Assembly (NCBI GenBank): GCA_040881665.1
Contig: JBBECT010000004.1
Location: forward strand, 382,303-446,302
Length of the DNA stretch: 64,000 nucleotides
Direction: 5' to 3'
From: Actinomycetota bacterium
GTDB taxonomy: Bacteria > Actinomycetota > UBA4738 > HRBIN12
In this document: positions 1-64,000 of the stretch, in pieces
Numbering within the stretch: the stretch's first letter is position 1
Layout of the letters: each line of letters starts with the position of its first letter
The notes under the pieces: generated by a model
Databases searched by the model: none
What the model was told of the DNA's origin: nothing
What the model saw: only the letters and a program-made list of their open reading frames with translations
Translations under genes and position numbers: made by a program

Positions 1-1336
1 GGCCCGTGAGTCGGAGCTGCGCGACGATGTCGATCAGCGCGGAGCCGCAGATGCCGCGCGGCGTCACGTCGCCGCCGATCACCTGCAGGTGCACACCCTC
101 GTCGTCAAGCACGACGCCCTCGATCGCTCCCTCGGTCGCGCGCATCCCGTGCAGGATCTGGCCACCCTCGAAGGCCGGTCCGGCGGGCGCGGAGGTCGCG
201 AGCACGCGGTCCGCGTTCCCGACGGCGATCTCACCGTTCGTCCCGACGTCGACGAGCAGGCGCCGCTCCCGATCGCGGGCGAGTCCCGTCGCGACGATGT
301 CCCCGACGATGTCCGCGCCGACGTAGGCCCCGATCGAGGGGAACAGGTCGACCCGTCCCTCCGGGTGGATCTGCAGGCCGAGGTCGGCCGCGCGAGCCTC
401 CTGCGCCTCGAGGAACGTCGCCACGAACGGCGAGAGCGCGATCGAGCGCGGGTCCACCCCCAGCAGCAGATGCAGCATCGTCGCGTTCCCGACCGCGACG
501 AGCTCGTAGACCTCATCGCGCACGACGCCCGCCGTGGAGCACACGCTCTCGATCAGCCCGTTCACCGTGTCGACGACCGCATCGCGCAGTTCCTCGATCG
601 CGTCCTCGCCGGTCATCGCGTGTCCCATCCGCGCGATCACGTCGGCGCCGTACGGAGCCTGCCGGTTGATCGTCGACTCGACGGCCGCAGCCGCGCCGGT
701 GCGCAGATCGATCAACGTCGCGACGACCGTGGTGGTGCCGATGTCCAGGGAGATCCCGAACACCCGCTCGCGCGTGTCGCCGGCCTCGACGTCGACGAGA
801 TGGTCGCCGACAACGGTCGCCGTCACCCGGGTGTTCTCGTCGGCCGTCGCGCGGGCGAGGCGCGGGAACACGCTGGGACCGGCGACGACCTCGAGTCCCT
901 CGGCGTCCAGGAGCGCGTCACCGACGCGCCGCAGATGGCTCCGCGCGTCATCGAGCGTCGGCTCGGGCAGGTCCAGGAACACCTTCTGCACGTTGGGCTC
1001 GAGCAACACGAACCGGTTCACGCCCATCGTCGCGGCCTTCGGCGAGCGGAGCAGGGCGGGGACCTCGCACACCGTGTCCTCGTGGATCTCCTGTTGGCAG
1101 CTCAGCCGCCAGCCGTCGGTCATCTCCGGGCTCGACAGGTGCCGATAGTCCGCCACGGTCCGCTCGCCGGCGCCCTCGACGATCCGCACCTTGCACTTGC
1201 CGCACGTCCCGCGGCCGCCGCACGTCGAGTCGATCGGCAGCCCCGCCCAGTGCGCGGCGTTGAACACGCTCGTGCCGCCGGGCACGTGCGCGGTCTTGTC
1301 GCTCGGCAGGTACCTGATCTCGAGCTTCCGGCTCAT
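1..1336 (-). CDS. RACo-like corrinoid activation protein (2Fe-2S + ASKHA/DUF4445), partial
   Basis: The ATG at 1336 overlaps the upstream stop (ATGA), and the frame stays open to the window edge, so the C-terminus is missing. The N-terminus is a plant-type 2Fe-2S ferredoxin domain: Cys39, Cys45 and Cys48 in CGGRGTCGKC, plus Cys80. An ASKHA ATPase-like region follows, with GISLDIGTTTV and later DVGTNGEIAVGN motifs. Proteins of this family (RamA/RACo, DUF4445) reductively reactivate the Co(I) form of corrinoid proteins in methyl transfer. It is the third gene after a corrinoid protein and a methyltransferase, its expected partners. The family call is firm; the specific methyl donor served is unknown. 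Confidence 0.9.
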   Translation of the reverse strand, partial: MSRKLEIRYLPSDKTAHVPGGTSVFNAAHWAGLPIDSTCGGRGTCGKCKVRIVEGAGERTVADYRHLSSPEMTDGWRLSCQQEIHEDTVCEVPALLRSPKAATMGVNRFVLLEPNVQKVFLDLPEPTLDDARSHLRRVGDALLDAEGLEVVAGPSVFPRLARATADENTRVTATVVGDHLVDVEAGDTRERVFGISLDIGTTTVVATLIDLRTGAAAAVESTINRQAPYGADVIARMGHAMTGEDAIEELRDAVVDTVNGLIESVCSTAGVVRDEVYELVAVGNATMLHLLLGVDPRSIALSPFVATFLEAQEARAADLGLQIHPEGRVDLFPSIGAYVGADIVGDIVATGLARDRERRLLVDVGTNGEIAVGNADRVLATSAPAGPAFEGGQILHGMRATEGAIEGVVLDDEGVHLQVIGGDVTPRGICGSALIDIVAQLRLTG

Positions 1337-2238
1337 CGTGTCGTTCCCTGCGTCGCGGCCGTTTCGGCGCGATGGGCGGCGATCCAGGCCATCGACATCG
1401 CGTCGCGGCCGAGCAGCACGTCGGCCGCGAGGATCGCCTTGCGAACCGGACGGTGCAGCGGGTTCGTGATCGCCGCGTTCATCCCCGCGAGGATCGCGTG
1501 GGGAACGAACACCGCATCGATCGCCTGGCGATCCGGCATCCCGAACGAGATGTTCGACGCCCCACACGAGCTGTTCACACCGAGCTCGGTACGCAGCAGA
1601 CGCACCGTCTCGTACATCGCGGTCGCGGCGTCGGGCGCGGCGCCGATCGGCATCGCGATCGGGTCGATCACGACATCCTCGCGAGCGATGCCGTGGCCGG
1701 CCGCGGCCTCGACGATCTTGCGCGCGCACGCCAGGCGCACCCGCGGATCCATCGAGGGGCCATCCTCGTCGTTCGCCATGCCGACGACGGCGGCGCCGTG
1801 CTTCGCGACCAGCGGGAGCAGGCGCTCCAACGACTCGGCCTCGGCCGTGACGGAGTTCACCAGGACCTTTCCCCGGGCGGCCGGGATCGCGGCTTCGAGC
1901 GCCTCGGGCGTCGACGAGTCGATGCACAACGGCACGTCGACCACCTCGTGCACCGCCTGGACGAGGCCCGTCAGCATCGCCGCCTCGTCGTACCCGGGGA
2001 TCCCCGCGTTGAGGTCGAGCACCCGCGCCCCGACCTCGACCTGCGCCACCGCGTCCGCCCGCGCGAGCGTGTAGTCGCCGGCGATGAACCCCTCCGTCAG
2101 CTTGGCGCGGCCGGTCGGGTTGATCCGCTCGCCGATCATGACGAACGGGTGCGTGTCACCGATCCGGACCTCGCCGCCCGGACCGGACAGGACGGTGTCG
2201 CCGACCGTCCCGAGCAGCGCCGTTGCCGGCTCGCTCAC
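1333..2238 (-). CDS. Methyltetrahydrofolate:corrinoid methyltransferase (pterin-binding domain)
   Basis: 301 aa, about the size of a single MetH-type pterin-binding TIM barrel (MtgA/AcsE-like). The GTG at 2238 overlaps the preceding TGA (GTGA), which fixes the start; a longer open frame upstream only shadows the neighbouring gene. Family motifs seen are GERINPTGR near residue 35, LDLNAGIPG near 75, CIDSS near 105 and NSVTAE near 130. The enzyme should move a methyl group between tetrahydrofolate and the corrinoid protein encoded just before it. It is translationally coupled to both neighbours in one minus-strand operon. The direction of transfer in vivo cannot be read from sequence. Confidence 0.9.
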   Translation of the reverse strand: MSEPATALLGTVGDTVLSGPGGEVRIGDTHPFVMIGERINPTGRAKLTEGFIAGDYTLARADAVAQVEVGARVLDLNAGIPGYDEAAMLTGLVQAVHEVVDVPLCIDSSTPEALEAAIPAARGKVLVNSVTAEAESLERLLPLVAKHGAAVVGMANDEDGPSMDPRVRLACARKIVEAAAGHGIAREDVVIDPIAMPIGAAPDAATAMYETVRLLRTELGVNSSCGASNISFGMPDRQAIDAVFVPHAILAGMNAAITNPLHRPVRKAILAADVLLGRDAMSMAWIAAHRAETAATQGTTR

Positions 2239-2900
2239 TGCGCGAGTCCCACGAGCTTCTTCGCGATCTCGACCGCCTCCGGCGCGTTGTTCGCGTATCC
2301 GTCGGCGCCGATCTTCTCCGCCCACTCCGGCGTGACGGGCGCTCCCCCGACCATCACCTTGACCTTGTCGCGCAACCCCTCCCGCACGAGGACCTTGATC
2401 ACGGTCTCCTGGTAGGGAACCGTCGTGGTCAGCAGAGCGGACAGTCCGACGATGTCGGGCTGCATCTCGTTGATCGTCTGCACGATCGTGTCGGCCGAGG
2501 TGTTCTTGCCGAGATCGTGCACGTCGAAGCCGGACGTGCGGAGCATCGCGCCGACCATGTTCTTGCCGAGGTCGTGCAGATCGCCCTTCACGGTGGCGAG
2601 CACCACGAGCTTGTTCGCCTCCTCGTCGCCGGTCTTCTGAGCGAGCAGCACCGGCTCGACGATCGCGTTGCACTGCTTGAAGACCTCCGCGGACGCGACG
2701 ACCTCCGGCAGGAACACCTCCCCCCGCTTCCACATCTCGCCGAGGATGAACATCGCCGCGGCCATGCCCTCCTCGAGGATCGTGGTCGGGTTAACGCCGT
2801 CGTCCACCAAGCGGTTCGTCGCGGCGAGGGCGAGATCGCGGTCGGCGCCGATCAGCGCCCGCTTCAATACCTCGAGGTCTTCCTGGCTGGACTGCTCCAT
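2235..2900 (-). CDS. Corrinoid (cobalamin-binding) methyl-carrier protein, MtxC family
   Basis: 221 aa with two domains. Residues 1-90 form the helical cap (EEGMAAAMFILGEMWKRGE, FLPEVVASAE). Residues 95-221 form the Rossmann-like B12 domain, with the cobalt-ligand signature GDLHDLGKN (His in DxHxxG), then GLSALLTTT and VMVGGAPV, which hold the dimethylbenzimidazole tail. It has an ATG start with CAGGAGT about 6 nt upstream. It is the first gene of the methyltransferase/activator operon, preceded by 213 nt of non-coding leader. The substrate-specific methyltransferase that normally loads such a protein is not visible and may lie beyond the left edge. Confidence 0.92.
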   Translation of the reverse strand: MEQSSQEDLEVLKRALIGADRDLALAATNRLVDDGVNPTTILEEGMAAAMFILGEMWKRGEVFLPEVVASAEVFKQCNAIVEPVLLAQKTGDEEANKLVVLATVKGDLHDLGKNMVGAMLRTSGFDVHDLGKNTSADTIVQTINEMQPDIVGLSALLTTTVPYQETVIKVLVREGLRDKVKVMVGGAPVTPEWAEKIGADGYANNAPEAVEIAKKLVGLAQ

Positions 2901-3113
2901 CGCTGGACTCCTGTCGAACGCGGACCGGACGAGGTGAGCCGCTGACGTGACTTCCGGTCAACAACGGCAACGGTTCGGGACCCCCCGAAGTGTAGAAGAC
3001 CCAGCCCAATGGCGGAATCCCCCCACAGAGCCGGTAGCGTGACCTGCGGTCATGACGTCGTGCCTGGGAGGCATCCCTCGTCGGCCTAAATGACGCTCTA
3101 TCTGCTGTCGACG
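2901..3113 (-). promoter_or_regulatory. Untranslated leader/promoter region of the corrinoid operon
   Basis: 213 nt without a gene, upstream of the corrinoid protein start and downstream of the homocysteine methyltransferase stop. It is GC-rich with several short self-complementary blocks. A stretch reading GGTCCCG and then TGACCGGAAGTCA is faintly like the 3' half of a cobalamin riboswitch. I did not find the conserved B12 box or the AGGGAA core, so I do not call one. Confidence 0.25.
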
Positions 3114-4037
3114 TCACCCGCGAACGGACGTCGCGACTGCGTTGATGCCCGCCGCTCCGATCCCGCAGCAGCCTCCCACCACGTCGGCGCCCGCATCGAC
3201 CCACGAACGGATCTCGTCGCGGTCGAACCGGTCCCGGGTCGCGGCCGCCCACGACCGCGTCGATGCGTCCCAGACACCTCCGGCGTTCGGGTAGGCGATC
3301 AGCGGCTTGCCAGAGGCGCGTCGGATCGTCCGGAGCAGCCCGGCGACCTGATCCGGGGGCGTGCAGTTGACCCCTACCGCCACGATCTGATCGGCCCGGT
3401 CGGCGAGGCGCACGGCGTCCTCGATCGGATCGCCGCCGGCCGTCCGACCGTCGCGGCACGTGAACGACAGCCACGCGCGACCCTCGGGGCGCGTCCGCAG
3501 AGCGTCGACGATCGCCCCGGCCTCGTCCACGCGGGGAAGGGTCTCGGCGGCCAGCAGATCGGCTCCCGCGTCGAGCAGCACGTCGATCTGCGGCTCGTGG
3601 AACGCCGCGAGCTCGGCTCTTCCGATCCCGTCCCCGTAGTCGCCGGTGAACTCCTGACCGCCGGCGAGCATGGCTCCGTACGGGCCGATCGACCCGGCGA
3701 CGAGGATCGTGCCGGCAGCCGGGCGCTCGTCGAGGAACCGTGCACGCGCCTGGGCGGCGAGCTCGACGCTTCGCCGTAGCAGCAGTTCGGCCCGATCGGC
3801 GTCGATCCCCGCGCGGCCGAGCCCTTCGATCGAGGCCTGGTAGCTCGCGGTGATCACGACGCGCGCGCCGGCGCGCAGGAAGTCCAGGTGGGCGGCGACC
3901 ACCGAGTCCGGGTCGTCGGTGAGGGCGCGGGCGGTCCACAGCGGGCCGCTGAGGTCGGCCCCGTGATCCCGCAGCGCCGTGGACATCCCGCCGTCGAGGA
4001 TGACGGTCGAGCGCCCGATCATCTGCCGAATGTCCAC
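3114..4037 (-). CDS. mmuM: Homocysteine S-methyltransferase (zinc-dependent, MmuM/BHMT family)
   Basis: 307 aa, normal for the single-domain enzyme. It should methylate homocysteine to methionine using S-methylmethionine or another methyl donor. Family motifs are the N-terminal LDGGMSTAL, an ASYQAS segment near residue 65, GVNCTPP near 228 (first zinc Cys) and VVGGCCGIG near 290 (the two further zinc Cys). The start is GTG at 4037, with an in-frame ATG at 4022 as the alternative. It sits between the corrinoid operon and isocitrate lyase on the same strand, 36 nt after aceA. Its place beside corrinoid C1 genes suggests a shared role in methyl supply, but this is inference. Confidence 0.88.
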   Translation of the reverse strand: MDIRQMIGRSTVILDGGMSTALRDHGADLSGPLWTARALTDDPDSVVAAHLDFLRAGARVVITASYQASIEGLGRAGIDADRAELLLRRSVELAAQARARFLDERPAAGTILVAGSIGPYGAMLAGGQEFTGDYGDGIGRAELAAFHEPQIDVLLDAGADLLAAETLPRVDEAGAIVDALRTRPEGRAWLSFTCRDGRTAGGDPIEDAVRLADRADQIVAVGVNCTPPDQVAGLLRTIRRASGKPLIAYPNAGGVWDASTRSWAAATRDRFDRDEIRSWVDAGADVVGGCCGIGAAGINAVATSVRG

Positions 4038-4072
4038 ACCTCGATGGTGGCAGAGTCTCGGAACCAGCGACG

Positions 4073-5419
4073 CTACTCGCGGGGTTCGATGTCCTTACGG
4101 TGGCTCGTCTTCTCCTCTTCGAGGAACTGCGCCTCTTCGGTCGAGCCCTTGAGTGCGAGCGTGGACGACGTTCCGCCGGTGATCACCTGGGAGACCTGGT
4201 CGAAGTAGCCGGTCCCGACCTCGGCCTGGTGGCGCGTCGCGGAGTAGCCGTCGCTCTCCATCTCGAACTCGCGTTCCTGCAGCTCGACGTACGCCGTCAT
4301 CCCCTCGCGGGCGTACCCGTACGCCAGCTCGAACATGCTCGCGTTCAGCGCGTGGAACCCCGCGAGCGTGATGAACTGGAACCGGTAGCCCATCGCGCCG
4401 AGTTCCTTCTGGAACTTCGCGATCGTCGCGTCATCCAGGTGCGAGCGCCAGTTGAACGACGGCGAGCAGTTGTAGGCGAGGAGCTTGCCCGGGTACTTGT
4501 CGTGGATCGACTCTGCGAACCTCCGCGCCTCGTCGAGGTCGGGCGTGCTCGTCTCGCACCACAGCATGTCCGCGTACGGGGCGTAGCTCAGACCGCGATC
4601 GATCGCGGCGTCGATGCCCTCGTTCACGTAGTAGAAGCCCTCGGGTGTCCGCTTGCCCGTGGTGAATCGCTTGTCCCGGGGGTCGACGTCGCTCGTGAGC
4701 AGCGTCGCGGCCAGAGCGTCGGTCCGCGCGACGAGCAGGGTCGGCACGTCGAGCACGTCGGCGGCCAGGCGTGCGGCGGTCAACGTGCGGACGAACGCGT
4801 CGGTCGGCACGAGGACCTTCCCGCCGAGGTGTCCGCACTTCTTCTCGCTCGCGAGCTGGTCCTCGTAGTGCACGCCCGCCGCTCCGGACTCGATCATGCT
4901 CTTCATCAGCTCGAAGGCGTTCAGCGTTCCGCCGAACCCGGCCTCGGCGTCGGCGAGGATCGGCGCCATCCAGTGGGTCTCGGCGTTCTTCGACTCGCTC
5001 CACGCGATCTGGTCGGCGCGCTGGAGAGCGTTGTTGATGCGGCGCACGACCTGCGGAACCGAGTTGGCCGGGTACAGCGACTGGTCGGGATAGGTCTGTC
5101 CGGCGAGGTTCGCGTCCGCCGCGACCTGCCAGCCCGACAGGTAGATCGCCTTCAGGCCGGCCTTCACGGTCTCGACCGCCTGGCCGCCGGTCAGGCACCC
5201 GAGCGCGGCGACGAAGTCGTCGGAGTTGAGGAGATCCCAGAGCCGCTCGGCACCCCGGCGAGCGACCGTGTGCTCGACGGTGAACGAGCCACGGAGGCGA
5301 ACGACCTCCTCGGCCGAGTAGTTGCGCTCGATGTCGCCCCAGCGAGGCTCGGTCTCCCAGCGCTTCTCGAGTCCGTCCGCCGCACGGCGGATCCGCTCTT
5401 CGTTCCCCTGGCTCGTCAT
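4073..5419 (-). CDS. aceA: Isocitrate lyase
   Basis: 448 aa, the usual bacterial length. It cleaves isocitrate to glyoxylate and succinate, the first step of the glyoxylate shunt. The catalytic signature KKCGHLGGK is present near residue 195. Other conserved blocks are [34 protein letters not shown] and [10 protein letters not shown]. The ATG at 5419 follows an AAAGGACCACC ribosome-binding region. No malate synthase gene is visible in the window. A terminator-like hairpin lies about 50 nt upstream of the start. Confidence 0.96.
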
Positions 5420-5464
5420 CTCGGTGGTCCTTTCCCTCTGATCGCGGTGGCATGCTCGGTAACG

Positions 5465-5527
5465 AGAAAGACCCCCCGCCGTGGCGAGAGGTCCGGGCGT
5501 GCTCGGGCGAGGGGCCCGGCACGCCTA
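5465..5527 (-). terminator. Terminator-like hairpins between hisG and aceA
   Basis: Read on the minus strand, GACCTCTCGCC can pair (with some G-U) with GGCGGGGGGTC at 5470-5493, followed by CTTTCTC. A second inverted repeat, GGCGTGC/GCACGCC, lies just upstream in the transcript. It ends about 45 nt before the aceA ATG and about 175 nt after hisG stops. It may terminate hisG transcripts or act as an attenuator in the aceA leader. Confidence 0.45.
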
Positions 5528-5667
5528 GGCGATGGCTACGAAGCCCCGTCGGACCGCGAGTGCGCTGAACGACGGTTCAAACATGGGTCGATTGTGCAGC
5601 AAGGACACCCTGCCTGTCAATCCGACCTTGGGTGGTCGAGCGTCCTTGCGACTGAACGCGAGTCAGC

Positions 5668-6543
5668 TCAGGGGACGATCTTCGAGATCGGGAGCTCGAG
5701 GATGTCGGTGGCGCCGGCCGCCTTCAGCTCGGGGATCAGCCTGTTCACCGAGCGCTTCTCGGCCACGGTCTCGATCGCGAAGCCTCCGTCGGACAGCTCG
5801 CTGACGGTCGGCGCCTTCATCGAGGGAACGAGCTCCAGCACCTTGTCGAGGTCACCCTTCCCGACGTTCAGCTTGATCAGCACCTTGCCTTCGGCTCGCA
5901 GGGCGCCGAGCAGCAGCGTGACCAAGTCGTCCATCGCTGCCTTCTTGGCGGGGTCGGCGACGGCGTCTCCGTTGGCGATCAGCAGGACGTCCGACTCCAG
6001 CAGCGTCTCGATGATCTTCATCCCGTGTGCGCGAAGGGTGCTGCCCGTCTCGGTGATGTCGACGATCGCGTCGACGATCTCCGGCACCTTGGCCTCGGTC
6101 GCGCCGTAGCTCCAGACGACATGTACGGAGATCCCGAGGTCGTCGAAGTAGCGCTGGGTGAGGTGCTCGAACTCGGTCGAGATCCGCGTCCCGGCGGGCA
6201 GCTCCGCGGCGGCGTTCGCCGGGTGGTCTTTGGGAACGGCGAGCACCACCTTCGTGCCGTGGCCCGTCCCACTCTTCGCGTAGGTCAGGCTCGCGAGCTC
6301 GACGACGTCCGATCCGGTCTCGGCGACCCAGTCCCGGCCCGTGATGCCGATGTCGAACAGGCCCTCCTCGACGTAGGCGGGGATCTCCTGGGGACGCAGC
6401 ACGCTGACGCGGTCGATCCGATCGTCCTCGATCGTCCCGTGGTAGTCGCGGGAGCTCGACCGGCGCACCGTCAGGTCCGCAGCCTCGAACAGCCGCAGCG
6501 TCTGCTCCTCGAGGGAGCCCTTGGGGATGACCAGCTTCAGCAC
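5668..6543 (-). CDS. hisG: ATP phosphoribosyltransferase, long form
   Basis: 291 aa from the GTG at 6543 (VLKLVIPKGSLEE). This is the long HisG class, with a C-terminal ACT-like regulatory domain of about 75 residues, so it needs no HisZ. It condenses ATP with PRPP to start histidine synthesis and is normally inhibited by histidine through the C-terminal domain. FDIGITGRDWV and DITETGSTLR are family motifs. An upstream in-frame extension was rejected because it lacks homology. It lies 3.9 kb from the main histidine operon, next to a PH-like gene and a hisI remnant. hisE is not seen in this window. Confidence 0.94.
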   Translation of the reverse strand: MLKLVIPKGSLEEQTLRLFEAADLTVRRSSSRDYHGTIEDDRIDRVSVLRPQEIPAYVEEGLFDIGITGRDWVAETGSDVVELASLTYAKSGTGHGTKVVLAVPKDHPANAAAELPAGTRISTEFEHLTQRYFDDLGISVHVVWSYGATEAKVPEIVDAIVDITETGSTLRAHGMKIIETLLESDVLLIANGDAVADPAKKAAMDDLVTLLLGALRAEGKVLIKLNVGKGDLDKVLELVPSMKAPTVSELSDGGFAIETVAEKRSVNRLIPELKAAGATDILELPISKIVP

Positions 6544-6639
6544 GTGGTGACCTGCCTCACAGACGCGATCCGAGGACACAGGCAGTGTATAGGCGGGGCC
6601 CGAAGGCTCCGGGACTCCCCGGGGCATACGGATACCGAG

Positions 6640-6951
6640 TTGACGGGTGAGGTAGGAATCCCACTAACGGTGATCAACCGGCGGGAGACCCGCAGGCTGG
6701 CGTGGACGGAGGTCGACGGGTTCGAGGTCGGCGCCTCGTGGGATCCCGCGCAGGGTGGATCGCCTGCCCTCGTCCGGCTCCGAACCGGCTCCAGCGTCCA
6801 GCTCCAGGCCGCCGGGAGCCGGTCCGACGCGGCCGCGTTCATCGCACCCCTGCGTGCGGAGTTCGAGACCGCGCTCCGGAGGACTGCCCCGCCGGCTCCG
6901 CCGACGTCCAGTGGCTCCGAAGGGGAGGGAGGGCCGAGGCCGCGGAAGTAG
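6640..6951 (+). CDS. Small PH-domain-like protein (bPH_6 type)
   Basis: 103 aa from a TTG at 6640 (a GTG at 6670 is the alternative), divergent from hisG with 96 nt between. The segment VINRRETRRLAWTEVDGFEV followed by LVRLRTGSSVQLQA resembles the core of the actinobacterial PH-like protein usually found beside hisG. The N-terminal membrane segment of that family is absent, so it is either a short variant or a trimmed gene. The C-terminus is Pro/Gly/Arg-rich, and its last codons overlap, on the opposite strand, the hisI-like remnant. Function is unknown. Confidence 0.55.
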   Translation: MTGEVGIPLTVINRRETRRLAWTEVDGFEVGASWDPAQGGSPALVRLRTGSSVQLQAAGSRSDAAAFIAPLRAEFETALRRTAPPAPPTSSGSEGEGGPRPRK

Positions 6952-7006
6952 CACGATCGTTCGCCCATGTGACAGGCGGCGACCGTCTGGTGGACGCGGG
7001 CGAGCC
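6940..7006 (-). pseudogene. Remnant of a second hisI (3' end only)
   Basis: On the minus strand, residues LARVHQTVAACHMGERSCYF match the C-terminal active-site block of the intact HisI at 10416-10775 (LARVHQTGSACHTGERSCFF). DNA identity is high over about 65 bp and stops abruptly on both sides. Only about 22 codons remain, so it cannot be functional. It lies between the repeat-protein stop and the PH-like gene. Confidence 0.7.
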
Positions 7007-7021
7007 ACGCCATCCCTCTGT

Positions 7022-7621
7022 TCAGTCGTCGCCCGAACCCGGTCCCGAGCTGTCGCCGTCGCCTGAGCCACCGGAGCCGGATCCGCTGGATCCCGAACCG
7101 GAGGAGTCGTCATCGTCGCCTCCAGACCCCGACCCAGAGCTGTCGTGGTCGGATCCCGAACCGCTCGAACCAGAACCCGACGAATCCGAACCCGGTCCCG
7201 AGTTGTCGTCAGGGTCGTCGCCCGACCCCGGTCCCGAGTTGTCGTCACGGTCGTCCCGGTCGTCGCCCGACCCCGGTCCCGAGTTGTCGTCCCTGCCGTC
7301 TCGGTCGTCGCCCGACCCGGGCCCGGAGTTGTCGCCGCGGTCGTCTCGGTCATCGCAGTCCTGGTGGCGCGGCGTTCCGGGCGCGTCTCCCGACCCCTGA
7401 TCCGGGGTCCCGTCGTCGTCGACACGGCACTCGCCTGGGGAGGGCGTGTCGCTCGGCGAAGGCGTCTCGGTTGCTTCGCTCGTTGGTGAATCCGACGGTC
7501 GATCGACCGTCTGGGCGGAGGCGTCGAAGGTTCCCGCCGACGCCAGATACACGACCAGCGCGAGCGCGACCGGGATCGCTATCCCGATCGCCCCGAACAG
7601 CAAGACCTTGAGTCTGCTCAT
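7022..7621 (-). CDS. Secreted or membrane-anchored Ser/Gly/Asp-repeat protein
   Basis: 199 aa from the ATG at 7621, which has an AGGAAGGA ribosome-binding site; an upstream open extension has no support. Residues 3-28 are a signal or anchor segment (VLLFGAIGIAIPVALALVVYL). A Ser/Thr/Pro-rich linker follows, then a low-complexity acidic region. This contains a 15-residue unit (DDRDDRDDNSGPGSG) repeated about four times and then SGSGSSGSGS runs. The composition suggests an extended cell-surface or calcium-binding stalk. It is transcribed in the same direction as, and 73 nt after, the adjacent histidine kinase gene. Confidence 0.7.
   Translation of the reverse strand: MSRLKVLLFGAIGIAIPVALALVVYLASAGTFDASAQTVDRPSDSPTSEATETPSPSDTPSPGECRVDDDGTPDQGSGDAPGTPRHQDCDDRDDRGDNSGPGSGDDRDGRDDNSGPGSGDDRDDRDDNSGPGSGDDPDDNSGPGSDSSGSGSSGSGSDHDSSGSGSGGDDDDSSGSGSSGSGSGGSGDGDSSGPGSGDD
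7192..7362 (-). repeat. 45-bp in-frame tandem repeats
   Basis: About four near-identical 45-bp units (core on the plus strand CCCCGGTCCCGAGTTGTCGT) encode DDRDDRDDNSGPGSG-type repeats. The units differ mostly in length by multiples of three, as expected for slippage inside a coding sequence. Confidence 0.75.
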
Positions 7622-7694
7622 CGTCCCGATCCTTCCTCTTCGTCGGACGAACCCAACGTAGAGGGGCCTCTGCAAGCTCCGGGCTGCGCCAAGG

Positions 7695-9128
7695 TTAAGA
7701 CTCGGTTCGTTCCTGGAACACGGCCTCGAAAACGGCGCCCGTGCCGGGAACGGGTCGCGCCAGGCCCAGCTCCCCGCCCCACCGACGCACGAGATCCCGG
7801 GCGATCGGCAGCCCGAGACCGGATCCTTCACCTGCCGCATGCCCGCTCGCTCCTCGGGCGAACCGCTCGAAGATCTTGCCGCGCTCGGCCTCCGGGATAC
7901 CCGGGCCGGTATCGATCACGGCCAGCAAGGCCCGGTCGTCGCGGTGGCCGGTCGTCAGCGTGACGCGCCCGCCGGGGGGAGTGGATCGGACGGCGTTCGA
8001 GACGAGGTTGTCCAATACCTGTGCGAGGTCGCCGGGATCCGCGTCGATCCGGGCGGGACGACCGTCCGTGTGCGAGACGAGGGCGACATCGGCACGATCG
8101 GCGGCGTCCCTCCACCGCTCGATCGCCGCGACGACGCAGGCTCGGAGGTCGACATTCTCCGGCGTGCCGCCCGGCTCGGACGATCGCGCGAGTCGAAGGA
8201 GGTCTTCGACCAGGCGTTGGAGTCGATCCACCTCGCGTTGAGCCTTCGCGACGTCCGCCTCTGCGCCGGGGACGCGTTCCAAGGCTTCGAGCCGGAGCCG
8301 AAGTCCGGTGAGCGGTGTGCGGAGTTGGTGCGAGGCGTCGGCCGTGAACTCCCGCTGTGAGGTGACGAGCTCTTCGACGGACGCCGCCATCCGGTTGAAC
8401 GACTCGGCGAGCGATCGAACCTCGCTGGGTCCCTCAGGGACGGCGCGACGATCGAGATCGCCGGCCCCCAAGCCCGCGGCGGCCGATTCCAATCGGCGTA
8501 CCGGACGCGCCAGCGAGGTCGCGAGCAGCCACGCGACCCCGAGCCCCGCGCCGATCACCGCGATGCCCACCAGCCCGATCGCGAGCCAACCGCGCGATAC
8601 CCGGTCGTCGACCGCGGCGACGGGCCCGGAGACACGGACGGCGCCGACGACCTCGGCATCGTCGAGCACCGGGACCGTGACCAGCAGCAACGTCGCTCCG
8701 AGCGTTTCGCTCGAACGGCGTCGCACGTCGATCGCTCCTTGCTCGAGCGCTGCGGCGAGCTCCGGCCGATCGGAGGTCGCGTAGCGTGACCCTATCGCGC
8801 CCGATCCCGAGGAGTCGGCGACGACCACTCCGTCTCGCTCGACGACGAGGATCCGCTCGCTCGGCGCGTCCTCTGCGAACCGCCGGACGATCGTCGCGAG
8901 GCGTACCCGCTCCTCACGGCTCTCGGGTTCGTCGATCGGTTGTTCGCCGACCCGCGCGACGTCGTCCGCGATCTGCGAGGCCACGAGCGCAGCGCGGCTG
9001 CGGAGGTTCGCCTCGAACTCGGCGGCGATCCTCCGCTGCACGTTCAGGGCGAGCGGCACGGCCAGGGCGATCACGGCGACGCTGAGCAGGTAGCCGGCCG
9101 CGAGCACGAGGCGTGAGCGGAGGCTCAC
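7695..9128 (-). CDS. Membrane sensor histidine kinase (HAMP, HisKA, HATPase)
   Basis: 477 aa. The GTG at 9128 overlaps the response-regulator stop (GTGA). Order: TM1 near residues 7-29, an extracytoplasmic sensor of about 130 residues, TM2 near 180-205, a HAMP domain (TSLARPVRRLESAA), HisKA with the phosphorylated His in DASHQLRTPLTGL near 267, then HATPase motifs (DNLVSNAV, DTGPGIP, GSGLGLPIA). It should autophosphorylate and pass phosphate to the regulator encoded just upstream. The genes on both flanks of the pair encode exported proteins and are candidate targets. The signal sensed is unknown. Confidence 0.93.
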   Translation of the reverse strand: MSLRSRLVLAAGYLLSVAVIALAVPLALNVQRRIAAEFEANLRSRAALVASQIADDVARVGEQPIDEPESREERVRLATIVRRFAEDAPSERILVVERDGVVVADSSGSGAIGSRYATSDRPELAAALEQGAIDVRRRSSETLGATLLLVTVPVLDDAEVVGAVRVSGPVAAVDDRVSRGWLAIGLVGIAVIGAGLGVAWLLATSLARPVRRLESAAAGLGAGDLDRRAVPEGPSEVRSLAESFNRMAASVEELVTSQREFTADASHQLRTPLTGLRLRLEALERVPGAEADVAKAQREVDRLQRLVEDLLRLARSSEPGGTPENVDLRACVVAAIERWRDAADRADVALVSHTDGRPARIDADPGDLAQVLDNLVSNAVRSTPPGGRVTLTTGHRDDRALLAVIDTGPGIPEAERGKIFERFARGASGHAAGEGSGLGLPIARDLVRRWGGELGLARPVPGTGAVFEAVFQERTES

Positions 9129-9826
9129 TTGTCGCCGGCGTCGGGGGCGACGAACCGGAATCCGACGCTGCGCGCCGTGAAGAGGAACCGCGGGTCGGCG
9201 GGATCGTCGCTCAACTTCTTGCGCAGCGTGCTGACGTGCACGTCGAGCGTCTTCGTGGATCCGAACCAGTGCTCGTCCCAGACCTCGTCGATCAGGTCGC
9301 CGCGCGGGACGATCCGTCCAGCGTGATCCATCAACATCGCGAGGAGATCGAACTCCTTTCGCGTCAGTTCGATCGGTTCCCCGTCGCGGCTGACCGACCG
9401 GGTGCCTCGGTCGAGACGAACCCCCGCGATCTCGAGCACGTCCGCCGATCGCGGTGCCTCCTTGGCCCGGCGCAATACCGCACGGATCCGCGCGATCAGC
9501 TCGGTCGAGCGGAACGGTTTGACCACGTAATCGTCGGCCCCCAGCTCGAGCCCCACGACCGTGTCGGTCGGGTCGTCCCTGGCCGTGAGGACGATCACCG
9601 GCGTCGAAGCGGTCGCCCGCAGTTCGCGGAGGAGGTCGCGCCCGTCGCCGTCGGGCAGCATCAGATCCAGGAGTAGGAGGTCGGGCGGTTCCGCCGCCAG
9701 CTCGCTGCGTCCCTGCTCGACCGAGGAGGCTCGCCGCACGAGGAACTGCTCCCGGCCGAGTAGATCCGCGAGGGGCTCCGCGATCGAGTCCTCGTCCTCG
9801 ACGATGAGGATCCGCGTGGGGGTCAC
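9125..9826 (-). CDS. OmpR-family response regulator
   Basis: 233 aa from the GTG at 9826. The receiver domain (1-120) has the acidic pair EDED near residue 10, the phosphoacceptor Asp in LLLDLMLPDGDG near 52, the Thr in VLTARDD and the Lys in DDYVVKPF. A winged-helix DNA-binding domain occupies 135-228 (LTRKEFDLLAMLM, GSTKTLDVHVSTLRKKL). It is coupled to the histidine kinase downstream. The 118-nt gap to the divergent secreted-protein gene contains an 11-bp-phased CTTAC direct repeat, which suits this family. Confidence 0.95.
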   Translation of the reverse strand: MTPTRILIVEDEDSIAEPLADLLGREQFLVRRASSVEQGRSELAAEPPDLLLLDLMLPDGDGRDLLRELRATASTPVIVLTARDDPTDTVVGLELGADDYVVKPFRSTELIARIRAVLRRAKEAPRSADVLEIAGVRLDRGTRSVSRDGEPIELTRKEFDLLAMLMDHAGRIVPRGDLIDEVWDEHWFGSTKTLDVHVSTLRKKLSDDPADPRFLFTARSVGFRFVAPDAGDK

Positions 9827-9844
9827 GTTCGCACGATACCGCCC

Positions 9845-9860
9845 CTTACCGAACGCTTAC
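9845..9860 (+). promoter_or_regulatory. Candidate OmpR-type operator (CTTAC direct repeat)
   Basis: CTTACCGAACGCTTAC contains two CTTAC half-sites whose starts are 11 bp apart, one helical turn, the usual spacing for OmpR/PhoB dimers. It lies between the divergent response regulator (start 9826) and the secreted protein (start 9945), so it could serve both. Confidence 0.4.
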
Positions 9861-9944
9861 GTTGTCGGAACTCGGACTTCACGGGTCTCCTCCTACGGTG
9901 ACGACACGACAGGGTCGATGGGGCCCAGAGGAGAAGGAGGACCC

Positions 9945-10346
9945 ATGCGCAAGATCCTTGGTTCGGCATTGGCCGCGTGTTGTCTCGCGGTGTTCACCCT
10001 GGGCGCGCAGCCTGCGTTCGCCAACGACGACGACGTGATCGTCGAGAAGGACTGCAGCGGTCCGAGCGACCTGAAGCTCAAGCTCAGCCCCGAGCACGGC
10101 CGGATCGAGGTCGAGTTCGAGGTCGACCAGAACGTGGTCGGCGACAGCTGGCGAGTCGTGCTCCGCCACGACGGCGAGCGCTTCTTCCGAGGCGTCCTCG
10201 TGACGCAGGAGCCCAGCGGGTCGTTCGAGGTCCGGCGGGTCGTCGACAACGAACAGGGCGACGACCTGATCCAGGCGAAGGCGCGGAACCTGGCGACCGA
10301 CGAGCTCTGTCGGGGAGCGGCGGTCGCGACGTTCGGTACCAGCTGA
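9945..10346 (+). CDS. Secreted protein of unknown function
   Basis: 133 aa from the ATG at 9945, preceded by a strong GAGAAGGAGGA site. Residues 1-25 are a clear Sec signal peptide (LGSALAACCLAVFTLGAQPAFA) with likely cleavage after AFA. The mature part has two Cys (KDCSGPSD and DELCRGAA) that could form a disulfide, and a beta-rich middle (LKLSPEHGRIEVEFEVD). I recognise no enzyme motif. It is divergent from the two-component system and separated from it by an OmpR-like repeat, so it is a plausible regulatory target. A terminator follows the stop. Confidence 0.75.
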   Translation: MRKILGSALAACCLAVFTLGAQPAFANDDDVIVEKDCSGPSDLKLKLSPEHGRIEVEFEVDQNVVGDSWRVVLRHDGERFFRGVLVTQEPSGSFEVRRVVDNEQGDDLIQAKARNLATDELCRGAAVATFGTS

Positions 10347-10370
10347 GGTCACCGAACGCGGCATGAGCTG

Positions 10371-10410
10371 CAACGGTCCCGGCGGGAGTTTCTCCTCGCC
10401 GGGACCGTTG
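10371..10410 (+). terminator. Bidirectional terminator hairpin
   Basis: A perfect 14-bp inverted repeat, CAACGGTCCCGGCG/CGCCGGGACCGTTG, with a 12-nt loop lies between the convergent stops of the secreted protein (10346) and hisI (10416). There is no long T-run, as is common in GC-rich genomes. Confidence 0.8.
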
Positions 10411-10415
10411 CGCCC

Positions 10416-10775
10416 TCAGCCCTGCAGCGCCCGGAAGAAGCAGGAACGCTCGCCCGTGTGACAGGCGGAGCCCGTCTGGTGCACGCGGGCGAGCACGACA
10501 TCGGCGTCGCAGTCGACGCGGAGCTCCTCCCAGTGCTGCACGTTGCCGCTCGTGTCGCCCTTGCGCCACAGTTCCTGCCGGGAACGGCTCCAATAGACCA
10601 TCCTGCCCTCGGCAAGCGTGTGGTCCAGCGACTCGCGGTTGGCCCACGCGAACATCAGCACCTCGTTCGAGTCCGCGTCCTGCACGATCACGGGGATCAG
10701 TCCGCGTTCGTCGAAGCGCAGACCGACGAGATCGACGGCGGATCGGTCGAGAGCGTCGTCGTTCGATTCGCTCAT
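10416..10775 (-). CDS. hisI: Phosphoribosyl-AMP cyclohydrolase
   Basis: 119 aa, a stand-alone HisI without a fused HisE pyrophosphatase. It opens the adenine ring of PR-AMP. Zinc and magnesium ligands are visible: DCDAD (Asp cluster) and Cys in the HQTGSACHTGERSCFF block. WSRSRQELWRKGDTSGN is the other family signature. It is the last gene of the hisD-C-B-H-A-F-I run, 13 nt after hisF. A 22-codon remnant of a second copy lies at 6940-7006. Confidence 0.96.
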   Translation of the reverse strand: MSESNDDALDRSAVDLVGLRFDERGLIPVIVQDADSNEVLMFAWANRESLDHTLAEGRMVYWSRSRQELWRKGDTSGNVQHWEELRVDCDADVVLARVHQTGSACHTGERSCFFRALQG

Positions 10776-10788
10776 CCCTTCTTCCCCC

Positions 10789-11562
10789 TCACAGCCGCAC
10801 CGGGATGCCGCGCTCGGCCATCGAGGACTTGACCTCGCGGATCGAGAGCTCCTCGAAGTGGAACCGGCTCGCCGCGAGCACCGCGTCGGCGCCGCCGTCG
10901 AGCACCGCGTCGCCGAAGTCCTCCTTCGCTCCCGCGCCGCCGCTCGCGACCAGGGGGACCGTCGTCGCGGAGCCGACCGCACGCAGCAGCTCGAGATCGT
11001 AGCCCTCGCCCGTGCCGTCCCGGTCCATCGAGGTGAGCAGGATCTCGCCCGCGCCCCGCTGGGCGGTCGCCTCGACCGCCCACTCGACCGCCCGACGATC
11101 CGTCGGGGTGCGGCCCGCGTCGACCACGACCTCCCAGCGTTCGTCGGCCGACTCACCGGTGGCTCGCGCGTCGATCGCGATCACGATGCACTGGGTGCCG
11201 AAGCGGTCCGCGCACCGCTGGAGCAGCGCGGGCTCGCGCACCGCCGCGGAGTTGATCGCCACCTTGTCCGCACCCGCCCGGAGCAACGCCCGAACGTCGT
11301 CCTCGGTCCTCACCCCGCCGCCGACCGTGAGCGGGATGAACACCTGCTCGGCGGTCGCGCCGATCACCTCGAGCGTGCTCGCACGTCCTTCGACCGTCGC
11401 GGTGATGTCGAGGAACACGAGCTCGTCTGCGCCCTCGGCGTCGTAGCGCGCGGCCAGCTCGACCGGGTCGCCCGCGTCGCGGAGGTCGACGAAGTTCGTC
11501 CCCTTCACGACGCGGCCCGCGTCGACGTCCAGGCACGGGATCAGGCGGGTGGCGAGGGTCAT
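10789..11562 (-). CDS. hisF: Imidazole glycerol phosphate synthase, cyclase subunit
   Basis: 257 aa TIM barrel, standard length. Catalytic residues are Asp in IPCLDVDAG near residue 11 and Asp in [10 protein letters not shown] near 130. Phosphate-binding loops are VGGGVRT and ASGGAG. Together with HisH it converts PRFAR plus glutamine-derived ammonia to imidazole glycerol phosphate and AICAR. The ATG at 11562 overlaps the hisA stop by 4 nt (ATGA). Confidence 0.97.
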
Positions 11563-12266
11563 CCCCGGACGACCTCCGAGAGCTTGATCGTACCGACGTA
11601 GAAGGCCTTGCCGACCACGGCCGCCTCGCACCCGAGCTCGCGGAGCCCCCAGACGTCCTCCGCGTTGCGAACGCCGCCGCTCGCGATCACCGGAACATCT
11701 CCCGCGAGCTCGATCACCCGTTCGTACAGCTCGGTATCGGGACCGTCCATCGTGCCGTCCATCTTGATCGAGGTGACGAGGTAGCGGGGAGAGCCGGCCG
11801 TGGTGAGCGCGGGGATCGACTCCTCGATCGGCGGGCCGGCCTCTTGCCAACCGCGCACCATCACGCGGCCGTCTTTGACGTCGACGGCGACGACGATCCT
11901 GTCGTCGTACTTCGCGACGGCGTCACGCACGAAATCGGGGTTCGCAGCGGCGGCGGTACCGAGCACCGCGCGTTCGGCCATGCGCGGAGCGAGCACCGTG
12001 TCGAGCGCTTCCATCGTGCGGATCCCACCGCCGAGCTGCACGGGGATCGCCACCGTGCGGATGATCTCCTTCACGCTCTCGCGGTTGTCGCCGGTGCCGA
12101 GGGCGGCGTCGAGGTCGACGAGATGCAGGCGCCGCGCTCCGTCCTCCTCGAACCGCTTCGCCACCTCCACGGGCTCGGTCGCGTACTCGGTCTCGGCCTC
12201 CGGGTCGCCCCGGAACAGCCGTACCGCGCGCCCGCCGCGCAGGTCGATCGCCGGGATCACGATCAT
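11559..12266 (-). CDS. hisA: Phosphoribosylformimino-AICAR phosphate isomerase
   Basis: 235 aa TIM barrel. It isomerises ProFAR to PRFAR. The active-site Asp is in IPAIDLRGG near residue 8 and the second in AVDVKDG near 127. LGGGIRT and ASGGVRN are the phosphate loops. Some actinobacterial HisA enzymes also act in tryptophan synthesis (PriA); I cannot decide between HisA and PriA from the motifs alone. The ATG at 12266 overlaps the hisH stop by 4 nt. Confidence 0.94.
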
Positions 12267-12874
12267 CGGGATCCGGCCTCCTTCACGAACGTCTCGTAGA
12301 GCTGCAATCCGGCCTCGCCGGACTTCTCGGGGTGGAACTGCGTCGCGAACACGTTGTCGCGCGCCAGCACCGATGCGAACACCCGCCCGTGCTCGGTCGT
12401 GCCGATCGTCCCGGGCGTGTCGACGTCGGGGGCGTAGGAGTGGACGAAGTAGAACCGTGTTCCCGAGGGGAGCTGGGCCGTGTACGGGTGCGCAGCGGTC
12501 CAGGCGACCTCGTTCCATCCCATGTGCGGCACCTTGATCTCGCCGGTCAGCAACCGCGAGGTTCCTTCGAGAACGCCGATCCCTTCTTCCGTGTCCTCCT
12601 CGCTCCCGTTCAGGAACACCTGCAGGCCCACGCAGACACCGAACACCGGTCGCCCGGAGGCCACCGCGTCTCGCACGACGACATCGAGCCCGCGCATCGC
12701 GAGGCTGCGCTTGCACGCGCCGAAATGCCCCACGCCGGGAACGAGCACCGCGTCGGTGCGAGCCGCCTCGCCGCCGTCGTCGGTCACTCGCACATCCGCA
12801 CCGACCCGCTCGAGGGCGCGTGCCACCGAGTGCAGGTTCCCGGAGTCGTAGTCCAGGACCGCGATCGAGGTCAC
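12263..12874 (-). CDS. hisH: Imidazole glycerol phosphate synthase, glutamine amidotransferase subunit
   Basis: 203 aa class-I glutamine amidotransferase. The nucleophile Cys lies in FGVCVGLQVF near residue 80 and the His/Glu pair in ATQFHPEKSG near 187. The oxyanion segment PGVGHFG is present. It delivers ammonia to HisF. The GTG at 12874 overlaps the hisB stop (GTGA), which supports this start over longer open-frame extensions. Confidence 0.96.
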   Translation of the reverse strand: MTSIAVLDYDSGNLHSVARALERVGADVRVTDDGGEAARTDAVLVPGVGHFGACKRSLAMRGLDVVVRDAVASGRPVFGVCVGLQVFLNGSEEDTEEGIGVLEGTSRLLTGEIKVPHMGWNEVAWTAAHPYTAQLPSGTRFYFVHSYAPDVDTPGTIGTTEHGRVFASVLARDNVFATQFHPEKSGEAGLQLYETFVKEAGSR

Positions 12875-13464
12875 AGGGTTCCCTTCGTGGACGGGATCGT
12901 GGAGCGGCCGGTCAGGCTCACCGCGTCGCCGAGGGCGCGTGCCAGTGACTTGAACTCCGCCTCGACGACGTGGTGCGGGCTGCGGCCGGAGACCAGCCGC
13001 AGGTGCAGCGTCATCTGCGCGCTCGTCGCGAACGCCTGCATGAAGTCCTCGGTCAGCCCCGTGTCGAAGGCGCCGATCGTTTCCGCGGGAACGGGAACCT
13101 CGTGCACGAGGTAGGGGCGCCCGGACAGATCGAGGGCGCAGTCCACCAGGGCCTCGTCGATCGGAACCGAACACGATCCGAACCGCCGGATCCCCGCTTT
13201 GTCGCCGAGAGCCTCGGACAGCGCCTGGCCGACGGCCAGCCCGATGTCCTCCACGGTGTGGTGGCCGTCGACGTCGAGGTCGCCCTTCGCGGCGACGTCC
13301 AGATCGAACCCGGCGTGCTTGCCGAGCTGGCCCAGCATGTGATCGAAGAACGGCATCCCGGTGTCGGCGTTGGCCGCTCCATCTCCGTCGAGCTGGAGCT
13401 CGACACGGATCTGGGTCTCCTTCGTCGTGCGATCGACGCTCGCGCGTCGCGGGGCCTCGCTCAT
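12871..13464 (-). CDS. hisB: Imidazoleglycerol-phosphate dehydratase
   Basis: 197 aa, the monofunctional HisB without a phosphatase domain. Manganese-binding motifs HHTVED and the paired HHVVEAEFK are seen, with FFDHML near residue 40. The ATG at 13464 shares its last base-overlap with the hisC stop (TGATG). It acts after HisF/H in the pathway. The separate histidinol-phosphatase is not in this window. Confidence 0.97.
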   Translation of the reverse strand: MSEAPRRASVDRTTKETQIRVELQLDGDGAANADTGMPFFDHMLGQLGKHAGFDLDVAAKGDLDVDGHHTVEDIGLAVGQALSEALGDKAGIRRFGSCSVPIDEALVDCALDLSGRPYLVHEVPVPAETIGAFDTGLTEDFMQAFATSAQMTLHLRLVSGRSPHHVVEAEFKSLARALGDAVSLTGRSTIPSTKGTL

Positions 13465-14519
13465 CACAGCACCTCCTTCATCGTCTTCAGGAACAGATCC
13501 ACTTCGTCGGGTGCGCCGGCCGTCACGCGCAGTCCTTGCGGCACCACTGTGGTGAGATCGCGTACGAGGACACTGCGGTCGAGCAGCCGCTGCCAGAGGT
13601 CTTTGGCGTCCGTTCCGCCCGGTGGTGTGAACAGCACGAAGTTCGCGTCGCTCGGGAACACCGTTACGCCCACGAGCGCCTGCAACGCCGCGACGATACG
13701 ATCGCGTTCGCGCCGGATCGCATCCAGGATCGCCACCGCCTCCGTGCGGTGGTGCAGCGCGGTGATGCCGGCGGCCTGGGTGAGCGCCGACAGGTGATAG
13801 GGCAACCGCACCACCCGAAGGTCGTCGACCACCTGCGGGTCGGCGAGGCAGTAGCCCACGCGCGCTCCCGCGAGCGCGAACGCCTTCGAGAGCGTGCGGA
13901 CCACGACGACGTTCGGGCGCGAGGCCACCAGGGGGAGCGCGCTCTCGCCGCCGAACTCGATGTAGGCCTCGTCGACGATCACGAGCGACGTGGGCAGCGC
14001 CTCGGCGAGCGCCCGCGTGATCTCGACGGGCTGCGCGTTGCCGGTCGGGTTGTTCGGGGAACAGACGAACACGACATTCGGCTCGGCCGCCACGGCCTGT
14101 ACGATCTCTTCGTCGCCGATCGTGAACCGTTCCCCGAGCTCGCGGCGGACGACCTCGGTGTTGGTGAGCCACGACAGGCGCGAGTGCAGCGGGTAGGTGG
14201 GCTCGAACATGAGTGCGCTGCGGCCCGGGCCGCCGTACGCACTGAGCAGCTCGGTCAGGATCTCGTTCGACCCGTTCGCGGCCCACGTTCCCTCGACCGC
14301 GTGGCCGGCCGACGCCGCGAGCCCCTCTCGAAGGCGCGTCGCCTGCCCGTCGGGGTAGCGGTTCAGCGCCAGCTCGGCGACCGCGCGTCCGAGGTCGGCC
14401 GAGAAGCCCTCGGGCAGGGGGAACGGACACTCGTTCGTGTTCAGTCGCGCGGCGACGTCGAGCTGCGGGGACACGTACGGTCCGGTGTCGCGGATCCCGG
14501 GGCGAGGGTCGGCGCTCAT
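13464..14519 (-). CDS. hisC: Histidinol-phosphate aminotransferase
   Basis: 351 aa fold-type I PLP enzyme. LNTNECPFPLP and LNRYPDGQ open the protein. SPNNPTGN, the Asp/Tyr in IVDEAYIEF and the PLP Lys in RTLSKAFALAGARVGY near residue 220 are all present. It transaminates imidazole acetol phosphate. The ATG at 14519 overlaps the hisD stop by 4 nt, and the stop overlaps hisB, so the operon is tightly coupled. Confidence 0.95.
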   Translation of the reverse strand: MSADPRPGIRDTGPYVSPQLDVAARLNTNECPFPLPEGFSADLGRAVAELALNRYPDGQATRLREGLAASAGHAVEGTWAANGSNEILTELLSAYGGPGRSALMFEPTYPLHSRLSWLTNTEVVRRELGERFTIGDEEIVQAVAAEPNVVFVCSPNNPTGNAQPVEITRALAEALPTSLVIVDEAYIEFGGESALPLVASRPNVVVVRTLSKAFALAGARVGYCLADPQVVDDLRVVRLPYHLSALTQAAGITALHHRTEAVAILDAIRRERDRIVAALQALVGVTVFPSDANFVLFTPPGGTDAKDLWQRLLDRSVLVRDLTTVVPQGLRVTAGAPDEVDLFLKTMKEVL

Positions 14520-15811
14520 GCGTCCCCGCCTTCCACGGCGCGCTCGTCGCGGACGCGAACCGCACGGGCGTGCCCGACGAGTCCCTCGCTCTCGGCGATC
14601 GCCACGACCGACGGGGAGAGCTCGCGCACCGCACCGGGATCCATCTCGATCACCGAGCTCACCGTGACGAAGTCCGCTGCGCGCAGGCCCGACGCGAAGC
14701 GGGCGGTACCGGCGGTAGGCAGCACGTGGTTCGAGGCGACCCCGTAGTCGCCGAAGGGAACAGCCGTCCACGGTCCGAGGAAGATCGCGCCGGCGTTGCG
14801 CACTCCCGCCACGAACCCGCGAGGATCGGCGACGAGCACCTGCAGGTGCTCGGCCGCGAGGTCGTTGACCGCGTCGGTCGCCTGCTCGAGATCAGCGACC
14901 AGGTAGGCGCGGTTACGGGTCAGCGCTTGCTCGACGATCTCCTTCCGGCCGGCCTTGACCACCTCGGCGGCGAGCGCGGCCGCGACGCGCTCGACGAGTC
15001 GCGCGTCGGTGGCGACGAGGTTCGTGCTCGCGTCCGGATCGTGTTCCGCCTGGGCGATCAGGTCGATCGCGATCAGCTCGGGATCCGCGTCCGCGTCGGC
15101 CACCACCGTCAGCTCGCTGGGGCCGGCGAGTCCGTCGATCCCGACGAGGCCGTTCAGCTGGCGCTTCGCCTCGGTCACGTAGGCGTTGCCGGGACCGACG
15201 ATCCGATCCACGGCGGGAACGCTCTCGGTGCCGAAGGCCATGGCTGCGATCGCCTGCGCGCCGCCGGTCTTGACCACCGCGGTCGCTCCCGCCCGGAGCG
15301 CTGCGTACAGCACGGCCGGCGAAATCGACCCGTCGGCGCCCGCGGGTGTGCACACCACGATCTCCTCGACGCCGGCGACGACAGCGGGAACGACCGTCAT
15401 CGCCACCGAGGACGGGTACATCGCACGACCGCCCGGGACGTAGCAGCCCGCTGCACTGATCGGGCGAACGACCTCCCCGAAGCGGGTGCCGGCGCGTTCG
15501 TCTCGCCACTCGGGGGGGAGCTGGCGCCGGTGCAGGTCGGTGACCCGCTCGATCAGATCGTCGATCGCGACGCGCAGGACCTCGGGCACCTCCACCTGTG
15601 CGCGCTCGAACTCTGCGGGGGTTGCGCGCAGACCGGTTCCGCGAAGGTCCGCGCCGTCGAACCGGAGCGCGAGGTCGACGAGGGCGGCGTCGCCCTCGCC
15701 GCGCACGCGCGCGATCAGCTCACGTACGGGTTCTGTGACGGCAGGGTCCGGCTCGAGACGTCGAGGCTCGAGGCGCTCCCTCCGCTCGCGGAGGTCGAGG
15801 AGCTCGAGCAT
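14516..15811 (-). CDS. hisD: Histidinol dehydrogenase
   Basis: 431 aa, typical length. It carries out the last two oxidations of histidine synthesis, with zinc and NAD. Conserved blocks are CYVPGGRA, VKTGGAQAIAA, VDRIVGPGN, GPSELTVVAD with AQAEHDPDA, AAEHLQV and SNHVLPT. The ATG at 15811 directly abuts the stop of the small membrane-protein gene upstream, with no spacer. Confidence 0.97.
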   Translation of the reverse strand: MLELLDLRERRERLEPRRLEPDPAVTEPVRELIARVRGEGDAALVDLALRFDGADLRGTGLRATPAEFERAQVEVPEVLRVAIDDLIERVTDLHRRQLPPEWRDERAGTRFGEVVRPISAAGCYVPGGRAMYPSSVAMTVVPAVVAGVEEIVVCTPAGADGSISPAVLYAALRAGATAVVKTGGAQAIAAMAFGTESVPAVDRIVGPGNAYVTEAKRQLNGLVGIDGLAGPSELTVVADADADPELIAIDLIAQAEHDPDASTNLVATDARLVERVAAALAAEVVKAGRKEIVEQALTRNRAYLVADLEQATDAVNDLAAEHLQVLVADPRGFVAGVRNAGAIFLGPWTAVPFGDYGVASNHVLPTAGTARFASGLRAADFVTVSSVIEMDPGAVRELSPSVVAIAESEGLVGHARAVRVRDERAVEGGDA

Positions 15812-15994
15812 CTACCGCTCCTCGGACGCCTCGTGATGGGTCGCGTCGGAGGTGGGGTCGCCGGCGAGCGCGGCCGAGGGGGCCCGGTGCGCCCGGCGGT
15901 CGCGCGCGAACAGGGTCCAACCGGCGGCCGAGACGGCGATCCCGGCCGCGATCAGCATGCTCATGGCAAGCAGGAAGGTGGTTTGACGGTCCAT
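15812..15994 (-). CDS. Small single-pass membrane protein at the head of the his operon
   Basis: 60 aa from the ATG at 15994. Residues 7-28 are hydrophobic (FLLAMSMLIAAGIAVSAAGW), followed by an RDRR positive patch and a polar His/Glu-rich tail. The orientation predicts the tail inside the cell. Its stop touches the hisD start, so it is co-transcribed and possibly controls hisD translation. It carries no His-rich attenuator run (only two adjacent His). Function unknown. Confidence 0.6.
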   Translation of the reverse strand: MDRQTTFLLAMSMLIAAGIAVSAAGWTLFARDRRAHRAPSAALAGDPTSDATHHEASEER

Positions 15995-16173
15995 CGCGGT
16001 CCGCACAGCTTACGGGAAACCCCCGGGCCCTCCCCGGGGATGCCGGCTCAGAGAGCCCGGCCCGTCGCTGACTAGTCCTTCGGTCCCTTCCCAACCCCCG
16101 GCGACCTGGGCCATGCTGCCGGAGCACGGGAGATCGCGAGGCGGGCGTGGTCCGCCGAAGGGGGAGATCGCTG
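15995..16173. promoter_or_regulatory. Divergent promoter region, his operon and carboxypeptidase
   Basis: 179 nt between the leftward his operon and the rightward M14 gene. It is rich in short inverted repeats: a CCCCGG/CCGGGG pair and GCCGG/CCGGC arms around 16021-16062. I saw no convincing T-box or his-leader peptide. It must hold both promoters. Confidence 0.5.
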
Positions 16174-18735
16174 ATGTCCGACGAGACCACCGTTCGCGCA
16201 CCGCTGACGCGCCGGCGGTTCCTGCAGGCCTCGGCCGTCGCGGCTGCCGCGGCGACACTGCCGATCGCCTCGACCGCCCGCGCGGGCGGGGGATGCGACG
16301 TCTTCGACACGCCGGCCGAGTTCATGGGCGTCGTGCCGAGCCCCGAGGACGTGCTCGGGTTCGACGTCGGTGTCGATCGGGAGGTGACGACCGCCGAGTC
16401 CGATGCCTACCTCGGCGCGGTGGCGGCGGCGAGCCCCCGCGTGATCACCGACTCGCTCGGCACCTCGTGGCAAGGAAGGCCGATCCGTTATGCGATCCTC
16501 GGCAAGCCTTCGAACGTCACGCCCGCCGGGCTCGCGTCGATCCGCGCGGCGACCGCGAAGATCCGCGATCCGCAGACCCCGGACGGCGAGGTTGCCGAGC
16601 TCGCGAAGACCACCCCCGCGATCCTGTGGATCGCCGCGAACGTCCACGGCAGCGAGGAGAGCGGTACCGACGCCTCCTTGCAGGCGTTGTACGAGCTGGC
16701 CGATCGCGACGACTGCGTCGTGCGCAATGTCTTGAACAATGCGATCGTGGTGTTCGTCCCGGTGCAGAATCCCGACGGACGCGAGCTGGACCAGCGTCGC
16801 AACATCTACGGGTTCGACCTGAACCGCGACACGCACGTGCGGACCCAGCCCGAGACCGATGCACGCGTCGAGCTGATGCGTCGCTACCCGCCGTTGCTGT
16901 TCCTCGACGACCACGAGTTCGGGTTCTTCCGTTCGTTCTTCCCGCCGAACAACGACCCCCAGTATCAGGAGACCGACGAGACCGTGATCGAGTGGATCGA
17001 GGACCTCTACGGTGCGGCATTCGCCGCCGAGTTCGTCGAGCGGGGATGGGACTTCTTCAACGGCAGCGTCTACGACTTCTTCGCCCCGCAGTTCGGCGAC
17101 ACGCTCGGCGCGATGGGCTTCCAGGGCGCCGGGATGACGATCGAGGTCTACAACGGCACGACGATCGAACGCCGGTCGACGAAACACCTCGTGATCCAGT
17201 GGATCGCTGTGACCCAGGCGGCCGCGAACAAGGAGCGCCTGCTGAACGAGCTGCATCTGATCTTCGCCAAGGCGGTGCGACAAGGGGAGATCGGGTTGCT
17301 GGAGCGCAACCGCCGCTATTTCAACCCGCAGCGGAAGCCGCGGATGAAGGTCGACCGCCGGCCGCTGCGGCACTACTTCTTCCCGCCGCAGGCCGACAAG
17401 CAGCCCGAGCTGCGCCGCCTGATCCGCCGGCTCCAACGGATGGACGTGAGGGTCGATCGCCTCGACGCGCCGCTGCAGGTGCCCGACTTCCGCGCGTACG
17501 GCCGGGACCCGGCGCCGCGCATGCTCCCGGCCGGGACGTACTGGGTCCCGATGGCCCAGCCGCAGAAGCACTGGATCCAGGCGATGCTCAACGAGAACAC
17601 CTACATGCCGACGCTGTTCACCTTCAGCCTGAGTGGCTGGAGCCTTCCGCTCCTCGCGAACCTCGATGGCGGGATGTCGGGTGAGGAGCTGCACCCTGCG
17701 GCATCGACGGCGCCGGCGGTGGCCGAACCCGCGCCCCCCGGTCCACCCGCTGGGGCGCCGCGGATCGGGTTGTTCCTCCAGTCGAAGGGGACGTTCTCCT
17801 ACGAGTCCTACCAGGGGACGCGGTGGCTGTTCGACCAGCGATGGGACATCCCGTACACGGAGCTGCGACCCGTTGATGTGAGAGACGGCGCGCTGGAGGA
17901 CATCGACGTCCTCGTCACACCGGGCTCGGGATCGACGCGGGGCATGAAGCTGCTGAAGCCGCCCGGTCAACGCGCGCTCGTCGACTGGGTGAACGGTGGA
18001 GGACGCTACGTCGGCTACCGCGGCGGTGGGGCGCGACTCGCTGCCCTGTTGGGACTGTCGACCGCCCGGCTGCACTTCCCGGCGGCCGACGTTCCCGGAA
18101 CGCTGCTCCGCTCACGGGTTGACCCCTCCAGCCCGTTGGCGGACACGGTGGGCGAGTTCGCATGGGTGTTGTTCGACGACGATCTGATCGCGAAGGCCGG
18201 TCCGTCCGCGACGCCGATCGTCTACCCGAGCGCGGACGACGACGATTGGTTCGCCTCCGGGTACATCGATAACCCGAAGGCGGTCGCGACGACGGCCGTC
18301 TGCGTCGACGAGCGCGCCGGCAGCGGCCGGGTCGTGATCTTCCCCGCGGATCCCAACCGGCGCGGCATGCCCGAAGGGATGCAGCGCGTGTTGTGGAACG
18401 CGATCTTCGGCCCCGATCCCGCCGGGGGCGTCGCGCCGCGGATCGGTTCAGCCGTCCGCGCCGACGCGGAGCGTCGTGCCCGCGAGGCGGCGGCAGCGCT
18501 GCCGAACTTCGACGGACCGCTGCGGTTCTCGGTGGCATCCGCAGACGCGGACGCCGCTGCGAAGGTCGTCAAGGGCTACGGCGTGGCGCTCCGCCGCTAT
18601 GGCGACGGCGACACGGTGCGCTTCCTGGTCGATAACCCAAAGGAGCTCACGGTCGAGGAGCATCCGTACGCGATCGAGCTGAACGCGAAGCTGCGAAAGC
18701 GCGGGATCGGCGTCCGGGGGTTCCGCGGGCCGTAG
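16174..18735 (+). CDS. Tat-exported M14 zinc carboxypeptidase with C-terminal amidotransferase-like domain
   Basis: 853 aa from the ATG at 16174 (GGGGGAGATCG upstream). Residues 1-40 hold a Tat signal (LTRRRFLQASAVAAAAATLP). The M14 domain spans about 60-420. The zinc ligands are His and Glu in ANVHGSEESG near residue 160 and His in LFLDDHEFGFF near 245. The general-base Glu lies in GMTIEVYNG near 325. After residue 520 comes a class-I glutamine-amidotransferase-like fold (IGLFLQSKGTFSYES, DVLVTPGSGSTRGM, VNGGGRYVGYRGGG). It probably trims peptides outside the cell. It is convergent with thyX, 2 nt apart. Confidence 0.88.
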   Translation: MSDETTVRAPLTRRRFLQASAVAAAAATLPIASTARAGGGCDVFDTPAEFMGVVPSPEDVLGFDVGVDREVTTAESDAYLGAVAAASPRVITDSLGTSWQGRPIRYAILGKPSNVTPAGLASIRAATAKIRDPQTPDGEVAELAKTTPAILWIAANVHGSEESGTDASLQALYELADRDDCVVRNVLNNAIVVFVPVQNPDGRELDQRRNIYGFDLNRDTHVRTQPETDARVELMRRYPPLLFLDDHEFGFFRSFFPPNNDPQYQETDETVIEWIEDLYGAAFAAEFVERGWDFFNGSVYDFFAPQFGDTLGAMGFQGAGMTIEVYNGTTIERRSTKHLVIQWIAVTQAAANKERLLNELHLIFAKAVRQGEIGLLERNRRYFNPQRKPRMKVDRRPLRHYFFPPQADKQPELRRLIRRLQRMDVRVDRLDAPLQVPDFRAYGRDPAPRMLPAGTYWVPMAQPQKHWIQAMLNENTYMPTLFTFSLSGWSLPLLANLDGGMSGEELHPAASTAPAVAEPAPPGPPAGAPRIGLFLQSKGTFSYESYQGTRWLFDQRWDIPYTELRPVDVRDGALEDIDVLVTPGSGSTRGMKLLKPPGQRALVDWVNGGGRYVGYRGGGARLAALLGLSTARLHFPAADVPGTLLRSRVDPSSPLADTVGEFAWVLFDDDLIAKAGPSATPIVYPSADDDDWFASGYIDNPKAVATTAVCVDERAGSGRVVIFPADPNRRGMPEGMQRVLWNAIFGPDPAGGVAPRIGSAVRADAERRAREAAAALPNFDGPLRFSVASADADAAAKVVKGYGVALRRYGDGDTVRFLVDNPKELTVEEHPYAIELNAKLRKRGIGVRGFRGP

Positions 18736-18737
18736 CC

Positions 18738-20351
18738 TCAGGCCGGGCCGTCGAGCGCGCGGCGCTTGGCCTCGGTGCGCCGCTCGGCCTCGAGGCGTTC
18801 GAGGTCGACGTCGGAGCGGTCGACGTGCTGCATCGCCGCGGCGATCGCGGTGTGGCCCGCGTGGTCGCGGATCAGCTCGTGCATCCGGTGCGCGACGCGC
18901 CGGTAGGTCGGGTGGCCCTGGGGTGAGCTGCGCAGCTCGATCAGGTGCATCGCCTCGCGTGCGTTCATCTGCAGTGCGAACCGGATCCGGTACTGCATCG
19001 CCACCGCGTACTGCGCCGCGTCGGTGAAGCCCGCGTCGAGCAGCTCACGCTCGAGCGCGGCGGACAGATCGAGCACGTGCCCGACCTCGTGGGCGAAGCC
19101 GGCCTCGTCGATCTCGGGCGGCAGCTCGTAGCCGTTCGCGGTCGTCAGCGGCTGCCACTCGACCGTGAGCAGGCGGTGTCGCTGCAGATCGCGGAACGCC
19201 CCGTAGTCGCAGAGCACGTCGAAGCGGTACCCGGTGCGCTCGAACGCGCGTCCGGGCTTGTGGCGTCGGTTCGCGCGGTCACCGACGGCCGCGGTCAGCA
19301 CCGAGGCCCGCTCGTCGTCGCGCATGCCGCGCGCGAGCACGAGCAGACGGTCGTCAGGGAGCCCGCTCGACGCGTACAGCGCCGCCGCCACGACCTTCAC
19401 TTCTCCCTCGGGGTCGGAATCGGTGAGCGTGACCTCGTCGCGCGCACCCGTGGGAACCCCAGCGGTGAACTTCGCGGCGACGTCCGCCAGCGCTTCTCGC
19501 CGTTCGGCGAGGTAGCGCGACCACGCGACGCCACGATCCTCGACGTCGACGCGCTTGAGGAACGCGGGGATCACCTTGCGCAGCTCGGTCAGCATCAGGT
19601 CGCCGTACTCGCGCATCTCCTGGAGCGGGTGGGCGCGCAGGCGCAGCAGGAGCTGCTCGTAGGCCTGGCCGGTCGCGTAGATCCCCATGTTCGAACGGGT
19701 CGCGGCCGGGAGCAGTCCACGAAGGGTGTCGCAGGTCTTCGCCTGGATCGTGGAGCGGTAGACGAAGTCGGAATCACCCTGCTGCTGCGGGAACCGTTCG
19801 CGGTAGTAGGACTGCATCGGCTCGAACAGGCGGCCGTAGGTCTCGAACGCGAGATCGGCGAACGCCGAGAACGTCACCTCGTGCGGCGTTCCCTCGAGCT
19901 CGGGGGGCATCGTGAGGCGCCAGCGATCCCCTGGTCGGTCGTCGTAGCGCATGTAGCGGGTGGACTGTTCGAGATAAGCGGCGAGGCGGCCCCACTCGAG
20001 CTGCTTGCACAGCAGCTGCGAGGCCTGCTCGCACGCGAGGTGTACCCCGCCGAGCTGGGCGACCGAGTCGTCGCCGTACTCGACGAACACGCGATCGAAC
20101 AGCTTCTCGGCGCGCTCCTCGCCCATCGTCGGTTCGGGGACGCGTCCGTCGGCGACCTGCTCGGCGAACTCGTCGAGGAACAGCCGACGGATCGACTTCG
20201 GTGTCCGCGAGTAGCGCGCGAACAGGGCGCCCTTGACGACCTCGGGCATGTTGATCAGCGCGAAGACGGGCTGATCGAGGTTGGTGAAGTAGCGCGACAG
20301 CAGGGCGCGCTCGTCGTCGGAGAACTCCTCGGAAGCGAACCAGAGCGCCAT
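18738..20351 (-). CDS. Double-length ThyX-like (FAD-dependent thymidylate synthase family) protein
   Basis: 537 aa from the ATG at 20351 (a GTG at 20381 is also open), about twice a normal ThyX. Two ThyX-like units can be traced. In the first (about 40-280) the region that should contain RHRxxS reads LEWGRLAAYLEQSTRYMRY: the RHR is lost but the downstream S..RY is kept. In the second (about 320-510), FRDLQRHRLLTVEW keeps RHR but loses the S..S.RY part. Thus neither half has a complete signature, and together they could form one site. The name thyX is withheld because thymidylate synthase activity is not assured. Confidence 0.8.
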   Translation of the reverse strand: MALWFASEEFSDDERALLSRYFTNLDQPVFALINMPEVVKGALFARYSRTPKSIRRLFLDEFAEQVADGRVPEPTMGEERAEKLFDRVFVEYGDDSVAQLGGVHLACEQASQLLCKQLEWGRLAAYLEQSTRYMRYDDRPGDRWRLTMPPELEGTPHEVTFSAFADLAFETYGRLFEPMQSYYRERFPQQQGDSDFVYRSTIQAKTCDTLRGLLPAATRSNMGIYATGQAYEQLLLRLRAHPLQEMREYGDLMLTELRKVIPAFLKRVDVEDRGVAWSRYLAERREALADVAAKFTAGVPTGARDEVTLTDSDPEGEVKVVAAALYASSGLPDDRLLVLARGMRDDERASVLTAAVGDRANRRHKPGRAFERTGYRFDVLCDYGAFRDLQRHRLLTVEWQPLTTANGYELPPEIDEAGFAHEVGHVLDLSAALERELLDAGFTDAAQYAVAMQYRIRFALQMNAREAMHLIELRSSPQGHPTYRRVAHRMHELIRDHAGHTAIAAAMQHVDRSDVDLERLEAERRTEAKRRALDGPA

Positions 20352-20401
20352 CGATCGGAGCTTACTGCGGGGCGGCGGCACGCCGCCGCCGGATCAGCCG
20401 C

Positions 20402-22228
20402 TCAGCCCTTCCCGGAGTTGTCCTTGTCCTTGGGACCCTTGCCCGGCTTGTCCTTCGGACCCTTGCCGTTGTCCGAACCCTTCCCGGAGTTATCGATCCT
20501 CGAGGAGGGCGGCGGGGACGGGGGTTCGTCGGGGGTGACCCAGTACTTGACCGTCGAACCTTCGGGGAGAGAGGAGTCGCCGACCGGCTGTTGTTTGGCC
20601 ACCCTTCCGGGCCCGCAATCGGGATGCGAGGCCTCTCCGACGTTCTGAGCGACGAAGCCTCTGGCGGCTAGCTTGTTCACGGCCGCATTCTCAGGGCGGC
20701 AGACGACGTCCGGTACCACCACGAGCGTTTCCGTGGGTGTTGGTGAGGGCTCCGGGCCGCGCGAGACGAGCAACACGATCGACGACCCCGGTGTCAGGGA
20801 TGAGCCCTCCTCGGGATTCGTACCGTAGACCTCACCGGCGGGCGCTGGGTTGAAACGGGGCTTGGACCTGACCACGAAGTTGTAGGGATCACCCTCCAGC
20901 AGCGCCTGGGCGTCAGCCTCCGAGCTACCCGTGACGCTCGGCACCTCGACGTCGCCCGGCTCGCGGACGACCGTGAGGGTGACCTCGCGTTCGACGTCGA
21001 TCGTGGTTCCTTCGGCCGGATCCACGTTCGAGACGTCGTCGACCTCGAACTCGTCGTCCGGAACATCGTCCTCACGCTCGACCTTGACGTTTTCGAAGCC
21101 GGCCTGCGTGAGCTGGTCGCGGGCGTCCTCCTCGGTCGATCCGACGATGCCCGTCGGGATCTGGGCCCGCCGGCTGCTCCCGTTGGAGTCGAGGACCGAG
21201 CTCACCAGCCACCACGCCGCGGCGGCGAGGCCGGCGACGATGATCAGGCCGACGATGATGCCGACGATCCATTTCTTTTTCTTGTCCTCTTCCTCTTCGG
21301 GAGGGAGCACGGCCGTCTGCTGGCCCGCGCCCGGCCGGATCACCTGGGTCGTCGCGGCCGCCGCCCCCATCAAGGGGGTCGCGGAGATCTGGCCGCCGTT
21401 GCGCAGCGCCTCGAGGTCGTGGCGGAACTCGTTCGCCGTCTGGTACCGGTTCACCGGGTTCTTCGACAGCGCGCGCATCACGACCGCGTCGAGGTCGGGC
21501 GTCACCTCCGGGTTCAGGGTCGAGGGAGCGACCGGTTGTTCGTTCACGTGCTTGTAGGCGATCGCGACAGGGGAGTCGCCCGAGAACAGCTGCCGGCCCG
21601 TCAGCGCCTCGAACAGGACACAGCCGAGCGAGTAGATGTCGCTGCGTTCGTCGACGACCTCGCCGCGTGCTTGCTCGGGCGACAGGTACGACGCCGTTCC
21701 CAGAACGGCGGCCGTCTGCTCGATCGTGTGCTCGGTCGTGACGAGGCGAGCGATCCCGAAGTCGGTGACCTTCACGCCGCCTTCGCGCGTCACCATGATG
21801 TTCCCGGGCTTGATGTCGCGGTGGATCACGCCCTGCTGGTGTGCGTACGCGAGTGCGCCCGCGACCTGCTCCACGAGCTCGGTCGCCTTCATCGGGGTCA
21901 GGCGTCCGCCGCCGGCGAAGAAGTCGGCGAGGGTGCGGCCCTCGATGTACTCCATCACGATGTAGTGGACGTCGCCCTCGTCGCCGGTGTCGTGGACCCC
22001 GACGAGGTTGCGGTGGTTGAGCTTGGCCGCCATCTGGGCCTCACGGCGGAACCGGTCGACAAACGATCGGTCGGCGGCGAACTCGGGTTTGAGGATCTTG
22101 ACGGCCACGATCCGGTCGAGCTGGGTGTCGAGGGCCCGGTAGACCTTCGCCATCCCGCCCTCGCCGATCAGCGCCTCGAGCCGGTAGCGCTCGTTCAGCA
22201 CCGACGTGCTCATGTCCCCGTTCGCCAT
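20402..22228 (-). CDS. pknB: PASTA-domain Ser/Thr protein kinase
   Basis: 608 aa. The kinase domain (14-275) has GEGGMAKVY, the invariant Lys in VAVKILK, the catalytic loop HRDIKPGN, DFG and SPEQARGE. An acidic/Lys-rich juxtamembrane segment precedes one TM helix near 315-337. Three PASTA repeats follow outside the cell (about 350-560), each with a PxVxG or PDVxC start, and a Lys/Gly-rich tail. It should sense muropeptide or lipid II and phosphorylate FHA proteins. It is last in the fhaA-fhaB-pstP-ftsW-pbpA-pknB operon. A separate pknA is absent. Confidence 0.95.
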   Translation of the reverse strand: MANGDMSTSVLNERYRLEALIGEGGMAKVYRALDTQLDRIVAVKILKPEFAADRSFVDRFRREAQMAAKLNHRNLVGVHDTGDEGDVHYIVMEYIEGRTLADFFAGGGRLTPMKATELVEQVAGALAYAHQQGVIHRDIKPGNIMVTREGGVKVTDFGIARLVTTEHTIEQTAAVLGTASYLSPEQARGEVVDERSDIYSLGCVLFEALTGRQLFSGDSPVAIAYKHVNEQPVAPSTLNPEVTPDLDAVVMRALSKNPVNRYQTANEFRHDLEALRNGGQISATPLMGAAAATTQVIRPGAGQQTAVLPPEEEEDKKKKWIVGIIVGLIIVAGLAAAAWWLVSSVLDSNGSSRRAQIPTGIVGSTEEDARDQLTQAGFENVKVEREDDVPDDEFEVDDVSNVDPAEGTTIDVEREVTLTVVREPGDVEVPSVTGSSEADAQALLEGDPYNFVVRSKPRFNPAPAGEVYGTNPEEGSSLTPGSSIVLLVSRGPEPSPTPTETLVVVPDVVCRPENAAVNKLAARGFVAQNVGEASHPDCGPGRVAKQQPVGDSSLPEGSTVKYWVTPDEPPSPPPSSRIDNSGKGSDNGKGPKDKPGKGPKDKDNSGKG

Positions 22229-22237
22229 GTGCTCCCT

Positions 22238-23761
22238 TTACCCGTCGAGCGCCGCTTCGATCATCGTCCGTGCGATCGGCGCCGACGCCTGACCGCCCGT
22301 GATCTCGCTGCCGATATCTCCACCGTCGAGAACGATAACCGCAACGGCGACCTGCGGGTCGTCGGCGGGCGCGAACGCGACGAACCAGGCATGGGGGAGA
22401 TCGCCCGGTCCACGTTGCGCGGTTCCCGTCTTCCCGGCCACGGAAACGTTCGCGATCGCGGCGGCCGAGCCGGTTCCGCCCTCGACGACGCTCACCATCA
22501 TCTCGGTGAGGTTTGCCGCGGTCTCCGGTGAGGTCGCGATGCTCGCCTCCTCCGGGTCGAACGAGGTCACGACCCGTCCCTGCGGATCGCGTACCTCGGT
22601 CACCAGCCTCGGACGCATCAGCACTCCGTCGTTGGCGACCGCGCCCGCAACCATCGCCATCGACAACGGGTTCGTCGCCACGTCCGCCTGGCCGATCCCC
22701 GAGAACGCCACGAGGGGGTCGTTCTGCGCGAAGTACTCCTCGTTCGGGAAGCGACCCGCGGTGTACGGGATGTCGAAGGGAACCGTGTCGGTGAGGCAAC
22801 GGCCACTCGTGGTCGGGTTCCAGAGGCAGAAGCCGAACGCCTCGGCCTGACGGGCCATCCGTCGCGGGCCGAGCTCGGAGGCGATGTGGCCGAAGGTGAC
22901 GTTGCACGACTGTTGGAACGCGTCCGCGAGCGTGATCCGCGCTGCTCCTCCGGCGCAGTGCGACTCTCCGAAGTTCTGCAAGGTGTTGTCGGTCAGCTCG
23001 AGCTCGAGTTCCGGCGGGTTCGGGTAGGTGGTCGATCGCGTGTCGCCGTTCTCGAGAGCGGCCGCGGCGGTCACGATCTTGAACACCGAGCCGGGTGGGA
23101 ACAGCGTGTCGCTCGCCCGCGAGAGCAGGGGTTGCTCCGGGTCGTCATTCAGTGCGGTGATCTCGCGCTCCGCCGTCTCAGGATCCTGGGTTGACAGCGC
23201 GTTCGGATCGAAGGTGGGGTTCGAAGCCGACGCCAACACGTTGCCTGTATCCGGTTCCAGCACAACGATCGCGCCGCCCTCGCGCATCTCTGCGTCGTCC
23301 TCGACGATGTCCATCGCGAGCTCCTGAAGTTCCGGATCCAGGCTCGTGATGATGGATGCGCCGCGCTTCGGGCGGCCGAGGACCAGGTCGCCGAGGGTCT
23401 GGGACAACAGCTCGGGAGCGTCGCCCGACAGGTGCTCGTTGAACGACTGTTCCAGCTCAGTGCGGCCGAAGAACAAGGAGTAATAGCCCGTCATGTGCGC
23501 CCACAGCGGTCCGTCCGGATAGTGCCGCTGGTACTCGAACTCCCCGTTCGTCTGCCGGGAGAACGCCAGCTCGGTCTCCGCGTCGCTGGCCAGGATCCGG
23601 CCCCGGTCGACGGAGGACTCCGCCACGATCTGGCGGAACGCGTTCGCCGGGTTGTCGGCGATATCCTCGGCCGCGAACACCTGCACGTAGTTCACACCGG
23701 CGAGCAGGACCACGAGCAGCACGAGCAGCCCGACGCCGAGCCTGCGGATCTGTCTATCCAC
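22238..23761 (-). CDS. pbpA: Penicillin-binding protein, transpeptidase (PbpA-like class B)
   Basis: 507 aa from the GTG at 23761, overlapping the ftsW stop by 8 nt. One N-terminal TM (8-27), then a dimerisation region with RGRILASD, then the transpeptidase domain. The catalytic Ser is in PPGSVFKIV near residue 225 (SxxK), SCN near 285 (SxN) and KTGTAQ near 443. It should cross-link septal or elongation peptidoglycan with the SEDS protein encoded just before it. Confidence 0.95.
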   Translation of the reverse strand: MDRQIRRLGVGLLVLLVVLLAGVNYVQVFAAEDIADNPANAFRQIVAESSVDRGRILASDAETELAFSRQTNGEFEYQRHYPDGPLWAHMTGYYSLFFGRTELEQSFNEHLSGDAPELLSQTLGDLVLGRPKRGASIITSLDPELQELAMDIVEDDAEMREGGAIVVLEPDTGNVLASASNPTFDPNALSTQDPETAEREITALNDDPEQPLLSRASDTLFPPGSVFKIVTAAAALENGDTRSTTYPNPPELELELTDNTLQNFGESHCAGGAARITLADAFQQSCNVTFGHIASELGPRRMARQAEAFGFCLWNPTTSGRCLTDTVPFDIPYTAGRFPNEEYFAQNDPLVAFSGIGQADVATNPLSMAMVAGAVANDGVLMRPRLVTEVRDPQGRVVTSFDPEEASIATSPETAANLTEMMVSVVEGGTGSAAAIANVSVAGKTGTAQRGPGDLPHAWFVAFAPADDPQVAVAVIVLDGGDIGSEITGGQASAPIARTMIEAALDG

Positions 23762-25130
23762 CGGCGAGCGCCTCTTCCTCTGATCGTTCGTTCCCGGCCG
23801 ACGGTTCCTTCGGCGCCCGTCGCGGTCCGCGGAGGGGACCTCGCTGCGGGGCGGACCCTGCCGAGACCCGCACGAGCAGCGCGAGGATGATGAAGTTGCT
23901 CACCAGGCTCGATCCGCCGTAGCTGACGAACGGCAGCGTCACGCCGGTCAGCGGGATCACGCGCGTGACGCCGCCGACGATCACGAACGCCTGGAGTCCG
24001 ACCAGCGTCGCGAGCCCCGCGGCGAGCAGCTTGCCGAAGTCGTCCGTCGCGCGGATCGCAGCCTGCAGCCCCCGCCCGACGAGGACCACGAACAGCAGCA
24101 GGACCGCGGTCGTGCCGAACAAGCCCAGCTCCTCCCCGATCGCCGCGAAGATGAAGTCGGTCTCGGCGAACGGGATCCGGTAGGGAACGCCCTCGCCGAG
24201 CCCGCTGCCGACCAACCCGCCGCTGGCCATCGCGAACTGCCCCTCGGCGAGCTGGCTCGCTCCCTCGCGCAGCATCGAGGGATCGAGCGCGTGCAGCCAC
24301 AGATCGACCCGCGTCTCCACGTGGCTGAAGGTCGCATAGCCGAGGAACGCCCCCGCGCCGAAGAGCAGCACGCCGATCACGAGGTAGGCCGGGCGGCCGG
24401 TGGCCACCCACAACATCACCACGAAGATCGCGAAGTACAGCAGCGACGCGCCCAGATCCTTCTGGACGAACAGGATCATCAGGGATGCTCCCCACGCGAG
24501 CAGCACCGGGCCGAGATGCCGGGCCTGCGGCAGGCGCAGCGGTCCCCAGCCGCCGGTGCCGACCGCGAGCACCTCGCGCTTGGCCGACAGGTACGACGCG
24601 AGGAACACGACGATGAAGACCTTGCCGAGCTCCGCGGGTTGGAACCCGACCGGACCGATCTCCACCCACAGCCGTGCGCCGTTGATCGTCCGTCCGATGC
24701 CGGGAACGATCGGCAACAGCAACAGCACCACGCCGATCAGTCCGATCGTGTAGGTGTACGCGTCGAGCTGGCGGTGATCGCGGATCACGATCAGCGTCGC
24801 GCAGAACGCGAGCAGTCCGACGATCAGCCAGGTGCTCTGCTCGGCCGCGAGGTTGCCGTCCAGACGGAAGATCACCGCGAAGCCCAGACCCGCGAGCGCC
24901 CCCGCCAAGGGGAACAGCACCGGGTCGGCCTTCGGCGCGTAGCGGCGGATCACGAGGAACGCGGCGGCGAAGCCGAGCAGGAAGATCGTCCCGTACAGCG
25001 ACAGCGTGACCGGCACCTTGCCCCGCTTGCCGAGCCCGACGAGCAGGTACGCGGCCAGCGCGATCGAGAACGCTCCCACCAACAGGAACAGTCCGCGGAG
25101 CCGCCGGTCGGCGGCTTCGACCCTGCTCAC
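23754..25130 (-). CDS. SEDS-family peptidoglycan polymerase (FtsW/RodA)
   Basis: 458 aa with about ten TM segments. SEDS hallmarks are FQPAELGKVFIVVFLA, VQKDLGASLLYF (polymerase Asp region), FIFAAIGEELGLFG and LPFVSYGGSSLVSNF near the end. It polymerises lipid II into glycan strands, partnered by the class B PBP encoded downstream. The C-terminus is a long Arg/Pro/Glu-rich cytoplasmic tail. The GTG at 25130 overlaps the phosphatase stop (GTGA). Whether it acts in elongation (RodA) or division (FtsW) cannot be told from sequence. Confidence 0.94.
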   Translation of the reverse strand: MSRVEAADRRLRGLFLLVGAFSIALAAYLLVGLGKRGKVPVTLSLYGTIFLLGFAAAFLVIRRYAPKADPVLFPLAGALAGLGFAVIFRLDGNLAAEQSTWLIVGLLAFCATLIVIRDHRQLDAYTYTIGLIGVVLLLLPIVPGIGRTINGARLWVEIGPVGFQPAELGKVFIVVFLASYLSAKREVLAVGTGGWGPLRLPQARHLGPVLLAWGASLMILFVQKDLGASLLYFAIFVVMLWVATGRPAYLVIGVLLFGAGAFLGYATFSHVETRVDLWLHALDPSMLREGASQLAEGQFAMASGGLVGSGLGEGVPYRIPFAETDFIFAAIGEELGLFGTTAVLLLFVVLVGRGLQAAIRATDDFGKLLAAGLATLVGLQAFVIVGGVTRVIPLTGVTLPFVSYGGSSLVSNFIILALLVRVSAGSAPQRGPLRGPRRAPKEPSAGNERSEEEALAGG

Positions 25131-26380
25131 GCGGTGCCACCCTGTCCGCCGCCCCCGCCCTGTCCGCCGCCGTCGGCGTGGTCTGCGTGGCCTCCCTCGC
25201 TACCGGGGCTCAGCTGCGGGTTCTCGGCCTCGGCACGCTCCGCGAGGTCGGTTTCGATCTGGGCGATGATCTGTTCGCCCGCCACCTGCGAGTCGACCGG
25301 GATCCCCTCGGCCAGGTCGGCGAAGAACTGGAGCTGACGCGCCGAGTCGGCGGGGATCGCGGTGATCACCTCGGGCTCGTGCAGGGCGACGCCGAGGACC
25401 TCGGAGGGAACACCACGCAGCAGCGCGACCCGATCGCCCTCGACACCGACGTACCACTGCCGGTCGAGGTAGGCGCGGCCGCCGACGAGCACCACGACGA
25501 GGACGAGCACGACGATGCCGGTCCACAGCGCGATGCGTCGGATCGGGACCGAGCGGCCGGGATCGGACTCGCCCCTCGTCCCTCCCGGTGCCTCGTCCGT
25601 CTCTTCCCCGCCGGGCATCGTCGAGGTCGGGACGTTCGCGGTTGCGAACGCGGGAGCGTTCGCGGCCGACGAGGGTCCGGGCTCGCCGTGGAAGTCGACG
25701 ATCACCGCGGTGATGTTGTCGACCCCCCCGTTCTCGTTCGCTTCGGAGACGAGCGCGCGGACGGCGTCGGTCGGATCCTCCGTGTCGCGCAGCACCGCGA
25801 GGATCCGATCCTCGCCGACCATCCCCGTGAGCCCGTCGGTGCACAGCAACAGACGATCGTTGTCGAGGAGATCGACGATGCCCTCGTCGACGAGCACGTC
25901 GGGCTCGGTTCCCAGGGCGCGCGTCAACACGCTGCGCTGCGGGTGGCTCGCGGCCTCGTCCGCGGTCAGCTCACCGCGCAGCTCCATCTCGCGCACCATC
26001 GTGTGATCCTCGGTCAACGAGCGCAGCTCCCCGTCGCGCAGCAGGTACGCGCGTGAATCGCCGACGTGCGCGAGTCGCAGCCGATCGCCGTCGGCGACCG
26101 CCGCGGTCAGGGTCGTTCCCATCCCCGCGACGGCGAGATCGCGCAGTGAGCGTTCGAACACCGCGCTGTTCGCCTCGGTGACCTGTTCCGACAGCGTTCC
26201 ACGCTTGTGTTTGAACAGCGTCTCCAGCGTCTCGAGCGCCAGGTGCGACGCGACCTCCCCGCCCTGGTGACCGCCCATCCCGTCCGCGACCGCGACGAGG
26301 GGAACCTCGACGACGTAGGCGTCCTCGTTCCCGGAACGCACCTTCCCGATGTCGGTCGCGGCGGCGACGGTCGCCTTCAC
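25127..26380 (-). CDS. pstP: PP2C-family Ser/Thr protein phosphatase, membrane-anchored
   Basis: 417 aa from the GTG at 26380, overlapping the fhaB stop. The PP2C domain (1-235) has metal-binding Asp residues in GNEDAYVV, VADGMGGHQGG, CTDGLTG and GGVDNITAV. A Pro/Gly linker, a TM helix near 300-322 and an extracellular domain of about 95 residues follow. The protein ends in a Gly/Gln-rich tail. It reverses PknB phosphorylation. Gene order matches the mycobacterial pstP locus. Confidence 0.95.
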   Translation of the reverse strand: MKATVAAATDIGKVRSGNEDAYVVEVPLVAVADGMGGHQGGEVASHLALETLETLFKHKRGTLSEQVTEANSAVFERSLRDLAVAGMGTTLTAAVADGDRLRLAHVGDSRAYLLRDGELRSLTEDHTMVREMELRGELTADEAASHPQRSVLTRALGTEPDVLVDEGIVDLLDNDRLLLCTDGLTGMVGEDRILAVLRDTEDPTDAVRALVSEANENGGVDNITAVIVDFHGEPGPSSAANAPAFATANVPTSTMPGGEETDEAPGGTRGESDPGRSVPIRRIALWTGIVVLVLVVVLVGGRAYLDRQWYVGVEGDRVALLRGVPSEVLGVALHEPEVITAIPADSARQLQFFADLAEGIPVDSQVAGEQIIAQIETDLAERAEAENPQLSPGSEGGHADHADGGGQGGGGGQGGTA

Positions 26381-26844
26381 GCGCGCAGCTCCAGGATCGT
26401 CGTGCCGATCCGGATCCGGTCGCCGGCCCGCACCTGGGGACGTCCCTCGATCCGTCGCTCGTTGAGGAACGTTCCGTTCGTCGATCCGAGGTCTTGTACT
26501 ACCCACACCTCACCGTCGGGTGACAGCCGCGCGTGCGACTGGGACGCGAACGTGTCCTCGACCGTGATCGCACAGTTCGCCGCGCGGCCGATCTCGAGAG
26601 GTTGGTCTTCCAGCTTGAACGTCGCGGCCTTCTTGCCGTTCTTGCCGAGGATCACGAGGCTGCGCGGCGCACCGCCGGCCTTGCGTCGTCGCTGCTTCGG
26701 CGGGGCCGGGGGAGCCGCCGCCTTGGGAGCCGGGGGCTGCCGGCCCGAGATCCCCGTGGAGACCGACCGGACGGCGCGCCAGATGAACAGGTACAGCAGC
26801 ACGAGCAGTCCGAGCTGCAGCAGCGTCAACGCGAAGCGGGACAC
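26377..26844 (-). CDS. fhaB: FHA-domain membrane protein FhaB
   Basis: 155 aa from the GTG at 26844. One N-terminal TM (LLQLGLLVLLYLFIW), a Pro/Ala/Lys linker, then an FHA domain (about 85-152). The phosphothreonine-binding motifs are LEIGRAANC, SQSHARLSP and DLGSTNGTFLN. It binds phosphorylated partners of PknB and links signalling to the SEDS/PBP pair. One base separates it from the fhaA stop. Confidence 0.93.
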   Translation of the reverse strand: MSRFALTLLQLGLLVLLYLFIWRAVRSVSTGISGRQPPAPKAAAPPAPPKQRRRKAGGAPRSLVILGKNGKKAATFKLEDQPLEIGRAANCAITVEDTFASQSHARLSPDGEVWVVQDLGSTNGTFLNERRIEGRPQVRAGDRIRIGTTILELRA

Positions 26845-26845
26845 C

Positions 26846-27604
26846 TCAGTCTCCCCGGACCTCGAGGACGGTCTCGCCGATCGTGATCCGGTCGCCGAGC
26901 TGCAGGCGGTAGGTGGTCACGGGCTGATCGTTCACGAGGGTGCCGTTCGTCGACCCGAGATCGCTCAGGACGTACGCGCCGTCGCGCTGCTCGATCTGGG
27001 CGTGGTGCCGCGAGGCCCCCGCGTCCGCGACGACCACGTCGCATTCGGGCAAGCGTCCGATCGTCACTTTCGGCTTCTGGATGCGCACGGTCTTGCCGGC
27101 CGCCGCTCCACCGTCGTCGAGGAACGCGAGCACCACGGGGCCGTGGGGCTCACCGTGACCGGTTCCCATCGCGGGTGTCGCAGCAGCGGCAGCGGGCGGA
27201 GCCTGCTGCATCTTCCACGGCTCGAGCCGTTCGACGCCCTCGACGAGGGCGGCGGCGCATCGGAACCGACCCTTGCCCAGAGCGTCATCCACCTCGAAAG
27301 TCACCTCGGGGGGACCGAGGAGGCCCCAGTTGCGTTCGATCGCGTGTTCGCGGCAGACCTGTTGGAGCTCGTCCGCGAGCGCTCCCTCCGCTTGTTGGAA
27401 CCGTTCGTGGTCGGCCTGGGAGACGGTGAACGCGAACCGGTTCGGCGCCCATATCTCACGAACACCGACGGTCTTGCCCGAGTCCATCTCGCGCAGCACG
27501 CGCTTGGCCAGCTCGACGGGTTGCAGCCCGCCACGGAACACCTTGGCGAACGAACCCTCGACGATGCCCTCGAGTCGGCGTTCGAAGTCTCGGAGGATGG
27601 CCAT
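26846..27604 (-). CDS. fhaA: FhaA-type protein (DUF3662 + FHA)
   Basis: 252 aa from the ATG at 27604 (MAILRDFERRLEGIVEG). Residues 1-120 are the DUF3662 domain (AKVFRGGLQPVELAKRVLREMD). An Ala/Pro linker follows, then a C-terminal FHA domain (VTIGRLPECD, SRHHAQIEQ, DLGSTNGTLVN). It is the first gene of the cell-wall signalling operon, 152 nt from the divergent tRNA-Leu gene. In mycobacteria FhaA binds the MviN/MurJ complex in a PknB-dependent way. Confidence 0.94.
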   Translation of the reverse strand: MAILRDFERRLEGIVEGSFAKVFRGGLQPVELAKRVLREMDSGKTVGVREIWAPNRFAFTVSQADHERFQQAEGALADELQQVCREHAIERNWGLLGPPEVTFEVDDALGKGRFRCAAALVEGVERLEPWKMQQAPPAAAAATPAMGTGHGEPHGPVVLAFLDDGGAAAGKTVRIQKPKVTIGRLPECDVVVADAGASRHHAQIEQRDGAYVLSDLGSTNGTLVNDQPVTTYRLQLGDRITIGETVLEVRGD

Positions 27605-27756
27605 GCGGACGGGCTCCGGGGTCGGGGTCGCGTGCCGGATCGTGCCCGGGCGATGTGCGTCCGCCCGGGGTTCGGCCCATCCTAGCAATGAGCCCCGCGA
27701 CGCCCGGGAGCAGGCACGATGCGCGGGAACGCCCTGTTACCATTCCCGTTCCACTC

Positions 27757-27841
<85 letters not shown>

Positions 27842-27900
27842 TGCTTCTGACCTGCGCCGGCGAGCCGCTTTGGTATGTGGTGAGCCACGGCTCTACTCGG

Positions 27901-27920
27901 GTTGGTGACACCGTGGTGAC
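27901..27920 (+). repeat. Paired GGTGAC motif near attL (possible arm site)
   Basis: GTTGGTGACACCGTGGTGAC, two TGGTGAC words in tandem, 60 bp inside attL. Related pairs occur at 45502, 48567 and 48817, three of the four close to an att core. Such repeats would suit integrase arm or excisionase binding. Confidence 0.45.
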
Positions 27921-28083
27921 GCTTGAAGCGAGTCTGAATTCTGCTGTGATCGCCCGGCATGAAGAATTGGCATCAACCACAACCCGAATCTGGTCCGGAC
28001 TGTCATCAGAGTGGGGAGCTTCAATAGGAGCAGCCGATCCGGGCTAGGTCTTGACAGCGTTGGTATCTTTGTCTCGAACTGAT

Positions 28084-28133
28084 GAGAGGGTCCTTGGCCC
28101 CGTAGGGGGCGCTGGGGCCCTCTCGTTCTTTTT
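28084..28133 (+). terminator. Rho-independent terminator
   Basis: GAGAGGG at 28084-28090 pairs with CCCTCTC at 28118-28124, followed by GTTCTTTTTG. The loop itself can fold (GGCCCC/GGGGCC). It reads rightward and directly precedes the convergent DUF3800 stop. No ORF is evident before it, so it may end tRNA-Leu read-through or a short RNA. Confidence 0.7.
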
Positions 28134-28134
28134 G

Positions 28135-28809
28135 TCATTGGTGGAACAGGCCCCGCTCGATCTCATGAATGTGGAGCACCTGGGTGGCAAACGCTTGTTC
28201 CTCGGCATCCGCCTTGCCCTCTACGATCCGCCTCGCCAGACGTGTGAGCAAGTCGACGACCTGCACCATCTCGACGTACTGGGAGTCTACGGTCGTCACG
28301 TTTCCGATTGGTTGCAGGTTCCAGTTGTTCTTGACGTAGTTCTCCAGGTTCACACGTTGGGACTGACTCATGCTCCATCGATCGAGAACAACGTCCAGGT
28401 CCTTCCCCCACTGCCTTCTTGCTCGGTGGCGCTCAAGCAGCAGCCGAATCTGGAAGTGCCGAAAGAGCGTGGTTTGCCCTGGTTGCAGGTACGGCCCTCT
28501 GTTCGCTTGATACTTGGCCTTGTTCATCCACGTCGCGGTTATCGCTACATCACCGTTGCCGACACACGCCCCCAGGTATCCCATCAACGACCGCCACTGC
28601 TGCGTCCGCGGGGACTTCACGAGCCCACCCCAGTCCTTGAATTCTCGGTTGACGCCGTGGAAGTAACGGAAGCTCGAAATGTGGGCCGTTATGTCCCGAT
28701 GCACGGCTTCGGACATGTGGGCCGCCGCGAGGATGTAAATCGGGTTTGCTCCTGGGAAGCCCGGGTCCCCCGATTCGTCAATAAACACATACTCACCCGA
28801 GCCACCCAT
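28135..28809 (-). CDS. DUF3800 family protein
   Basis: 224 aa from the ATG at 28809. The family hallmark EYVFIDESGDPGF is at residues 5-17, and a second acidic cluster (LDVVLDRWS, then DSQYVEMVQVVDLL) lies near the C-terminus. DUF3800 has an RNase H-like arrangement of acidic residues and is frequent on mobile elements and in defence islands; the biochemical activity is not established. It is the first gene inside attL, converging on the terminator. Confidence 0.82.
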   Translation of the reverse strand: MGGSGEYVFIDESGDPGFPGANPIYILAAAHMSEAVHRDITAHISSFRYFHGVNREFKDWGGLVKSPRTQQWRSLMGYLGACVGNGDVAITATWMNKAKYQANRGPYLQPGQTTLFRHFQIRLLLERHRARRQWGKDLDVVLDRWSMSQSQRVNLENYVKNNWNLQPIGNVTTVDSQYVEMVQVVDLLTRLARRIVEGKADAEEQAFATQVLHIHEIERGLFHQ

Positions 28810-28850
28810 GGCGGTGACCCTATCCGATACCGCCGTAGGGACGTTTCGGC

Positions 28851-29170
28851 GTGAGCTTGTGTGCGGAAGGCCGAGCTGCACAAGAAGCCCTGGCGCGGGA
28901 GATTTGCCCGAGTGCCCCACTTGATCCCGGGATCGCCCTCGCGGTGAAGCGGCTGCGCGATATGGGTATCCACACCACGGGGTCGTGCGAAGGGGGCCGG
29001 GTCACTCAGACCCGACAATCTGCTTCAGCGGCACCGCTCCTGACGGGTGGCGGGGGCTCTACGCAGCCCAAAACGATGCGGCTGCCGGTTGTTGCTCTGT
29101 CCCGTGTGTGGGAGATCGAACGCGGCGAAGCTTCGGGGCCATCGTGGGAAATGCGCTTCTCGCCGAGTGT
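28851..29170 (+). pseudogene. Frameshifted small mobile-element gene
   Basis: From the GTG at 28851 one frame reads APLDPGIALAVKRLRDMGIH then TTGSCEGG. The next frame continues GHSDPTICFSGTAPDGWRGL. The first frame resumes with LPVVALSRVWEIERGEASGP. Together these resemble a short protein common in actinobacterial prophages and integrated elements (LDPGI...SCEGGxGH...PTxxFxG...). Two compensating frameshifts inside about 110 bp mean a broken gene or base errors. Function unknown even when intact. Confidence 0.55.
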
Positions 29171-29337
29171 CACCCGTCAAGGCGCTTGCAACTGCCGCAC
29201 CTCGTGTAGCCCTCCGGCTTCCCCCAACGCTTGTTTTCCTCCGGAATCTGCTGCCCATTCGGGCAGTCCGAGTAGTCATGCCACCGGTCCGGGTCGGTCG
29301 GGTCAATCGAGTAATACGCCGCAGATGGATTCGCCAT
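29170..29337 (-). CDS. Small zinc-ribbon-like protein
   Basis: 55 aa from the ATG at 29337. Tyr/Asp/Trp-rich N-terminus (AAYYSIDPTDPDRWHDY), then Cys25 in SDCPNGQQI and Cys47 and Cys50 in TRCGSCKRLDG. Cys spacing suggests a partial metal site. Small proteins of this style are frequent on actinobacterial mobile elements. Its 3' end lies against the broken gene on the other strand. Confidence 0.5.
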   Translation of the reverse strand: MANPSAAYYSIDPTDPDRWHDYSDCPNGQQIPEENKRWGKPEGYTRCGSCKRLDG

Positions 29338-29595
29338 GACGGGCCCCCTTTGGTTGCCTGCACCCGCAACGAATCCTGGTGCTGCAGTGCGTCGGAGTCA
29401 ACCCCACAAGCCAGGCACGTACCGCCCTGGAAGGGATAGTTCCCCAACCCTTGCTAGGTCACAGTGGCAAGTGCTGCACGCTGAGTCGTTCGCGATCGAG
29501 GGCTGGACGGCTCCTGAGAGGGCAACGGCAACCAGCGAAGACTGTTGCCACGGGAGAGTTGTGCAGAGCGTTCACCGACCGAAATCGAAGATCGC

Positions 29596-30612
29596 TTAGT
29601 CCGACGGGAAGTACACGCGGCGCAAGGGCACGAGAGCCTGAGCATCCGACTCCAGTCGGTCGTAGTACTCGACCACGAGGCTTCTGAGGCGATCCCCATC
29701 GATGAGCACTAGACGTTGTGAGGACGGGTGGAAGGCTACTTCCTTCGTAAATCCACCCGTCGATACAAACATTCCTCGCTCGCCTGTCCCCACATTGCCG
29801 GCCAGCTGAGCGACCTCTGGAGCGCCCGTCTTGGTGTTTGGACGAGCCTTGACCTGGACCTTCACCGGTTGCTCCAACCCGAGGGGATCACGAGAGGCGA
29901 CGATGTCCACGCCTTGGTCTGTCCCTGGAGGTGAGACCTGCGTGTGGAACCCCATCGCTTGCAATACTCCGGCGACGAGATCCTGCATCTCGTAGGCATC
30001 TAGGTGCGCGATTTTCGCCGAGATCAGTTCCTCGCTTCGGGACTGAAGGTCGGCAAGCAGATTATCCTCCGCGCCAGAGTCGCCAACATCTACGGCACCT
30101 ACGGTCCCCTCGTCCGACTCCGGCACAGGCTGGTTGTTCACAAGAGCCGTGAGCTCTCTGGGCCAACCCGGTTGGAACACGGTGGCCAGAGACCCGAGGC
30201 TGTACAGCACTCGCTTCGGGAGCAAATCGCGGCTTCGCCGTCCGAGCCATTCGACCTTGCGGTAGTGAAAGAAGCCGCCCACGATCGGTGTCTCGTGGAA
30301 CTCGTACGGGCTCGTCACTCTTCCGAAGAGGAGCTCTCGGGTTCCGGCGTCGGGCGTAATGACAAGATCGCCCACATCGATGTCGTGGGCGAAGCGGAAG
30401 AGTTGACCGGCACGTCCGGCGATTGTTCGGCGCGAGTCGCCATCGGACTGATTCTTCAAGCGCTCCTTGATCTCGTCGCTTGACAGCGATGCCAATGAAT
30501 GCGGGACGACTGTCCCGATTCCGACGAGGTCACGCTCCTCGAACTCGGACGCGTACTTGCCAGCCGTTCCCGCTCTCACGACCCATATGTCCAGAGCTGG
30601 GCTCCCGTCCAT
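29596..30612 (-). CDS. Mrr-family restriction endonuclease-like protein
   Basis: 338 aa from the ATG at 30612 (a TTG at 30642 is possible). The N-terminal half (DIWVVRAGTAGKYASEF, DLVGIG) looks like the sensor/EVE-like region found on Mrr-type proteins. The C-terminal half is a PD-(D/E)xK nuclease: Glu in DAYEMQDLVAGVLQAMGF, Asp in GTDQGVDIVA near 233 and QxK in VKVQVKAR near 252. Such enzymes usually cut modified foreign DNA (type IV restriction). It is encoded alone, without a methylase next to it, which fits type IV. Confidence 0.8.
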   Translation of the reverse strand: MDGSPALDIWVVRAGTAGKYASEFEERDLVGIGTVVPHSLASLSSDEIKERLKNQSDGDSRRTIAGRAGQLFRFAHDIDVGDLVITPDAGTRELLFGRVTSPYEFHETPIVGGFFHYRKVEWLGRRSRDLLPKRVLYSLGSLATVFQPGWPRELTALVNNQPVPESDEGTVGAVDVGDSGAEDNLLADLQSRSEELISAKIAHLDAYEMQDLVAGVLQAMGFHTQVSPPGTDQGVDIVASRDPLGLEQPVKVQVKARPNTKTGAPEVAQLAGNVGTGERGMFVSTGGFTKEVAFHPSSQRLVLIDGDRLRSLVVEYYDRLESDAQALVPLRRVYFPSD

Positions 30613-31108
30613 CAGTTGGTACTCTGCGACATCCGACCCCAACTAGGCAACGCAGCAGCTTGCGCGCACGGATGTGAATCAAGCCGGGTTTATCGGAGGC
30701 TCGGTTCTGTGTCCATCGGTCTCGTCGATCCTTGAGGGTCGACTTCCAGTACCCCCGAGCAATTCACGAGAGCGCATCAGGTAGGTGTTCGGTGAGATAC
30801 CTCAACTTTTTGAACTGGCGGACGACCGGTCGTAGTCGGCTGAGGATTGGTCCGAAGATGCTACGGATCTCCTCACTGTCGCCCACCGACGGGTTCACGA
30901 CTACGAGGCTCTCGAGGTCGTGATTGCTGACTAGCGCGACCCGGAACGATCGCGCGGTCGAAACGGTCGGCGACGACTTCATCCGGAACATCGTCCGCAT
31001 CCTGGCCGAGACCCAAGCGGGGTTCGCCGTGATCAGCCGAAGGCGTTCGTCGAGGTCGACCTGTCAGCCTAGGACGTGATCGGGGCGGGGTTTCCATAGC
31101 TTTGCCCC
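30613..31108. other. Gap in the element with no confident gene
   Basis: About 500 bp. On the plus strand, a piece ending near 31072 reads GDDFIRNIVRILAETQAGF and then, after one frameshift, a short stop-terminated tail; it may be the end of a lost gene. A 78-codon minus-strand frame (30764-31000) has no recognised motif. Nothing is called. Confidence 0.4.
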
Positions 31109-31621
31109 CTACCCGCCGGTGGGGTACTCGTAAGCGATGTCACACGCGAGCTCTTCCCAGTCGAGGTACCTGCCTGCGTCGACTCGTGTCCACGGTCCAA
31201 GGTCGGAGTCTCCACGCGTCCACTCGTATCCAGTGGTATCTCGGTTAATGAACCCGCCTCCACCGAGCTCGTCGTGGTCGATCCCTGAGTACTCGTGTCG
31301 AGTCAACTGGAACGTGGCCGAGTCAGCTTGACCTCGATAGCCATAGCGGACCTCCGCGTCCCGACTGGACGACAACTCGCCAGTTTCACCACTCGACGCG
31401 ATGCTGGCTTCGGCGGTTCGCAATCCAGCCACATCGGCCGCCGGGTATGTCGTAACAACGCAGTCCTCAAGTGCCTCGGTTTTGGCTTCGGCCGCCCATG
31501 CTTGCTTCTGCTCCAGTGTTGGTGGTCCCGTGTACCTTGGCGTCGAGGGTTCGCCCTGCCCGCAGGCAGGCAGCACGAAAATCGTTGTGACCCCCGCGAA
31601 TACTCTTCTAGCTGTCCTCAA
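31109..31621 (-). CDS. Predicted lipoprotein of unknown function
   Basis: 170 aa from the ATG at 31621. The N-terminus MRTARRVFAGVTTIFVLPACG has a short Arg-rich start, a hydrophobic core and a lipobox-like LPAC with Cys20. The mature part is Glu/Asp/Tyr-rich with two further Cys (LEDCVVTTY and ELACDIAYEY) that could pair. No domain was recognised. It is likely a surface protein carried as cargo. Confidence 0.55.
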   Translation of the reverse strand: MRTARRVFAGVTTIFVLPACGQGEPSTPRYTGPPTLEQKQAWAAEAKTEALEDCVVTTYPAADVAGLRTAEASIASSGETGELSSSRDAEVRYGYRGQADSATFQLTRHEYSGIDHDELGGGGFINRDTTGYEWTRGDSDLGPWTRVDAGRYLDWEELACDIAYEYPTGG

Positions 31622-32157
31622 GCCGACTCCTCCGTGCTACGAGCAGGGGGACGTGACGCGCCGCGAACTCGCGCAAGCCGCGCACCTGTCGGAATCTCGC
31701 ATCGACGGGATCCGCCGAGCAGGAAGGCGGCCTCATCCACGTCCGCACCTTCGGGTGGTGCGCTAAATGACCGCGTTCGCGAATGTACCCAGGGGGCAGC
31801 GGCGCTGGAAGCTGTCAGCCGGGTAGGGTTTCACCGTGAAGCCGACAGTCGACCACTCCAGTCACCTTCCATGGTCACCTGGACGCGCGCAGGCATCGGG
31901 GAACGTCCGGGCCATGCGGCAGGCCCCCGACGACGTTCCGGCGAGCACTACCACGCCACCTCTAGGGTAGCTCGCGTGAACCCCGCTTCGACGCCTCCGT
32001 GAATCGAGGGGGCAGATCGAAAAGGTCGGGTGGCTGTCTGTTCGAGGGGAGGAGGCCGTCCTCCAACTGATTGAACGCATCTTGGGAGGGTCCTTGGGCC
32101 TCTGGACGGCGATGCGTAACATTGAGGCTTGGTCGACGAAGAAGGACCCGGGAGCAG
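31622..32157. other. Gap upstream of the methyltransferase
   Basis: About 535 bp. A plus-strand piece at 31653-31766 reads TRRELAQAAHLSESRIDGIR, like one helix-turn-helix, but is too short to call. The promoter of the methyltransferase/nuclease pair should lie near its right end. Confidence 0.35.
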
Positions 32158-33294
32158 ATGACGGCAACGACAGGTGGCCGAAGAGGCAAGACGAATACAA
32201 ACATGGGCGCTGCCCGAATCGCAAAGATGGACGAGTTCTACACGCAGCTCACGGATGTGGAGAAGGAGCTCCGTCACTACAAGCCGCACTTCCGCGGCAA
32301 GGTCGTCTACTGCAATGCTGATGACCCCCGCGTCTCGGCGTTCTTCAAGTACTTCGCGCTCAACTTCGAGGCGCTTGGGCTCAAGAAGTTAATCACGACC
32401 TGCTACCGCAGCCAGGCGCCAGATCTGTTCAGCAAGAACAACTCTGACCACGCGGTGTTCCTTGAGTACGAGGGTGACAAAAACTCAAACCGCGTACCCG
32501 ACCCTGACGAGATTGAGGTTCTTCCTCTCACAGGGGACGGAGACTTTCGTTCGGAGGAGTGCATTAATCTGCTGAATCAGGCCGACATCATCGTGACGAA
32601 CCCTCCGTTCTCACTATTCCATCAGTACGTCTCTCAGTTGATCAAGCACGACAAGAAGTTCGCCATCATCGGCAACCCCAACGCCACCTCGTACAAGCAG
32701 ATCTTCCCGCTGATCAAAGATGGAAAACTGTGGTGGGGCGTCAAGCCGAGCGGCGGAGAGAATCAGTTCTTCGAGACGACCGATGCGTTCGCGCAGCGTG
32801 TTGCTGCCACGAAGCCGCAGGGTGCCTGGTGGCGAAGAGGGTCGAACGGCAAGATCCTGGTTGGGATGAAGACGGTCTGGTACACCAATCTCGACTTCCC
32901 AAAGCGTCATGTGGATCTAATCCTCTATCGCAAGTACAACCCGACCGATTATCCGTCGTACGACAACTTCAATGCCATCGAGGTCGGCAAGGTCAGCGAA
33001 ATCCCTGCTAACTACGACGGCGACATGGGCGTGCCGCTCACCTTCCTCGACAACTGGAATCCCGATCAGTTCGAGATTGTGGGAATCACTCAGTCGTGGG
33101 ACAAGTGCGCCACAAAGATCTACCCCGGACAGATTCAGGTGAGCGCGGACGGCTCCGAGAGTCAGGTGACCAAACTCAACGACGGCGCCGCTATCAAGGT
33201 GGCCGCGCCACCCGCCAATAAGACGTACTACAAGGTGGAAGGCGAGATGTTCGTAAAAGCGTACGCCCGCATCCTCATCCGCAGAAGGAAGTGA
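32158..33294 (+). CDS. EcoRI-family adenine-specific DNA methyltransferase
   Basis: 378 aa from the ATG at 32158 (GGGAGC upstream); a longer open frame has no site. It matches the EcoRI methylase family. Early VVYCNADDPRVSAFFKYFAL, the target-adenine motif IVTNPPFSLFH near residue 147, KFAIIGNPNA and KTVWYTNLDF are present. It should transfer methyl from S-adenosylmethionine to adenine N6 in a specific site. Codon use is clearly less GC-biased than in the host genes. One base separates its stop from the next gene, a DUF262-HNH protein, so the two form a unit. Confidence 0.88.
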   Translation: MTATTGGRRGKTNTNMGAARIAKMDEFYTQLTDVEKELRHYKPHFRGKVVYCNADDPRVSAFFKYFALNFEALGLKKLITTCYRSQAPDLFSKNNSDHAVFLEYEGDKNSNRVPDPDEIEVLPLTGDGDFRSEECINLLNQADIIVTNPPFSLFHQYVSQLIKHDKKFAIIGNPNATSYKQIFPLIKDGKLWWGVKPSGGENQFFETTDAFAQRVAATKPQGAWWRRGSNGKILVGMKTVWYTNLDFPKRHVDLILYRKYNPTDYPSYDNFNAIEVGKVSEIPANYDGDMGVPLTFLDNWNPDQFEIVGITQSWDKCATKIYPGQIQVSADGSESQVTKLNDGAAIKVAAPPANKTYYKVEGEMFVKAYARILIRRRK

Positions 33295-33295
33295 C

Positions 33296-34432
33296 ATGGA
33301 CATCGTTCCCGTCAAGGTCACAGTCCGTGACCTGACCAAGGATTACGTCGACAATGCCGAGCAGGGCGTCGCGGCCTACGGCGGCAAACTCGACGTACGG
33401 CCGCCGTATCAACGAGAGTTCGTGTACAAGGACGACCAGCGCGACGCAGTGATTGACACGATCACCAAGGGCTATCCGCTCAACACGATGTACTGGGCGG
33501 TGCGCGATGACGGGACTTTCGAGGTGATGGATGGGCAACAGCGCACCATCTCGATCGGCCAGTACGTGACTGGTGACTTCACCGTAGACGGTCGTGGGTT
33601 CAACAACCTTCAGGACGATGAACGGGCGAGGATCCTCGACTACGAGCTGACGGTCTACCAGTGCGAAGGCAAGGACTCCGAGAAACTCGATTGGTTCAGG
33701 ACGATCAACATCGCGGGCGTGGAGCTTAGCGACCAGGAACTTAGGAACGCGGTATACCACGGCAGTTGGGTAACCGACGCGAAGAAGCGGTTCTCCAAGC
33801 GCGGCTGCCCGGCCTACGGTATCGCCAGGGACTACCTCTCTGGTGAGATGAACCGGCAGAAGTGGCTCGAGACGGCCATCAAGTGGATCAATGACGGCAA
33901 GGTCGAGGAATACATGGCCGTGCATCAGCACGACCCGACGGCGATTGACCTGTGGAACTACTTTGCTTCGGTCATTGAGTGGGTCAAGACCACGTTTCCG
34001 ACCGTGCACCGAGAAATGAAGGGGTTGTCCTGGGGGCCGCTGTACAGCAAGTACAGCTCGACCAAGTTCGACCCCTCGGCGATGGACGCCGACGTCAGGA
34101 GGCTCCGTGCTGACTCCCAGGTGGAGAACAACAAGGGCATCTACGAGTACCTGCTCAGCGGCAAGACCGACACCAGACTGCTCTCCATCCGAGTATTCGA
34201 CGACAAGACGAAGGCGGCGAGGTATCAGCAGCAGACCACGATCGCAGAGGAAGCCGGCCCGTCGAATTGCCCGCTTTGTGCTGTCGGGAACAATGCCAAT
34301 CGAACTCGCATCTACGCCCAGGACGAGATGGACGCTGACCACGTGACCGCCTGGTCGAAGGGCGGGAACACCGACCTCAAGAACTGCCAGATGCTGTGCG
34401 TCACCCACAACCGAGCCAAGGGCAACAGATAG
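33296..34432 (+). CDS. DUF262-HNH nuclease, partner of the methyltransferase
   Basis: 378 aa. The DUF262 domain (about 10-200) has PPYQREFVYKDDQRDAVID and the ParB/Srx-like nucleotide-binding motif VMDGQQRTISIG near residue 78. The C-terminal HNH module (320-378) has CPLC, then DADHVTAWSKGG, CQMLC and THNRAKGNR: catalytic His and four structural Cys. DUF262 proteins include GmrS and BrxU, nucleotide-dependent restriction enzymes against modified phage DNA. Here the fused nuclease is HNH rather than DUF1524 and travels with a methylase. A two-gene restriction-modification role is inferred. Confidence 0.87.
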   Translation: MDIVPVKVTVRDLTKDYVDNAEQGVAAYGGKLDVRPPYQREFVYKDDQRDAVIDTITKGYPLNTMYWAVRDDGTFEVMDGQQRTISIGQYVTGDFTVDGRGFNNLQDDERARILDYELTVYQCEGKDSEKLDWFRTINIAGVELSDQELRNAVYHGSWVTDAKKRFSKRGCPAYGIARDYLSGEMNRQKWLETAIKWINDGKVEEYMAVHQHDPTAIDLWNYFASVIEWVKTTFPTVHREMKGLSWGPLYSKYSSTKFDPSAMDADVRRLRADSQVENNKGIYEYLLSGKTDTRLLSIRVFDDKTKAARYQQQTTIAEEAGPSNCPLCAVGNNANRTRIYAQDEMDADHVTAWSKGGNTDLKNCQMLCVTHNRAKGNR

Positions 34433-35145
34433 TCAAGCCGTGGCGAAGACGCCTCCGCCTACGTGCCGGGCGCATCGTGATGCCTGAGGGCACTGATTCG
34501 GCCAAGGCTCGACCATCGCGGGACTGTCGCTGCTTCTGGGAAGGTTCACGGCGGTTGTCGAGAGTAAGCGACCCGTGCTTTCTCGAATCTCCGCTCGCAT
34601 GGGCGACGATGGTGCGTGACTCAGACGGCTTGCCCGGGGTCGACCGGCAATCGATGTTCGTCGCCTGCCCGCGAAGCCTCGCCAATTCGGCTCGTCCTCC
34701 TGGCCGTTGGACTTCCAGTGGCCTTTCTTGCCCCAGAAGAGGCCTTCCCTTGACTTTGAGACGTCTTTCGGGCATCAGATGCCGGAAATGGATTCTCCCG
34801 GTCTCGGAGATACCTTCCGTGGCCAAGGAGACATGTCTCGTCCTACCGGTAGCCTTCGAGGGGAGCTGCAACGGTGTCAGAGGGGTCCCGTAGCCTCGCG
34901 CCGTGACCGAAGACCTCTACCTGCGGATCCTGTGGGCGCGATTCGACTTGTGGGCTGGCTGGGTGGAGCTTTACCCGGCGTGCTGCATCGCGCGCTACAC
35001 GTTCGAGCAACTTGTATCGCCCGGACGCCGCCTGGCGTTGGAGCGAGTAGGAACATTTCGCGGGCAAGGGTATGTGCCGTGCGGCATCCTGCACGGAAGT
35101 GGCCCCCGGGCGCTACCACGGACTCGAACGGGAGAGGGAGATCGC
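34433..35145. other. Gap after the methyltransferase/nuclease pair
   Basis: About 710 bp. Open frames exist on both strands (for example 34401-34871 minus and 34903 onward plus), but their composition looks like frame shadow and no motif is recognised. It probably contains the promoter for the OGG-fold gene. Confidence 0.4.
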
Positions 35146-35823
35146 ATGCTTGACGCGGATGAAGAAGCGCTGGCGCGTGCCCAGGCTAGCGTCGCTGGTA
35201 TCAGTGAAGAGGATGTAAGGAATCACGAGGTGACGTGGTCCTCTGATTGGCCTTCATTCCTCGACAAGAGCGAGTTGGAGGATCTCTCGCCAACCTACGC
35301 GAGACTCGCCGGATCGCTTCGCGGCACCATCAAGCGCGGGGACGTTTTCGACATTGCGAATGGTGTTGAGCTCGGGGAGTGGAGTGGGCGTGAACTGTTG
35401 CTGGCGACGTTCCTATGGGGGTTCGGAAATGCGAGCGCGAATCGCAGGGCGACGATCGTTCCGAAGGCACTTGCCCGAGAGAACGACGGTGTGATATCCC
35501 GCTTGTTCGAGCGCGCTCGGACTAGTACTGGAACAGACGCAGCCAGGGCGCTCCATCGTGGTGACCGCGACCACGTACCGGAACTCGGGATCGCGTTCGG
35601 TAGCAAGTTCCTTTACTTCGCGGGATTCGAGTCTGGAGGACCAGTTCCGCGCCCTCTTATCCTCGATGAGAAGGTCGCCGCCTTCCTTGGGCGCAAGCCT
35701 GACGTGGGTTGGTACGGGGAGTACCTCGAGCTCATGTACCGCTGGGCACAGACGCCTGGGTGGCGAGTGTCGCGCGTCGACGCCATCGAGATGGCGATGT
35801 TCCTGAGCCAGCAGAACCGTTAG
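35146..35823 (+). CDS. 8-oxoguanine glycosylase-fold (OGG-like) protein
   Basis: 225 aa from the ATG at 35146, which has GGGAGAGGGAG upstream; the open frame extends further back without support. The segment LGIAFGSKFLYFAGFE near residue 145-160 and PLILDEKVAAFLG match the OGG-fold family found in bacterial genomic islands. The Lys in GSKFLYF sits where OGG-type enzymes keep a helix-hairpin-helix region, but a catalytic Lys/Asp pair cannot be assigned with certainty. It may recognise or excise a base; a defence role is inferred from neighbours only. Confidence 0.6.
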   Translation: MLDADEEALARAQASVAGISEEDVRNHEVTWSSDWPSFLDKSELEDLSPTYARLAGSLRGTIKRGDVFDIANGVELGEWSGRELLLATFLWGFGNASANRRATIVPKALARENDGVISRLFERARTSTGTDAARALHRGDRDHVPELGIAFGSKFLYFAGFESGGPVPRPLILDEKVAAFLGRKPDVGWYGEYLELMYRWAQTPGWRVSRVDAIEMAMFLSQQNR

Positions 35824-35876
35824 CAGCCCCTGCGTCGTCGTCGCCCCTTGACCTTTCGTGGAGCGTCGTCAGAATT

Positions 35877-36158
35877 GTGATTGTGAGTCACTCGGTATCG
35901 CCACTTCAGCTGGCCCTTCCGACCAAGTTCGAAGAACCGGAGCAACCATCGATCGACGTGCGATGCGAACATTGCGGAGGGGTTGGCGTCCTCCGGCTCG
36001 AGCCAGGCACGGTTCGCCACCTCTGCGGCCTAGATGAATGGATCTTCAGTAGAGACTGGATCTATCTCGTCAACGCGGACGGGCAGGGGTCGTCGAGTCG
36101 CGCACATGTCCCCCTTCGGCCGTGGGGCATCCGCGTACAGGAAGACCCGGACGCCTAG
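35877..36158 (+). CDS. Small protein with Cys pair
   Basis: 93 aa from a GTG at 35877 (GTG at 35883 also possible). CEHCGG near residue 30 and HLCGLDEW near 46 give three Cys and a His, suggesting a zinc site. The rest is hydrophobic/Trp-containing (IFSRDWIYLVN). It lies between the OGG-like gene and a small basic protein, same strand. Function unknown; the start is uncertain. Confidence 0.45.
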   Translation: MIVSHSVSPLQLALPTKFEEPEQPSIDVRCEHCGGVGVLRLEPGTVRHLCGLDEWIFSRDWIYLVNADGQGSSSRAHVPLRPWGIRVQEDPDA

Positions 36159-36161
36159 CGC

Positions 36162-36305
36162 ATGAGAAAGCGATACAAGCGCAAGCGTCACTCGTGCAAG
36201 GTGTGCAAGCCGGGGAAGATGGGTCTGTCTGTCAGGTGGTCACCGCGCGAAGAGTCGAGGCTCAAGGAGTTCGAGCGGCAGAAGACTCGCGGCGACTGGG
36301 ACTAG
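36162..36305 (+). CDS. Small basic zinc-finger-like protein
   Basis: 47 aa, MRKRYKRKRHSCKVCKPGKM at the start, with Cys12 and Cys15, then RWSPREESRLKEFERQK. Very short Lys/Arg-rich proteins of this pattern (SCxxCKPxK then KPKE...) are familiar from actinobacterial phages and prophages. It starts 3 nt after the previous stop. Its 3' end overlaps the end of the convergent nuclease gene by 44 nt. Confidence 0.6.
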   Translation: MRKRYKRKRHSCKVCKPGKMGLSVRWSPREESRLKEFERQKTRGDWD

Positions 36306-37272
36306 GTGCGCGAAACTGACTGCCCTTGCGTTGCTTTCGGCCCTCTTCGAGCCAGTCTTGCCCTTGTTTGCACTCGGGAAGGGCCGAGCAGAACGAGCAG
36401 TACGAGCCGGGACTAAGGTCGGCATCGCGTTCTCCAAACTCTAGTTGCGCCATCCGGCTGATCGCATCCACGGTCCGCCTCGAAGCGGACTCAATCGTTC
36501 CCTCGTCAACCGGCTGAGATCGGGGTGTGCTGCTATTCAAGTAGTAGGAGCCGATCATCACGGGTGGCACCCCGGTCTTGAGCAGTTCGAGCAGCGCGTA
36601 GAAGCGCAGATCCTCCATGTGCTCCTGATGTTCGTCGCCAGACTTGAGATCGACGATTGAAACAGGGTCCTGCCCAGGCCGACCCAACGCTAGGTCGTAC
36701 TTGCCGGCGAGGGTGATTGTCCCGTCGCAAAGGTCGACTCGAACTGAGCACTCGATCCGTGGTGTCATGCGCGCGTTGATCGGAGGAAAGTCGTTGAGGA
36801 AGGTGGTGAGCAGATTCGAAGAGTCAGCGACAAGCTCCGACTCACTTCCGGGATCACATTGGTTCAAGTAGTCGCTCAGACCATCATCCTTCGACTTCAA
36901 GGAGGTCAGGGCAATGTCAACGAGCTCCATCGGTGGCAGCTCACCGCGACGCGCCGTGAGCGTCATTTCGATCGCTTTGTGCACTAGCCGGCCTCTGGCC
37001 ACCGGGATTGACCATGTGAACTCATCGGGTGCGACCCACGAGCCCTCGCAGCGGAGCACGGCCGCGATGCGATGCTTGCTCGCGTAGAGGTTCCGGCCGG
37101 ACTGAGCGTGGCGACGGGCCAGTGGCCAAAGCCGCTCTTCCAGCTCAGCGCGTACCCGGTCGGCGAGGTCTGGTTCGTTCGAAGGCGCCGGGGATCGCGG
37201 TCGCAGCGACTCGTCCCACCCCAGCAGGTCCCGAACCACACGGAGCCGGTTGGGGTGCCATTCGACGCTCAT
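36262..37272 (-). CDS. PD-(D/E)xK nuclease (RecB/Cas4-like)
   Basis: 336 aa from the ATG at 37272, which has AGGAG close upstream on the minus strand (TCCTCCTATG). An early Cys (LRCEGSW near residue 75), HKAIE near 100, Asp in GKYDLAL near 205 and the nuclease core VSIVDLKSGDEHQEH near 215 (DxK) are seen. A C-terminal cluster YCSFCSALPEC near 305 completes a likely 4Fe-4S site together with the early Cys, as in Cas4/AddB-type enzymes. It is divergent from a HEAT-repeat gene, with 117 nt between. Role: exonuclease in repair or defence (inferred). Confidence 0.78.
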   Translation of the reverse strand: MSVEWHPNRLRVVRDLLGWDESLRPRSPAPSNEPDLADRVRAELEERLWPLARRHAQSGRNLYASKHRIAAVLRCEGSWVAPDEFTWSIPVARGRLVHKAIEMTLTARRGELPPMELVDIALTSLKSKDDGLSDYLNQCDPGSESELVADSSNLLTTFLNDFPPINARMTPRIECSVRVDLCDGTITLAGKYDLALGRPGQDPVSIVDLKSGDEHQEHMEDLRFYALLELLKTGVPPVMIGSYYLNSSTPRSQPVDEGTIESASRRTVDAISRMAQLEFGERDADLSPGSYCSFCSALPECKQGQDWLEEGRKQRKGSQFRAPSPSRRESSAARTP

Positions 37273-37389
37273 AGGAGGAGTGTTGCACGGGGGTGTGACA
37301 CGCTCAGATGGAGCGCGCTGGGCAAGCGCGATGATGTCAGCCCCCTGTGTTATCAACGTTGCCTACGCAGTCGCGGGAATGAGGGGTTG

Positions 37390-38895
37390 ATGGTCCCAAA
37401 CTCCAAGACGAAGTCGTTTGATGAACTCGTCCGGGATCTCGAGGCGCCCGAGAGCGGAACTCGATACTGGGCGATCCAGCACTTGTCGGAACGGGGAGCG
37501 CAGGCGGTCGAACCTCTTGTCGCCTTGCTCGATGGGCCACAGAAGACTGACTGGGGTGATGCTGCGCGGGCCCTAGGGAGGATCGGAGATCCCCGCGCTG
37601 TCCCGGTCCTCACACGCCTGTATGTCTCGGACACGAGCAGAGTAATGGGAAATCCGCATCGCGCCGCAGGGGAGGCGCTGCGCCGGATCGGCACCGCTGA
37701 ACTTCCCGTGTTGGTCTCGGCTCTTCGTGACGAGGATTCCTACAAGCGACAGGAAGCTGCCGATCTCATCGGCGATCTGCGTTTGGTGGACGCCTCCGCC
37801 GACCTTCTCGCCGTCGCCGCGAACACCGTCGCGGCAGTACGTGCTCTCGGACAGATCCGAGCGAACGCAGCTATTCCCTCGCTTGTCCGGATAGCGTCCA
37901 CCTCAGAGGAAGAGTTCATGCGCGTGGCGGCGGTGAGCTCCTTGGGAAAGCTCGGGAACCCAACTGCATCCAGTGTCTTGGTCTCGGCCTTATCCGACTC
38001 CTCTGAGCGCGTCCGGAGTTCAGCGGTGCTTGCGCTGAAGGCGATGCCCACTGACGCAGTTCTCGATGCGATCCGGGGGCGGCTCACCGACGAGGCGGTG
38101 ACTGTTCGGGCGAGCGCGGTGGAGGTCCTCGGAGAGATTGACCCGGCGGGTAGTTTCGCCAACTTGGTCGCGGCGACGAACGATGCTGAGCCTTCAGTGA
38201 GGCGCGCAGCGTGGCGGGCTCTCCAGTCTGTTGCGGACCCCGATTTGATCGAGCGTGCCGCGGCCCTGTCTGAAGAGTTCCGGATTGGAATGCTTCCTCG
38301 GTTCGAGAATGCGCTGCGGGCAGAGGGGGTGGGTTCGGATCAAGGGGGGTTCGCACTCGCGGACTGGATGCCCTTGTCAAACGTCTGGGAGGGGCTTCAG
38401 GAGCCGGTCGAAGGAGAAGACGAGAGCGAACCAGAAACGTCGTGGCTTGTCGCGAAGGCAGCGCGCATGATTGGAGCCACTCCTGAACTCGTGCTTACGG
38501 TGGGCAACCTGAGCTCTCGCACGAGCGGGGTTTGGTCGCTGTGGACGTTCGATCTGGGTCAGCTCGCTGTCCTCGTGTACGAAGAGGATGAGGCTGAGGA
38601 ACTGTGGGCTGTCGGGGCATGGCCTCGCGGCACAGGCCAGGCGGCGATCGAGGAATGCTTCATCCAGGTGTGTGAGCGATTCGGAGGCGCGATCTTCTTC
38701 GGGGCTGACGACGTCCCCATCGTGAACGAGCCGCTCAGCGCCGACCTGCTGCGGGTCGGACTTGTGAGCGCAGTCGAGAGTGATGACGCGTTGTTCGCAC
38801 GCATCCTGGAACGGCTCGACATGGCCGAAGGAACCGATCGCGGCCAAGCTGCTCGTGAACTCTGGCGCGTCATTTCTTCGGACGCGGGCTGTTAG
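37390..38895 (+). CDS. HEAT-repeat protein
   Basis: 501 aa from the ATG at 37390. Residues 10-300 hold seven or eight HEAT/PBS-lyase-type helical repeats. Clear ones are RYWAIQHLSERGAQAVEPLV, AARALGRIGDPRAVPVL, MRVAAVSSLGKLGNPTAS, VRSSAVLALKAM and VRRAAWRALQSV. The C-terminal 200 residues form an unrecognised acidic domain (SLWTFDLGQLAVLVYEEDE). It is divergent from the RecB-like nuclease, and a shared promoter region suggests joint control. It probably serves as a protein scaffold; no catalytic motif seen. Confidence 0.75.
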   Translation: MVPNSKTKSFDELVRDLEAPESGTRYWAIQHLSERGAQAVEPLVALLDGPQKTDWGDAARALGRIGDPRAVPVLTRLYVSDTSRVMGNPHRAAGEALRRIGTAELPVLVSALRDEDSYKRQEAADLIGDLRLVDASADLLAVAANTVAAVRALGQIRANAAIPSLVRIASTSEEEFMRVAAVSSLGKLGNPTASSVLVSALSDSSERVRSSAVLALKAMPTDAVLDAIRGRLTDEAVTVRASAVEVLGEIDPAGSFANLVAATNDAEPSVRRAAWRALQSVADPDLIERAAALSEEFRIGMLPRFENALRAEGVGSDQGGFALADWMPLSNVWEGLQEPVEGEDESEPETSWLVAKAARMIGATPELVLTVGNLSSRTSGVWSLWTFDLGQLAVLVYEEDEAEELWAVGAWPRGTGQAAIEECFIQVCERFGGAIFFGADDVPIVNEPLSADLLRVGLVSAVESDDALFARILERLDMAEGTDRGQAARELWRVISSDAGC

Positions 38896-38998
38896 ATGTC
38901 CGCTCTCGTGGTCAGCGCGCTCGAGAGTAGTGAGTTTTTAGGAAGCGGCGGTTCTGCAGTCTTTGCTTCTTAGGCACCGTGGCTCCATTCTACGTCTC

Positions 38999-39871
38999 AT
39001 GCGCGACCCGTTCGATGGTGCGTGGGCGAAGCTAGACCGAGCGCATGATCGGTTGCGCGAACTGGACGTATTTGTCCAAGACTTCATCGATCTGAAGCCG
39101 TACGGTTTTCATGCCGAGCTGGACCGTCAGGGATCTAGTGAGGTGGCAATAGCAGGGGATGTCTACCACCGCTTCCACCATCGCGTTGTCCTCAGGGGAC
39201 GGGTTTTTCACCCTGTTCCCGTCGTGGAACTCGGCTCGCTGATCGGGGAACTCGTCCACGATCTTCGCTCCGCCCTTGACCACCTGGTTTGGGAGCTTGT
39301 TCTCGCCGAGGAGGCAGAAGCCCCTCCGTTCCCGATTCCCAGAGACAGTTCCTGGCTTGGGGTTGGGTTCCCGATCTGCTTCTCGCCAGAGTCCTGGGAA
39401 AGCAGCTGGAAGCGGCGCATTTGGGGCATACACCCCCAAGCAGAGCTCTTCCGTGCGCTGCAGCCGTACGTGACAGGGCCGAACGACCCGGTGCGGGAAC
39501 CGTTGGCGGTACTTCACAACCTTTGGAACATCGACAAGCACCGGGCTGCTCCGGTCGTGGGTAGCGTCCTGTCCATCAGCGGGGTGGGAACGATTCCGCC
39601 GGCGATCGATCTCCCTCTTATCAAGACGCGTCTCGTGCAACCCCATTTCGGCCCGTTCGAAGAGGACGACGTACTTGCGGAAGTGGATATGACGACGAGC
39701 GGGCTCATTGGTCGAGCGTTCGCGCAGGACTACCTCGACCACTATCTCGGCCGATCCTTCGGCGTAGCTTTCGGCGATGGACCGCCTGCCTACGGGGCCG
39801 AGGTCCGAGACGTGGGCGGCCGAATGTACGAAGCGGTGCGGTCGATACTCGATGGGTTCGAGCCCGCCTAG
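38999..39871 (+). CDS. Unknown protein with N-terminal helical region
   Basis: 290 aa from the ATG at 38999. The N-terminus (DGAWAKLDRAHDRLRELDV) is helical. A conserved-looking core follows: LIGELVHDLRSALDHLVWEL near 75-95 and LHNLWNIDKHRAAPVV near 175-190, with paired His/Asp. This LRSALDHLVW...NxDKHR pattern recurs in unnamed proteins of actinobacterial genomes. No enzymatic function assigned. It stands alone on the plus strand with a small convergent ORF at its end. Confidence 0.6.
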   Translation: MRDPFDGAWAKLDRAHDRLRELDVFVQDFIDLKPYGFHAELDRQGSSEVAIAGDVYHRFHHRVVLRGRVFHPVPVVELGSLIGELVHDLRSALDHLVWELVLAEEAEAPPFPIPRDSSWLGVGFPICFSPESWESSWKRRIWGIHPQAELFRALQPYVTGPNDPVREPLAVLHNLWNIDKHRAAPVVGSVLSISGVGTIPPAIDLPLIKTRLVQPHFGPFEEDDVLAEVDMTTSGLIGRAFAQDYLDHYLGRSFGVAFGDGPPAYGAEVRDVGGRMYEAVRSILDGFEPA

Positions 39872-40080
39872 CCCGACTTACCGCCGGGGAATGGATAGTT
39901 CCCTCGTATGAGACGGATCGGCTTCTTAGCGCCCCCGCGAGTGACAAGCCGAGTATGTTTCGGGCGAATCTTGCGCGCCCAATAGGCGCCGTGATTGTCT
40001 TGAGCCCACCTCAGTTGTTGGGCGAGCGAGGCGAACATCTTGAGGATAGAGCGAGACCCCCTCGATCGCTTCCCAGGCAT
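39868..40080 (-). CDS. Small basic protein, uncertain
   Basis: 70 aa from an ATG at 40080 (40113 and 40038 are also open), converging on the previous gene and overlapping its stop by 4 nt. Reads LAQQLRWAQDNHGAYWARKI then a basic, Gly-rich tail ending NYPFPGGKSG. The same NYPFxGG phrase occurs near 29430 in a fragment, suggesting an element-borne family. Weakly supported. Confidence 0.4.
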   Translation of the reverse strand: MPGKRSRGSRSILKMFASLAQQLRWAQDNHGAYWARKIRPKHTRLVTRGGAKKPIRLIRGNYPFPGGKSG

Positions 40081-40422
40081 TTGGTGGTGGCGCAGACGGG
40101 CTAGCCCAGACACCAGCGCTTGGACTTGGGCCGCGAGGGCTGTCGAGGGCGATGGATGAGATCAGGCTCGATCACGCCTGGGAGTGCGACGTTAGTCGGC
40201 ACGGAGTATGAAGTCCTCGTCTGGATGAACGGCGCGCAGTTCAAGACCTCGACTACGTGCCGCCGAAGGTCCATGCCCACACGTCAAACGTTGCCGCGCG
40301 TAGGCGGATGCGGCTGGCCGTGGTGGCGATCGAACGATTCTCGAGTCAGCGAATGCGCGGAGATTGACCCGGATCGGAAGAGGTGACAGGGTCGCACATT
40401 GATGCAACAGAGGAGGCTCTTC
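40081..40422. other. Gap before the beta-propeller protein
   Basis: About 340 bp with no recognisable gene. It should contain the promoter of the secreted repeat protein; a strong AGAGGAGGC site lies at its right end. Confidence 0.4.
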
Positions 40423-41625
40423 ATGCGAGGCAAGGATTCGAGGTTCCGGCTGCGGATCTTGGGGGGACTCGCGGTATCGCTCACCATTGTGCTCTACCCG
40501 GCATCCTCGTCTGCCCAGTCGGTGGATTGGGTGAAGCAGTTCGGAACTGAACACACCGAGATGGGCACCGGCATCGCTCGAACCAAGTCGCTGGTGTTCG
40601 TGGTCGGCAACGCGACCCATGGCCTCCCAGGCTCGACCGCAAACGGCGTTGGGTGCTTCGTGCGCGCCTTCGACTATGCCGGCAACACAGTTTGGACGAA
40701 CACGTTCGCGTGTGACTCAGGTAGTCGGGCGTCGGTGTCCGTTCACAAGGGCGGCATCTACGTGGCGTCGTCGATTCCTAGCGTTGCGAGCGTTCAGAGA
40801 TTCGACATGAGCGGCGAGTTGGTCTGGCAAAGGCTGCTGGGAGCCGATACCCAGCGAGGAGCGATCCCGTACGCGATCTCGGCCACCGGCTCTGGGGTAT
40901 ATGTCGGCGGGGAGGTCACTGGGTCCTTCCACGGCGAGACAGGTGAGGGAGGGGCGGACGCGTTCGTGACCAAACTCAGCCTGACGGGCGCCCGGATGTG
41001 GGTTCGTCAGTTCGGGACCGACGGGAACGACGTCGCCTTCGGCGCTTCGGCAACCTCGAGCGGTGTGTACGTGGCTGGGCGGGAGGCCTCACCAGCAGCC
41101 GAAGCAGGATTCCTTGCCGCCTACTCGCGGGGCGGGCAACAGCAGTGGTATCAGGGTGGCAAAGCGGAGTTCCCTGAAGGTTTGCATGCAACGAGCGAGG
41201 CCCTCTTCGCGACTGGATTCGTCCAAGTGTCGCTTGGTCACTCGGCCTTCGTCCAGCGAACCGATCTGTCGGGCGATGTCGAATGGACGAGGACACTGGC
41301 GGGAGTCAGTGAAGGTGCGCCGCCCGGTACGGACGCCCGCGCGATCTCAGTGATCGGAAAGCGCGTCTACATCGCAGGCTCGACCAGCGGTGAGTTCGAG
41401 GGTCAGACGCAACTAGGCGAAACGGACTCGTTCTTTGCCCGCTATTCGACTGCGGGAAGGAAGCGTTGGGTCCTTCAGGCCGGCACGGGCGGCGGGCAAG
41501 ACGGGGGATGGGCCGCCGTAGCTACGCCTTCGAGCGGAGTGTTCTTCGCTGGACGCACGACCGGAGCGTTCCCCGGGTACACGCCGCAAGACTACGACGC
41601 GTATCTGCTCCACACGACGCCGTAG
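40423..41625 (+). CDS. Secreted beta-propeller (SBBP-type) repeat protein
   Basis: 400 aa from the ATG at 40423, 5 nt after AGAGGAGGC. Residues 8-30 form a signal peptide (ILGGLAVSLTIVLYPASSSAQ). The mature part repeats a unit like WVKQFGTEHTEMGTGIA, WVRQFGTDGNDVAFGAS, WTRTLAGVSEG and WVLQAGTGGGQDGGWA with VYVGGEVTGSF or VYIAGSTSGEF. About six blades are traceable, as in SBBP repeat proteins. It is likely surface-exposed or released. It is unusual cargo beside nucleases. Confidence 0.75.
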   Translation: MRGKDSRFRLRILGGLAVSLTIVLYPASSSAQSVDWVKQFGTEHTEMGTGIARTKSLVFVVGNATHGLPGSTANGVGCFVRAFDYAGNTVWTNTFACDSGSRASVSVHKGGIYVASSIPSVASVQRFDMSGELVWQRLLGADTQRGAIPYAISATGSGVYVGGEVTGSFHGETGEGGADAFVTKLSLTGARMWVRQFGTDGNDVAFGASATSSGVYVAGREASPAAEAGFLAAYSRGGQQQWYQGGKAEFPEGLHATSEALFATGFVQVSLGHSAFVQRTDLSGDVEWTRTLAGVSEGAPPGTDARAISVIGKRVYIAGSTSGEFEGQTQLGETDSFFARYSTAGRKRWVLQAGTGGGQDGGWAAVATPSSGVFFAGRTTGAFPGYTPQDYDAYLLHTTP

Positions 41626-41727
41626 CTAGGGGGTAGTGCTTGCTCACAGGAGAACAGTCGCGCTCCTCCCAGCCCAAAGTGTCTGCGGCTAGGATCGGTT
41701 TGATATCCGCGAGGACGGGAGGACAAG

Positions 41728-41979
41728 ATGAGCTCCGAACGTGCGCCTCTGTCTGGAGGGGACCGCTCGCCGTTGGCCGCCGGTCCTCGGCCACCCAGAT
41801 ACGAGCCCTACCCAGCTTTCGAGGACTCAGTCACACAGCTTGCCTTCAACCGGATCGACGATCATCTGAGGAAGATTCGCCTTTACGTTGGAATCTTCGC
41901 CGGCATCGCATTAGGACAGGTCGCACTCGTTGCGGTGCTCGTGGTGGTAAACGTGGTGGTGAGCCTTTCGGCCGACTAG
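41728..41979 (+). CDS. Small single-pass membrane protein
   Basis: 83 aa from the ATG at 41728 (GGAGGACAAG upstream). The first 40 residues are polar and Pro-rich; residues 53-79 are a TM helix (YVGIFAGIALGQVALVAVLV). The predicted topology has the N-terminus inside. No family recognised. Confidence 0.55.
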   Translation: MSSERAPLSGGDRSPLAAGPRPPRYEPYPAFEDSVTQLAFNRIDDHLRKIRLYVGIFAGIALGQVALVAVLVVVNVVVSLSAD

Positions 41980-42164
41980 CTTGCAGCATTTTCATTCCTC
42001 AGCGATGCGGACCTGTTCCACCATCTCGCCTAGCGACAGTCGTGGCAGGTGTTTTCAGAGGGATGCGCAATGAGCTGGTGATCTCTCGTCCATTCAGAAT
42101 CCTCGCCTCCCAAGTGGGTCACACGAGACATCGCGGCGAGTGGAAGTGAGGTTGCTTCGCGACG

Positions 42165-42395
42165 ATGACACCAAGACCTGAAAGAGAGCCGATGATGCCG
42201 AGGAGAACAAAACAAGGAAACCGTACGAGGGATGTGACCTTCCAGGTCGTGGAGAATCCGAACGGCCAGATCCAGATGTGGCCCAAAGCGGGGGCAGCCA
42301 AGAAGGTGTTCGGAGGTCCCGTCAATGTCAGTCGCGTAAGCGGCCGGAGCGGCAACAAGCTGTGGGAGAAGCTCAACTCGGTGTTGGACCTGTAG
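42165..42395 (+). CDS. Small protein of unknown function
   Basis: 76 aa from the ATG at 42165 (ATG at 42195 possible). Basic start (PRRTKQGNRTRDV), then VTFQVVENPNGQIQMWP and VFGGPVNVSRVSGRSGNKLW. The even, compact composition argues for a real gene, perhaps a small DNA-binding or phage-type protein. No motif recognised. Confidence 0.5.
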   Translation: MTPRPEREPMMPRRTKQGNRTRDVTFQVVENPNGQIQMWPKAGAAKKVFGGPVNVSRVSGRSGNKLWEKLNSVLDL

Positions 42396-42549
42396 GCGAA
42401 CTGGGCGGCCATTGGGGTCTGCGGTGACCTCTCGGAGCAGCGGATCAGGCATTTACCCTTATGGACCCTTCGCGAAGGTCGGCACCATATCCCACCTTGA
42501 CCAGCGTGCTCTGAGAATCCCTTGAACATTGACCCTTGGAAATGTCATC

Positions 42550-42810
42550 TCAGGGGTCAACGCGCTTCGAGTGATTCGGATCCTCCGCGTCGCTGATCCT
42601 GCGCGTCCGCGATCTGAGTCGCTTTCCGAAGTGGGGTGGGTACCGTGGGCCCGACGTGAGATGCCACCCCGGGCATGAGGTGCATCGATACTTCTGCCAA
42701 TCAGGCCGCGTCTCAAGCATCGAGAAGCCCTGTGCAGCCCGATGTCGATCGAGGGCCTCCTCCGCCGCCGCCTCGGTTTGATACGGCACCTTTCCCGATG
42801 GGCAGATCAT
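42550..42810 (-). CDS. Small zinc-ribbon protein of mobile elements
   Basis: 86 aa from the ATG at 42810. Cys3 in ICPSGKVPYQT, then TEAAAEEALDRHRAAQ and the motif KYRCTSCPGWHLTSG, giving three Cys and one His. The pattern (GKxxY...AL...YRCxxCxxWHLT) is familiar from actinobacterial mobile elements. It is downstream of the primase gene on the same strand, 217 nt away. Confidence 0.65.
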   Translation of the reverse strand: MICPSGKVPYQTEAAAEEALDRHRAAQGFSMLETRPDWQKYRCTSCPGWHLTSGPRYPPHFGKRLRSRTRRISDAEDPNHSKRVDP

Positions 42811-43027
42811 CGCGTCCTCCCCTGGGAGACGGCGAGGCCCGTGTGGCCGAGGCGAACGAGGGTGGACGGATGGACGGGTTCGGCCCGTCCACGCGGGCAA
42901 GGACGCCACGCAACGCATCGCGCGCTTCCGAGCCCGGTTGACCTTCCAGGAGGCGAGCCGACTCGCACCGATGTCTCCCCGACGCCCCGGGGACGTGTCC
43001 CAGCCGTCCATCCGTCCAGCGCCGTTA

Positions 43028-45340
43028 TCACCGGCTCCACCGATCGATCGCTTCCCGGATGTCGGCCGTTGCGTACCCGCGTTTCGTGTTGTGGTCGAAG
43101 CGACCCGGTCGAACGCCGAACTCCCTGAGCAGGTCGGCGAGCTTCTTTGCGTTGAGTCCCTGTCCGTTGCGAAGGTGGGGCCAGGGCCGTTCCTCCAGGG
43201 AGCTGAGACGAGCCAGCAGCGTGTCGGTTCCGAGATGGGTCGCGCTGGCGATCGGCTCCTCCTCGAACAGATCCTGAAGGTCCTCGAGGAGCATCCCTCC
43301 GAGATCGTTGGCGCCATGCTGCCCCTCTCTCGTTGTCAGCGCAACGGCGGCCGTCCGAAGGCGCGAAGGCCAATCGGCACCAATCATCTCGCCCACGACG
43401 AAAAGAGGCTCCCAGCAGTCCTGGGTCCGATCCGACATCCCCTCCGGGAACTGTGGTTCCAGGTCGAAGCCGTCCGCGTTGTCAGATACCCACCGCTCGG
43501 CCTTGCGCTTCCACTCGGTCGCCTGCAGGCGCAGCTGCTCGCGCTGGCGTCTCGCATAGCGTTCGGCTTCTTCGCCGCGCTTCTTGCGCACCATCCTTAT
43601 CTCGATCGATCGACTCGCGATCGTGTCGGGGATCCTCCCGATGCCAGCAAGCGCCTTCGGGCAATACGGGTCGTAGGTGGCGGGGCTCATCGAACCGTCG
43701 GGCTGGGGATCCATTCGGAGGATCGGCTTATCCCTTGTATAGCCGTTGTTCAGCACTTGTCGGACCGCCTCGCTCGAGTCGCTGTTGAACTTGAAGATGG
43801 TGTCGACCTCGTCGATGAGCAGGGTCGGCTTGAAGGCCTCGACCGCCCGATATAGGACGGCCGCCGAGAGCCCGCCAGCGAACAGGGCCCGTCGGGAGAA
43901 TTCCTCGAGGATCTCGAGCAGACGGGTCTTCCCGCTCATGAGCGACGGCGCGGTGACGTGCAGGTAGGCGGTCGTGGGGAACTGGTCGTAGATGAAGGTG
44001 TGTACGACCCAGGCGGCCAAGACATCGTAGACGTAGTCGTCGGGGACGAACACAAACCGCTGCAAAGCGCTCCGCGCTTCTTCGATGAGTTCGAGACCGT
44101 CAACGCTCTCCGGCCACGGATCGCATGTGGCTAGGCGCTCAGCCACCTCCGCGTACTCGTGTTCGATGGCTACCCGCGGCGCGGTCCTGATGAACGCGTC
44201 GGCGATCCTGACGCTGTGCCCCGCTTGCTTCAGTTGCGCCGCGAGCCTGTCCCGGATCAACAAGGCGGTCAACTCGTCCGAGGGAACCGGGGGGAGTTCG
44301 CGGAGAGTTCGCTCGAGCTCTACCTGATCCATGCCGGCGCGTATCGAGCCGAGAACGCGCACGACATCCTCGCGCTCCAGCCAGTGAGCGTCTGTCCCGG
44401 TCTGCCCGCGTTCGCGTTCAGCCTGCTCGACAAGTTCATCCCAGGAGGGCGGGGGGTCCGCCCACCCCCACGCGTCGCGCACGAGCACTTCGAAGTCTTC
44501 CGCGTCGTCGTTGCGGTGCGAGGGGCTCGTCAGCAGGTCCGAGGCGGCCTCGCAGAACCTGACCCAAGCATCCTCCGACCAGTACCAGCGGTTGCGCACC
44601 CACCCTAGGAACTGTGCCAGCCCGTCGTGCCGGCCCGGGCGCGTGTACATGGTCCAGTTCCGCCCGGGAGCGGATTCGAGCGTCCTTACTATTCCCGCGT
44701 TGGCTAGCGCTCTGTGGTAGGCGGCCCCCCACGTGTGCCGCTCGTCGGTGATGCCGAGCTCGGTCGACTTCTCCTCTCGAGTGGCGTGCTTCCACACCTC
44801 GATCTGCGATTCGGGGATCGGCCAGTCTCCGATCTCCAGATTCTCAAGGACCTCGTACCGGCCGGGATGGGGCTCCTCCTCTCCGAGGACGGAGCCGGCG
44901 GCCACAACCAGTCCGCCGGCGCAGCGAATGTCGAGGCCCGGAAGGAACCCGACGCGATTTCGCTGGTCCGTCTGGACCCGGAAGTAGCGATGCTCGCCGC
45001 CCGACGGGGTGCGGACGGCCAGGGTCCGGGGAAGTTCGTAGCCATCGGCCACGATCCTGTCCAACGAAGCGAATCCGTCCTCACCCTTCACGTCGATATC
45101 GAGGACGAGCAGGCCGTTCCCCGTCCTGATGCCGACGTTGGCTGTCGGATTCTGTTTCCAGAGCCGGTCGATGTCGGTTCGATCGGTGGTCGCCTCTTTC
45201 TGCCAGTCGGAGTGGAGGGGGACCTTGCGGCCCGGCCGCAGCGGGAAGACCGATCCCCACTCCGCTGCGTGCTGAGCGGCCGCGGACGGCGGCGTCTCGA
45301 GGCGCTCGTTTCCCCGCGGGTCTGTTTGATCCGTGTTCAA
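43028..45340 (-). CDS. AEP primase/polymerase fused to DUF3631 ATPase
   Basis: 770 aa from a TTG at 45340 (AAAGGAAAC upstream). N-terminal prim-pol domain: GSVFPLRPGRKVP, NVGIRTG, metal-binding LDIDVKGEDG near 82, GGEHRYFR near 115 and GGLVVAAGS. A linker follows. The C-terminal ATPase has Walker A SLMSGKTRLLEIL near 467, Walker B TLLIDEVD near 508 and a DUF3631 segment (ALAGIGRIPDTIASRSIEI). It should prime and unwind DNA to replicate the excised element. This architecture is common to AICEs, plasmids and satellites of actinobacteria. Confidence 0.9.
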   Translation of the reverse strand: MNTDQTDPRGNERLETPPSAAAQHAAEWGSVFPLRPGRKVPLHSDWQKEATTDRTDIDRLWKQNPTANVGIRTGNGLLVLDIDVKGEDGFASLDRIVADGYELPRTLAVRTPSGGEHRYFRVQTDQRNRVGFLPGLDIRCAGGLVVAAGSVLGEEEPHPGRYEVLENLEIGDWPIPESQIEVWKHATREEKSTELGITDERHTWGAAYHRALANAGIVRTLESAPGRNWTMYTRPGRHDGLAQFLGWVRNRWYWSEDAWVRFCEAASDLLTSPSHRNDDAEDFEVLVRDAWGWADPPPSWDELVEQAERERGQTGTDAHWLEREDVVRVLGSIRAGMDQVELERTLRELPPVPSDELTALLIRDRLAAQLKQAGHSVRIADAFIRTAPRVAIEHEYAEVAERLATCDPWPESVDGLELIEEARSALQRFVFVPDDYVYDVLAAWVVHTFIYDQFPTTAYLHVTAPSLMSGKTRLLEILEEFSRRALFAGGLSAAVLYRAVEAFKPTLLIDEVDTIFKFNSDSSEAVRQVLNNGYTRDKPILRMDPQPDGSMSPATYDPYCPKALAGIGRIPDTIASRSIEIRMVRKKRGEEAERYARRQREQLRLQATEWKRKAERWVSDNADGFDLEPQFPEGMSDRTQDCWEPLFVVGEMIGADWPSRLRTAAVALTTREGQHGANDLGGMLLEDLQDLFEEEPIASATHLGTDTLLARLSSLEERPWPHLRNGQGLNAKKLADLLREFGVRPGRFDHNTKRGYATADIREAIDRWSR

Positions 45341-45501
45341 TCAGGTTTCCTTTCTTGTCACTCTCGGAGGCTTGTCCTCCGAGAAAATGGCGGATGTTGA
45401 TTCGCTAGACCTTCCCGGTCGGGCTGCATCGGCCCCCCTCAGGACGCTCGGCAGGGCCAAGAGTCCTGTTCTCCAGCCTTGTGACCTGGGGTCGAGTGGT
45501 C

Positions 45502-45522
45502 GCTGGTGACACCGCTGGTGAC
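45502..45522 (+). repeat. Paired TGGTGAC motif in the control region
   Basis: GCTGGTGACACCGCTGGTGAC, the same double word as near both att sites, here upstream of the primase start. Confidence 0.4.
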
Positions 45523-45567
45523 GAGACCGCTTCCGAGAGGTCTTGTCGAAGGCGCCGTATAGGTCGG

Positions 45568-45595
45568 TTGACAGATGTGCACCGAGGTATACACT
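45568..45595 (+). promoter_or_regulatory. Promoter of the 45644 gene, with operator-like repeats
   Basis: TTGACA (45568-45573), 16 nt, then TACACT (45590-45595), and AAGGAGGAG before the ATG at 45644. ACCGAGGTATACAC (45581-45594) overlaps the -10 and is nearly repeated as ACCGAAGTACAC (45613-45624), a probable operator pair. Confidence 0.6.
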
Positions 45596-45643
45596 ACTGT
45601 CCACAGGCCTGGACCGAAGTACACCGACTGAAGGAGGAGAACC

Positions 45644-46069
45644 ATGACGCAGGAGACCATCGCGGTCCCCGCGACGATCGCCCGGCGGTTCGTCGAGCTG
45701 GCCGAAGAGCTGCGGCCGTACCTGAAGAACGGCGCCGAAGTCGAGACCGTCGTCGTGCCCAAGCAGGGGGAGTGGACGCGGGATATGGTCGAGCGATTGC
45801 GCCGCCCCGTGTCCGCCTACCCTGCGGCCGTCGCTCTCCTCGACCTCGCCGCCGAGAACGCGGATCAGGTCGTGAAGTTCCCAGGGGTCGTCGAGCGGGC
45901 GGGGATCGACGAGCGCCAGGTGCGGTCGGACTTGGGCGCCATGACGAAGCTCACGAACAAGTTGTTCGGTCGGGGGACGTGGCCGCTTCGTGCGTGGCAA
46001 GCTGGAGGGGACGGCGTCATGAGCTACACGATGCCTCGGGCGATCGCGGACTGGTGGCTCGACCGGTAG
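45644..46069 (+). CDS. Small regulator-like protein of the element
   Basis: 141 aa from the ATG at 45644 with a strong AAGGAGGAG site. Helical N-terminus (ATIARRFVELAEELRPYLKN), then LLDLAAENADQVVKFPGVVE and GIDERQVRSDLGAMTKLTNK, which has the spacing of a winged-helix recognition region. It ends in WWLDR. Divergent placement from the primase and a repeat over its own promoter suggest an autoregulated switch protein. No named family recognised; 31 nt separate it from the convergent integrase remnant. Confidence 0.65.
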   Translation: MTQETIAVPATIARRFVELAEELRPYLKNGAEVETVVVPKQGEWTRDMVERLRRPVSAYPAAVALLDLAAENADQVVKFPGVVERAGIDERQVRSDLGAMTKLTNKLFGRGTWPLRAWQAGGDGVMSYTMPRAIADWWLDR

Positions 46070-46101
46070 CGGCATGAGTTCGCGTGGCGGGTTCCCGGCC
46101 C

Positions 46102-46799
46102 TCACGGTCGGGGACTCGGCGCGCTCCGGTCGTCCTCACCCCCCAACGCGAGGTCCACCGCCGCCATCGCCTGGGCCGAGGTCCCCGGGAGGAGGTGGCT
46201 GTAGATGTTCAAGGTGGTCGAGGGTTGGGAGTGCCCGAGCGCCCTGGAGACGATCGTCACCGGAACGCCGGCGGTTAGGGCGAGGCTCGCGAAGGTGTGC
46301 CTCAGATCGTGAAGGCGCCCCGGCCGAACGCCGGCCCGTCGAACCGCCTTCTGAAACTCCCTCGAGGCCGTGCCCGGCGACAGGGGGGCGACGCCGTCGG
46401 GTCCCGTGAACGTCAGGTCCCCGAACGATCCGGGTCGCTTCCCGGATACCAGGCGTTCCTCTGTTTGGAGATGCCTGGCCGTCACGAGGGTCTCGAGGAC
46501 CGACGGCGGAGCGTCGACAGTTCGTCGGGACTGGGGCGTCTTCGGGGAGAGGACGTCGCCTCGAGGAGATCTCCCAGCGAGCCAGCCTCGTCTCGGATCC
46601 CTCGTCGGGTTAGCGCGAGCTGTTCGCCGACCCACGCCCGGGCGTCGCGCTCGGTCGCGAACCCCTTCCGAACGACGGTACGGCGGCTCCCGTCGGGGCC
46701 GGAGGGCGCGGGACACCACGCATCCCACACCGTCCGGCGCCCGTCGGAGCGCGGCCGCTTCATCTTGCGCTTCCGGACGTGGCCGCGGGCCACCTGCAC
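46102..46799 (-). pseudogene. Tyrosine integrase with internal deletion
   Basis: The N-terminal frame (from about 46799) reads RKRKMKRPRSDGRRTVWDAW then a GFATERDARAWVGEQL block, the usual arm-binding domain. Near 46565 the frame changes and the text jumps to SPKTPQSRRTV and the C-terminal catalytic part. There LHDLRHTFASLAL (HxxR), ALGHSQ (His) and NIYSHLLP (Tyr) are intact. About 170 residues are missing, including the core-binding domain and the first catalytic Arg. A full integrase would be near 400 residues; here there are about 230 codons in two frames. It cannot be active as it stands. Confidence 0.85.
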
Positions 46800-46878
46800 C
46801 TCCTCGGGTCTCTCCCCAAAAAAGCACAGGGTGATGACCAGGGACCAGCCGGTTGCTTACAGCGAACTGGTCGTTGGA

Positions 46879-47103
46879 TCAGGGTCGGCTCAGTTCCATC
46901 TCCGCCCACTCGATCGCGGTCTCGACTTCGGTGAGAACGTGGGGGTCGGCCTCGACCAAGCGTTCCATGAGTTGAATGCGGCGCGCGATCGGTGCCGTCC
47001 ATGGGTCCTGACCGTCGACCCATTCCGGGAACGCTTTCGCTTCGATCCGAACGGTGTAGCCGAGATCGCAGTCCTCTCCGTGCTCTCTGTCTTCTTTCTT
47101 CAC
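46879..47103 (-). CDS. Small acidic protein next to the integrase
   Basis: 74 aa from a GTG at 47103 (GGAGAAGT upstream). Reads KKEDREHGEDCDLGYTVRIE, then FPEWVDGQDPW and a helical end VLTEVETAIEWAEMELSRP. No motif recognised. It lies between the excisionase-like gene and the integrase on the same strand, so it may be part of their operon. Confidence 0.5.
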   Translation of the reverse strand: MKKEDREHGEDCDLGYTVRIEAKAFPEWVDGQDPWTAPIARRIQLMERLVEADPHVLTEVETAIEWAEMELSRP

Positions 47104-47249
47104 ACACTTCTCCAATCTCGTTGCGGAACGCGATCTGCGCTCCGGTGTTTTCAGGGAAGGAGTTCTTGAACCTGTACCTATGTCGGTCGGGCCGGATCTC
47201 ACGGGCCCGACTCCCTGTGTCGTCGGCGTCTCGCCGGGGAGGGCTGGGA

Positions 47250-47534
47250 TCAGAGGCAGCCCTCGTTCGGCAGGTGGAGTGCCTCGAGCATGAGCGCGAC
47301 GACCACCAGGCGGCGGCGCTCGGTGACCTGGATCACCGGGATTCCGTGTTCGCCGCCGGAGGCCAGGTACTCGGCCGCCCAACGGCGGGCCGTGCGTGGG
47401 CTCACCCCGTAGAAGTGGGCTGCCTCCTCGATCGGGATGAGGTGCCGCCCACGAAGGGATGTGCCGGGGTCGCGTGTCGGGGAATCCCCGTACTCAGTGA
47501 TCCAATCCCCGCGCACTACAGATGTGTTGGACAT
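47250..47534 (-). CDS. Excisionase-like helix-turn-helix protein
   Basis: 94 aa from the ATG at 47534. The MerR/AlpA-type HTH is LIPIEEAAHFYGVSPRTARR followed by WAAEYLASGG and a wing (IPVIQVTERRRL). Such proteins act as directionality factors or transcription activators of integrase. Its position upstream of the integrase remnant on the same strand fits. Confidence 0.72.
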   Translation of the reverse strand: MSNTSVVRGDWITEYGDSPTRDPGTSLRGRHLIPIEEAAHFYGVSPRTARRWAAEYLASGGEHGIPVIQVTERRRLVVVALMLEALHLPNEGCL

Positions 47535-47590
47535 GCCCCAATCGTCCCGGGCGAAGTCGGTCACGTGTCGCTTCTGGTATCCCTTTCAAT

Positions 47591-48553
47591 ATGTCGATGC
47601 CGCCCGCAGCAACCGGAGACGGGCGTGCGCTCGGGGTCGAGCCCTGGGCGGCACCCCTCAACCTCGCCGCGACCAGCTCGTGGCTCACCTGGCAAGAACC
47701 CATCGACTCACTACTGGATGATGATCCGGACGCGAAGAGGATCCGATCCTTCGACCGCCTGCTTGCGGACTTCGGCCGTGTCGCAGAGGACGAAGACGGC
47801 CAAGAGATTCTTGCGTTCGCCACGCGGTGGGGACCCCTTGATTTGTGTCATCACGGCCTGCCACGAAATCACCCCGGGGTGCCGTCCGAGAACTTGGCCC
47901 TCGTGGTGCTCCAAACGTCCGGCAATCCCTCGACCTCACAGGGAAAATCGCGGTGCCAGGGCACTTCGCAAGGCGAATGGCGCGCCGAGCCATGTTCCGC
48001 GTGGCGTCGAATGGCGTCGGTCTTCACCCTGATGCAACGGGCCGTCATCGCTGTCGTCAAAGATGAGGCACCGAACCCGGAGGTGTGGGGAGGGCTCCAT
48101 CCAAACCTTGCCCGGATCTCAGACCTGAGCAGTTTCCGTGGGGTTCCGCCAACCAAGCATTCACTTGCGCAGGGCACATCGGATCCGATGCCACCTGAAG
48201 CGCTTCCACTGTCGACCGATCAACAGGCAGATGAAGCGCGTCGATACGTCGAATTCTTGCTCGACGATCTGCTTCTGCTCACCGACTTTCGCCTCACGTT
48301 CCAGTGGCCGGAGCGAGGCCCGCGGCTCGCACTCCGTTCTGTGGGTGGTCTCTTCGACGCGCTCGTGATGCAACTCCACCTGAGTGCTACGAACGGGGTC
48401 GGATTCGCGATCTGCTCTGCGTGCGTGCGTCCTTATGCTCCGTCCCGGCGTCCTGCAGCTAGTAAGCGCAACTACTGCTATGACTGCCGAGATCGAAAAA
48501 GGGACAAACGTGACGCGAAACGTGACGACCGGGCGCGCCGCCGCTCAGTGTGA
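47591..48553 (+). CDS. Zinc-finger (CGNR-like) protein at the right end of the element
   Basis: 320 aa from the ATG at 47591. The C-terminus FAICSACVRPYAPSRRPAAS then NYCYDCRDRKRDKRDAKRD is a four-Cys finger of the CGNR/DUF type, followed by an Arg/Lys/Asp tail. The middle (YVEFLLDDLLLLTDFRLTF) is helical. It is the last gene before attR and reads toward it. It probably binds DNA; function unknown. Confidence 0.6.
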   Translation: MSMPPAATGDGRALGVEPWAAPLNLAATSSWLTWQEPIDSLLDDDPDAKRIRSFDRLLADFGRVAEDEDGQEILAFATRWGPLDLCHHGLPRNHPGVPSENLALVVLQTSGNPSTSQGKSRCQGTSQGEWRAEPCSAWRRMASVFTLMQRAVIAVVKDEAPNPEVWGGLHPNLARISDLSSFRGVPPTKHSLAQGTSDPMPPEALPLSTDQQADEARRYVEFLLDDLLLLTDFRLTFQWPERGPRLALRSVGGLFDALVMQLHLSATNGVGFAICSACVRPYAPSRRPAASKRNYCYDCRDRKRDKRDAKRDDRARRRSV

Positions 48554-48566
48554 GGTCGAGCCCGAC

Positions 48567-48585
48567 ATGGTGACGACGTGGTGAC
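48567..48585 (+). repeat. Paired GGTGAC motif near attR
   Basis: ATGGTGACGACGTGGTGAC, 118 bp inside the right core repeat, in the same style as 27901. Confidence 0.45.
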
Positions 48586-48703
48586 CTCGTCTCCGACAGA
48601 AGCGGACACGCGTGGCCATCTGCGCCTCACATGTCCCGCTGGGGGGACTGCCCGTGACCGTGGCTGGCCGCTTCCATCCCCGGACAGCCGTCGAAACACA
48701 GCC

Positions 48704-48756
48704 TTCAGGTTCCTGTGTCCGAAAGGACGTGGGGGTTCAACTCCCCCCTCGCCCAC
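48704..48756 (+). repeat. attR: second copy of the 53-bp core
   Basis: Identical to 27789-27841. Only the tRNA 3' part is present (from the anticodon loop); the sequence before it is unrelated to tRNA, so this copy does not encode a tRNA. Confidence 0.92.
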
Positions 48757-49020
48757 CAGCAGCGACCTGCGGCGGAGGGTCGCCTCGGTCCCATTGCGGG
48801 CCACGACATTGCCCGTGTTGGTGACGGCGTGGTGGCCGCCGCCGGAGGCATGTGCGGATTGACGGTCCCGGAGCACGTCGTCGACGATCGCCGTTGCGCT
48901 GGAGAAAGTCTCACTTCAGCCTTCACTGCTTACGTTCTCGGCGTTCGGCGTTCCACGCCTCGGGCATGTCGCTTCGTTGGCCCTGGTCGTTGACCCGATG
49001 CGAAGACCGTCGCGACCGAG
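48757..49020. other. Possible stub of a second, related element
   Basis: The first 80 bp after attR resemble the first 80 bp after attL: CGACCTGCGGCGGAGGGTCGC versus TGACCTGCGCCGGCGAGCCGC, GGCCACG versus AGCCACG, and both reach TTGGTGACnnCGTGGTG (48817-48836 here). Host DNA should not resemble the element's interior, so a decayed tandem insertion is likely. No gene seen. Confidence 0.45.
48817..48836 (+). repeat. Paired GGTGAC motif outside attR
   Basis: GTTGGTGACGGCGTGGTGGC, 60 bp right of the core, mirrors the copy 60 bp right of attL. Confidence 0.45.
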
Positions 49021-49534
49021 CTCTACCCGCCCGTTCTGACGGACCTTGTGGGACGTGGCATCCAGCCACACGTAGGGGTGCTCACCTTCGATGGGGTGCG
49101 AGCAGAACGCGCGGACCTCTGAGTCGAGACCTTGCAGATCCTGGATACCTCGTTGCGCGAGATCCCGTCGATGCCCACGCCCTCACCGGGTCATCGACCT
49201 TGGGTGTCGAGACGCCCTTCACGTAGGCCTCCACGACGACCGCGTGAAGGGCCTTCTCGGAGCGCCGGCGAGGCTCCAGCAGCGACGTCAAGTAGGCGCC
49301 GGCGCTGACCTGGGGGATCTTCAGCTCGATCGTGCCGACCCGCGTGTTCCAGGTCCTACTGCGGTAGCCGATGCGGTAGAGGGCGCGCTCGGAGCTCCGT
49401 TCGTAAGGCGCGGCTCCGATCTGACCCGAGACCTCGGTCTCCATCACGGCCTGGGCGAGCACCCTGACGCCTTCACGCAGCAGATCCACATCCGTTTCCT
49501 CGAGCAGCTTGCCCACGAACGACGTGGTGTCCAT
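49021..49534 (-). pseudogene. IS256 (Mutator)-family transposase remnant
   Basis: From the ATG at 49534 (GAGGAGGGAC upstream) the frame reads LREGVRVLAQAVMETEVSGQ, GYRSRTWNTRVGTIELKIPQ and VVVEAYVKGVSTPKVDD. Near 49185 it shifts to GIDGISRNEVSRIC, and shifts again to LDSEVRAFCSHPI and PYVWLDATSHKVRQNGRV, where it ends. The full enzyme is about 400 residues; the DDE catalytic half is gone. A terminal-repeat-like CAACGACAGGACAGTC lies upstream near 49565-49580. Confidence 0.85.
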
Positions 49535-50022
49535 CCTGGATGCGGCCACCGTCCCTCCTCGTTGACTGTCCTGTCGTTGGGGATGGCGGTGGCCATCTAC
49601 GTCAACGGTGTCCACGCCCGCGCCTAGAAGCAGCCACGAGGTCAGTGAATCAGAGTTCCACATGTCGCCGGTGCTCAGCTCGTCTCGGCCCAGGCGGGAA
49701 TAGGGACGGACCGCACCAGATCAAGGACTCGCGCCGCGAGCGAGGTCGTCGCCACGCGAACCGGGCTCGAGACGGCCTCATTCGCCATTGGGGATGGTGC
49801 CTTCCCCCCCATCGGCGGATCTCGTAGCGGAACACCGGAACCGCCCGGCCCAACTCGTTCCGACCGCGCCTTCGGCGACGATGCCACGTTCTCGTCCCTT
49901 GGTGTCCCGGGGGCACGTCCGGGGTGGGAATACCTTCTCCCGGGGCGAACGTGGGTGAGCGATGCCGACCCACGTTCCCACGGCTGACTCAGGCTAGCCC
50001 GTGACGCAGTCGGTTTGCTCAG
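49535..50022. other. Gap beside the IS remnant
   Basis: About 490 bp. The left part is IS256-type upstream DNA. A 70-codon minus-strand frame (49675-49887) lacks a motif. Nothing else seen. Confidence 0.4.
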
Positions 50023-50574
50023 CTAGTCATCGTTGAGGTTCTCGGCCATCTCGGCAATCTCCTCAGCGGTTGGTGACTTCCCGAGGAGCTTCTGGCCGAT
50101 CACCCAGGCGTCCACCTCGTTGTCCGCCACAATGCAGTAGAAGTGATCATCCACCTCCTGCAGCACGACGGCCTTGCCCGTATCCTGAGGACTGCAGTCA
50201 GAAATCCTCGTCCCGTCCAAGACAAAGCCGTCCGCTGTGATCTCGCCGATATCTCCAGGCTCAAACGGATGGCTCTCGAGTCCGTATTGGCTCGCGACCT
50301 CTTCCTCGCCCGTACCTGAGCTCGTCTGCGCGACTGCAAGCCCACCAGCGGCGAAGAATGCGGCGGCCACCAGCACCATTGTTGCTGACCTCTTCCTCGA
50401 CCGCCGACCTCGTCTGTCCCGAGACGTCGACATCTCTACCAGCCTCTCTTCCTGACGAGCCCGCGGACTGGCTCGGGTCACGTTGCGAAGGGCCCCCTCG
50501 ACCTCGGCGTCGGTTGGCGCGAACCGCGCAGCGGCGCTGTCCAGCAGTTGGTCGATGTCCTCCGTCTTCCTCAT
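50023..50574 (-). CDS. Putative anti-sigma factor (membrane)
   Basis: 183 aa from the ATG at 50574, overlapping the sigma-factor stop by 4 nt. Residues 1-60 are cytoplasmic and acidic/basic (EDIDQLLDSAAARFAPTDAE). A TM helix follows near 64-84 (ATMVLVAAAFFAAGGLAVAQ), then a 100-residue outer domain with two Cys (ISDCSPQ, FYCIVAD). Coupling to an ECF sigma gene and this topology suggest it sequesters the sigma factor. No classic ZAS motif (HxxxCxxC) is present. Confidence 0.65.
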   Translation of the reverse strand: MRKTEDIDQLLDSAAARFAPTDAEVEGALRNVTRASPRARQEERLVEMSTSRDRRGRRSRKRSATMVLVAAAFFAAGGLAVAQTSSGTGEEEVASQYGLESHPFEPGDIGEITADGFVLDGTRISDCSPQDTGKAVVLQEVDDHFYCIVADNEVDAWVIGQKLLGKSPTAEEIAEMAENLNDD

Positions 50575-51116
50575 GTTGCACCTCCTTCGTGTGGGTGATC
50601 CTTCAGCGCGCGACGAAGCGACCGACGGGCTCGATAGATTCGGCCCCGGATCGAAGCCGGGGCAACCCCGAGAACAGCCCCGACCTCGGTCGAGTCGAAG
50701 CCCAGCCACTCGACGAGGATCAGCGCCTCTCGCTGGTCGGCCGGCAAGCGCCGTAGCGCCCGGATGACGTCCAGCCTCGCCTCAGCCGGAGCGATGACAT
50801 CCCCCGAACTCAGCGAATCGAGCTCGACCGCTTCGGTTGGCCGAGGCGCCTGCCGCCATCTTGAAAGCAGATTCAGGGCAACGCGGTACAGATATCCCTC
50901 GGGACTTTGCATTTGAGCCACCCGATCCCAGCGCTCGTAGACCCGGGTGAATGCCTCCTGGGCTATGTCATCAGCATCCGCCAAGTGGCCCGTCAGCAGA
51001 TATAGCGTTCGGCCCAACCTGACGTACTGGGACCGAAAGAAGACCTCGAACGTTCGCGTCCTTGGCTCGGGGCTCGGCCCTGCCCTGTCCCTATGCCTGC
51101 CTTCAGAGAGTGCCAT
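50571..51116 (-). CDS. ECF sigma factor (SigE/SACE-type)
   Basis: 181 aa from the ATG at 51116. Sigma region 2 has YLLTGHLADADDIAQEAFTR and region 2.4-like WDRVAQMQSPEGYLYRVALN. Region 4 has LRRLPADQREALILVEWLGF and EVGAVLGVAPASIRGRIYRA. It directs RNA polymerase to a small regulon, likely including its own operon. The following gene is the putative anti-sigma. A secreted repeat protein is encoded 51 nt upstream on the same strand. Confidence 0.92.
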   Translation of the reverse strand: MALSEGRHRDRAGPSPEPRTRTFEVFFRSQYVRLGRTLYLLTGHLADADDIAQEAFTRVYERWDRVAQMQSPEGYLYRVALNLLSRWRQAPRPTEAVELDSLSSGDVIAPAEARLDVIRALRRLPADQREALILVEWLGFDSTEVGAVLGVAPASIRGRIYRARRSLRRALKDHPHEGGAT

Positions 51117-51167
51117 CACCTATGTAGAGTCCTCGGTCGGACCATCTGTTTGCACGAATTCCTGCGC

Positions 51168-51710
51168 CTAATCGAGGATAACGGTCTCGCAGCCATCATT
51201 CCCGGGCCCAGGATCAATGATGAAGGTATCGTTGCCCGAACCACCCTCGCACCGGTCGCTGGTACCGGGTCCCCCATGTAGAAAGTCGTTTCCGGCCTGG
51301 CCCTTCAGGTCGTCATTGTCGCCATCATTGCCAAACAGATCGTCGTTGTCTGAATCGCCAAGGAGTTCGTCGTTCTGGTCCTGGCCCTTCATGACGTCGC
51401 GTTGGTTGCCGCCGTCGAGCTTGTCCGCTCCGCCCCCTCCGAGGAAGAAGCCGCCTCCTGGCGCCTGCGCAGTGCCGTCCTGTCCGCCATCTCCACAAAG
51501 CTTGTCATCGTCGCCCTTGCCGTCAGCTGAGTCATCTCCGCCCAGGCCGGACCAGACATCAACACCGCCGGTCCCATCGAATGAATTGTTTCCGTCCCCG
51601 CCGTGCTGACCGCTGGTTCCGAAGCAATTGTGATCGCCTGAGGCAGACACAGGCAGTGCGACGATCGCCGCTGTCAGCAAGATGACAGGGGTGATTCTGA
51701 ATCCATTCAT
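51168..51710 (-). CDS. Secreted RTX-like calcium-binding repeat protein
   Basis: 180 aa from the ATG at 51710 (GGGAGGACGGGC upstream). Signal peptide residues 6-24 (PVILLTAAIVALPVSASG). The rest is glycine/aspartate nonapeptide-like repeats: GGDGNNSFDGTGG, GLGGDDSADGKGDDDKLCG, GGGGADKLDGG, DNDDLFGNDGDNDDLKG and AGNDFLHGG. These should form a Ca2+-stabilised beta roll. It may be co-transcribed with the sigma factor downstream, or be its target. Confidence 0.8.
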   Translation of the reverse strand: MNGFRITPVILLTAAIVALPVSASGDHNCFGTSGQHGGDGNNSFDGTGGVDVWSGLGGDDSADGKGDDDKLCGDGGQDGTAQAPGGGFFLGGGGADKLDGGNQRDVMKGQDQNDELLGDSDNDDLFGNDGDNDDLKGQAGNDFLHGGPGTSDRCEGGSGNDTFIIDPGPGNDGCETVILD

Positions 51711-52100
51711 GCCCGTCCTCCCTTCTCTCCCCTTCTTGTGACGTACGCCATCGCGGGGAATCAACCAGTGATCGACACCTTCTACTGGAACGTGAACTCG
51801 ACGAAGGGGGTGATCTCGATCGCTCGGGCATCATCAGATGTCGCTGCCCTTCCGCCAGTCCTAGTCACTTGCGCACGCCCGCTTCACGTGTCGGTTGCGT
51901 CCGCCCAAACAGGAAATGTGCGTCTCTTCAAGACGGAGGCCCATCAGGATCCTGTCGCGCTCGGCTGTCACCGATCAAGAACGAGGCTGAGACAATCCCG
52001 TAACCGGGTACGGCGCAATGGGCCGACGGGATCGATCCTTGGGCTGAAACGCACCAGGGCGTCCTGGGTCCTGGCGGTTGCTCAATTGAAGGGATCCCGA
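51711..52100. other. Intergenic region
   Basis: About 390 bp upstream of the repeat protein. Plus-strand open frames lack motifs. It presumably holds the repeat-protein promoter; no clear ECF-type -35/-10 recognised. Confidence 0.35.
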
Positions 52101-52448
52101 TCAACGCAGACCAATCTCGGCGTCCCTGTACGCGGCAAGGATGAAGCCATATCCATAGACAGACCGAATCCGCACCGGCACGTGTTCCTGCTCTAGGCGC
52201 CGTCTCAGTCGCCCGACGGCCATTCGGACATGGCTCGTGTCGCTGTGGGCCTGGTAGTGCCATACGGCCGTGAGTAGTTCCTGGAAGGACCACGCCCTGA
52301 TCGGCCGTCGTGCAAGGAGGCAAAGAAGGGAAAAGTCTTGCGGCGCCAAGTGAAGGACCTTCCCCTGCCACCGCGCTTCATGACGGGCGAGGTCTACCAC
52401 GAGCTCGTCCAGTCCCTGATGGCTGGTGTCGCGGGTGTTCCGCTGCAT
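52101..52448 (-). CDS. Stand-alone OmpR/PhoB-type DNA-binding domain
   Basis: 115 aa from an ATG at 52448. The winged-helix core is HLAPQDFSLLCLLARRPIRA, SFQELLTAVWHYQ, SHVRMAVGRLRRRLEQEH and SVYGYGFIL. There is no receiver domain, and no receiver is found upstream in any frame. It is either a truncated response regulator left by rearrangement or a receiver-less regulator. It lies in the scar zone between broken genes. Confidence 0.65.
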   Translation of the reverse strand: MQRNTRDTSHQGLDELVVDLARHEARWQGKVLHLAPQDFSLLCLLARRPIRAWSFQELLTAVWHYQAHSDTSHVRMAVGRLRRRLEQEHVPVRIRSVYGYGFILAAYRDAEIGLR

Positions 52449-52739
52449 GTCCGCCCTCGAACCCCCGATGCTCAATGGGTGGCTGCGGGCACCTTTCACG
52501 CGCAGAGTATGGCACCTGTTCGCGGGTTGGTATCGGGCAATTGGGCGCTGCCCTGTCGGTCTACGCGCAAACAACCCAGGGCACCGTGGTGACGATGTCG
52601 GTGGCGCACGGTTGGGGAGTACTTGGAGGTCTGGATCGCCCAAGCACCTCTCTGCCGTGGAGTTCCCACATCCACCTCCCTCAGAATTACAACTATCAAT
52701 CCTGGCAGATCACCCTTGGATTAGTAGTTCGGTCGGACC

Positions 52740-53148
52740 CTACTCACCCCCAAGCTGCTCGAGGAGCGGCACAGCTGTATCGGCCCCCGGGAGTGATGCG
52801 GCGATCATGGCGCCGAATGTCGACCTCATCGCAGACGAGGAGATCAGGCGACCACTCGTCGGTCAACTCCAGAATGCGGGTGACCCGGCTGCGCGCCTCG
52901 CGCCTACAGTAGAAGTCGCGAAGAACACGGAACTCGCGTTCCATGTCGAACTCGATCAGCGAGGTGATCGTGCCGTCGTCCTCGCGGGATCCTGTTGGCG
53001 AGGCGAGCAGGGGGAACCCGAGTGCCTCGGCGACTGCCGTGCCGGAACGACGACCCGCGAACGCCACGGTGTGACCGGCCGCCCTGACGGCGTCGGCTAT
53101 GTTGACGAGAGGATCCGCGTGACCGCTCCCGCCCGCGAAGGTGAACAA
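52740..53148 (-). pseudogene. Broken UDP-glycosyltransferase (MGT-like), N-terminal fragment
   Basis: The frame starts around a TTG at 53148 (VLFTFAGGSGHADPLVNIAD), a typical GT-B N-terminus, and continues AVRAAGHTVAFAGR to PDLLVCDEVD. Near 52815 the family text switches frame to FGAMIAASLPGADTAVPL and stops after LLEQLGGE. Only about 135 of the expected 400 residues remain, with one frameshift. Confidence 0.75.
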
Positions 53149-53280
53149 GACCCGCGCGATTCGGCTTCCTCCATCCTCAGCTGCGGAGCCCTCTCAGGAG
53201 TTCGGGGCTCCTACCGGCGCTCCACCTTAGGATGACTCCCTGGGCGATCGTCTCGATGGAAGAAGAAGGGGGCTGGCGTC

Positions 53281-53646
53281 GTGGGCGCACCGACCAGCGT
53301 TGAGGATTACATGGCGTCGATCCCGGCGGAGCCGCGCGGGGCTCTGGAGAAGCTCCGGACGACGATCAAGGCCGCCGCGCCCGACGCGACCGAGGCGATC
53401 AGCTACCAGATGCCCGCGTTCAAGGATCACGGTAGCTTCCTCGTGTCCTACGCCGCGTTCAAGGATCACTGCAGCCTGTTCCCTGCGAGCGATGCGGTCA
53501 TGCAGGAGCTCGGCGACGAGTTGAAGCCCTACGTCGCCGGGAAGGGAACGATCCGCTTCCACGCGGACAAGCCCCTGCCCGCCGCGCTGGTGAAGAAGGT
53601 CGTCAAGATACGGCTCGCGGAGAACGCAGCGATCCGAGATCGCTGA
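53281..53646 (+). CDS. DUF1801 (YdhG-like) protein
   Basis: 121 aa from the GTG at 53281. Family blocks are VEDYMASIPAEPRGALEKLR, AISYQMPAFK and GKGTIRFHADKPLPAALVKK, with VKIRLAEN at the end. DUF1801 proteins have the frataxin-related Fra/YdhG fold; some bind iron, but function is not settled. It marks the return to intact host genes after the scar zone. Confidence 0.88.
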   Translation: MGAPTSVEDYMASIPAEPRGALEKLRTTIKAAAPDATEAISYQMPAFKDHGSFLVSYAAFKDHCSLFPASDAVMQELGDELKPYVAGKGTIRFHADKPLPAALVKKVVKIRLAENAAIRDR

Positions 53647-53767
53647 GGACACGGCCGTCGGGCGGGTGAGTCGGTCTCCCAGTTGCCTCCCGGCAGCGCT
53701 CTGGACTTGCTTCGCAGCTCCCGAGTAGGGTCGCGGCAGGTTCTTCGAGCGGGCGATCGAGGCGAAC

Positions 53768-54358
53768 ATGCGCAGGCACTTCAGGATCACGATCGGGATG
53801 GTGATCGTCGCCGGCTTCCTCGCCGTTCCCACGGCGGCACAGGCCGCGGGCGAGTTCTGTACGGGTCACGTGACCACGATCTTCGGAACGAACGGGCCGG
53901 ATTCCCCGGCAACGGGATTCGTGGGAACGTCGGGCGACGACGTGATGTTCGCCTTCCGTGGCGACGACGTCGTTCTCGGCGCGGCCGGTGACGACCAGCT
54001 CTGCGGATCCAAGGGAGACGACGAGATCGACGGTCAGGACGGTCACGACGGGCTCTACGGTGGCGACGACGACGACACGATCCGCGGGGGCGCGGGCCGC
54101 GACGTGATCTACGGCCTCGGCGACAACGACGTCGTCGGTGGAGGTCGGGGAGTCGACTACGTCGACGGCGGGTCCGGTGCCGATCGGGTGCGGGGAGGTT
54201 CCCACGCAGACGCTCTGTACGGTGGCACCGGCGACGACGTGCTGAACGCGATCGGGGGCGGCGCCGATCAGGTCTTCGGAGACGGTGGCGCCGACACCTG
54301 CCGTGTCGACGCGCTCGACACGTACGAGAGCTGCGAGTTCGTCGAACTCGTCGCTTGA
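53768..54358 (+). CDS. Secreted RTX-like calcium-binding repeat protein
   Basis: 196 aa from the ATG at 53768. Signal peptide up to AAQAAG near residue 27. From residue 45 come tandem G-G-x-G-x-D units: GTSGDDVMFAFRGDDVVLG, AAGDDQLCGSKGDDEIDG, GGDDDDTIRGGAGRDVIYG, GLGDNDVVGGGRGVDYVDG and GGTGDDVLNAIGG. These should bind Ca2+ and fold into a beta roll. The C-terminus has two Cys (ADTCRV, YESCEF). It ends 2 nt before a convergent gene. Confidence 0.85.
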   Translation: MRRHFRITIGMVIVAGFLAVPTAAQAAGEFCTGHVTTIFGTNGPDSPATGFVGTSGDDVMFAFRGDDVVLGAAGDDQLCGSKGDDEIDGQDGHDGLYGGDDDDTIRGGAGRDVIYGLGDNDVVGGGRGVDYVDGGSGADRVRGGSHADALYGGTGDDVLNAIGGGADQVFGDGGADTCRVDALDTYESCEFVELVA

Positions 54359-54360
54359 CC

Positions 54361-54987
54361 TCAGGGTGCGGGCGGAGCATCGATGCCGACCGCAACAGCG
54401 CGAACCGACATCGCGGCGTCGAGGCGTCGGAGGCGTTCCCCCTCGGATCGTTGGCGCCACCAGCCGAACGCGCAGCAGCCGAGCCCCGCGAGGACGAGCA
54501 GGGCGCCCCCGACCTTCACGATCGCGGCGATCGAGCCCGCGGCACCGAGCGCGTCGAGGCGTCCCAGCACGAACGCCCAGTCGTGGTGACCCCCGATCAG
54601 CTCGAGCTGCTGGATCGGGGCGTCCGCGATGTAGACGGATGCGTCCACCGCGCTCGTCCCGGCCCACGCCAGGCACACCGCACCGGAGGCGGCGTCGCTG
54701 CGGAGCCACACGAAATAGATGCCGAGGCCCAGTGGGACCGCGATCTGGGTGATCGACCCCATCGCCGCGGTCCACAGATCGGGCAGCGGATAGGTGAGTA
54801 GGTGGCCGAGCTCGTGGAACCCGAGATCCACGAGGCCGAGCAAGGGAACGCGAGTGTCGCGGACGAGCGGGAACCACGCCAGGAACAGGCACGCGCCGGC
54901 CGCGGCGACCCACTTCCACGTGTCCGACCACGTGGTCGCGGTGGGCGTGGAGCGAGCGAGGGCGGTCGGGGTCCGGGCGACGTTCAT
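54361..54987 (-). CDS. Multi-pass membrane protein with HELGH motif
   Basis: 208 aa from the ATG at 54987. About four TM segments. The first loop carries LVDLGFHELGHLLTYPLPD near residue 60, an HExxH zinc motif as in M50-like membrane proteases. The last TM is followed by a basic tail. The second M50 Asp motif is not clear, so protease activity is uncertain. It is transcribed toward the RTX-like gene and follows the histidine kinase operon. Confidence 0.65.
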   Translation of the reverse strand: MNVARTPTALARSTPTATTWSDTWKWVAAAGACLFLAWFPLVRDTRVPLLGLVDLGFHELGHLLTYPLPDLWTAAMGSITQIAVPLGLGIYFVWLRSDAASGAVCLAWAGTSAVDASVYIADAPIQQLELIGGHHDWAFVLGRLDALGAAGSIAAIVKVGGALLVLAGLGCCAFGWWRQRSEGERLRRLDAAMSVRAVAVGIDAPPAP

Positions 54988-55030
54988 CCCTCCAGGTATC
55001 GACCGGAGGGGGCCGGGCGTTGACCCCGCC

Positions 55031-56644
55031 TCAGCCGACGGCAGAGCTGTCGGTCGAGGTGTCTTCCTCCGTCGCCATCGGGTGCTGGCGCGGGATCCGC
55101 ACCGTGAACGTGCTCCCCTGGTCGGGGATGCTGTCGACATCGATCTTGCCGCCGAGGTGCTTGAGCAAGTCGGCCACCAGCGACAGGCCGAGCCCGGCGC
55201 CGCGGAAGGTTCGCGTCGACGAGGAGTCGACCTGATAGAAGCGATCGAAGATCCGGTCCACCTTCTCGGCGGGGATCCCGATCCCATGGTCGCGCACCCA
55301 GAACATGACGCCGTCCCCGTCGGCTCGCGCGCCCAGCTCGCACGGCGTCCCGTCGGGGGAGTACTTCAGGGCGTTGTCGATCAGGTTCGACACCACGCGC
55401 GAGAGCAGCTGGCGGTCGGTGTGCAGCACCGGCAGGTCGGTCGGAACGTCGACGATCACGCGGCTCGCTTCGCCCGACAGCCCCTCGACGACCTCGCGGC
55501 TGACGTCCTCGAACAGCACGCGCTGGATCGATAGCGGCAGTTCCCGGCTCTCCAGCCGTGAAGCTGTCAACAGGTTCTCGACCAGGCGCAGCAGCCGGTC
55601 GCCCTGACGTTCCATCCGTTCCAGGAACTCCTGGCGCAGCATCGCGTCCTCGGCAAACTCGCCCTGTTGGAGCGTCTTCGCGTACCCGATCAGCGCGGTC
55701 ACCGGCGTCCGTAGCTCGTGGGAGACGACGGCGACGAACTCTCCCTTCATCCGGTTGAGCTCGCGCAGCTCGTCGACGGTCTCGACCTCCTTCTGGAGCA
55801 GCTGTTCCAGGCGCTCGGCCTGCTCCTGGAGCAGCTCGTTTCGTTCGGCGAGCTGGTCGGCGAGGGCGCGGCTGCGGAAGTACATCTGCCGGGCGAACAC
55901 GAGCGGTGCGAGGAAGGCCACGACGGGCCACGCGCCCTCGAGCTCGTAGAACTGTGCGATCACGACGCCGAACAGTCCGAGCCCGAGGTAGGAGACGAGG
56001 AACTCCCACGGTCGCGCGCCGTGCATCCGCTCGATGACCTTGACCACGCTCGTGCGTTCGCGCAGCGACACGACGATCGCGACGACGGTCGCGTTCGTCG
56101 CGTAGGCGACGAGGGTCGCAGCCATCGCGGCGGGGAAGTCCCAGTACCAGGGGCCTTCATCGGGACGCAGCAGGTAGAACACCGCGCTACCCAGGATCAC
56201 CGACAGCGCGACCTGGAATCGGTTCGAGAGGGCGTTGACCAGCCCGACCTCGCCGCGGAGTTCACGAGGGTCGATCGAGCCGAGCAACGCGATCAATCCC
56301 GCGACCGGAGGTGTGAAAGTGATCGCCACGGCGATGAGGATCGGGAACGAGAGCGAGAGTTGCATCCCGGCCCAGGCATTGACCGGGATCACGTCGACCG
56401 CAGTCACGGTCAGCGCGAAGAAGACGATCGACGTGAGCTGCAGATCGGCGCTATCGGTGCGAAGGAGCGCCACGATCATCCAGGCGCCCGTTACGAAGAT
56501 CACCAAGAACTGCGCGATGCCCTCGACGAGCTTCAGGCGTTCGGCCGACATGGAGTGCCGTGACGTCTGGTTCTCTGCGCCCACCGTCGTGTCCACCGAT
56601 GGTTCCTCGCCTGCGGGGGTGGTAGTGCTCCGCCGCCGACTCAT
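55031..56644 (-). CDS. Membrane histidine kinase
   Basis: 537 aa from the ATG at 56644, overlapping the DUF5317 stop (ATGA). Residues 35-250 hold seven or eight TM helices with the NAWAGMQLSLSFPILIAVAI and PRELRGEVGLVNALSNRF segments seen in actinobacterial membrane sensors. A coiled coil runs about 255-300 (QLAERNELLQEQAERLEQLL). HisKA has His in VVSHELRTPVTALIG near 306. HATPase motifs are DNALKYSPDG, DHGIGIP and GAGLGLSLV. No response regulator is encoded nearby, so it is an orphan here. Confidence 0.9.
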   Translation of the reverse strand: MSRRRSTTTPAGEEPSVDTTVGAENQTSRHSMSAERLKLVEGIAQFLVIFVTGAWMIVALLRTDSADLQLTSIVFFALTVTAVDVIPVNAWAGMQLSLSFPILIAVAITFTPPVAGLIALLGSIDPRELRGEVGLVNALSNRFQVALSVILGSAVFYLLRPDEGPWYWDFPAAMAATLVAYATNATVVAIVVSLRERTSVVKVIERMHGARPWEFLVSYLGLGLFGVVIAQFYELEGAWPVVAFLAPLVFARQMYFRSRALADQLAERNELLQEQAERLEQLLQKEVETVDELRELNRMKGEFVAVVSHELRTPVTALIGYAKTLQQGEFAEDAMLRQEFLERMERQGDRLLRLVENLLTASRLESRELPLSIQRVLFEDVSREVVEGLSGEASRVIVDVPTDLPVLHTDRQLLSRVVSNLIDNALKYSPDGTPCELGARADGDGVMFWVRDHGIGIPAEKVDRIFDRFYQVDSSSTRTFRGAGLGLSLVADLLKHLGGKIDVDSIPDQGSTFTVRIPRQHPMATEEDTSTDSSAVG

Positions 56645-57213
56645 CGCTCGACTCCGTCTCCCGGTCCGGATGGGGCAAGCTCCGCGTGTGGCGCGACCAC
56701 GGGATGGCGCATCGCGGAGACGACGAAGATCCCCGCACCGACCCACATCACCAAGTCTCCGATGCTGATCGCCTGTTTGACCGGCGGCGGCACCGGGATC
56801 CAGTCGCTGAGCACGAGAAGCACGTCGTTGTCGGTGGCGATGTGATGCTTCGTCTGATCCATGGAGTTCAGGATGGCGATCGTGTCGCGCTGTCCGGATT
56901 CCTCGAGGGCATACCTCGTTACCGGCATACCGAAATTGGCCGTGATCACGACAGCGTTCATCGTGATCCCCACGAACACCAGCGCGAACCCAGACAACCG
57001 GACGTTGACGAGCGCAAACACGACGAGCATCGCGAATGAGGCGATCAAGAGGGGAACGAGGATCGGTCCGGGAACCGGACCGACCTGCAGCAGCAACCCC
57101 GCCACGGCGAGACCCCACCAGCGGAACCGCGTCGTGCTCAGCCCGGACAGACGTCCGCCGAACGCGTATCCCGCGACGACGCACGTGGTGATAACGATGA
57201 GCAGCGCTCGCAT
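56641..57213 (-). CDS. DUF5317 membrane protein
   Basis: 190 aa from the ATG at 57213. Five or six TM segments. Conserved blocks are GYAFGGRLSGLSTTRFRWWG, NAVVITANFGMPVT (NxGMPV), HHIATDNDVLLVLSDWIPVP and ISIGDLVMWVGAGIF, all typical of DUF5317. Its function is unknown. Overlap with the kinase gene suggests they work together in sensing or export. Confidence 0.85.
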   Translation of the reverse strand: MRALLIVITTCVVAGYAFGGRLSGLSTTRFRWWGLAVAGLLLQVGPVPGPILVPLLIASFAMLVVFALVNVRLSGFALVFVGITMNAVVITANFGMPVTRYALEESGQRDTIAILNSMDQTKHHIATDNDVLLVLSDWIPVPPPVKQAISIGDLVMWVGAGIFVVSAMRHPVVAPHAELAPSGPGDGVER

Positions 57214-57240
57214 CCTGCGCTGACCTCGATCCTGGCCGAT

Positions 57241-57408
57241 GAGCCCCGAACCGCCCGGGGCAGACGGAGATTCCGCCTGAATGGCGTATCGGGAGGCAAC
57301 GCTACGCCCTTTACCCCGGCCGAACCGGGCCCACTCGGGGGACCCCTTAAAGGCTGAGGGCCGATTTGCCGATAGCGGCTGAGAGTGCCGCCTTGGAAAG
57401 GAGGGTGA
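57241..57408 (+). ncRNA. Candidate structured leader upstream of a 27-residue peptide
   Basis: GGCGTA at 57283-57288 pairs with TACGCC 14 nt later. CCTTTA near 57308 pairs with TAAAGG near 57348, enclosing CCCGG-type stems. GCGGC/GCCGC flanks TGAGAGT near 57376-57393. Two GGCTGAG words occur. The region ends in AAAGGAGG before a very short ORF. It does not match riboswitch cores I know. Strand is inferred from the downstream ORF; it also forms the DUF5317 upstream region. Confidence 0.35.
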
Positions 57409-57413
57409 TGCCA

Positions 57414-57497
57414 ATGAAGCGGTATCGCCGCTTGGTGGCTTCACTCGGAGGTCTCGCGGTCTTTCTCTTGGCTGCAGGGGCTCCCTGGAAGTGGTGA
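57414..57497 (+). CDS. 27-residue hydrophobic peptide
   Basis: ATG at 57414, 8 nt after a near-perfect AAAGGAGG; an ATG at 57408 is too close to it. The peptide has a basic start (MKRYRRLVAS), a hydrophobic core (LGGLAVFLLAAG) and ends APWKW. It looks like a signal-anchor or exported peptide. The strong ribosome-binding site argues it is translated. Function unknown; a leader peptide or small membrane protein are options. Confidence 0.5.
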   Translation: MKRYRRLVASLGGLAVFLLAAGAPWKW

Positions 57498-57570
57498 AGC
57501 TCTGAGGTAGGTACGCGACGCGCCGTCGTCGGTCCGGTGTCCGTGAGCACCGGGTCGAGGCGGCCGTCGT

Positions 57571-58836
57571 TCATCCGGAGCGATCGGGAGGACCGTCCGG
57601 CGAGCCGTTTCCCGGGCCGGGCCCGGCGGAGTCGTCGCCGAGCGCCTCGGAGGCCAGACGCATCGCCTCGTCGTGGATCTGCCGCGCCGGGACTCCGCCC
57701 TCCCGCGCGACGCGCGCCACGTCGTCGTACTCGGGAGCGGTCCGAACGACGCGCCCGTCGAGCACCCCGATCTTCACCCGGACGGTCCCCGCGCTCGTCG
57801 CGACCTCGATCGACCGGCGTTCGAGCACCCGCTTGTCCACCGGGGTGGAGCGCACGCCGAGGGTTCCGGTCTCGAGGAACAGCAGACGCGTGAGGTCCTC
57901 CTCGAGCTCGGAGGAGCACAGCACCGAGACCGTCACGGCAGCGCGACCTTTCTTCATCACGATCGGGGTACACCACGCGTCCTGCGCTCCCGCCCCGAGT
58001 GCGCTCTCCACCGTCGCCGCGATCAGTTCCGGCGAGAGATCGTCGACGTTGGTCTCCAGTACCACCTCGCGCGATCGGCCGGGTCCCGCGATCCCATGAC
58101 CGTGACGTGCTCCCGCGCCGGTCGCCTCCTCGCCGAGGAGCACGCGCAGGACGTTGGGGAAGTCGAGCTGTCGGGTTCCGGCTCCGTACCCGGACGCATC
58201 CACCCGCATCGACGGCAGGTCACCGTAGCCCTCGACCGTCGCCGCGAGGATCGCCGCCCCGGTCGGCGTCGTCAGCTCGACCGGGACGCCGCGTGAATAC
58301 AGGGGAACGCCGCGCAGCAGCTCGACGACCGCCGGCGCCGGGATCGGGAGCATGCCGTGATCGACCCGCACGAGTCCCATCCCGGTCGGCACCGCCGAGC
58401 TGAAGATCCGATCGGCGCCGAGATCGGTGAGCGCGAGCGCGACCCCGACGATGTCGACGATCGAGTCGACGGCGCCGACTTCGTGGAACGTGACGAGCTC
58501 GACCTCCTTGTTGTGGACCCGCGCCTCCGCCTCGGCGAGCCGGCGGAAGATGCGCTGGGCGAGCGCGCGGGCCGGCTCCGGGAGGTCGGCGGCATCGAGC
58601 ACCTGCCGGATGCTCGCGTAGGTGCGGATCACCTCGCTCGCGGGCGTCTCGACGATCGCCCGCGTCGCGCCGATCCCGTCGGCCTCGACCTGCTCGAACG
58701 AGAGCTCGAACGGTTCGATCGGAAGCGCGTTCAACCGGTCGCGGATCGTGTCGCCGTCCGCGCCGGCGTCGACGAGCGCACCGAGTGCCATGTCCCCGGA
58801 GATCCCCGCGATGCAGTCGAAGTAGAGGAGCCGCAC
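57571..58836 (-). CDS. larC: Nickel-pincer cofactor insertion protein LarC
   Basis: 421 aa from the GTG at 58836, a single full-length frame (in some bacteria larC is split). Family motifs: YFDCIAGISGDMALGALVD at the start, VHNKEVELVTFHEVGAVDSI near 110-130, ELTTPTGAA near 195, LETNVDDLSPE near 265 and MKKGRAAV near 300. LarC inserts nickel into the pyridinium dithiocarboxylate nucleotide to give the NPN cofactor of lactate racemase-type enzymes. larB lies 4 nt upstream. Confidence 0.94.
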   Translation of the reverse strand: MRLLYFDCIAGISGDMALGALVDAGADGDTIRDRLNALPIEPFELSFEQVEADGIGATRAIVETPASEVIRTYASIRQVLDAADLPEPARALAQRIFRRLAEAEARVHNKEVELVTFHEVGAVDSIVDIVGVALALTDLGADRIFSSAVPTGMGLVRVDHGMLPIPAPAVVELLRGVPLYSRGVPVELTTPTGAAILAATVEGYGDLPSMRVDASGYGAGTRQLDFPNVLRVLLGEEATGAGARHGHGIAGPGRSREVVLETNVDDLSPELIAATVESALGAGAQDAWCTPIVMKKGRAAVTVSVLCSSELEEDLTRLLFLETGTLGVRSTPVDKRVLERRSIEVATSAGTVRVKIGVLDGRVVRTAPEYDDVARVAREGGVPARQIHDEAMRLASEALGDDSAGPGPGNGSPDGPPDRSG

Positions 58837-58840
58837 GGGG

Positions 58841-59641
58841 TCAGTCCGTCGAGCCGGCCCGGGAGCTCCGGGCGCGCGCGGTCCGCACGATCCGGTGCGC
58901 GACCTGGGCGGCTCCGAACCCGTTGTCGATGTTGACCACGGCGATGCCGGGTGCGCACGAGGACAGCATCCCGAGCAGGGCCGCCAGACCCTCGAACGAC
59001 GCGCCGTAGCCCACGCTCGTAGGAACTGCGACGACGGGCGCCGATGTGAGGCCGCCGATCACCGACGGGAGCGCTCCTTCCATCCCGGCGACGACGATGA
59101 CGGCGTCGGCCGCGTCGAACGCACCACGGTGTTCGAGGACCCGGTGCACGCCGGCGACCCCGACATCGGTGATCCGTTCGACCTCGTGGCCGAGCGCCTC
59201 CGCGGCGACGGACGCTTCCTCGGCGACCGGCAGGTCGGAGGTTCCGGCCGTCACGACGACGAGCCGTCCCCGGGACCCGGGAGCGACCTGGGCGGAACGG
59301 ATCACCCACAGACCGGAGCGCTCGGCGTGCCGGGCGTCCGGGAACGCCGTCGACAGCGCCTCGGCGTGGGTGGCGTCGGCGCGTGTTACGAGCACCGCGC
59401 CGCCGCCGCGAGCCGCGAGCGCCCGGGCCGCGTCGACGACCTGCCGGGGGGTCTTCCCCTGGGCGAGGACCGCTTCTGCGGCGCCGGTCCGCAGCTCCCG
59501 ATGGTGGTCGATCCGCAGGTCGTCGAGTGCCTCGTAGGGCAGATCGCGGAGCCGTTCGAGCGCCTCGTCGGCCGGGAGCTGCCCGGTCGCGACGTCGTCG
59601 AGCAGCTCGGTCAGCGCACGTTCGTCCACGATGTCGGCCAT
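58841..59641 (-). CDS. larB: Nickel-pincer cofactor biosynthesis protein LarB
   Basis: 266 aa from the ATG at 59641. C-terminal AIR-carboxylase (PurE)-like domain: VTAGTSDLPVAEEA, GVAGVHR, VAGMEGALPSVIGG, PVVAVPTSVGYG and NIDNGFGAA. LarB carboxylates nicotinic acid adenine dinucleotide to start NPN synthesis. It is first in a two-gene operon with larC. larE and larA are not present in this window. Confidence 0.94.
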   Translation of the reverse strand: MADIVDERALTELLDDVATGQLPADEALERLRDLPYEALDDLRIDHHRELRTGAAEAVLAQGKTPRQVVDAARALAARGGGAVLVTRADATHAEALSTAFPDARHAERSGLWVIRSAQVAPGSRGRLVVVTAGTSDLPVAEEASVAAEALGHEVERITDVGVAGVHRVLEHRGAFDAADAVIVVAGMEGALPSVIGGLTSAPVVAVPTSVGYGASFEGLAALLGMLSSCAPGIAVVNIDNGFGAAQVAHRIVRTARARSSRAGSTD

Positions 59642-59701
59642 CGTATACGATGCCCATTCGCGAACAGCCTGGTCACACCCCATAGACAGCAACACCCATC
59701 C

Positions 59702-60202
59702 ATGACCCTGCCGAACGAAACCCTCGTGATCCTCGTCCTCGTCAGCCTCGGGCTGAACGCGATCGCGTTGATCGCGCTGCTGTTCGGTTCGATGGCTCGC
59801 CGCCGCCGTGAAGCCCAACCGGTGGATCCGCAGGCACTGGACCCGACGGTCCGCGGGATATTCGAGGACCATCTCCATTCGATCAAGCGACTCGAGGGCG
59901 CAGCGCGTTCGCTCCACAAGAAGGATCTCGACCTCGAGGAGCTGCTCCATGCGTCCGTCCGGCGCGTCGGTCTCGTGCGCTACGACGCGTTCGAGGACGT
60001 CGGCGGACGTCTTTCGTTCTCGGCGGCGATGCTCGACGATGCGGGTAACGGCATGGTCCTGACCTCGATCAACGGCCGGCAGGACACGCGCGTGTACGCG
60101 AAACCGGTCCAAGCGGGCGAGAGTCCCTATAACCTCTCGGTCGAGGAGGCCGAGGCGATCCGTCAAGGGGTCTCCGGACCCCGCGAGGCGGTGAAGGCAT
60201 GA
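59702..60202 (+). CDS. DUF4446 family protein
   Basis: 166 aa from the ATG at 59702. One N-terminal TM (LVILVLVSLGLNAIALIALL), a coiled stretch (FEDHLHSIKRLEGAARSLHK) and the DUF4446 core VRRVGLVRYDAFEDVGGRLS, GNGMVLTSINGRQDTRVYAK. Function unknown; often encoded near cytoskeletal and tRNA-ligase genes. Its stop overlaps the bactofilin start (ATGA). Confidence 0.9.
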   Translation: MTLPNETLVILVLVSLGLNAIALIALLFGSMARRRREAQPVDPQALDPTVRGIFEDHLHSIKRLEGAARSLHKKDLDLEELLHASVRRVGLVRYDAFEDVGGRLSFSAAMLDDAGNGMVLTSINGRQDTRVYAKPVQAGESPYNLSVEEAEAIRQGVSGPREAVKA

Positions 60203-60708
60203 CGATCTTCAAGCGCGACGAGGTCGAGGACGTGCGGCACCCGGCCGGAGAGACGGGCGAGAGCCAAGCGGAGCAGCGTGGAGCCGCGGAGCGGCCCTCG
60301 CGACGGGAGGTGCGTCGGATGGAGCAGAGCGGCGAGGTGACGGTCATCGGTGGCGGAGCGAAGCTCGAGGGAACGATCGTGTCGGCCGGGTCTCTCCGGG
60401 TCGACGGTCAGGTCAAGGGACAGATCCAGGCCGACGGCGACGTCATGCTGAGTTCGGGCAGTCGCGTCGAGGCGGATGTGACGGCCGCGAGCGTGTCGGT
60501 CGCCGGCTCGTTGCGCGGCACCGTCACGGTCACCGGGCGCGCCGAGCTGAAGAGTGGTGGCCGCGTCGAAGGCAACATCTCGTCCGCGAGCCTCGTGGTC
60601 GAGGAGGGCGCGATCTTCGACGGGCAGAGCACGATGCAGCGCAAGGGTCAGCCGACGCCGGGAGAGCGATCGTCGGGCGAGCAACGCAAAGAGGTCTCCG
60701 TCCCCTGA
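60199..60708 (+). CDS. Bactofilin (polymer-forming cytoskeletal protein)
   Basis: 169 aa. Residues 45-145 form the right-handed beta-helix: VIGGGAKLEGTIVSAGSLRV, DGQVKGQIQADGDVMLSS, VSVAGSLRGTVTVTGRAELK and GGRVEGNISSASLVVEEGAI. Polar tails flank both ends, as usual. It self-assembles into filaments near the membrane. Coupled to the DUF4446 membrane protein upstream, which could be its membrane partner (inference). Confidence 0.93.
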   Translation: MTIFKRDEVEDVRHPAGETGESQAEQRGAAERPSRREVRRMEQSGEVTVIGGGAKLEGTIVSAGSLRVDGQVKGQIQADGDVMLSSGSRVEADVTAASVSVAGSLRGTVTVTGRAELKSGGRVEGNISSASLVVEEGAIFDGQSTMQRKGQPTPGERSSGEQRKEVSVP

Positions 60709-60769
60709 CGTCGGCCGGCTCTCGCAGCGCCCGCCGGACACCGACTTTCGCCCGGAGGGAGCACGCCGC

Positions 60770-62038
60770 ATGCTCGACCTGAAAGCACTCCGAGACGACC
60801 CTGTCCCGTTCCGCGCGGGGCTCGCGCGACGCGGGATGGCCGATGTCGTCGACGAGCTTCTCGCGCTCGACGAGCGCCGCCGTTCGCTGACCACCGAGGT
60901 CGACCGGCTTCGCGCCGACCGGAACAAGGGATCGAAGGCGATCGGCGGAGCGCAGGGCGACCAGAAGCAGCAGCTGATCGCCGAGGTCGCGCAGGTCTCC
61001 GCGCGGCTGAAGGGGCTCGAGCCCGAGCTCACCGAGGTCGAGGAGCAGCTCCGGGCGATGCTCGGCCGCACCCCGAATCTTCCTCACGAGAGTGTGCCCG
61101 ACGGAGGCGAGGACGACGCCGTCGAGGTCGGTCGCCACGGCGAGGTGCCCACGTTCGACTTCGAGGTGCGTGACCATGTCGCGCTCGGCGAGTTGCTCGG
61201 AGTGCTCGATACCGATCGTGCGGGGCGGACGAGCGGCTCGCGGTTCGTGTACCTGCTCGGCGATCTGGTGCTGGTCCAGTTCGCGCTTGTCCAGCACGCG
61301 CTGTCGATCGCGATGCGCGAGGGCTTCGTCCCCGTGATCCCGCCGGTCATGGTGCGCGAGGAGGCGATGTACGGCACGGGGTTCTTCCCCGGGGACGAGA
61401 GCCAGCTCTACGCCACCCGCGACGACGACCTGTACCTGGTGGGAACCAGTGAGGTGCCGCTTGCCGCCTTCCACATGGGTGAGATCCTCGATGAGGCCGA
61501 GCTCCCGCTGCGCTATTCGGGCTACTCGACGTGCTTCCGTCGCGAGGCCGGCACCTACGGCAAGGACACGGGTGGGATGTTTCGTGTCCACCAGTTCGAC
61601 AAGGTCGAGATGTTCAGCTTCACCACGCCCGAGGAGTCGTGGAACGAACACGAGCGGATCCTCGCGATAGAGGAAGAGATCATGGGCAACCTCGGTCTGC
61701 ACTTCCGCGTGGTGAACATCGCGATCGGCGACCTCGGTGCTCCCGCGGCCAAGAAGTACGACATCGAGGGTTGGCTGCCGGGTCAGGACGCCTATCGGGA
61801 GCTCACCTCGTGTTCGAACTGCACGGACTACCAGGCGCGCCGCCTGCAGACGCGCGTGCGCCGGCCCGACGGGTCGATAGAGGTGGTGCACACCCTGAAC
61901 GGAACGGCGACGGCCGTCGGCCGGACCCTGATCGCCCTCCTCGAGAACGGTCAGCGTGCGGACGGATCGGTCGCGATGCCCGAAGCGTTGTGGCCGTGGC
62001 TGCCCGGATCGGCTCGCGAGCTCACGCCCAAGGGCTGA
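60770..62038 (+). CDS. serS: Seryl-tRNA synthetase
   Basis: 422 aa from the ATG at 60770 (CGGAGGGAG upstream). N-terminal coiled-coil arm (residues 25-105, LDERRRSLTTEVDRLRADRN). The class II core follows: motif 1 around VPVIPPVMVREEAMYGTGF, motif 2 CFRREAGTYGKDTGGMFRVH and motif 3 LNGTATAVGRTLIALLE. Standard length. It charges tRNA-Ser. It is downstream of bactofilin by 61 nt and convergent with a TetR gene 9 nt away. Confidence 0.97.
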   Translation: MLDLKALRDDPVPFRAGLARRGMADVVDELLALDERRRSLTTEVDRLRADRNKGSKAIGGAQGDQKQQLIAEVAQVSARLKGLEPELTEVEEQLRAMLGRTPNLPHESVPDGGEDDAVEVGRHGEVPTFDFEVRDHVALGELLGVLDTDRAGRTSGSRFVYLLGDLVLVQFALVQHALSIAMREGFVPVIPPVMVREEAMYGTGFFPGDESQLYATRDDDLYLVGTSEVPLAAFHMGEILDEAELPLRYSGYSTCFRREAGTYGKDTGGMFRVHQFDKVEMFSFTTPEESWNEHERILAIEEEIMGNLGLHFRVVNIAIGDLGAPAAKKYDIEGWLPGQDAYRELTSCSNCTDYQARRLQTRVRRPDGSIEVVHTLNGTATAVGRTLIALLENGQRADGSVAMPEALWPWLPGSARELTPKG

Positions 62039-62047
62039 GCCTGTCGG

Positions 62048-62647
62048 TCAGGCGCGTTCGAGCTCGCGCGCGATCGCGCGCCGAGCTTCGATCAGGGCGT
62101 GGGTCCTCGAGGTCGGTGTCACCCGGAGAACGATCCTGAGCGCCAGTCCGTCCAAGGTCGTCAGGATGCGCTCGGCCGCCGGAGAGAGCGGGCCGTCGTC
62201 GAACTGTCGCGGTTGTTGACCGGAGGCCTCGAGGAGCAGGGCTCCGAGCGATCGACGGCGCGCGTCATCGCGGAGGACGAGAGGGCGGATCGTGGGCTCG
62301 TAGTTGATCGGTCGAGCCACCTCCAGCAGGAGTTGCCATCGGAGATCTCGCGGTCCTTCCGGGAGGTAGTCGTCGATGAACCTCCGCAAGCGATCCATCG
62401 GGGCCGCGATGGTCCGACCGTCGCGGTCGCTGGCGTTGCTGGTTCGGTCGTCGATCGCGATGAGGGTATCCAGCAGAAGGTCCTGCTTGGAGCGGAAGTA
62501 GTGCTGCACATGTCCCGGACTCATCTCGGCCCGTGCTGCGATGTCACGGAATCCCGTGTTCTTCACACCGCGGTAGCGGAGCATCTCCTCGGCGGCTCGA
62601 AGGATGTGCCATCGGCGCGCGTGACCCCACTCGGTGTGTGCCGGCAC
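62048..62647 (-). CDS. TetR/AcrR-family transcriptional regulator
   Basis: 199 aa. N-terminal HTH (10-60): ILRAAEEMLRYRGVKNTGFR, DIAARAEMSPGHVQHYFRSK and QDLLLDTL. The C-terminal ligand-binding region (80-195) resembles TetR_C-type with WQLLLEVAR. No divergent partner gene is adjacent; the upstream 270 bp carry an 11-bp inverted repeat likely to be its operator. Ligand unknown. Confidence 0.9.
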   Translation of the reverse strand: MPAHTEWGHARRWHILRAAEEMLRYRGVKNTGFRDIAARAEMSPGHVQHYFRSKQDLLLDTLIAIDDRTSNASDRDGRTIAAPMDRLRRFIDDYLPEGPRDLRWQLLLEVARPINYEPTIRPLVLRDDARRRSLGALLLEASGQQPRQFDDGPLSPAAERILTTLDGLALRIVLRVTPTSRTHALIEARRAIARELERA

Positions 62648-62819
62648 GGTACGGCTCCTCAGTCCTGGAACGGCGGGGAGAGGACGTGCGGATCGTAGCA
62701 GCAGGGTCCGACATCCACGTGTGTGCCAGCTGGTCGCGCGAGTGGTCGCGCAGGTGGTCGCGCACGCCCGAGATCGCGATCACACCCTGGTGCCTCGGGC
62801 CCGAAGGTGTCACGCAAGC

Positions 62820-62857
62820 TAGTACGCGGTACTAGGACCGCGTACTAGGACCGCGTA
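62820..62857. promoter_or_regulatory. Palindrome with overlapping direct repeat (candidate TetR operator)
   Basis: TAGTACGCGGT, 6 nt, ACCGCGTACTA is a perfect 11-bp inverted repeat. The 13-bp word ACTAGGACCGCGT also occurs twice in tandem (62831 and 62844). It lies 173 bp upstream of the TetR start and 60 bp beyond the TasA-like stop. Confidence 0.55.
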
Positions 62858-62916
62858 CGAGCCTACGGCAGACCCACCCGCTCCCTGTCTGGGGCACCGC
62901 CACCATCCCGGGGCGC

Positions 62917-63477
62917 TCAGACGCCGGGAGTCGCGATCCAGGCGAGATCGACCGAAGCCGTCAGTCCTTGCGCCGCGTTCGTATGCTGCAGGGTCGCGAC
63001 GATCCGATACGTGTGCGCCTCGCCTGCCGTCCACGTTCCCGTCGGGTCGGGGAGCGCCGTCGACGGCGTCCGCGGCAACCCACCGAGCGGCCCCTCGTAC
63101 ACCACCACCCGCGCGTCGCGCACGACCCGGACCTGGACGAAGTCCTCCAGGCCGGTTCCCTCGACCGTCGCGTACAGGCCGACGATCGCGGCGTCGCCGA
63201 GCACCCGGACCTGGACCGATTCGGCTGCGGTAGCTCCCGCACCCGCATCCGCGAAGGAAAGGTCTCCCCGAGCGTGGGCGAAGATGCCCGGTTCCCGGGC
63301 GAAGCCGGCTCCTCCGCCGGTCGCGCCCGGATCTCCGGCCGCAGCCAGGTTCGCGATCGCCAGGGGGCCCAAAGCGCCCACGACCAGCGCCGACAGGGCG
63401 AACCGACGCAGCAGCGCAGTCGGCCGAAGACGGGGCCGGAGGGTGATGCGTTCGAAAGTCACGGCAGCAGTAGCCAA
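62917..63477 (-). CDS. Secreted TasA/camelysin-like protein
   Basis: 186 aa from a TTG at 63477 with AGGAGG 6 nt upstream (a GTG at 63462 is possible). Signal peptide about residues 22-48 (LLRRFALSALVVGALGPLAI, then ANLAAAG). The mature part has the beta-sandwich pattern of this family: VGLYATVEGTGLEDFVQVRV, VVVYEGPLGGL, WTAGEAHTYRIVATLQHTNA and AQGLTASVDLAW. Members form extracellular fibres or surface layers. No SipW-type signal peptidase gene is in view. Confidence 0.6.
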   Translation of the reverse strand: MATAAVTFERITLRPRLRPTALLRRFALSALVVGALGPLAIANLAAAGDPGATGGGAGFAREPGIFAHARGDLSFADAGAGATAAESVQVRVLGDAAIVGLYATVEGTGLEDFVQVRVVRDARVVVYEGPLGGLPRTPSTALPDPTGTWTAGEAHTYRIVATLQHTNAAQGLTASVDLAWIATPGV

Positions 63478-63488
63478 GGCGGAGCCTC

Positions 63489-63524
63489 CTACCTAGAGAA
63501 TCGGCTGTACCCGATTCCGGGTAG
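63489..63524 (-). promoter_or_regulatory. Hairpin in the 5' region of the TasA-like gene
   Basis: GAATCGG/CCGATTC (7 bp, 6-nt loop) nested in CTACC/GGTAG arms, ending about 12 nt before the TTG start. It may be a terminator for upstream transcripts or a control hairpin near the ribosome-binding site. Confidence 0.45.
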
Positions 63525-63538
63525 ATGGCCCGTTCTAC

Positions 63539-64000
63539 CTAATCGCGGGTAGGGGGGGCTACCGTCTTTCGGTCGGAACCGCCCGGGATCGAGCCGCCGA
63601 GCGCACCACCACCCTGCTCGCGCTGGAGCCGAGGGGTGATGTCGATCGCGATCCCGTGCCAGAAACGGGGCCGGCCCTCATCGTCACGGATCAGGGTGGC
63701 CCGGCTCTGGAGCCACACGATCGAGCCGTCCTTCGCGATCGCCCGGTACTCATGCGAGAAGGGCGAGCCGGTCCGCGAGGATCGGCGATCCTCCTCGGCG
63801 AACCCCGGCCAGTCGTCGGGGTGGATCAACCGCTGCAGATGGTTGGGCTCGGAGACGAGCTCGTCGGAGCTGTAGCCGAGCACCTCCTGGACCTGCGGGC
63901 TCACGAACACCACGCGGCTGATCGTCGGATCCGTGGCGTCGACCGCTTCGACGTACACGATCGCGGGGATCTGCTCGACCAGCGTTCGGTAGCGTTCCTC
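63539..64000 (-). CDS. PAS-domain protein, partial (5' end off the window)
   Basis: 153 codons are visible and the frame is open at the right edge. A PAS fold is clear: YRTLVEQIPAIVYVEAVD, VVFVSPQVQEVLGYSSDEL, HPDDWPGFAEEDRR, SHEYRAIAKDGSIVWLQSRA and GRPRFWHGIAIDITPRL. This is a PAS_3 type with a PAC end. It ends in a short Gly/Pro tail, so the PAS is C-terminal. The catalytic partner domain must lie upstream beyond the edge. Confidence 0.88.
   Translation of the reverse strand, partial: EERYRTLVEQIPAIVYVEAVDATDPTISRVVFVSPQVQEVLGYSSDELVSEPNHLQRLIHPDDWPGFAEEDRRSSRTGSPFSHEYRAIAKDGSIVWLQSRATLIRDDEGRPRFWHGIAIDITPRLQREQGGGALGGSIPGGSDRKTVAPPTRD

Follow-up and report, generated by a model that had tools for sequence, protein, structure and literature searches.

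An EcoRI-family methylase with exchangeable sequence blocks, coupled to a constant DUF262-HNH nuclease: a candidate methylase-directed restriction-modification system

The EcoRI endonuclease reads its target, GAATTC, itself. In Type III systems, specificity is instead given to a conserved, nucleotide-dependent nuclease subunit by a methylase subunit with an exchangeable recognition segment. Nucleotide-linked gating of cleavage by a DUF262 domain has been reported for GmrSD, BrxU, and SspE (PMC10952713, PMC12707154), and SspE, in which DUF262 is joined to a His-Me nuclease, acts together with a modification module (PMC10952713). In BREX, the methyltransferase PglX is termed a specificity factor in the title of PMC11341690. 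Here, we analyze a locus in a 64,000-nucleotide stretch of contig JBBECT010000004.1 from an Actinomycetota bacterium (hereafter, the window), where an EcoRI-family methylase gene is followed by the gene for a DUF262-HNH nuclease, and compare it with related loci in genomes, plasmids, and phages.

The preliminary description of the locus had reported two genes 1 bp apart, and both open reading frames are indeed present, separated by the single base 33295 (Table 1). The assignment of the first gene as having an EcoRI-methylase core with an NPPF motif is borne out by a match to PF13651 (EcoRI_methylase) across its whole length, and that of the second, as a DUF262 protein with a four-Cys HNH module, by its matches to GmrSD_N/DUF262 and HNH. 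The Cys residues (325, 328, 364, and 368) are conserved, as are D348-H349, N363, and N372; among 179 aligned nucleases, H349 is invariant, and D348 and N363 are each found in 178. The gene beside the methylase thus encodes a DUF262-HNH protein, not an EcoRI-family endonuclease, and this protein consists of DUF262 and HNH only, with no Res helicase motor or PD-(D/E)XK nuclease; the HNH module is of the PF01844/PF14279 type, and DUF1524 (PF07510), the C-terminal domain of GmrSD, is absent. For the methylase, 32203 is an alternative start to 32158: both the homologs and the Pfam match set in near residue 16, and the model is poor over residues 1–16. AlphaFold models of the nuclease and the methylase have mean pLDDT values of 90.7 and 89.4, respectively. 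BrxU is the best PDB match of the nuclease model, followed by ParB- and sulfiredoxin-fold nucleotide-binding proteins and the Gme HNH nickase, consistent with a DUF262 domain joined to an HNH module; a comparison of the methylase model with the PDB gave no significant structural match.

Table 1. Features of the gene pair and of the island that carries it (positions in the window)
Feature	Position	Strand	Evidence or remark
tRNA-Leu(CAG)	27757-27841		
attL, 3' part of tRNA-Leu(CAG), left island end	27789..27841	+	53-bp perfect direct repeat with 48704-48756
EcoRI-family N6-adenine DNA methyltransferase P0001, 378 aa	32158..33294	+	PF13651 3e-118; PADLOC MTase_II 4e-105
Methylase catalytic motif NPPF, residues 148-151	32599..32610	+	each position kept in 184-185 of 185 aligned methylases
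V1, hypervariable exchanged methylase block, putative target-recognition segment	32719..32898	+	about residues 188-247
V2, second hypervariable exchanged methylase block	33079..33213	+	about residues 308-352
DUF262-HNH nuclease P0002, 378 aa	33296..34432	+	PF03235 1.9e-20; PF01844 8.7e-7; PADLOC REase_II 4e-120, full length
DGQQR nucleotide-pocket motif of DUF262, residues 79-83	33530..33544	+	each position kept in 178-179 of 179 nucleases
HNH module with four Cys, residues 325-378	34268..34429	+	PF01844 match at 340-378
Tyrosine integrase, only C-terminal part recognized, near right end	46102..46827	-	PF00589 3.6e-12
attR, second 53-bp repeat copy, right island end	48704..48756	+	perfect match to 27789-27841

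The pair is housed in a 20.9-kb island in tRNA-Leu(CAG), with a GC content of 0.62 vs. 0.69 and 0.67 in the flanks, and the tyrosine integrase fragment is the probable integrase of the island. The same island carries an Mrr-type restriction endonuclease (29596-30642, minus strand; PADLOC candidate PDC-S02, 1e-78) and a Prim-Pol/DUF3631 protein (43028-45340, minus strand), and near the pair are genes for a DUF3800 protein (28135-28920, minus strand), a protein with an OGG-like glycosylase domain (34903-35823, plus strand), a PD-(D/E)XK nuclease (36262-37356, minus strand), and a HEAT-repeat protein (37072-38895, plus strand). Taken with the Mrr-type endonuclease and the nuclease-like neighbors, the pair looks like part of a defense island.

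Profiles were built of both proteins and used to scan 160 loci that had been collected, by their nuclease only, from IMG/VR and from 84,980 species genomes. The methylase lies directly upstream of the nuclease, on the same strand, in 154 of the 154 related loci with enough upstream sequence, the two genes mostly overlapping or being a few bases apart; in the remaining six of the 160, the contig end cuts the upstream side. Recurrence on this scale rules out chance adjacency of the two genes, and it is, from the nuclease side, the co-occurrence that the preliminary description had proposed to look for. The hosts of the scanned pairs include candidate-phylum bacteria, archaea, and large phage contigs, and in nearly all plasmid records with a full-length nuclease homolog, an EcoRI-family methylase comes immediately before it, in pairs that span Actinomycetota, Bacillota, Pseudomonadota, and Bacteroidota. 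When sampling was instead led by PF13651, in samples of three phyla from which genomes picked for having the pair were excluded, about 26 intact methylases had a DUF262-HNH partner, two an EcoRI endonuclease, and four neither; DUF262-HNH, not EcoRI, is therefore the usual partner of the methylase family in these samples. The methylase and nuclease distance matrices correlate over 168 pairs (Mantel r 0.76; permutation maximum 0.15), and no methylase-nuclease fusion was found among the compared homologs. The sequence comparisons indicate that the pair is ancient and obligate, and such strict co-travel of both genes is as expected of a two-gene restriction-modification system.

Two arrangements with a further gene inside the pair were also seen. 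The 8.6-kb Enterococcus dispar plasmid pK205-4b-C (L022, 61-4699) has optrA, a gene for oxazolidinone/phenicol resistance, inserted between its methylase and nuclease genes, and in Phocaeicola-type loci (L031 and L176, 3082-3948), a gene like an annotated Bro-N domain protein occupies the same place.

The full pair is present on many viral contigs, and 27 of 78 viral methylase loci are without a detected nuclease. In Mycobacteriophage Marchy (L195, 1925-3153), an intact EcoRI-family methylase is followed by a short open reading frame that matches the first 47 nuclease residues only; phages Hami1 and Norz have the same short nuclease match. Retention of the methylase with loss of the nuclease is the kind of asymmetry that a restriction-modification system would lead one to expect.

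Two blocks of the methylase, V1 (which follows the catalytic NPPF motif) and V2, behave differently from the rest of both proteins. In 34 pairs of systems whose nucleases are at least 0.85 identical, windows of 30 residues have a median identity of about 0.40 in V1 and 0.22–0.33 in V2 (the borders of both blocks being approximate), methylase windows outside V1 and V2 reach 0.7–0.97, and in none of the 34 pairs does any 30-residue nuclease window fall below 0.55. V1 and V2 are, in other words, swapped between systems whose nucleases share 85–100% identity. The median V1 identity is near 0.4 to 0.5 irrespective of nuclease similarity, and conversely, V1 can be 0.93–0.95 alike in systems with nucleases just 0.71–0.74 identical. 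The two blocks swap independently, since 29 of 208 pairs with a nuclease identity of at least 0.75 have the same V1 and a new V2, and 11 the reverse (these and the other pairwise counts are not phylogenetically independent). When the nucleases are clustered at ≥80% identity, 20 of the 29 clusters contain at least one V1 exchange; three of the 20 are loci with two methylases and one nuclease (L027, L144, and L162), in which two EcoRI-family methylases with differing V1 precede a single nuclease and the second of them may serve as additional protection. Within the DUF262-partnered systems, no association was found between V1 type and nuclease columns (mean z of 0.28 and no column above 5, compared with 8.45 for V1 columns). 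Given the methylase N terminus, V1 and nuclease identity have a partial correlation of 0.06.

At the DNA level, the exchanged blocks are bordered by near-identical sequence, a block pattern that rules out an alignment artifact as the source of the V1/V2 variability. In the pair L176/L177 (from IMG/VR, with contig names suggestive of isolate genomes), the nucleases are about 100% identical and the methylase N termini 0.99, with V1 at 0.44 and V2 at 0.28; L177 and the plasmid L031 have both blocks in common (V1 1.0, V2 0.95). Two copies within one genome (L227 and L244) have a nuclease identity of 0.97 and a V1 identity of 0.43, and two plasmids of one Pseudarthrobacter strain have values of 0.71 and 0.33, respectively. 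It should be noted that many of the compared loci are metagenomic and that the complete-plasmid and isolate-derived examples give the same pattern. No obvious silent cassettes of recognition blocks were found adjoining the genes, the extra methylase matches there being frame breaks or true two-methylase loci. The V1 type of the pair in the window is a singleton, with the nearest V1 at 0.49.

As a control, we used methylases of the same family that are partnered with the classical EcoRI endonuclease (a small set of nine systems, giving 36 pairs). Here, V1 never falls below 0.61 in any of the 36 pairs, and the median V1 identity exceeds the N-terminal median in every identity band (e.g., N terminus 0.59 and V1 0.78 at an endonuclease identity of 0.6–0.7). 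V1 is therefore fixed next to a nuclease with a specificity of its own and varies freely next to a DUF262-HNH protein. Because V1 is conserved with an EcoRI partner and, as noted above, can be almost unchanged between systems with much more diverged nucleases, the idea that it is merely a fast-evolving loop can be ruled out. A tree built on the non-variable part of the methylase unites the EcoRI-partnered sequences (six of the nine control systems were placed) in one clade with a support of 1.0, nested among the DUF262-partnered ones; the direction of this nesting is tentative because of the midpoint rooting. Five DUF262-partnered systems (L121, L138, L058, L044, and L233) have an EcoRI-type V1, with identities of 0.64–0.80 to two EcoRI-partnered methylases, and their closest nuclease relatives have other V1 types.

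An apparent EcoRI-type V1, FIVPPDYELYGTEA, was also noted by eye in the methylase of the Enterococcus faecium plasmid pBN83-1 (L030, 2789-5143), where it would predict GAATTC methylation; a pair identical to this one is present in nine plasmid records. An M.EcoRI-like gene of Psychrobacter pA3H10 (40% identity) gave no protection against EcoRI, a result consistent with differing specificities or with inactivity. RAATTY/GAATTC methylation in Campylobacter has been attributed to a methylase with a FokI-like annotation and was set aside.

We consider it likely that the two genes form a mobile restriction-modification system whose methylase recognizes the target on behalf of both activities, modification as well as restriction, the cutting being done by a DUF262-HNH nuclease under nucleotide control. 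In such a system, the EcoRI-family methylase would read its target via the exchangeable V1 and V2 and methylate adenine there, so that the host is protected; the nuclease, which would have no variable recognition region of its own, would be recruited or licensed by the methylase at unmethylated sites, where nucleotide binding or hydrolysis in the DGQQR pocket of DUF262 would gate cutting by the HNH module. Both the position of V1 and V2 and their exchange pattern suggest that they set the methylated sequence. If they do, independent reading of the site by the nuclease is out of the question, as the host would then cleave its own DNA; the block exchange supports a Type III-like arrangement in which the methylase would supply the recognition sequence of the nuclease. 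DUF262 probably gates cleavage through a nucleotide here too, by analogy with GmrSD, BrxU, and SspE; as for the pair as a whole, we infer complex formation, NTP gating, cleavage, and phage defense.

In a classical Type II system, the nuclease itself would read the short sequence of the methylase, which would only protect. PADLOC names the genes REase_II and MTase_II, the gene order and tight coupling are typical, and the methylase family also partners EcoRI, a true Type II enzyme. It is precisely the EcoRI control, however, that has the locked pattern expected of Type II, whereas the DUF262-HNH family does not, and exchange of V1 and V2 with no matching change in the nuclease would expose the host to its own enzyme, which makes a Type II arrangement unlikely in our view. 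The coordinated change of specificity regions that serves as the Type IIP criterion was not seen in the family, a comparison that is indirect in that it takes V1 and V2 to be the recognition segments. The same exchange of methylase blocks next to an unchanged nuclease contradicts the picture of an independently specific cutter and a protective methylase; for the two-gene restriction-modification system put forward in the preliminary description, support comes from the strict linkage and the near-invariant DUF262 and HNH residues.

The main alternative is that the nuclease recognizes no sequence and that the methylase restrains or licenses it. It would then sense the state of DNA as GmrSD does (modification, phage DNA, or free ends), with the methylase as a self-marking partner or antitoxin that restrains it, the diversity of methylase motifs then serving to evade phage counter-methylation while the nuclease reads no site. 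Among DUF262 relatives, a response to DNA modification is described for GmrSD, BrxU, and SspE and is probable for Dazbog (PMC10952713, PMC12707154), no recognition segment is visible in the nuclease, and the retention of the methylase by phages that have lost the nuclease, as in Marchy and the viral loci counted above, would fit as well. Both the obligate pairing with a single methylase family and the strong co-inheritance with its non-variable part nevertheless favor a direct functional link to the methylase, and we hold a pure sensor to be quite unlikely. Degradation or inactivity of this particular copy seems very improbable: both open reading frames are intact and full length, every near-invariant residue is present, and both proteins model with high confidence, even though the integrated element has only a partly recognizable integrase and broken methylase or nuclease copies are known at other loci.

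Beyond this locus, we lean slightly toward a wider reading of methylase-directed restriction, namely, that it constitutes a widespread, unrecognized restriction-modification type in which the methylase guides a constant DUF262-HNH nuclease, EcoRI being a derived offshoot with an independent endonuclease and a frozen recognition block. The pair had initially been put forward as the best candidate for an undescribed system, a claim not supported as worded, since PADLOC already matches both the nuclease (over its full length) and the methylase. A system of the Treponema prophage T320AP1, classed by PADLOC as RM type II, has a methylase 67.8% identical to the Alysiella crassa "modification methylase EcoRI" (PMC11144348); it probably belongs to the DUF262-HNH/EcoRI-methylase family and was not analyzed in that paper. 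With PADLOC detecting both genes and T320AP1 a probable member, the two-gene arrangement itself is already represented in databases. In open-access full text, we found no paper describing DUF262-HNH beside an EcoRI-family methylase as a system, nor the exchange pattern, and the open-access papers that combine both terms concern GmrSD/BrxU or mention them incidentally; the origin of the Type II models was not found in the PADLOC paper. There is a substantial chance that the pair deserves a restriction-modification type of its own. If restriction is indeed directed by the methylase, a system filed as ordinary Type II would have a different design, in which two swappable segments retarget a small methylase that steers a constant nuclease of ∼378 residues; the classification by defense-finding tools would change for a family whose carriers among genomes, plasmids, and phages number at least in the hundreds; EcoRI would gain an evolutionary context; and a simple two-gene platform would be at hand in which cutting specificity follows methylase specificity. 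Methylase-directed restriction predicts that the same nuclease combined with different V1/V2 alleles will have different motifs methylated and restricted and that EcoRI-type V1 alleles will lead to methylation of GAATTC or a close relative.

Among known systems, EcoRI (R.EcoRI and M.EcoRI) shares the methylase family, P0001 being ∼48% identical over the core to the EcoRI-partnered methylase found on E. coli plasmids, and is likewise two-gene, tightly linked, and plasmid-borne; it differs in that its endonuclease lies upstream of the methylase, whereas here an unrelated DUF262-HNH nuclease lies downstream, and in its locked V1, a block that the DUF262-HNH family exchanges freely. The Type IV enzymes GmrSD and BrxU, the latter the best structural match, have the same layout of an N-terminal DUF262 domain with DGQQR and a C-terminal HNH-fold nuclease, but the nuclease described here is shorter (378 vs. 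587 aa), has a PF01844 HNH rather than DUF1524, always comes with its own methylase, and is presumably not modification dependent. SspABCD-SspE and BREX are larger multi-gene systems; Ssp uses phosphorothioation, not adenine methylation, and BREX has no DUF262-HNH cutter as an obligate partner. The PADLOC models MTase_II (PDLC03297) and REase_II (PDLC03418) match both genes, so that the family is already listed as Type II, but this label implies an independently recognizing endonuclease, against which the exchange pattern argues. With the Type III systems (Mod and Res), the pair has in common an exchangeable methylase segment that apparently confers specificity on a conserved nuclease, although it contains neither a helicase nor a Type III Mod and both of its components come from different families. 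The simplest reading is that methylase specificity serves both activities, as in Type I and Type III, with unrelated components.
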